Virus record (IMG/VR): IMGVR_UViG_3300008459_005087
Location: 1-20,599 of that record
Length of the DNA: 20,599 bases
Strand: one strand, 5' to 3'
Source of the DNA: a virus
Below are positions 1 through 20,599 of this stretch, one piece after another (position 1 is the first letter of the stretch; each line of letters starts with the position of its first letter). The notes under the pieces are model-generated. The model ran no database searches. It was not told where the DNA came from and was given only the letters and a program-made list of their open reading frames with translations. Both the position numbers and the translations under genes were made by a program.

Positions 1-22
1 CGAATTAAGCACTAAGGAAGTC

Positions 23-907
23 ATGAAGCGTAGACCTGGTGTAAATCTTGCTGGCAAAAAAGCATACCCTGGGGTTGCTGGTGAACCAAAGGTTCGCGCT
101 ACCGAGAGTGTAGAACAGATTGACGAACTAGATAAAAAGACTCTTGGTTCATATATCAAGAAAGCTAATTTAAGCGCTATGGATCAGGCTAGAAAGTCTG
201 GTGAATACAATAACCCAGATCAACCAAAGCATTTCAGTAAAGCTATGGACAGAATGCGCGGTATTAAAAAGGCAACTGATAAACTCGTTGCTAAAGAAGA
301 AGCAGATCTTGATGAAGCAATGACTAATGATCACTGGGTACATATCAAACATGCTGGGTCATTTGCAAGCCCTAAAAAAGATACAATTGTAGGTTATAGC
401 AAACCGTCAAAGAACGCGCCGAAACTTAAAGATGGTGCAAATGGCGCGCTGCGTGTCAGTGTTGCAAAAGAAAAAGGCTATATTATCGAAGAAGTTGAAG
501 AACTTGATGAACTCAAGAAATCAACTCTTGGTTCTTATGTGAAGAAAGCTTCAGGTAATATGGCTGGAAATGCTGCAGTTGCTGCTGCACAAGCTTCTTC
601 TTCCATGGGGAAATCATCCTCAGAAACTAAGCGTAACATTACCAATCGCATGAAAGGTATTGCAAGAGCAACAGATAAGCTTACTAAGGAAGAAGTCGAA
701 CTTGACGAAGCTTACAAGATTGGCGCGATGAAGCTCAAAGATGGTTCTTCAGTAACTCTTAGTCGTGAAGATGTTGATGCACTAAATGGCTTGTCTAAAC
801 TTCTTAATAGCGCTAATCAATCCAAAATGCAGGATCAAGTGTCATCTAGTAAAAAAGAATTTAATCAAATCCTAGCATTTGCAAAGGAAGCGGTGCAGCA
901 TGGTTGA
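23..907 (+). CDS. Repeat-containing putative prohead core / internal head protein (5' end uncertain)
   Basis: I do not recognise a named T4 gene. The 294-residue product is rich in Lys, Glu, Ala and Ser and holds two copies of one unit: residues about 33-99 (IDELDKKTLGSYIKKA, then an RMRGIKKATDKL segment, ending LDEA) and about 161-230 (LDELKKSTLGSYVKKA, then RMKGIARATDKL, ending LDEA). Units of this kind recur in proteins of marine T4-like phages. Both copies end in LDE-A, which fits the (L/I)-x-E cleavage rule of the gp21 prohead protease encoded two genes downstream. With its position directly before 21-22-23, this suggests a core or internal head protein (inference). The frame is open to the window edge, so the ATG used here, with AAGGAA only three bases before it, may be an internal Met. 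The 3' end overlaps the next gene by 8 nt. Confidence 0.65.
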   Translation: MKRRPGVNLAGKKAYPGVAGEPKVRATESVEQIDELDKKTLGSYIKKANLSAMDQARKSGEYNNPDQPKHFSKAMDRMRGIKKATDKLVAKEEADLDEAMTNDHWVHIKHAGSFASPKKDTIVGYSKPSKNAPKLKDGANGALRVSVAKEKGYIIEEVEELDELKKSTLGSYVKKASGNMAGNAAVAAAQASSSMGKSSSETKRNITNRMKGIARATDKLTKEEVELDEAYKIGAMKLKDGSSVTLSREDVDALNGLSKLLNSANQSKMQDQVSSSKKEFNQILAFAKEAVQHG

Positions 908-1148
908 TATTATCCTCAAGCCAACTGGTACTCAGGTAAATATTTCTACCGCGAATACCGTTCATAACTCAACGTTGGTGCGGGTTTACGCACCAACTGA
1001 AGCTCTTGTTACCTATTCTGATTCTGCTGATACCGTAATTGGAACCATCACAATTCCTGCTGGATTTGTTGAAATTATGGAGAAACTCCGTACGGATAAA
1101 CTCTCGGCGAACACAACAGTCTGGGCTACTCCATTGGCTTATAAATAA
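900..1148 (+). CDS. Small beta-rich protein, putative virion component
   Basis: This is an 82-residue protein of unknown function, with alternating hydrophobic residues, many Thr and Val, and no charged coil; it is probably a small beta-structure. I chose the ATG at 900 because AAGGAAG lies about nine bases upstream, inside the end of the preceding gene; an upstream TTG at 879 has no such site. It overlaps the preceding gene by 8 nt and ends just before the prohead protease gene, so it belongs to the head assembly block. A head decoration or other minor virion protein is a reasonable guess, but nothing in the sequence proves it. Its last codons, TAT AAA TAA, coincide with a T4-type late promoter box. 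Confidence 0.7.
   Translation: MVDIILKPTGTQVNISTANTVHNSTLVRVYAPTEALVTYSDSADTVIGTITIPAGFVEIMEKLRTDKLSANTTVWATPLAYK
1140..1147 (+). promoter_or_regulatory. Candidate T4-type late promoter TATAAATA before gene 21
   Basis: There is an exact TATAAATA, the -10 box recognised by gp55-loaded polymerase in T4. It overlaps the Tyr-Lys-stop codons of the preceding gene and lies 18 nt before the gene 21 ATG. The transcript would start only about a dozen bases before that ATG, just including its ribosome-binding site. The coding overlap leaves some chance of coincidence. Confidence 0.5.
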
Positions 1149-1165
1149 AGAAAAAGGAGATCAAT

Positions 1166-1825
1166 ATGGCCTTACTTATTAAAGATATCGTCGAAGAGGT
1201 TCAGTATATTACTGAAGCCACCGAAAAGGGTGAAAAGAATTATTACATCGAAGGTATCATCATGCAAGGTGATATCAAGAATCGTAATGGTCGTATTTAC
1301 CCATCAAATGTTTTAATGCGTGAAATGAATCGTTATAACGAAAATTACGTTTCAAAGAATCGTGCGTTTGGTGAACTTGGTCACCCACAGGGGCCAACTA
1401 TTAACCTCGACAGAGTTTCACACCTATTTACAGAATTAAGAGCTGATGGTTCAAACGTTGTAGGTAGAGCTAAAATTACTAAAACTCCTATGGGTGATGT
1501 TGTTAAAGGACTCATCGATAGTGGTGCTCAATTAGGAATTTCTTCCCGTGGAATGGGATCTGTGAAGCCAAATGAAAAGGGCATCATGGAAGTACAAAAT
1601 GACTTTATGCTTGCTACGGCAGGCGATATTGTCGCAGATCCTTCGGCTCCGGATGCTTTTGTAAAAGGCATTATGGAAGGTGTTGAGTGGATCTACGACG
1701 TTGCGGCTTCTTCATGGACAGTGGCAAATACATTTGACCAAATTGAAGAAGAAGTAAAAAAATCGAAGCAGATCGATGAAGCCGCTGCTTTAAAGATGTT
1801 CGAAAAGTTCTTAAAGAGCATGTAA
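1166..1825 (+). CDS. 21: Prohead core protein protease (gp21)
   Basis: T4 gp21-type serine protease (peptidase family S77), which degrades the scaffold and trims capsid proteins inside the prohead before DNA packaging. The 219 residues show the family landmarks: N-terminal YIEGIIMQGDIKNRNGRIYP, the His-containing GELGHP near residues 67-72, the Ser-containing LGISSRGMGSV near 124-134, and TAGDIVADPSAPDAFV near 149-164. The length is close to T4 gp21 (about 212). The ATG is preceded by AAAAAGGAGA at good distance. Candidate self-cleavage sites of the (L/I)xE type lie at both ends, ITE-A (residues 15-18) and IDE-A (203-206); T4 gp21 is known to trim itself. Its substrates gp22 and gp23 follow directly. 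Confidence 0.96.
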   Translation: MALLIKDIVEEVQYITEATEKGEKNYYIEGIIMQGDIKNRNGRIYPSNVLMREMNRYNENYVSKNRAFGELGHPQGPTINLDRVSHLFTELRADGSNVVGRAKITKTPMGDVVKGLIDSGAQLGISSRGMGSVKPNEKGIMEVQNDFMLATAGDIVADPSAPDAFVKGIMEGVEWIYDVAASSWTVANTFDQIEEEVKKSKQIDEAAALKMFEKFLKSM

Positions 1826-1844
1826 TTAACAAAATTTGAAATAT

Positions 1845-1852
1845 TATAAATA
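1845..1852 (+). promoter_or_regulatory. T4-type late promoter before gene 22
   Basis: An exact TATAAATA lies in the 65-nt intergenic gap, about 40 nt upstream of the gene 22 start. There is no -35 box, as expected for gp55-dependent late promoters. Confidence 0.8.
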
Positions 1853-1890
1853 ATATTGATTATTTGAATCATCACAAAGGAGAACCTTAA

Positions 1891-2808
1891 ATGGATGTAA
1901 ATCTAGAAAAAGGGTTAGAAGAAGCAAAAGCAACTGGTGAAGACTCCATGTCAACCGATCCAGTTACACCAGCTGGCGGCGCTGTAAAAAAGCGTAAAGC
2001 AGATGCTTTCAAATCTGACTCGACTGCGCAAGCAGACAACGTTGAAAAGCACGTTAAGACCCCACAGGGCAGCAACAATGCTGGTCTACATGAAATGATC
2101 GAAGCTATCTTTGGTGATGCAGATCTTTCAGAAGACTTCAAAAATAAGACAACTACTCTATTTGAAGCAGCACTTCACGAGAAAGTCGAAGCAGTTCGCG
2201 CAGAGCTTGAAGAGCAGTTTGAAGCTGATCTTTCTGAGCAGGTTGAAGCGATTGTAGAAGATCTTACCGACAAAGTTGATTCATACCTTGACTACGTCGT
2301 TGAGAACTGGATGAAAGAGAATGAAGTTGCTCTTGAATCTGGCTACAAAGTTGAAGTTGCAGAGTCGATCATTGCTGGTCTTAAGTCGCTCGTCGAAGAT
2401 CACAATATCGAAGTTGCAGACGAAGAGCTCGAAGCACTTGCTGCAATGGAAGAAGAAGTTGCACAGTCGACTGCTAAGTACAATGCTCTATTCGAAGAGC
2501 TTCTTGCAGAGCGTGCAGAGAAGGAAGAGCTTCAGAAGAATGCAGCGCTTTCACACTTCACTGAAGGCATGATAGCAACTGATGCAGAGCGCTTCAAGGT
2601 TCTTGCAGAAGGCGTTTCTTATGAGTCAGTTGATGACTTTGCTAAGAAGCTTGAGACCATCAAAGAGTCATACTTCACTGAGCAAGTTGTTCGTGCAGAA
2701 GATCAAGCAGAAGTCCTCGAGGAAGAAGTAGAAGAAGTAAAAGCTCCTGTACTTGAACCTTCGGTTTCGGCTTACGTCGCATCACTAAACAAATTTAGTA
2801 AATCTTAA
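1891..2808 (+). CDS. 22: Prohead core scaffolding protein (gp22)
   Basis: Assembly core protein around which the gp23 shell forms; in T4 it is digested to small peptides by gp21. The 305-residue product is strongly acidic and mostly predicted helix, with long Glu-rich coiled-coil stretches (about residues 60-250). It has many (L/I)xE motifs such as LEE-A (9-12) and LFE-A, the kind of site gp21 cuts. The basic, low-complexity N-terminal segment around residues 25-50 (VKKRKADAFKS) and a C-terminus ending in NKFSKS frame the coil. It is somewhat longer than T4 gp22 (269). Identity rests on position between 21 and 23 and on composition, since this family diverges fast. AAAGGAGA precedes the ATG. 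Confidence 0.9.
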   Translation: MDVNLEKGLEEAKATGEDSMSTDPVTPAGGAVKKRKADAFKSDSTAQADNVEKHVKTPQGSNNAGLHEMIEAIFGDADLSEDFKNKTTTLFEAALHEKVEAVRAELEEQFEADLSEQVEAIVEDLTDKVDSYLDYVVENWMKENEVALESGYKVEVAESIIAGLKSLVEDHNIEVADEELEALAAMEEEVAQSTAKYNALFEELLAERAEKEELQKNAALSHFTEGMIATDAERFKVLAEGVSYESVDDFAKKLETIKESYFTEQVVRAEDQAEVLEEEVEEVKAPVLEPSVSAYVASLNKFSKS

Positions 2809-2812
2809 TTTA

Positions 2813-2820
2813 TATAAATA
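2813..2820 (+). promoter_or_regulatory. T4-type late promoter before gene 23
   Basis: An exact TATAAATA lies in the 47-nt gap upstream of the major capsid gene, with the transcript start expected a few bases downstream and AAAGGAGA as the ribosome-binding site. It gives the capsid gene its own late promoter. Confidence 0.85.
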
Positions 2821-2855
2821 TACTAGATTAAATCCATCAAAGGAGATCATAAAAA

Positions 2856-4139
2856 ATGAGAAACGAAGAACTATTGAAGAAGTGGGGCCCAGTGCTTGAG
2901 CACACCGCTCTTCCATCGATCAAGGATGCACATCGTAAAGCTGTCACCGCTCAGCTTCTCGAGAACACCGAAGTCGCTATCCGGGAAGGTCAGACATACG
3001 GTTCTGGTTCTTTCCTTACAGAAGCACCAGTGAATTCCACCGGTGTTGCTGCAAACTACGATCCAGTGCTTATTAGCCTTGTTCGTCGTGCAATGCCTAA
3101 CTTGATCGCATACGATATTGCTGGCGTTCAGCCAATGACTGGCCCAACCGGCTTGATCTTCGCAATGCGTTCAAACTACGCAAACACCACTGCTGCAACC
3201 GCAGAAGCTTTCTACGGCGAAGCTGACACTGACTTCTCAGGCACCGGCACAATGGCTGGTTCAACCGGTAACGTTGCTACTGCAAACACCGGTACTGGTA
3301 TGTCAACAGCAGCTGCTGAAGCTCTTGGCGATGGTGCTGGTACTGACTTCGCACAAATGTCATTCGACATTTCGAAGGTTTCGGTTACTGCTAAGAGCCG
3401 TGCGCTTAAAGCAGAATACACCAGTGAACTTGCACAGGACTTGAAAGCAATTCACGGTCTTGACGCTGAGACTGAGCTTGCAAACATGCTTCAGGCTGAG
3501 CTTCTTGCAGAAATCAACCGTGAAGTTGTTCGCACAGTCTACAACACTGCAGTCACCGGTGCACAAACTGGTACAGCAACCGCTGGTATCTTCGACCTTG
3601 ACGTTGACGCAAATGGCCGTTGGTCAGTTGAGAAGTTCAAGGGTCTTATGTTCCAGATCGAGCGTGAAGCTAACCAGCTCGCAAAAGACACCCGTCGTGG
3701 TAAGGGTAACATCATCATCTGCTCGTCAGATGTTGCATCTGCTCTTCAAATGGCTGGTATCCTTGACTACACCCCAGCGCTTAACAGCAATGCTCTTAAC
3801 GTAGACGACACCGGCAACACCTTCGCAGGTGTTCTCAATGGTCGCTTCCGCGTATACATTGACCCATATGCTGGCGCAAACTACATGGTTGTCGGCTACA
3901 AAGGTTCTTCACCTTTCGACGCTGGTATGTTCTACTGCCCATACGTTCCACTACAGATGGTACGTGCAGTCGGTGAGAACAGCTTCCAGGCTAAAATCGG
4001 CTTCAAAACCCGCTACGGCATGGTTGCTAACCCATTCGCAAAGGGTTCAACCAAGTGGGTTGACGGCGATGGTGACTCCGGTCTTACCAATAACTCGAAC
4101 AAGTACTACCGCCGCGTTCGCGTCACCAACATCCTCTAA
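2856..4139 (+). CDS. 23: Major capsid protein (gp23)
   Basis: HK97-fold capsid shell subunit of T4-like phages. The N-terminus (LLKKWGPVLEH, then LLENTE) and the region PNLIAYDIAGVQPMTGPTGLIFAMR are typical of the family. The maturation site is visible as LTE-A at residues 54-57, so gp21 would remove the first 56 residues. The length of 427 is much shorter than T4 gp23 (521) and nearer to cyanophage and other distant T4-like capsids, which lack some T4 insertions. Codons are biased towards C-ending and G-ending forms compared with neighbouring genes, as expected for a very highly expressed protein. The gene has its own late promoter and a strong terminator behind it. No gp24 vertex gene is seen next to it. 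Confidence 0.97.
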   Translation: MRNEELLKKWGPVLEHTALPSIKDAHRKAVTAQLLENTEVAIREGQTYGSGSFLTEAPVNSTGVAANYDPVLISLVRRAMPNLIAYDIAGVQPMTGPTGLIFAMRSNYANTTAATAEAFYGEADTDFSGTGTMAGSTGNVATANTGTGMSTAAAEALGDGAGTDFAQMSFDISKVSVTAKSRALKAEYTSELAQDLKAIHGLDAETELANMLQAELLAEINREVVRTVYNTAVTGAQTGTATAGIFDLDVDANGRWSVEKFKGLMFQIEREANQLAKDTRRGKGNIIICSSDVASALQMAGILDYTPALNSNALNVDDTGNTFAGVLNGRFRVYIDPYAGANYMVVGYKGSSPFDAGMFYCPYVPLQMVRAVGENSFQAKIGFKTRYGMVANPFAKGSTKWVDGDGDSGLTNNSNKYYRRVRVTNIL

Positions 4140-4168
4140 TAAAAAGAGTAGGGATAACCTACCAGAAC

Positions 4169-4194
4169 TGGGAGCCTTCGGGCTCCCATTTTCG
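4169..4194 (+). terminator. Rho-independent terminator after gene 23
   Basis: An 8-bp perfect stem, TGGGAGCC / GGCTCCCA, closes a C(TTCG)G tetraloop (4177-4180) and is followed by TTTTCG. A weaker 5-bp hairpin (GTAGG / CCTAC, 4148-4162) lies just upstream. It isolates capsid transcription from the genes behind. Confidence 0.93.
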
Positions 4195-4201
4195 TTGGTG
4201 C

Positions 4202-4209
4202 TATAAATA
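4202..4209 (+). promoter_or_regulatory. T4-type late promoter before the tail-tube-type gene
   Basis: An exact TATAAATA directly follows the gene 23 terminator, 28 nt before the next ATG, and restarts late transcription for the tail protein. Confidence 0.82.
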
Positions 4210-4236
4210 TAGTATGATTAGCAACTGAGGTAAGTC

Positions 4237-4728
4237 ATGCAGCAAAACTTTCTTTCACCTACCGGTTTTAGATTCATAGTCAAAAGACTACCAAACGTTT
4301 CGTTCTACGTGCAGTCAGCAAGTATTCCAGGTATTAACATGGGATTCACTCCAACTGCAACTCCTTTTAAAACTCTTAAATCAGCTGGTGATAAACTCAA
4401 TCATGAGTCATTTTCTATTACCATACGTGTAGATGAATATATGGAATCATACAATGAAATATATAACTGGATGGTTGCACTTACAAAGAATGAATCTTAT
4501 TCACAGTTTGCAGATTTAAAGGCGAGCGAATACGGTTTGTACTCAGATGCTTCTCTCGTTGTTCTAAACAGTCGGCAGAATCCTGCTTTAGAAGTTACTC
4601 TCAAAGATGTATTTCCAGTATCGCTCAGTGAAATTCGATTTGATACAACTCAATCAAGTATCAACTTCGTTACCTGTGACATTACGTTCGAACACAACGG
4701 GCATACCGTGAACCGAATAGGCAGTTGA
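4237..4728 (+). CDS. Tail-tube-fold virion protein (gp19-like, or gp3-position homologue)
   Basis: The 163-residue protein opens FLSPTGFRFIVKRLPNVSFYVQ and continues with SASIPGI, GDKL, a strand-rich middle (ITIRVDEYMESYNEIYNWM), YSDASLVVLNS and a C-terminal FDTTQSSINFVTCDITFEH. This pattern of short beta strands, with an F-x-x-D-T-T-Q / C-x-I-T-F end, is that of phage tail-tube-like proteins common in marine T4-like phages. In cyanophages the gene between 23 and uvsY is usually called gp3 (tail completion), whereas the sequence features point to the gp19 tube family; I cannot separate these here. A late promoter and a GAGGT ribosome-binding site precede it. Its stop codon is inside the -35 box of the uvsY promoter. 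Confidence 0.72.
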   Translation: MQQNFLSPTGFRFIVKRLPNVSFYVQSASIPGINMGFTPTATPFKTLKSAGDKLNHESFSITIRVDEYMESYNEIYNWMVALTKNESYSQFADLKASEYGLYSDASLVVLNSRQNPALEVTLKDVFPVSLSEIRFDTTQSSINFVTCDITFEHNGHTVNRIGS

Positions 4729-4753
4729 CATTTTCCTTCATCTGTGATACTAT
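4725..4753 (+). promoter_or_regulatory. Sigma70-type promoter before uvsY
   Basis: TTGACA (4725-4730) is separated by 17 nt from TACTAT (4748-4753); TATAGT (4751-4756) overlaps it at a 20-nt spacing. The -35 box overlaps the stop codon of the preceding gene. It is the switch point from late structural to recombination genes. Confidence 0.75.
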
Positions 4754-4779
4754 AGTATGAAAACGCGAAGGAGATGATG

Positions 4780-5214
4780 ATGGATATTGAAACACTTTAC
4801 AATGAATGGGCTAAGGACGGAGAAATTGATCAATCAAACATCTCTAAGTCAACTACAGACATCCCGAAGCTTCACAATAAATACTTCAGATGGTATGTCG
4901 AAGAAGGCTTGAAACTCAAGAAGCTGAAAGCCGAATACAAAGTTCTCTACAAGCGCAAAGGCGAATGGTACCGTGGAGAACTTGATGACGAGGAATTAAA
5001 GGAGCACGGTTGGAAACCGCAGCCTCTTAAAATTCTTCGAGCAGATGTTCCGTCATATCTTGAAGCAGATGCCGACGTTATTAGGTTGTCGCTGAAGATC
5101 GGTCTTCAAGAAGAGATTGTAGCATATCTCGAATCAATCATTAAACATATTAGTAATAGAAACTTTCTGCTTAAAACAATCGTAGATTGGGAGAAGTTCA
5201 GAACAGGGGCATAA
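4780..5214 (+). CDS. uvsY: UvsY recombination mediator
   Basis: T4 UvsY-type mediator that loads the UvsX recombinase onto gp32-covered single-stranded DNA. The product (144 residues from this start; T4 UvsY has 137) is helical and charged, with the family pattern L-x-x-L followed by the dense lysine segment GLKLKKLKAEYK, a middle LRADVPSYLEADADVIRL matching T4 LSADKDVLKVD, and the C-terminal block IIKHISNRNFLLKTIVDWEKFRTG matching T4 IKSRGFAIKHIQDMRAFEAG. Three ATG codons lie in tandem (4774, 4777, 4780). AAGGAG ends right against the first, so the third, six bases away, is the likely start. The stop overlaps the uvsW start (TAATG), so the two are translationally coupled. Confidence 0.9.
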   Translation: MDIETLYNEWAKDGEIDQSNISKSTTDIPKLHNKYFRWYVEEGLKLKKLKAEYKVLYKRKGEWYRGELDDEELKEHGWKPQPLKILRADVPSYLEADADVIRLSLKIGLQEEIVAYLESIIKHISNRNFLLKTIVDWEKFRTGA

Positions 5215-6671
5215 TGGATTTAGTAACTGTTGAAAAAGTGAATGAAGTGTTTGTTCGTGTTCTAGCAGAACCTTCGTTGAAGATGGAAATGTCTGAGCAC
5301 TTTACCTTTGAAGTGCCAGGAGCTAAGTTTATGCCCGCAGTCCGAAATAAAGTTTGGGACGGCAAAGTGCGTTTGTTGAACACCATGACTGGGTATATCT
5401 ATGCAGGCTTGGTTCCATACATCAAAAAATTCTGTGATCAGCGTGGTTATGAATGCACAGTATCAAAAGAGCTCGGTGAAACAGAAGCTGTACCGGATGA
5501 TTACGGTTATGACTTAGCGCAGCAAGTAGATGCTGCATTCGAAGTTCGTGATTACCAGAACGATGCTATTGTACATGCCATTCGTCAAAACCGCGCCTTG
5601 TTCTTATCACCAACGGCATCTGGTAAGTCATTCATTATCTACCTGATTATGGCTCACCATCTTATGCTTGACCGTAAGATTCTCATTGTCGTTCCTACCA
5701 CTTCGCTTGTAGATCAAATGGCTTCAGACTTCGTTGAGTATAACAAAGGAAAGAAGCTAGATATTCATAAAATCCGTGGCGGTATGGAAAAGAACGTTGA
5801 TGCAGAGATTACTATTACTACTTGGCAATCTGTATATAAGATGCCTAAAACTTTCTTTGAGAAGTTTGATGTAGTATTTGGTGATGAAGCCCACAACTTT
5901 AAAGCAAAGTCTCTTACATCTATCCTCGAGAAGATGCCTCATGTGAAGTACCGTTATGGTCTTACAGGTACTCTTGATGGCACACAGACTCACAAGCTTG
6001 TTCTCGAAGGTTTGTTTGGAACGGTGTTTACCGTAACGAAGACAAAGAAACTTATTGACGACAATGTTCTATCTAGCTTTAAAATTAAAGCATTAGTACT
6101 CAAATACCCAGATGATATTAAGAAAACGAATAAGGGTAAGTCATATCAAGAAGAAATCGATTGGATAGTTCGAAATCAATCACGAAACATGTTCATTCGA
6201 AATCTAGCTTGGAACCTTCCCGGTAACACACTTATTCTTTTCCAATACGTTGACAAACATGGCCAAGCTTTGTTTGATATGCTCAATAAGTCTGAAGAAC
6301 ATAGTGTGTACTTTGTTCACGGTGGTGTGAAAACTGATGAACGAGAAACCATACGCCATGATGTAAGAAAGACAAAGGGCAACATCATTTGTGCTTCTTA
6401 CGGTACATTTTCTACAGGTATAAATATTCCAGAGTTGGACAACCTTATCTTTGCTTCTCCTTCTAAAGGCCGTATCCGAAATCTTCAGTCTATCGGTCGA
6501 GTACTTCGTAAGGGTAAAGACAAATCATCGGCAGTCCTATACGATGTAGTTGACGACTTACAGTGGAAGAATACTCAAAACTTTGCAGTTAAGCACTTCA
6601 TGGAAAGAGTTAAGATCTATAGTGAAGAAGGTTTTGAATTTAAGATCTATAATGTAGATGTGAAAGGATAA
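5214..6671 (+). CDS. uvsW: UvsW DNA/RNA helicase, recombination and origin control
   Basis: Superfamily 2 helicase that unwinds R-loops, D-loops and branched DNA and shifts T4 from origin-driven to recombination-driven replication. The 485 residues (T4 about 503) show an N-terminal UvsW domain (FEVPGAKFMPAVRNKVWDGKVRLL), Q-motif-like VRDYQNDA (111-118), Walker A SPTASGKS (132-139), motif Ia VVPTTSLVDQM, Walker B GDEAHN (223-228), LTGTLDG (250-256) and motif VI QSIGRVLRKG (425-434). The ATG at 5214 overlaps the uvsY stop by one base and matches the T4 start (MD..V.....); an upstream in-frame TTG at 5187 lies inside uvsY and has nothing to favour it. Confidence 0.96.
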   Translation: MDLVTVEKVNEVFVRVLAEPSLKMEMSEHFTFEVPGAKFMPAVRNKVWDGKVRLLNTMTGYIYAGLVPYIKKFCDQRGYECTVSKELGETEAVPDDYGYDLAQQVDAAFEVRDYQNDAIVHAIRQNRALFLSPTASGKSFIIYLIMAHHLMLDRKILIVVPTTSLVDQMASDFVEYNKGKKLDIHKIRGGMEKNVDAEITITTWQSVYKMPKTFFEKFDVVFGDEAHNFKAKSLTSILEKMPHVKYRYGLTGTLDGTQTHKLVLEGLFGTVFTVTKTKKLIDDNVLSSFKIKALVLKYPDDIKKTNKGKSYQEEIDWIVRNQSRNMFIRNLAWNLPGNTLILFQYVDKHGQALFDMLNKSEEHSVYFVHGGVKTDERETIRHDVRKTKGNIICASYGTFSTGINIPELDNLIFASPSKGRIRNLQSIGRVLRKGKDKSSAVLYDVVDDLQWKNTQNFAVKHFMERVKIYSEEGFEFKIYNVDVKG

Positions 6672-6673
6672 AC

Positions 6674-7039
6674 ATGCCAGATCAAGTTTTACACCACGTC
6701 AAGTTAAAAAACGGAGAAGATCTGTTATCTTTTGTTAATCATAAAGAAAATCAAATAGAGTTATATGCACCAATATCGGTACAAGCTGATCCACACCACG
6801 GGCTTTTTGCAAAAAGCTGGTTGTTACTTGCTGATGATAATAGCGTTATGATCTCCAAAGACTTTGTAATCTTTGCGTGCAAAGCTTCCAGTAAAGCAGT
6901 TAACTATTACGAAGAATTTATGCACCGTATACACGAAAGATCACAGATCAAACAAATGGAAGAAGACTCAGAATTTACTTCTGAGCTAGAAGAGCTCTTT
7001 GCAGCCTTAGTAGAATCCAAAACAGCTACAAAGAACTAA
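6674..7039 (+). CDS. Conserved small protein downstream of uvsW, possibly Sm-like
   Basis: The function is unknown. The 121 residues begin VLHHVKLKNGEDLLSFVNHKENQIELYAPISV, a short strand-turn-strand layout with LKNGE that resembles the start of Sm/LSm-like small beta-barrels; a helical, acidic C-terminal tail follows (about 75-121). Small genes with a similar K-L-x-N-G-E start stand between uvsW and gene 55 in other marine T4-like phages as far as I recall, so it is probably a conserved part of this module. It starts two bases after the uvsW stop with AAAGGATAA as its binding site and is therefore in the uvsY-uvsW operon. The Sm-like call is only a shape argument. Confidence 0.75.
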   Translation: MPDQVLHHVKLKNGEDLLSFVNHKENQIELYAPISVQADPHHGLFAKSWLLLADDNSVMISKDFVIFACKASSKAVNYYEEFMHRIHERSQIKQMEEDSEFTSELEELFAALVESKTATKN

Positions 7040-7059
7040 TATTTCAATACCATAAATTC

Positions 7060-7087
7060 ATTATACCCACTTCTGTATAGATGTCAA
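7060..7087 (-). promoter_or_regulatory. Leftward sigma70 consensus promoter, antisense to the small gene and uvsW
   Basis: On the - strand, TTGACA (7087-7082) is followed by a 16-nt spacer and a perfect TATAAT (7065-7060). It points left, away from gene 55, into the 3' end of the 6674-7039 gene. No - strand gene lies within reach, so any product would be antisense RNA. It is back to back with the rightward gene 55 promoter. Confidence 0.55.
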
Positions 7088-7120
7088 CCAAAAAGTTGAA
7101 AGAAAAAGACTTGTTGACAT
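7081..7120. repeat. 8-bp perfect inverted repeat carrying both divergent -35 boxes
   Basis: ATGTCAAC (7081-7088) and GTTGACAT (7113-7120) are exact reverse complements, 24 nt apart. Each arm contains one of the two -35 hexamers, so the symmetry may simply reflect the divergent promoters rather than a separate operator. Confidence 0.6.
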
Positions 7121-7142
7121 TTTTGTACAGATATGATATACT
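7114..7142 (+). promoter_or_regulatory. Sigma70-type promoter before gene 55
   Basis: TTGACA (7114-7119), 17-nt spacer, TATACT (7137-7142). It lies 30 nt upstream of the gene 55 start, whose ribosome-binding site is AAAAGGAGGG. Confidence 0.9.
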
Positions 7143-7171
7143 TAGTCAATAACACATGAAAAGGAGGGAGA

Positions 7172-7732
7172 ATGACCCTTACACCGAGAAAAAAGCGGAA
7201 CTATGTGAACAACGCAGAGTTCCTTGAAGCCATGATCAAGTACAAGAAGGCAGTACGAGAGGCAGAAGACAGTGGCGAAGAACCACCTCGCATTCCAAAC
7301 TACATTGGTGAATGCCTCTATCAAATTGCTAACAGATTAGCATATAAGCCCAACTTCATTAACTATACATACCGTGACGACATGATTGCCGATGGTCTTG
7401 AAAACGCGATCATGTGTGTTAACAACTTTGATCCAGAGAAGTCGAGCAACCCATTTGCATACTTCACTCAGGTCATTTGGTTCGCATTCATCCGTCGTAT
7501 TCATAAGGAAAAGAAGCAAACCTATATTCGCCATAAAGTTATGGAAAACTCCCTCATTTCTGATACCGCTTTTGAACGTGGTGTTGATAGCGACTTCAAT
7601 GCTGCTTCCATGCGTGAGATGACAAACGACCGTATGAATGACTTTGTCGAAAAATATGAAGCTAATATTCAAAGCAAAAAGAAGCCTACAGCAAAGAAAA
7701 AAGGCCTTGAGAAGTTTATGGGTGAAGAATGA
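7172..7732 (+). CDS. 55: Late-transcription sigma factor gp55
   Basis: Small phage sigma that directs host RNA polymerase to TATAAATA late promoters, such as those at 1845, 2813 and 4202. The 186-residue length nearly equals T4 gp55 (185). Family landmarks: YVNNAEFLEAMIKYK (T4 YVNNKELLQAIIDWK), IANRLAYKPNF, YRDDMIADGLENAIMCVNNFDPEKSSNPFAYFTQ split over about residues 68-102 (T4 MIADGIEASIKGLHNFDE...NPHAYITQ) and FIRRIHKEKK. The C-terminal tail is Lys-rich and ends GLEKFMGEE, in the place of the T4 SLDFLYEAND segment that binds the gp45 sliding clamp. The stop overlaps the gene 47 ATG (ATGA). Confidence 0.95.
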   Translation: MTLTPRKKRNYVNNAEFLEAMIKYKKAVREAEDSGEEPPRIPNYIGECLYQIANRLAYKPNFINYTYRDDMIADGLENAIMCVNNFDPEKSSNPFAYFTQVIWFAFIRRIHKEKKQTYIRHKVMENSLISDTAFERGVDSDFNAASMREMTNDRMNDFVEKYEANIQSKKKPTAKKKGLEKFMGEE

Positions 7733-8790
7733 AAGTAGCGGTTATTACTGACCAACACTTCGGCGTTCGAGGTGACAGCGTTTTATTCCTTGATTATTAT
7801 GAAAAGTTCTATCGTGATGTATTCTTTCCTACGCTTGAAGCACGTGGAATTGATACTCTTCTAGATCTCGGTGATACCTTCGATCGCCGTAAGTATGTTA
7901 ACTTTGTTACGCTTCGCCGTGCTAAACAGATGTACTTTACTCCACTCAAGGAGCGTGGCATCACCGTTCATTCTGTAGTAGGTAACCACACTACCTATTT
8001 TAAGAATACGAACGAGATCAACACAATGGAACTATTACTCAAGGAGTACGACAACTATCATGTTTACACTCATGAGCCGGTTACTGTTACTCTTGGAAGT
8101 TGCGATATTCTGTTATCGCCTTGGATCTGTCCCAGCAACGCAGAAGTTTCTTTCAAAACTTTTAAGGAAACGACAGCAAAAATAGTGATGGGTCACTTTG
8201 AGTTTGCTGGATTCGAGATGATGAAAGGTCAAGTATCTGATCACGGCCTAGAACGCAGTGAATTCAAGAAGTTCCTTGCAGTCTACTCAGGTCACTACCA
8301 TCATCCATCAAGCCATGAGAACATCACATACCTTGGTGCTCCATACGAAATGACCTGGACTGACTATGCAGGCAAGCGTGGATTCCACATCTTCGACACT
8401 GAGACACTTGAGATGGAGTTCATTGCTAATCCGTTCTCTATCTTTCACAAGTTGGATTACGATGATGCCGACCTCACCGTAGAAGATATTGAGTCTCTTG
8501 ATGTTTCTATGTTGACATCTGCCTACGTTAAGGTTATAGTTAAGAAGAAGAACAATCCATACATCTTCGACTTGTTTATAGACAAGTTGCAGTCTGCAGG
8601 TGCAGCCGACATCAAAGTTGTTGAAGACCACTTGAACTTTGACATCATAGATGAGGGTGAACTTGTGGATGAAGCACAGGATACTTTGTCTCTGCTTCGT
8701 GTATATGTAGATAGTCTTGAAGTCAAAACAAATAAAGAACGAATCAATACGTTCTTGCGTGATCTTTACCAGGAAGCAGTGAGTCTTTAA
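7729..8790 (+). CDS. 47: Recombination endonuclease subunit gp47 (Mre11/SbcD-type)
   Basis: Nuclease subunit of the phage Mre11-Rad50 complex, which resects ends and supports recombination-dependent replication. The 353 residues (T4 339) carry the calcineurin-like metal ligands in order: DQH (8-10), LGDTFD (47-52), GNH (85-87), MGHFEF (152-157, His154) and GHYHH (186-190). An ATGA overlap joins it to gene 55, and a one-base overlap joins it to gene 46. A candidate promoter aimed at gene 46 lies inside its 3' third (8512-8540). Confidence 0.96.
   Translation: MKVAVITDQHFGVRGDSVLFLDYYEKFYRDVFFPTLEARGIDTLLDLGDTFDRRKYVNFVTLRRAKQMYFTPLKERGITVHSVVGNHTTYFKNTNEINTMELLLKEYDNYHVYTHEPVTVTLGSCDILLSPWICPSNAEVSFKTFKETTAKIVMGHFEFAGFEMMKGQVSDHGLERSEFKKFLAVYSGHYHHPSSHENITYLGAPYEMTWTDYAGKRGFHIFDTETLEMEFIANPFSIFHKLDYDDADLTVEDIESLDVSMLTSAYVKVIVKKKNNPYIFDLFIDKLQSAGAADIKVVEDHLNFDIIDEGELVDEAQDTLSLLRVYVDSLEVKTNKERINTFLRDLYQEAVSL
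8512..8540 (+). promoter_or_regulatory. Candidate internal sigma70 promoter within gene 47
   Basis: TTGACA (8512-8517), 17-nt spacer, TATAGT (8535-8540), about 250 nt upstream of the gene 46 start. It shares the GTTGACAT extension of the intergenic promoters. Coding constraint may have produced it by chance. Confidence 0.45.
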
Positions 8791-10499
8791 TGTTAACATT
8801 TACCCAAGTAAAATATAAAAACATTCTGTCGACAGGTAATGCTTGGACTACTATTGAGCTTAACCGTAACAAAAGTACTTTGATTGTCGGCGAGAATGGT
8901 GCAGGAAAGTCGACCATTCTCGACGCAATTTCGTTTGCGCTGTATGGTAAAGCGTTTCGTAAGATTAACAAACCGCAGCTCATGAACTCCATCAACCAGA
9001 GAGATCTTTCAGTTGAAGTTTACTTTCAATCGAACGGTGCTGAGTTTGTTATCAAGCGTGGTATGAAGCCGAATCTCTTTGAGATCTGGAAGAACGGCGA
9101 GTTACTCAACCAAGACGCTTCTGCTCGTGACTATCAAGCTTATCTTGAAGATAGCATTCTCAAGATGAACTACAAGTCATTTGGTCAAGTGGTTGTTCTT
9201 GGTAGTTCTACGTTCGTTCCATTCATGCAACTTCCGGCTCAACACCGTCGTGAGGTGATCGAAGATCTTCTTGATATTCAGATCTTTAGTACGATGAATA
9301 ACCTTCTTAAAGAAAAGGTGAACACAAACAAAGCTGACCTGGTGCAGATCAAATACGATGTTGATCTTGTAAAGACGAAGATCGATTCTGCGAAGGAACA
9401 CAACGAGTCTATTCGTAAGCTGAAAGAAAGCGAAGTGTCTCGTATTAAAGAGAAGATGCGAGAACGTATCGAGTTTATTGAAGGCGAAGAAAGTAGAGCT
9501 GAAGAACTTGAAGAGCAGATAACCGCTCTCATCGGAACAATCTCTGATAAAGCTGAAGCATCTAGCAAACTTCAGCAATTTAAGACTCTCAGAGGCGATC
9601 TGAATACGAAGCTTGGTACTCTTCATAAAGATGTCAAGTTCTATCATGCACATGACAATTGCCCAACCTGCCGGCAAGGAATCGAACACGACTTTAAAGC
9701 ATCGACCATCAACGAGAAGTCTGCAAAAATTTCTGAGATCGAAAACGCTATTCTAGTTCTTGATGACAAAGCAGCAAAAGTCGAAGAACGGTTGTCCAAT
9801 ATTGCTAATACTGAGACTGAAATACATAAACTCAGTCTCGCAAGGAATGAGCATACTGCAAACATACGAATCGCAAAGTCAACGATTGTCGGACTAAAAA
9901 AAGAACTTGATGAAGCAGAAAAGAACGTTGCTGAAATCGATACGAGTAAGATCGTTGGATACAAGGAAGAGCTAAAAATTCTTATGGATAAGGCGAAAGA
10001 CCTTTCGGAAGACAAAGAGACTCTTGCTGTTGTTGGGTCTATGTTGAAAGATGGTGGTATCAAGACTCGTATCATCAAGCAGTATGTTCCAATCATGAAT
10101 AAGCTGATCAATAAATATCTCGCAGCAATGGAGTTCTTTGTCGACTTTCAGCTTGATGAAAGCTTTAACGAGAAGATCTTGTCTCGTTTCCGTGATGAGT
10201 TCTCTTATGCTTCTTTTAGTGAAGGCGAAAAGCTTCGTATTGACTTGGCTTTGATGTTTACATGGCGTGCAGTATCTAAGCTTCGTAACTCGGTGACTAC
10301 AAATCTGTTGATTATGGACGAAGTTCTCGACGGCTCTCTTGACCAAGCTGGTACCGACGAGTTCCTGAAGATCGTTAACGAGATCACTGCTGACTCGAAT
10401 GTTTTCATCATCAGCCACAAAGGTGACTCTCTTCACGACAAGTTTGATCATGTGATTAAGTTTGAAAAGAAAAAGAACTTTAGCCAGATAGCAGCATGA
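8790..10499 (+). CDS. 46: Recombination endonuclease subunit gp46 (Rad50/SbcC-type)
   Basis: SMC-type ATPase partner of gp47. The 569 residues (T4 560) show Walker A GENGAGKST (34-42), a Q-loop region near 132 (SFGQVVVLG), coiled-coil arms at about 165-285 and 300-415, a zinc-hook CPTC at 291-294 between the arms, the ABC signature SFSEGEK (475-481), Walker B LLIMDE (506-511), D-loop DGSLDQAG and the His switch ISHKGD (541-546). All ATPase and hook residues are intact. It overlaps the gene 47 stop by one base (TAATG). Confidence 0.97.
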   Translation: MLTFTQVKYKNILSTGNAWTTIELNRNKSTLIVGENGAGKSTILDAISFALYGKAFRKINKPQLMNSINQRDLSVEVYFQSNGAEFVIKRGMKPNLFEIWKNGELLNQDASARDYQAYLEDSILKMNYKSFGQVVVLGSSTFVPFMQLPAQHRREVIEDLLDIQIFSTMNNLLKEKVNTNKADLVQIKYDVDLVKTKIDSAKEHNESIRKLKESEVSRIKEKMRERIEFIEGEESRAEELEEQITALIGTISDKAEASSKLQQFKTLRGDLNTKLGTLHKDVKFYHAHDNCPTCRQGIEHDFKASTINEKSAKISEIENAILVLDDKAAKVEERLSNIANTETEIHKLSLARNEHTANIRIAKSTIVGLKKELDEAEKNVAEIDTSKIVGYKEELKILMDKAKDLSEDKETLAVVGSMLKDGGIKTRIIKQYVPIMNKLINKYLAAMEFFVDFQLDESFNEKILSRFRDEFSYASFSEGEKLRIDLALMFTWRAVSKLRNSVTTNLLIMDEVLDGSLDQAGTDEFLKIVNEITADSNVFIISHKGDSLHDKFDHVIKFEKKKNFSQIAA

Positions 10500-10506
10500 G
10501 GGTAGC

Positions 10507-10656
10507 ATGTCGAGAAAACATCTTGAGGAAGAACTCAAAATAATCGCCGATCGTATTATGGTTCTCGAATCTGAGAAAGTAGATGAAAAATATATTAAGC
10601 CGCTTTATACCGAGCGGTCAAAGATGATTCAAAAATGGTGGGAGACCGATGAATAG
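10507..10656 (+). CDS. Small helical ORF (49 residues) after gene 46
   Basis: This short ORF starts 8 nt after the gene 46 stop with TGAGGG as a ribosome-binding site and overlaps the next gene by 8 nt. The product begins MSRKHLEEELKIIADRIMVL and ends KWWETDE; it is charged and probably one helical hairpin. It fills the 149-nt gap without leaving spare sequence, and its overlaps resemble those of its neighbours, which supports translation. Function unknown. Confidence 0.65.
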   Translation: MSRKHLEEELKIIADRIMVLESEKVDEKYIKPLYTERSKMIQKWWETDE

Positions 10657-11350
10657 ATTTATTTTTGATGTTGATGGTACCCTTACACCATCACGCAATG
10701 TGATTGATCCTATCTTTAAGACTTGGTTTCTACAGTTTTGTTTGGATAATCCAGTCTATATCGTAACCGGTAGCGACAAAGCTAAGACGATTGAACAAAT
10801 TGGGCACGATATTTGGAATGCTTGTGCTCGAGTGTATCAATGTTCTGGTAACGACGTATGGGAACAAGATCAAAACATTCGAGTTAACTCGTTTGTACCT
10901 ACTGACGACATGAACAAGTTCTTCTCAGTTTGGCTTAACCTAAGTAACTACAAGATAAGAACTGGCCAACATGTCGATGTACGTCCAGGTCTGATCAACT
11001 TTAGTATCGTAGGACGCGGAGCCACGAAAGGCGAACGTGCTGATTATGTAAAATACGATGAAGAGAACGGTGATCGTCGTACTATCGCTGAAGCATTCAA
11101 TAACTACTTTAGACCTGGTTACGTTGCTCAGGTGGCTGGTGAGACAGGTATCGATATTATGAGAGCCGGAGAAGATAAGTCACAGATCATTCGTGACTTC
11201 ACTTCAGGTGATAGGCTACACTTCTTTGGTGATAAGATTATGCCTGGCGGTAATGATTACACTCTTGCAGCTGAAGTAATCAAAAGAAGTGGAAGTGTTT
11301 ATAGTGTAAGAGATTGGAGAGAGACATGGCAGCACCTGAAAAGATCGTAG
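10649..11350 (+). CDS. Eukaryotic-type phosphomannomutase-like HAD enzyme
   Basis: HAD-superfamily phosphosugar mutase resembling eukaryotic PMM1/PMM2, which interconverts hexose-6-phosphate and hexose-1-phosphate. Of 233 residues, the core begins FDVDGTLTP (5-13; nucleophile and acid Asp pair). Then come VTGSDKAKTIEQIG (PMM GGSDFEKVQEQLG), a cap segment RPGLINFSIVGRG followed by ER (PMM RNGMLNVSPIGR...ER), GIDIMRAGEDKSQI (PMM SFDVFPDGWDKRYCL) and FFGDKIMPGGNDYTLA (PMM FFGDKTMPGGNDHEIF). This cap is specific to PMM and not shared with bacterial PMM/PGM enzymes. The likely role is to make mannose-1-phosphate or glucose-1-phosphate for nucleotide sugars. The next gene starts 25 nt before its stop. 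The family assignment is firm; the substrate is inferred. Confidence 0.85.
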   Translation: MNRFIFDVDGTLTPSRNVIDPIFKTWFLQFCLDNPVYIVTGSDKAKTIEQIGHDIWNACARVYQCSGNDVWEQDQNIRVNSFVPTDDMNKFFSVWLNLSNYKIRTGQHVDVRPGLINFSIVGRGATKGERADYVKYDEENGDRRTIAEAFNNYFRPGYVAQVAGETGIDIMRAGEDKSQIIRDFTSGDRLHFFGDKIMPGGNDYTLAAEVIKRSGSVYSVRDWRETWQHLKRS

Positions 11351-11769
11351 GATTTACTGCATCAACGTTTGACCTTCTTCATGCTGGTCATATTTCAATG
11401 CTACGAGAAGCAAAAGAGCATTGCACGTATCTGATCGCAGCTTTGCAAGTAGATCCTTCTATCGATCGTAAAGAGAAGAACAAGCCAGTTCAAACACTTG
11501 TGGAACGATACGTACAGCTGTCTGCAGTGAAGTATGTAGATGAGATTGTGTGCTATGTGACTGAGCAAGATCTTGTTGACATTCTGCAGATGTATGATAT
11601 AAATGTAAGGATACTTGGTGACGAGTACAAAGACAAAGACTTCACGGGTAAAGACGTATGTCAGGCCCGCGGCATTGATTTGTACTTTAACAAGCGAGAC
11701 CATCGCTTCAGTAGTTCTGGTCTACGTAAACGAATTTATGATATGGAGAAGCTAAAAGATGTCAACTAA
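11326..11769 (+). CDS. Cytidylyltransferase-like nucleotidyltransferase (TagD/HldE-C type)
   Basis: HxGH nucleotidyltransferase that would join a phosphorylated sugar or polyol to CTP or ATP. The 147 residues hold GFTASTFDLLHAGHISMLREAK (split around residues 9-30, with HAGH), ERYVQLSAVKYVDEIV (as TagD ER...V..I.YVDEV), LGDEYKDKDFTG and a C-terminal RFSSSGLRKRI, the S-S-S-x-x-R motif of the family. I chose the ATG at 11326, five to six bases after GGAGAG; a TTG at 11314 is in frame but poorer. The gene overlaps the mutase gene by 25 nt, so the two are made together and a shared nucleotide-sugar or polyol pathway is likely. Substrate unknown. Confidence 0.85.
   Translation: MAAPEKIVGFTASTFDLLHAGHISMLREAKEHCTYLIAALQVDPSIDRKEKNKPVQTLVERYVQLSAVKYVDEIVCYVTEQDLVDILQMYDINVRILGDEYKDKDFTGKDVCQARGIDLYFNKRDHRFSSSGLRKRIYDMEKLKDVN
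11576..11603 (+). promoter_or_regulatory. Candidate internal sigma70 promoter in the nucleotidyltransferase gene
   Basis: TTGACA (11576-11581), 16-nt spacer, TATAAA (11598-11603), about 155 nt upstream of the MazG-like gene. It has the GTTGACAT extension. Confidence 0.45.
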
Positions 11770-12181
11770 CTGGGTACAGGATATTAACGATATGCATGCT
11801 AAGTTCGGCGTGCATAAGTGGGTAGGACAAAAGCTTACTGAAGGTGACATTGAGTCTCTTCGTAAGTTCATGCAGTTTCGTATTGACTTTCTCAAAGAAG
11901 AGTTGACTGAAACTGAAAAAGCCTTTGGCACATATGACGCAGAAGAGATCGTTGATGGTCTCATCGATCTTTGTGTTGTAGCTATCGGTACACTTGATGC
12001 TTTTGGTATCGACGCCCACAAAGCTTGGGATGCAGTTCATTCAGCAAACATGAGCAAGGAACCTGGTGTGAAACCTTCGCGCCCTAACCCTCTTGGTCTA
12101 CCCGATCTGATCAAGCCCGAAGGGTGGACTGCGCCTTCTCATGAAGGCAATCACTCGATCATGGGAAATTTGCACAAATAA
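11759..12181 (+). CDS. MazG-like nucleotide pyrophosphohydrolase
   Basis: All-alpha NTP pyrophosphatase of the MazG/phosphoribosyl-ATP pyrophosphohydrolase group. The 140 residues contain FLKEELTETEKAF and EEIVDGLIDLCVVAIGTLDAFG, which give the E-x-x-E ... E-x-x-D magnesium-binding pattern (about residues 45-72), then AWDAVHSANMSK. Enzymes of this kind are common in T4-like and marine phages and are thought to clean or balance the nucleotide pool, or to alter alarmones. It overlaps the preceding gene by 11 nt and closes this operon; a GGAGAAG lies upstream of the ATG. The C-terminal third (PSRPNPLGLP onward) is loop-rich and of unknown role. Confidence 0.87.
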   Translation: MSTNWVQDINDMHAKFGVHKWVGQKLTEGDIESLRKFMQFRIDFLKEELTETEKAFGTYDAEEIVDGLIDLCVVAIGTLDAFGIDAHKAWDAVHSANMSKEPGVKPSRPNPLGLPDLIKPEGWTAPSHEGNHSIMGNLHK

Positions 12182-12194
12182 TGCATTTTAGGGG

Positions 12195-12229
12195 TTGACA
12201 TTTGGGGAGATGTAGTTTATAGGTATACT
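12195..12229 (+). promoter_or_regulatory. Sigma70-type promoter before the G-poor small gene
   Basis: TTGACA (12195-12200); at 17 nt lies TATAGG (12218-12223) and six bases further a better box, TATACT (12224-12229), at a 23-nt spacing. The same double arrangement is seen at 13057. It is the only promoter before the gene at 12251. Confidence 0.7.
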
Positions 12230-12250
12230 CTAACGTGAAAAGGAAATCAC

Positions 12251-12595
12251 ATGTCCTATACCTACACTCCTACCAATCGTTTTTTCATTGACAACCCCTA
12301 CAACCCCCAACTCGACACTGACAAAACCCCTTTCACATCTCAACAAATTCTTGACTACATCACATCCATCGACCCCCAAACGGCTGAGATTAACGGAAAT
12401 ATCGTCATCGCGGAATATACTATCGACAGAAAATACAAATATCCTGTCATCGCATTCCCTCACGACATTTGGACTCCTACCGGAAAAATCAAAAAATCTT
12501 TCAAACAATCTTTGGAACCCATACCTTATAACGACGATTACACTCCCACAAATCTTTGGCCACAACCTTACGACAAAAAAAGTGAAAAAATGTGA
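12251..12595 (+). CDS. Unknown protein, G-poor coding sequence
   Basis: I do not recognise this 114-residue product. It is rich in Pro, Tyr, Thr, Asp and Lys, poor in Gly, Ala and Leu, and has no evident signal peptide or membrane segment. The sense strand is strikingly poor in G (about a tenth by hand count) and full of C runs and ACC/CCC/GAC/AAC codons, unlike all neighbouring genes, which suggests a separate origin. It is flanked by its own sigma70-type promoter (12195) upstream and a hairpin plus promoter downstream, so it is a one-gene unit. AAAAGG precedes the ATG. Its position in a promoter-dense small-gene region suggests an early, possibly host-directed, protein (inference). Confidence 0.7.
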   Translation: MSYTYTPTNRFFIDNPYNPQLDTDKTPFTSQQILDYITSIDPQTAEINGNIVIAEYTIDRKYKYPVIAFPHDIWTPTGKIKKSFKQSLEPIPYNDDYTPTNLWPQPYDKKSEKM

Positions 12596-12603
12596 AAAAA
12601 GTG

Positions 12604-12631
12604 CGCTCAGCCAGTTGACATTGGCTGAGCG
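12604..12631. repeat. 10-bp perfect inverted repeat with the -35 box in its loop
   Basis: CGCTCAGCCA (12604-12613) and TGGCTGAGCG (12622-12631) pair perfectly around GTTGACAT, which holds the next -35 hexamer. Upstream is an A-rich tract, and there is no T tract directly after it on the + strand. It may be a terminator working best on the - strand, or an operator on the promoter. Confidence 0.85.
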
Positions 12632-12643
12632 ATGTACTATATT
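12615..12643 (+). promoter_or_regulatory. Sigma70-type promoter before the 120-residue gene
   Basis: TTGACA (12615-12620), 17-nt spacer, TATATT (12638-12643), 35 nt before the ATG. The -35 box is enclosed by the 10-bp inverted repeat, whose right arm fills the upstream part of the spacer. Confidence 0.85.
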
Positions 12644-12677
12644 CATATAGTAAGGCAAAACAAAGAAGGTAAAGAAA

Positions 12678-13040
12678 ATGACCAAGTTCGCAAAATTCGA
12701 TCGTAAGAACCTGACTGCCCTTCGCGCTGAAATGAGCGCTCTACTGAGCAAGTACGGTGTTGACGCTAACCTCGAGTTTCATGTCGGTGATATGAAATTT
12801 AGCGAAGCTGAAGTCGAGATCAAAGTGAAAGCGAAAGTTACCGGTGCAAAGACTCTCACTAACGTGATCCTTGAGTCTCGTGCTGCTGCTCTCGGTTTGA
12901 AGATCAAAAACAAATTTGGTGACGAGCTCGTAGATTACAACACTCGTGCCCACAAGATGCCCTTCGTGTATATCAATGCTGCTGACGGTAAGCGTTACAA
13001 GTGCGACGAGCGTATGGCAAAAATGCGCTTCGCAGCTTAA
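12678..13040 (+). CDS. Small basic protein of unknown function (120 residues)
   Basis: I do not recognise the family. The protein is Lys-rich: an N-terminal helix with FDRKNLTALRAEMSALLSKYG, a strand-rich middle (LEFHVGDMKFSEAEVEIKVKAKV), then a helix with SRAAALGL and a C-terminal segment DYNTRAHKMPFVYINAADGKRYKCDERM. It looks like a compact alpha/beta domain, and its positive charge would suit nucleic-acid contact, but no motif proves this. It is transcribed alone from the promoter at 12615 and followed by a terminator hairpin. Codon use resembles that of the highly expressed genes here, with well-behaved C-ending codons, so strong expression is likely. AAGAAGGTAAAG precedes the ATG. Confidence 0.78.
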   Translation: MTKFAKFDRKNLTALRAEMSALLSKYGVDANLEFHVGDMKFSEAEVEIKVKAKVTGAKTLTNVILESRAAALGLKIKNKFGDELVDYNTRAHKMPFVYINAADGKRYKCDERMAKMRFAA

Positions 13041-13047
13041 TTTGTGA

Positions 13048-13080
13048 AAAGAGGGGTTGACATCCTTCCCCTCTTTGTTT
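13048..13080 (+). terminator. Terminator hairpin with the next -35 box in its loop
   Basis: AAAGAGGGG (13048-13056) pairs perfectly with CCCCTCTTT (13068-13076) and is followed by GTTT. The 11-nt loop contains TTGACA. The A-tract before and T-tract after would allow termination in both directions. Confidence 0.75.
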
Positions 13081-13091
13081 ATATCTATACT
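13057..13091 (+). promoter_or_regulatory. Sigma70-type promoter before the 77-residue gene
   Basis: TTGACA (13057-13062); TATATC (13080-13085) at 17 nt and TATACT (13086-13091) at 23 nt. The -35 box lies in the loop of the terminator at 13048-13080. Confidence 0.75.
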
Positions 13092-13114
13092 GTAACCAAC
13101 AGAAAGAGAATATC

Positions 13115-13348
13115 ATGACTCGCACTACCAACTACGTTATGACTGTCGATCTTGAAAACGGTAAAGCTAATGACGATCTTTTGACTCTCGTTCGTACTCT
13201 CATCCGTCTTGAGAACAAGTATACCGGCTCTAAAAAGTATGTGAAGCTGCAGGGTCGTGGCCCTCGTCTCGGCAATCGGCGGTATAACCAATCGCTTCCT
13301 TTGCCTCTTGCAAAAACCGCTGACGTCTATGTCTACGAGCGTCGGTAA
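13115..13348 (+). CDS. Small basic protein of unknown function (77 residues)
   Basis: An Arg- and Lys-rich short product with no recognised family: an N-terminal strand (YVMTVDL), a helix (DDLLTLVRTLIRLENKY), a basic loop (GRGPRLGNRRYNQS) and a final strand (ADVYVYERR). It is the first gene behind the promoter at 13057, with AGAGAAT before the ATG, and its stop overlaps the start of the next gene by one base (TAATG), so the two are coupled. The order strand, helix, basic loop, strand could fit a small nucleic-acid-binding fold, which is a guess only. Confidence 0.75.
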   Translation: MTRTTNYVMTVDLENGKANDDLLTLVRTLIRLENKYTGSKKYVKLQGRGPRLGNRRYNQSLPLPLAKTADVYVYERR

Positions 13349-13920
13349 TGATTTGTAAAGTACCAGAAAAAATTACCTTTGTACTAACTGAAGATCAGAA
13401 GAACCATATTCTTCAAATGTCAAAGGAAATTCATGCCTGTCCTGTGCGCTCGCGGGGCAGACCTTATGACATGATCTATAGGGCTGTGCGTAATGGTGCT
13501 ATTCTTGAATACGCTCTTGTAGCTCAAGGCGCTACTAAGAACGACGCTACATTCGATCATACGAATCCACTTACATACTGTTGGGATGTATTCTGGGATG
13601 GTCTTCGTGCAGAAGTGAAGTGTTTTTACTTCGATGAAAATACCCGATGGGTATCATTCCCATTACGGTTTGTGCAAACATTTATAAACACTACACGACG
13701 AGGCAGAAATCTTGTTGACATAATCATCTTTGGGTATTATACTGAGAGTAAGGATGGCAAGATCACTGCAAAATGGCGCCTTGTAGCGCCAAGTGATACG
13801 TTTGAGTCACGACTGCGAAAATGCAATAGCGAATATAAAAGTAGCTATGATCAGTACACCGGTCAGCTTAAGTACTTCTATTCTCATCCGGCTGAGCCGC
13901 GAGCAATTTATATTAAGTGA
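13348..13920 (+). CDS. Unknown protein with a possible PD-(D/E)XK nuclease core
   Basis: No family was recognised with certainty. The 190 residues include a helix with NGAILEYALVAQGATKN (about 49-65), then YCWDVFWDGLRAEVKCFYFDE (split about 77-97), where an Asp is followed by E-V-K, the spacing expected of a PD-(D/E)XK nuclease core, with the Glu of ILEYAL as a further possible ligand. The rest is strand-rich (WVSFPLRFVQTF, VDIIIFGYY, KWRLVAP). Two Cys near residues 31 and 92 are unpaired in any obvious zinc motif. It overlaps the small gene before it by one base, and a consensus-like promoter lies within its coding sequence at 13715. The nuclease idea is inference from one motif. Confidence 0.72.
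   Translation: MICKVPEKITFVLTEDQKNHILQMSKEIHACPVRSRGRPYDMIYRAVRNGAILEYALVAQGATKNDATFDHTNPLTYCWDVFWDGLRAEVKCFYFDENTRWVSFPLRFVQTFINTTRRGRNLVDIIIFGYYTESKDGKITAKWRLVAPSDTFESRLRKCNSEYKSSYDQYTGQLKYFYSHPAEPRAIYIK
13715..13743 (+). promoter_or_regulatory. Internal sigma70-type promoter leading into the hydroxymethylcytosine operon
   Basis: TTGACA (13715-13720), 17-nt spacer, TATACT (13738-13743), inside the 13348-13920 gene and about 185 nt before the kinase ATG. Both hexamers and the spacer length are identical to the intergenic gene 55 promoter at 7114. Confidence 0.65.
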
Positions 13921-13926
13921 GGTTTC

Positions 13927-14478
13927 ATGATTCTAATTATCGAAGGTATGGATCGTTGTGGTAAGTCGACACTCGTCGAACAGCTACGTAAACGATATTT
14001 TCTGAACAACACTCGAGTGCTCGTTCATCACTCGTCGTCTCCACCAAAGGTGGTTAATCCGAATGAGTGGGAAGTGCATCACTACAAGTCACTACTTGAT
14101 GTGAGCTACATGCTGAACTATGCTCATGACTTTGACGTAATCTATGATCGCTTCCACCTCGGTGCTATCGTCTATGGTAAGAAGTATCGCAACGCAGATC
14201 CAGAAGACATCTATGCAATCGAAAACATGTACATCCATCCTAATGATGAGATTGCTCTCGTTCTTCTGACTGATCATACCTCTGCGATCCTTGAGCGTGA
14301 TGATAATGACTCGCTTGAATCGTCTGCAGCAGAGTTCGATGAAACTCGCGAAGCCTTTGAGCAAGCATTCAAACGATCGATCATTCCCAACAAACTTCAC
14401 ATCAATATCAGTGAGAACGGTGGATTCATCAATACATATGATACCGTTACTCAATTTCTAGACGGAGTAGGAAAATGA
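13927..14478 (+). CDS. Thymidylate-kinase-like deoxynucleoside monophosphate kinase
   Basis: P-loop kinase of the thymidylate-kinase-like group. The 183 residues start MILIIEGMDRCGKSTLVEQL (Walker A G7-x4-GKS/T, 7-15), then have a DR motif in VIYDRFHLGAIVYG (Asp74-Arg75) and ALVLLTDHTSAILERDD, a stretch in the place of the lid. It starts six bases after the preceding gene, with TGAGGT as binding site, and overlaps the hydroxymethylase by an ATGA. By analogy with T4 gp1, which raises hydroxymethyl-dCMP to the diphosphate, this kinase is the best candidate for that step here, but it is not evidently a gp1 homologue (inference). Confidence 0.8.
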   Translation: MILIIEGMDRCGKSTLVEQLRKRYFLNNTRVLVHHSSSPPKVVNPNEWEVHHYKSLLDVSYMLNYAHDFDVIYDRFHLGAIVYGKKYRNADPEDIYAIENMYIHPNDEIALVLLTDHTSAILERDDNDSLESSAAEFDETREAFEQAFKRSIIPNKLHINISENGGFINTYDTVTQFLDGVGK

Positions 14479-15146
14479 AACAGCACAAAGTAAAAGACAT
14501 TCGTATTGCACTTCGCGACAAACTGCACAAACGTGACTTTATCACAGACAAGACCGGTGTGAAGACTATTGAGCTTATGGGTACGAGCTTCATTGCTGAC
14601 GAAGATGCGATCTTTGGCCAAGTAAATTGGGATTATGTTGAGCGTGAACTCGAGTGGTATAAGTCTATGTCGCTTAACGTGAACGATATTCCAGGTGGTG
14701 TAAAGCAAGAAACAAATCCTCCTCAGATCTGGATGTCTGTTGCTGATCCCGATGGTCTTATCAATTCGAATTATGGTTGGGCGATTTGGCACGAAGATAA
14801 CTGTGAACAATATGAACACTGTGTTGCAGAACTGAAGAAGAACCGTGACTCACGTCGCGCAATTATGATTTACACTCGGCCACAAATGTGGTATGATTAC
14901 AACAAGAACGGTCGTTCTGACTTCATGTGCACAAACTCTGTGCAATATCTCGTACGCAACAATAAGGTCCATGCAGTAGTTCAAATGCGTTCGAACGATG
15001 CAATCTTTGGCTATAAGAATGATCGTGCATGGCAAGAACATGTCCTATGTAAAGTTGCTCAAGATACCGGCTATGCGCCGGGCGATATCATCTGGAATGC
15101 CGGCAGCCTCCACATCTACGAAAGACATTTTGGGTTGGTTGAATGA
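14475..15146 (+). CDS. 42: dCMP 5-hydroxymethylase (gp42)
   Basis: Thymidylate-synthase-fold enzyme that makes 5-hydroxymethyl-dCMP from dCMP and methylenetetrahydrofolate, so that the phage can build hydroxymethylcytosine DNA. Similarity to T4 gp42 is high by eye: DFITDKTGVKTIE, RELEWYKSMSL, INSNYGWAIW, DSRRAIMIYTRP, DFMCTNSVQYL. The catalytic Cys152 matches T4 Cys148. Asp183 (FGYKND) matches T4 Asp179, which replaces the Asn of thymidylate synthases and selects cytosine. The nucleotide-binding block SLHIYERHF (211-219) is present. The protein is 223 residues against 246 in T4 and stops soon after this block, so the last twenty or so T4 residues are absent. ATGA overlaps join it to the kinase and the deaminase. 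Confidence 0.95.
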   Translation: MKQHKVKDIRIALRDKLHKRDFITDKTGVKTIELMGTSFIADEDAIFGQVNWDYVERELEWYKSMSLNVNDIPGGVKQETNPPQIWMSVADPDGLINSNYGWAIWHEDNCEQYEHCVAELKKNRDSRRAIMIYTRPQMWYDYNKNGRSDFMCTNSVQYLVRNNKVHAVVQMRSNDAIFGYKNDRAWQEHVLCKVAQDTGYAPGDIIWNAGSLHIYERHFGLVE

Positions 15147-15595
15147 GCAAGTGGGATCAACGTTATCTTAAACTCGCTTATCAGATCGCTCAATGGTCGA
15201 AAGATCCTTCGAGCAAAATAGGAGCAGTCGCCGTTGGATCTAAAGGGCAAGTTTTGTCCCAAGGCTTCAACGGCTTTCCTCGTGGCTTGAAAGACGACTT
15301 CACTCGTTTGAACGATCGTGAACTAAAGTACAAATATGTTGTTCACGCTGAGATGAATACTATTTACAATGCTACGTATAATGGTGTATCATTAGATGGA
15401 GCAACACTCTATGTCTATGGCCTTCCGATCTGTTCTGAATGTGCCAAAGGCGTTATCCAAGTTGGGATCAAGCGTGTAGTAATGCCAAAGCAGGAGATGC
15501 CAGAAAAGTGGCGTGACTCTTGGCTGACGAGCATGAACTTCTTTGACGAAGCAGGAGTGGACTTTGACTTCATCGATTTTAATCCTGGGCATTAA
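15143..15595 (+). CDS. cd: dCMP deaminase
   Basis: Zinc-dependent deoxycytidylate deaminase producing dUMP from dCMP. The 150 residues show SSKIGAVAVG near the N-terminus, the active site HAEMN (His68, Glu70) and the zinc pair PICSEC (Cys97, Cys100) followed by AKGVIQVGIKRVV. It is of the short type, against 193 residues for T4 Cd. Coupled by ATGA to the hydroxymethylase, it competes for the same dCMP, so the two enzymes share out cytosine nucleotides between dUMP/dTMP and hydroxymethyl-dCMP. The next gene begins inside its last 32 bases. Confidence 0.94.
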   Translation: MSKWDQRYLKLAYQIAQWSKDPSSKIGAVAVGSKGQVLSQGFNGFPRGLKDDFTRLNDRELKYKYVVHAEMNTIYNATYNGVSLDGATLYVYGLPICSECAKGVIQVGIKRVVMPKQEMPEKWRDSWLTSMNFFDEAGVDFDFIDFNPGH

Positions 15596-15929
15596 TCCGT
15601 CGAGTGGTAAGCCGAATAAAACAAGCGCAACCATCCAGCGACTTAACCGCTGGATGGACTTTCTTCATGTGAAACACTACTCGTTTACGAATGTAATCCA
15701 TACAACCGGAAAGTACACTTCAGATCTTATTGACTTTGAAACACTGAGAATGTTCACATCTGGTGCTGGTAAGATCATTGCTCTTGGCCCCTTTGTTTCG
15801 AAATCACTAAATAGAGCACACATCAACCATTTTACACTTCCTCATCCGTCGCCCCTGAACCGACAACTGAATGATAAGACGTTTGAACGTGAATGTCTCA
15901 TGAAGTGTAAAGCATTTATTGGAGAATAA
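15564..15929 (+). CDS. Uracil-DNA-glycosylase-superfamily-like protein
   Basis: The 121-residue product has the two hallmark segments of uracil-DNA glycosylases in the right order. The first is an N-terminal ILGINPSSGKP (about 7-17), like the GINPG catalytic loop of Mug/TDG enzymes. The second is a C-terminal LPHPSPLNR (about 90-98), like HPSPLS of Ung and NPSGLS of Mug, preceded by IIALGPFVSKSL, the usual helix before the final loop. It is shorter than Mug (168), so parts of the fold are missing or reduced. I place the start at TTG 15564 because AGGAG lies six bases before it, and no suitable ATG exists; a TTG at 15543 is also possible. Function as a base excision enzyme is inferred. Confidence 0.68.
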   Translation: MTSSILILGINPSSGKPNKTSATIQRLNRWMDFLHVKHYSFTNVIHTTGKYTSDLIDFETLRMFTSGAGKIIALGPFVSKSLNRAHINHFTLPHPSPLNRQLNDKTFERECLMKCKAFIGE

Positions 15930-15930
15930 T

Positions 15931-16791
15931 ATGAAAGTACTCGTAACTGGCGCAAGTGGATATATCGGATCACATATCGTAAAAGCTCTTTATAACAAAG
16001 GGTATACTATCGATACACTCGACACACGTATCACGCAGAACACTGGAATGATTCAGCATATGGTGAACTGCATTCATCATGGAGATATCACCGAACATGT
16101 TCATATCAATACTCATTACGATGCAGTAATTCATTGTGCTGCGCTCATTTCAGTCGAAGAGTCTATGAAAATGCCTGAGTCTTACTATGACGTGAATACG
16201 AATGGTACGCTTAAGCTTCTTCAAAGTCTCAAGTACAATCATTTTATCTTTGCTTCGACTGGTGGCGCGTTCGATCCTATTTCACCGTATGCTAAGTCGA
16301 AGATCATTGCTGAAGAAGCAGTACGTCAGATCGCACCAGAATATTCTATCTTTCGGTTTTTTAACGTTGCTGGTAATGACGGAGAGCTTGGCCAACCTTA
16401 TCTGGCAAGCCACATCATTCGAATTGCTGCAGAAGCTGCAGCTGGCAAGCGAGACAAGATGGTACTCTTTGGAAATGATTATGATACCCCTGATGGCACA
16501 TGTATTCGTGACTATGTACATGTTGTCGATCTGGCTGAAGCCATTGTTCGAAGTGTTCCTCTTCCTGCAAATTCAAAATATGAATGCATCGGTTCTGGCC
16601 GAGGGTTCTCGAATCTTGAAGTCATAAATACAATGAAGGAAGTCAGCGGTATCGACTTTCTTGTAGAATTCGGTCCACGACGTTCTGGTGATCCAGCGAA
16701 ACTTCTTGTTGACACTGTATCAAAGTATGTTAAGATTGATCATGATTTGAAAGATATGTGCCTCTCGGCTTACACTATGGAGTTGAAATGA
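15931..16791 (+). CDS. galE: UDP-glucose 4-epimerase (GalE-like)
   Basis: Extended short-chain dehydrogenase that interconverts UDP-glucose and UDP-galactose with bound NAD. The 286 residues show the nucleotide-binding GASGYIG (7-13), HCAALISVEESMKMPESYYDVN (split about 68-89), the catalytic YAKSK (Tyr120, Lys124) after an ASTGGAF strand, FRFFNVAG, the GalE signature FGNDYDTPDGTCIRDYVHV (180-198) and RRSGDPAKLLVD near the C-terminus. It is some 50 residues shorter than bacterial GalE. The start is ATG 15931 with GGAGAATAAT before it; a TTG at 15919 lies inside the previous gene. It overlaps the glycosyltransferase gene by ATGA, so its UDP-galactose is probably for that enzyme or for the mutase that follows. 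Confidence 0.9.
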   Translation: MKVLVTGASGYIGSHIVKALYNKGYTIDTLDTRITQNTGMIQHMVNCIHHGDITEHVHINTHYDAVIHCAALISVEESMKMPESYYDVNTNGTLKLLQSLKYNHFIFASTGGAFDPISPYAKSKIIAEEAVRQIAPEYSIFRFFNVAGNDGELGQPYLASHIIRIAAEAAAGKRDKMVLFGNDYDTPDGTCIRDYVHVVDLAEAIVRSVPLPANSKYECIGSGRGFSNLEVINTMKEVSGIDFLVEFGPRRSGDPAKLLVDTVSKYVKIDHDLKDMCLSAYTMELK

Positions 16792-17891
16792 AAAAGATTC
16801 TGATTACCGGTATGAACCGGCTACAGTGCAATAAAGACTTTTATTTGAAGCAGCAATTGCAAGTTGTCCCATCCCACTATTCGGTTATTCGTTGCCTTGA
16901 AGATATGGGATACGAAGTTGAACAGAGAGAAGTTGCTCTCGGTGAAGATCTGTCGTCATATGATGAAGTGATCGTTTACATCCACAGCATTCAAGCGTTC
17001 TGCCAACACATTTGGTCTGGTCTATACGCTGTTGCAGCTCGGCCGAATTGCATCATTGCTTTCGATGACTGGCAATTTAATCAGATCTATGGTGCTATCC
17101 AGACGTACCACGACGACCTCGTAGCAGGTGATGAGTCGGTCTATCGTGATTATCTCTTCGATTTGTGGCAAGGTAAAGAAGATCGTGAGACTGTGAAGCA
17201 GTATCATCAATCGTATATTGATGCATGTAAGATTGTTGTGTCGAAACAGAACCGTCTATTGGTCAGCGCATTTGCTGGTGGTGACATTTCTCTTTTGAAC
17301 CTTGGCTGGGATGAATCGAAAATCCACGTGTTCAACCCAAACCCTTATCACTTGAATCGTCGTGCTGATAATGGCTATGGCACTGGTGTAGTTACATCAA
17401 CTCTTGATTCGTTCTTTAATGAAGAGCCTGCGAAGCTGTTCCGTTGGAACTTTGCATCTCTTGTTCAAGAGAAGACTCGTAAATGGCTCAAAGCTCAGAA
17501 CCCTGAGAAGTGGCAATGGGAAATCGAGTACTTCGGTGCGAAGCGTGGTAAGTACAAGTCTGAACGTAAGACTGAACCTGAGATGGTGAAAGTCTTTGAG
17601 CAACAGTGGGGTTGCTTGATGCCAGGCTATTTCCATGCAGGTTCTGGTTGGTGGAGAGCTCGTCCTCTACAGGTTGCTGATGCTGGATCGATCATTATTG
17701 GTGACAAACCTGAGATGATGGTGTATTATAAGGATGAAGCCATTGCTAGCTTGAGAGTACAGGACATTGAAGCCATGGACTTGACTCAACTGAAAGCTAC
17801 AGCTGCAGCTCAAAAAGAAGCACTGTATGCTACTCATCCTCTCGATAAAGCAGTTCAGCGTGAAGAACTGAGAAAGATCCTTGAAGCATGA
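16788..17891 (+). CDS. GT-B glycosyltransferase, candidate hydroxymethylcytosine DNA glycosyltransferase
   Basis: The 367-residue product has the layout of a GT-B glycosyltransferase. The N-terminal Rossmann half begins KKILITGMN, with YDEVIVYIHSIQAF (58-71) and IIAFDDWQF (89-97) in places like YDRLIVVNSSINFF and FTDIRLPF of T4 beta-glucosyltransferase (the latter holds its catalytic Asp100). The C-terminal half has WEIEYFGAKRG (244-254), FEQQWGCLMPGYFHAGSGWW and RARPLQVADAGSIIIGD (290-306), a donor-binding strand pattern. It sits between galE and the UDP-galactopyranose mutase gene with ATGA overlaps on both sides. I infer that it moves galactose or galactofuranose to hydroxymethylcytosine in phage DNA; a cell-surface target is possible but less likely in this operon. 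The ATG at 16788 is favoured over a GTG at 16758. Confidence 0.78.
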   Translation: MKKILITGMNRLQCNKDFYLKQQLQVVPSHYSVIRCLEDMGYEVEQREVALGEDLSSYDEVIVYIHSIQAFCQHIWSGLYAVAARPNCIIAFDDWQFNQIYGAIQTYHDDLVAGDESVYRDYLFDLWQGKEDRETVKQYHQSYIDACKIVVSKQNRLLVSAFAGGDISLLNLGWDESKIHVFNPNPYHLNRRADNGYGTGVVTSTLDSFFNEEPAKLFRWNFASLVQEKTRKWLKAQNPEKWQWEIEYFGAKRGKYKSERKTEPEMVKVFEQQWGCLMPGYFHAGSGWWRARPLQVADAGSIIIGDKPEMMVYYKDEAIASLRVQDIEAMDLTQLKATAAAQKEALYATHPLDKAVQREELRKILEA

Positions 17892-18898
17892 AGAAGATTC
17901 TTGTAGTTGGCGCTGGCTTGTCTGGCGCCACTATTGCTCGTGAACTTGCAGAAACTGAGCAATACAAAGTTTGGGTATTTGACAAGCGTGGCCACGTTGC
18001 TGGTAATGCTTATGACTACACTAACATTCACAATATTCGTGTACATGAGTATGGCCCTCACCTGTTTCATACAAACAATAAAGAGGTGTTTGATTACCTT
18101 GGCCGCTTTACTGAATGGATTGAGTACAAGCATAAGGTGAAAGCTCAGCTCGACGACGGTCGATATGTCACACTTCCTGTGAACAAAGAGACCAAAGAGA
18201 TCGTTGGCGAAGAGAATGTTCTCGACATCTTCTTCCGTCCTTACACAAAGAAGATGTGGGGAATGGAACTTGACGAACTGAATCCTGACATTATCAATCG
18301 TGTACCGATTCGTAACGATATGAATGAACTGTACTTTCCTGATGATCAGTATCAAGCCATGCCGAAAGATGGCTATACTGAAATGGTTGCAAACATGCTT
18401 GACCACCCAAACATCATTGTTAAACTTAACACTGAGTATTCAAAAGACTACGATCATCTATTTGATCATATCTTTAACTCGATGCCGATCGATGAATACT
18501 TTGACTTTGTCCATGGTGAACTTCCGTATCGTTCGATCAAGTTCCATACAATGTCTCTGCCAAATCCTCATGTACTTCCATCAGCAACAGTCAACTTCAC
18601 GAATGATGGTATCTACACTCGTGTAACTGAATGGAAGAAACTGCCTCATCATGGAGACAATAAATATTGCACAACTCTGACTTACGAAGAACCGTGCGAT
18701 TACCGTGATAATAACCGAGAACGGTTCTATCCGGTGAAAGATCGTGATGGTAAGAATCGAGAGTTGTATGAGAAGTACAAATCCATGACTCCGAGTAATA
18801 CGACCTTCATTGGTCGTTGTGGCCTCTATGCTTATCTCGATATGCACCAAGCAGTCAACTCGGCCTTAGCAATAGTGAGAAAATTTAAGAATGAGTAA
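17888..18898 (+). CDS. glf: UDP-galactopyranose mutase
   Basis: FAD enzyme that contracts UDP-galactopyranose to UDP-galactofuranose. The 336 residues (bacterial Glf about 367-390) show the FAD-binding GAGLSGATIA (8-17), VFDKRGHVAGNAYD, HEYGPHLFHT (53-62), YTKKMWG, FPDDQYQAMPKDGYT (split about 145-159), TRVTEWKK and the C-terminal FIGRCGLYAYLDMHQAVNSAL (FAD and substrate contact). The active-site lid Arg and Tyr residues appear kept in these blocks, so the enzyme is probably active. It is joined to the glycosyltransferase by ATGA and overlaps the methyltransferase by 8 nt. Galactofuranose is usually a cell-surface sugar, so this gene inside a DNA-modification operon is notable. Confidence 0.94.
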   Translation: MKKILVVGAGLSGATIARELAETEQYKVWVFDKRGHVAGNAYDYTNIHNIRVHEYGPHLFHTNNKEVFDYLGRFTEWIEYKHKVKAQLDDGRYVTLPVNKETKEIVGEENVLDIFFRPYTKKMWGMELDELNPDIINRVPIRNDMNELYFPDDQYQAMPKDGYTEMVANMLDHPNIIVKLNTEYSKDYDHLFDHIFNSMPIDEYFDFVHGELPYRSIKFHTMSLPNPHVLPSATVNFTNDGIYTRVTEWKKLPHHGDNKYCTTLTYEEPCDYRDNNRERFYPVKDRDGKNRELYEKYKSMTPSNTTFIGRCGLYAYLDMHQAVNSALAIVRKFKNE

Positions 18899-20093
18899 CT
18901 TCACCCACGCTTCAATCGTTCCTCTTATTGGCGGTGAGACTATTGGATCGGAAAGAGCCTTTGGCACTCCACCGATCCACTTCATGTCGTATGAGGCTTT
19001 TGCTGCCAACGACTCTCACATCGTTAATCATTACGAGAATCGTATTCCGTATTACGTTCTTGATAAGGGCCAAGCACCTTCCGAGCGTGCAGATGTGGTT
19101 GCGTCCGTATGCCCGTGCGCGGGACTATCTATGATGTCTCATGGCTATGGCGATCACAACGAAAACAACAAGTGGATGGACATTACTGCAAAGTACGTCC
19201 TTGGCGAATATAAGCCAAAAGTGTTCTGGGGAGAGAATGCTCCCGGCTTTGCTGGAAAGATCGGTAAGAACGTTCGTGAGAACCTAAAAAAGATCGGACA
19301 AGAAAACGGCTACACGATGACGGTCTATCGTACAAAGTCTTTGCTTCATGGTGTTCCACAGATCCGTGAACGTTCATTCTACTTCTTCTGGAAAGGTACA
19401 CAGACTCCGCTACTTCATTACTTCAATCGCCCATACACTCCGATTGAAGAAGTCATTCGTAATGTGAAGTCGAACTTCCAACACGAACCGATCAACAAGA
19501 AGAAGCCATCTGAAAATCCATACTACAAGTACATCCTTGAAGCAATTCATGGTGGTCGTACTCACGTACAACACTCTCATGAAATCGATCCGTCGTCTGC
19601 TCGTGGTAATGACTCATTTAGTTACATTGAGAAGTCTGGCCATAATTATAAGCAAGTTGCTGAATGGATGGAAGCCAATGGGTTCTCTGAGGAAGTCGAG
19701 AAGTGCCTCTACAAGTACAATAAGCTTGAAGAAGGCGGAAGCATTATGCGCCGGGGTGTAATTGTCCCTAAGGATCGCATCGGCGCTTTTGTAGGACACT
19801 ATCCGATCATGCTTACACATCCTGATGAAGATCGCTTCATTACCTACCGCGAAGCCATGACTATTATGGGCCTTCCAGAGAACTTCGAACTTGTGAATGC
19901 TAGCCCGAAGAATGCTAACCATATTTGCCAAAACGTTCCAGTTCAGACTGCGACTGACATGGCAACAGAAGTTCTTGCAGTGTTAAATGGCCAAAGAAAA
20001 ATGGTTGACACCGATTACATTTTGCAGTATAATGGAACTCAGACAGAGGAATTCACCGCTGCTGAAAATACACTTGAGAGCTTTTTTGAATGA
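18891..20093 (+). CDS. C5-cytosine DNA methyltransferase homologue
   Basis: The 400 residues carry the C5-cytosine methyltransferase motifs in order. A motif I-like segment PLIGGETIGSERAFG (11-25) is followed by motif IV VCPCAGLS with the catalytic Pro75-Cys76, motif VI GENAPG (Glu115-Asn116; usually ENV), motif VIII PQIRER (156-161), a region of about 150 residues in the place of the target-recognition domain, motif IX DRFITYREAMTIMGLPENF (314-332) and motif X QNVPVQTATDM (347-357). Motif I lacks the usual FxGxGG but keeps a Gly-rich turn. Catalytic residues are intact. In a phage that should have hydroxymethylated cytosines its substrate is unclear. Its C-terminal tail encodes a perfect promoter for the next gene. 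The start overlaps the mutase stop by 8 nt. Confidence 0.9.
   Translation: MSNFTHASIVPLIGGETIGSERAFGTPPIHFMSYEAFAANDSHIVNHYENRIPYYVLDKGQAPSERADVVASVCPCAGLSMMSHGYGDHNENNKWMDITAKYVLGEYKPKVFWGENAPGFAGKIGKNVRENLKKIGQENGYTMTVYRTKSLLHGVPQIRERSFYFFWKGTQTPLLHYFNRPYTPIEEVIRNVKSNFQHEPINKKKPSENPYYKYILEAIHGGRTHVQHSHEIDPSSARGNDSFSYIEKSGHNYKQVAEWMEANGFSEEVEKCLYKYNKLEEGGSIMRRGVIVPKDRIGAFVGHYPIMLTHPDEDRFITYREAMTIMGLPENFELVNASPKNANHICQNVPVQTATDMATEVLAVLNGQRKMVDTDYILQYNGTQTEEFTAAENTLESFFE
20005..20033 (+). promoter_or_regulatory. Perfect-consensus sigma70 promoter inside the methyltransferase gene
   Basis: TTGACA (20005-20010), exactly 17 nt, TATAAT (20028-20033), 57 nt before the dexA start codon. It falls in the variable tail of the methyltransferase after motif X. 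Confidence 0.8.
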
Positions 20094-20599
20094 ACCAACA
20101 CTTTATCTTTGACTTTGAAACGCTTGGTCAAGATGTGTTTCAAATCCCAATGCTTGAATGCTCGTATGTAGTATTCGATTGGGATCGTTTTACATCTGAC
20201 AATCCTTACACGCTTGAAGAACTAGTAAGTCTTTCTCGTAAAGACAAGTTAGAAATGATTCATCAGGTTCAAGAGCATGGAGCTAAATACACTCAACGTG
20301 ATCTTGATTGGTGGCTATCACAATCTGAAGAAGCAAAGAAAGTACTACGGCCGAGTAAATCGGACGTTCGTGCTGAAGTGTTCATCAATAACTTCATTGA
20401 TTATCTAAAAGAAGCTGGTAAGATTAACTATTGGTGGTCTCGTTCAAACTCATTTGATCCCATCATTCTTCAGCGGTGGGGCACCATTGTTGGCCGACAA
20501 GAAGAAATCAGTGAACTGTTAAAGTTCTGGCTCGTACGAGATACTCGTACTTGGATCGATGCAAAGCTAAACTTCCCAAAGAAGAACGGCTTCATTCCC
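20090..20599 (+). CDS. dexA: DexA-type 3'-5' exonuclease (cut by the window end)
   Basis: Homologue of T4 exonuclease A, an RNase T/DnaQ-type 3'-5' exonuclease acting on single-stranded DNA. The 170 residues visible open MNQHFIFDFETLG, the exonuclease I motif with Asp and Glu metal ligands, followed by LECSYVVFDWD. Then come WWLSQSEEAKKVLRPSKSDV (T4 WWKNQSPEARKNIAPSDEDV), a second acid in SRSNSFDPIIL (T4 CRGMSFDFPIL) and KFWLVRDTRTWIDA (T4 KFWNQRDIRTRIEA). The frame is open to the end of the window; T4 DexA has 227 residues, so about a quarter is missing along with the last active-site segment. It overlaps the methyltransferase by ATGA and has its own consensus promoter 57 nt upstream. Confidence 0.92.
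   Translation, partial: MNQHFIFDFETLGQDVFQIPMLECSYVVFDWDRFTSDNPYTLEELVSLSRKDKLEMIHQVQEHGAKYTQRDLDWWLSQSEEAKKVLRPSKSDVRAEVFINNFIDYLKEAGKINYWWSRSNSFDPIILQRWGTIVGRQEEISELLKFWLVRDTRTWIDAKLNFPKKNGFIP

Follow-up and report, generated by a model that had tools for sequence, protein, structure and literature searches.

The mini-UDG gene and its surroundings

The window analyzed here is the whole 20.6 kb (20,599 nucleotides) of the virus record. It is a fragment of a T4-like myovirus, whose major capsid protein shares 70% identity with the one in Sinorhizobium phages phiN3 and phiM12. On the plus strand, a deoxynucleotide/thymidylate kinase-like gene (13927..14478) is followed by a gene for a dCMP hydroxymethylase of the T4 gp42 family (14475..15146; E 1.8e-85), in which the dCMP-type Asp and the catalytic Cys are kept, and by a dCMP deaminase gene (15143..15595). 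The deaminase gene overlaps the start of a 121-residue ORF (15564..15929, +), which lies two genes downstream of the hydroxymethylase. The name mini-UDG was coined for its product, a predicted member of the uracil-DNA glycosylase (UDG) superfamily. The next genes on the same strand encode a UDP-glucose 4-epimerase-like protein (GalE; 15931..16791), a predicted DNA glycosyltransferase (phrog_14998; 16785..17891), a UDP-galactopyranose mutase, which makes UDP-galactofuranose (17888..18898), and a C5-cytosine methyltransferase homologue (18891..20093).

The ORF starts with TTG, and a ribosome-binding site, AGGAG (15553..15557, +), lies 6 nt upstream in a stretch that also codes for the deaminase. 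Two close relatives, L003 and L004, are 93% and 91% identical to the window protein, and both retain the TTG and the GGAG of the ribosome-binding site. A second in-frame TTG at 15543 was rejected as the start, because a stop closes the upstream frame in L003 and L004, which leaves 15564 as the only usable start there. In the region outside the deaminase-gene overlap, dN/dS against these two relatives is 0.09-0.13. The ORF is under purifying selection and is not a chance ORF. The TTG start with a well-placed AGGAG and the two motifs, GINPSS and LPHPSPLNR, are present as the initial annotation had described them.

Conservation and distribution of the family

Relatives were collected from IMG/VR by a DNA pattern (PHPSPLNR plus a spaced Asn), from loci around the hydroxymethylase gene, and by a profile-guided scan. 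The family comprises 189 loci, which form 65 groups at 85% identity and come almost entirely from uncultured viruses. In an end-to-end alignment of 52 diverse members, the 51 others stand at 28-58% identity, with one at 93%, and G9, P12, W30, N43, G75, H94, P95, S96, N99, R100, and N103 are invariant. The C-terminal motif B is the most conserved stretch of the family. The DNA search pattern itself imposes part of this motif; H94-S96, N99, R100, and N103 are also kept in seven groups reached through the hydroxymethylase gene, without the pattern.

All 52 members match the Pfam UDG family (PF03167) at E up to 0.1 (best E 2.7e-8), and the window protein alone scores 22.2 bits, just under the cut-off of 24.3. 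A match to DUF1643 (E 3.5e-3 with the window protein; 13 of the 52 members) is weaker than that to UDG for the window protein and was not adopted. Single-sequence searches with the window protein matched no PHROG or NCBIfam family. Sequence searches of the PDB gave no clear match, with only 3ikb (E 0.012) returned by the profile search; matches of the window protein to an RNA helicase and a dioxygenase were dismissed as chance.

In a set of 50,697 phage records, for the most part from cultured phages, the window protein had no match at E < 1 and five family members had no clear relative; a related hydroxymethylase is encoded in 1,351 of these records. A scan of bacterial assemblies, which needed an exact [LMA]PHPSPLNR and which divergent cellular relatives may escape, gave only two matches (L144 and L145). 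Each of them contains the phage cassette too, and they are probably viral contigs that were binned with bacteria, so a cellular origin was rejected. Mini-UDG is a phage-specific, conserved branch of the UDG superfamily.

A weak match (E 0.2) led to RL38J1_261 with PHPSGLNRMYND and from there to 23 records, mainly of rhizobial Pootjesviridae. These include gp041 of Sinorhizobium phage phiM9 (AKE44671.1), deposited as 'putative uracil DNA glycosylase' (pfam03167). The mini-UDG profile finds these relatives at E 2e-6 among 298 ORFs, and they are a distant sister group of the family. They share a PHPSGLxR-x-YND motif B and a UDG fold in BFVD (TM 0.61), and are encoded by T4-like phages with a second, divergent thymidylate-synthase homologue. 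Unlike mini-UDG, they are 146-181 residues long and lie outside the hydroxymethylase-deaminase block, and motif A of the RL38J1 protein is not GxNPS. Loci with such a distant relative, showing PHPSGLNR-x-xND-like motifs, are L220:2797-3342, L223:3998-4438, L224, and L225, from rhizobial Pootjesviridae and from one Manatee Spring phage; these phages carry thymidylate-synthase homologues, some of them divergent.

Predicted fold

An AlphaFold2 model of mini-UDG, built with the family alignment as input, reached pLDDT 94.1 and pTM 0.87. In this model, the protein has the four-stranded alpha/beta UDG fold. VIA-align superposed it over about 120 residues on the family 4 UDG 1vk2 (Z 11.8), UdgX (Z 11.2), TDG (Z 10.5), the TDG complex with 5hmU 4fnc (Z 10.1), and Mug (Z 10.2), and also on SMUG1 1oe5 (Z 9.8), with which identity was highest (22%). 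Foldseek against the PDB was less clear, placing vaccinia UDG on top at E 0.012 among unrelated alpha/beta folds. Among predicted viral proteins, the best match was an uncharacterised 117-residue phage protein (E 4e-14, TM 0.94), and the third was the phiM9 putative uracil DNA glycosylase. The loop that bears the base-stacking aromatic residue in other UDGs is reduced to a stub. Membership of the UDG superfamily, proposed earlier from the motifs, is supported by this model, with Z 9.8-11.8 to families 2, 3, and 4 and UdgX; a different fold would have spoken against it.

Active-site motifs and family assignment

Motif A (GINPS, residues 9-13; 15588..15602, +) was placed by alignment with published motif definitions (PMC10359453) and follows strand 1. 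Motif B (HPSPLNR plus N103, residues 94-103; 15843..15872, +) was placed by alignment and the model, with its HPS after strand 4. Family-wide, the motifs read GxNPS, FxN with invariant N43, and HPSPLNR-x-x-N. In known families, motif A is GINPG in family 2 and GMNPG in family 3, and motif B is HPSPRN in family 3 and HPSPLN in family 5 (PMC10359453).

Judging by the alignment, Asn11 would occupy the catalytic position of the SMUG1/TDG type. At position 13, nearly every group has Ser, Gly, Thr, or Ala; the corresponding residue in family 1 is the Tyr of GQDPY. This Tyr shuts out C5 substituents. The small Ser13 may leave room for such a substituent and, together with the motif features of the pocket, points to uracil with a C5 group as the substrate.

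Asn43 of the FTN motif (15690..15692, +) is present in all 64 groups that have the position. By motif and fold, it is the likely equivalent of N91 of UdgX and N82 of Sulfolobus tokodaii UDG, which read the Watson-Crick face of uracil. In UdgX, N91 of the TNAV motif (90TNAV93) and H178 of HPS pull on uracil (PMC10359453). The match of the invariant Asn43 and His94 to these two residues was counted for a uracil-type glycosylase.

The His of motif B would stabilize the leaving group, and a putative intercalation loop and short helix would follow. In the model, residues 100-103 form a four-residue helix, which may correspond to the SMUG1 wedge. This wedge is PSPRN-PQANK (PMC7922111), and the Asn spacing after motif B agrees between HPSPLN-R-x-x-N of mini-UDG and HPSPRN-PQANK of SMUG1.

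Family 4 UDG and UdgX are closest to mini-UDG in overall fold (Z 10.6-11.8) and have the T-N recognition motif and the motif-B His in common with it; their 4Fe-4S cysteines and GE(A/G/Q)PG contrast with the two Cys in all and GINPS of mini-UDG. TDG/Mug (family 2) share the GINP of motif A and the fold (Z 10-10.5), and a product complex with hydroxymethyluracil is known for TDG, but their motif B is of the MPSSSAR type instead of HPSPLNR. SMUG1 (family 3), which acts on 5-hydroxymethyluracil (PMC7922111), has the motif-A Asn and an HPSPxN behind which, as in the mini-UDG model, come a short helix and an equally spaced Asn. In contrast, mini-UDG is about half as long, had no cellular orthologue in the searches, and has GINPS (family-wide GxNPS) and HPSPLNR in place of GMNPG and HPSPRN. 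Family 5 agrees only in HPSPLN of motif B, as it has GLAPA and an Fe-S cluster, and family 1 UNG has GQDPY. Brig1-like enzymes carry Glu at the base-recognition position, where mini-UDG has Asn43. By these motifs, mini-UDG is outside families 1-5 and UdgX.

Linkage with hydroxymethylcytosine synthesis

Gene context was counted in the 53 groups whose upstream sequence spans 1.8 kb or more, taking neighbours within 5 kb on the same strand. A dCMP hydroxymethylase gene lies near mini-UDG in 46 of these groups and a dCMP deaminase gene in 37. In groups reached by the motif pattern only, the counts are 43/49 and 36/49, respectively. Wherever present, the two genes precede mini-UDG on its own strand (hydroxymethylase 50/50, deaminase 42/42), and the deaminase gene usually abuts or overlaps mini-UDG, with a median gap of -8.5 nt. 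Neither the dCMP-type Asp nor the catalytic Cys is missing from any of the 50 cassette hydroxymethylases. In one further group (L034), the hydroxymethylase is present in other members. In four larger records without an adjacent cassette, a thymidylate-synthase-type enzyme with the dCMP-type Asp is encoded at another place; none was found in the 168.8-kb record L113. The location in a hydroxymethylcytosine cassette, claimed in the initial annotation for the window, is supported, and most family members share it. The reverse does not hold, as 16 of 17 hydroxymethylase records searched, including contigs of 147.7 and 166.8 kb, lack mini-UDG, which is optional for hydroxymethylcytosine phages. A gene of about 122 residues with DUF1599 ('nucleotide modification associated domain 1') was also observed upstream near the hydroxymethylase in 37 of the 65 groups (e.g., L197:6444-6809).

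The genes downstream of mini-UDG vary and include DNA alpha-glucosyltransferase (AGT), UDP-glucose dehydrogenase, inositol-phosphate synthase, nucleotidyltransferase, epimerase, and UDP-galactopyranose mutase. Since the decorating genes vary while mini-UDG stays, it probably acts at the common level, hydroxymethylcytosine. In the window, the model of the phrog_14998 protein, a family of unknown function, has T4 beta-glucosyltransferase as its best structural match (pLDDT 76; VIA-align Z 16.2 over 302 residues), and this protein may put galactofuranose on hydroxymethylcytosine. Its occurrence together with GalE and UDP-galactopyranose mutase suggests that the window phage has galactofuranosyl-hydroxymethylcytosine DNA.

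Proposed function

Deamination of hydroxymethylcytosine yields hydroxymethyluracil, a base with the coding properties of thymine that the usual uracil glycosylase recognizes poorly. To our knowledge, there is no known answer to how hydroxymethylcytosine phages deal with this base. A cassette-linked phage glycosylase, if true, would answer this base-identity problem and would make the question testable.

From the fold, motifs, selection, and linkage described above, the substrate, activity, and role of mini-UDG can be predicted. Its location right at the deaminase and hydroxymethylase genes led to its being taken as the hydroxymethyluracil/uracil-DNA glycosylase of the phage. The preferred reading, with a probability of roughly 0.6, is a minimal SMUG1/TDG-like DNA glycosylase that would act on hydroxymethyluracil and probably on uracil too. 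The phage would make 5-hydroxymethyl-dCMP with its gp42-type enzyme, and hydroxymethyluracil could then arise in two ways. First, hydroxymethylcytosine may deaminate spontaneously within DNA. Second, the adjacent dCMP deaminase may convert 5hm-dCMP to 5hm-dUMP, which would enter phage DNA via 5hm-dUTP. The human dCMP deaminase produces 5hmdUMP from 5hmdCMP, so that hydroxymethyluracil appears in DNA (PMC10305735), and SMUG1 removes this base (PMC7922111). Because 5hm-dCMP is made next to the phage's own dCMP deaminase, the same risk would exist in the phage, besides deamination in DNA. Mini-UDG would flip hydroxymethyluracil into its pocket, where Asn43 and His94 would hold the uracil face and the C5 hydroxymethyl group would be tolerated beside Ser13. 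The glycosidic bond would be hydrolyzed with the help of Asn11, and the abasic site would be left for host or phage repair. The earlier proposal that the enzyme repairs deaminated hydroxymethylcytosine is thereby supported as the best fit to motifs and neighbourhood, as a predicted activity. A minimal enzyme of 121 residues might also serve for hydroxymethyluracil detection.

Points against this reading are the stub in place of the aromatic-bearing loop, the many hydroxymethylase phages that lack the gene, and the motif-A Asn, which is not kept throughout. In 20 of 63 groups, S, C, A, or R takes the place of this Asn, through at least four changes on the tree, while N43, H94, and the loop are invariant. 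Together with the linkage to the cassette, this pattern would suit a non-catalytic or differently catalytic reader, which would steer modification enzymes or repair by flipping or marking bases that are hydroxymethylated or deaminated, leaving the glycosidic bond uncut. Such a reader is considered unlikely, as the other 43 groups keep the Asn. In addition, family 5 UDGs, with GLAPA as motif A, are active without it (PMC10359453), so its loss does not mean lost catalysis.

The same loss in a third of groups, suggesting altered chemistry, also bears on a UDG-fold pool cleaner that would hydrolyze 5-hydroxymethyl-dUMP to base and sugar phosphate, like DNPH1, which removes 5hmdUMP in human cells (PMC10305735). 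The very small size of mini-UDG, its position directly behind the dCMP deaminase gene, often overlapping it, and the existence of a UdgX structure with dUMP (6ajp) favour this function. However, the DNA intercalation loop of motif B is the most conserved part, and its invariant N99, R100, and N103 would be unneeded by a mononucleotide hydrolase, which makes a pool cleaner distinctly improbable.

An attack on unmodified host DNA (a use proposed earlier) through removal of its C or U, or on modified bases of competing phages, as a phage counterpart of Brig1 and Brig3 (UDG-related enzymes that excise glucosyl-hydroxymethylcytosine and hydroxymethylcytosine; PMC11078745, PMC13160076), fits the DenB-like host-DNA endonuclease gene of the window and is nevertheless very unlikely, because the recognition residue is an invariant, uracil-type Asn and not the Glu147 that stands in Brig1 at the position of S. 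tokodaii UDG Asn82 and goes with removal of a cytosine-type base (PMC11078745), because an enzyme excising hydroxymethylcytosine would hit the phage's own DNA before the glycosylation step, and because the gene is linked to the synthesis cassette. The Brig pair likewise acts on phage DNA with modified cytosine, but belongs to bacterial defence, whereas mini-UDG is phage-encoded.

Searches of open papers, where absence is weak evidence, brought up no phage glycosylase of this kind. MetaGPA linked thymidylate-synthase and deaminase domains to modified cytosine, and its main text names no glycosylase (PMC8670742).

Variants and other cassette genes

In the largest Asn-lacking clade, Phe at residue 77 has given way to Glu or Asp, which may reflect compensation or descent. 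Groups with GHSPS or GLAPG instead of GxNPS (L066, L073, L076, L099, L126, L129, L132, and others) mostly have Glu/Asp77 in place of Phe. An AGT-type DNA alpha-glucosyltransferase gene adjoins mini-UDG in 9 of the 20 Asn-lacking groups. A tentative, rather doubtful extension is that this virus-only small UDG-fold family is a regular proofreader of hydroxymethylcytosine DNA synthesis, in which a third of lineages would work without a motif-A Asn or acid, by an undescribed catalytic arrangement.

The C5-cytosine methyltransferase homologue recurs: it is present in 26 of 65 cassettes, even though no cytosine should escape hydroxymethylation. Both its N-terminal cofactor region (PLIGGETIGSERAFG) and its motif IV (PCAGLS) seem altered. 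The DenB-like endonuclease gene is located at 13348-13920 of the window, and an unrelated 255-residue gene takes its place in L004 (L004:2600-3367). A cytidylyltransferase-like gene (window 11314-11769; TASTFDLLHAGH) occurs near mini-UDG in 13 groups and is possibly another nucleotide-sugar step. In 11-15 groups, mini-UDG is followed by a block of three genes of about 384, 300, and 348 residues (L178:712-1860, L178:1860-2759, and L199:10392-11435). These genes have no Pfam match and are candidates for an undescribed decoration of hydroxymethylcytosine.
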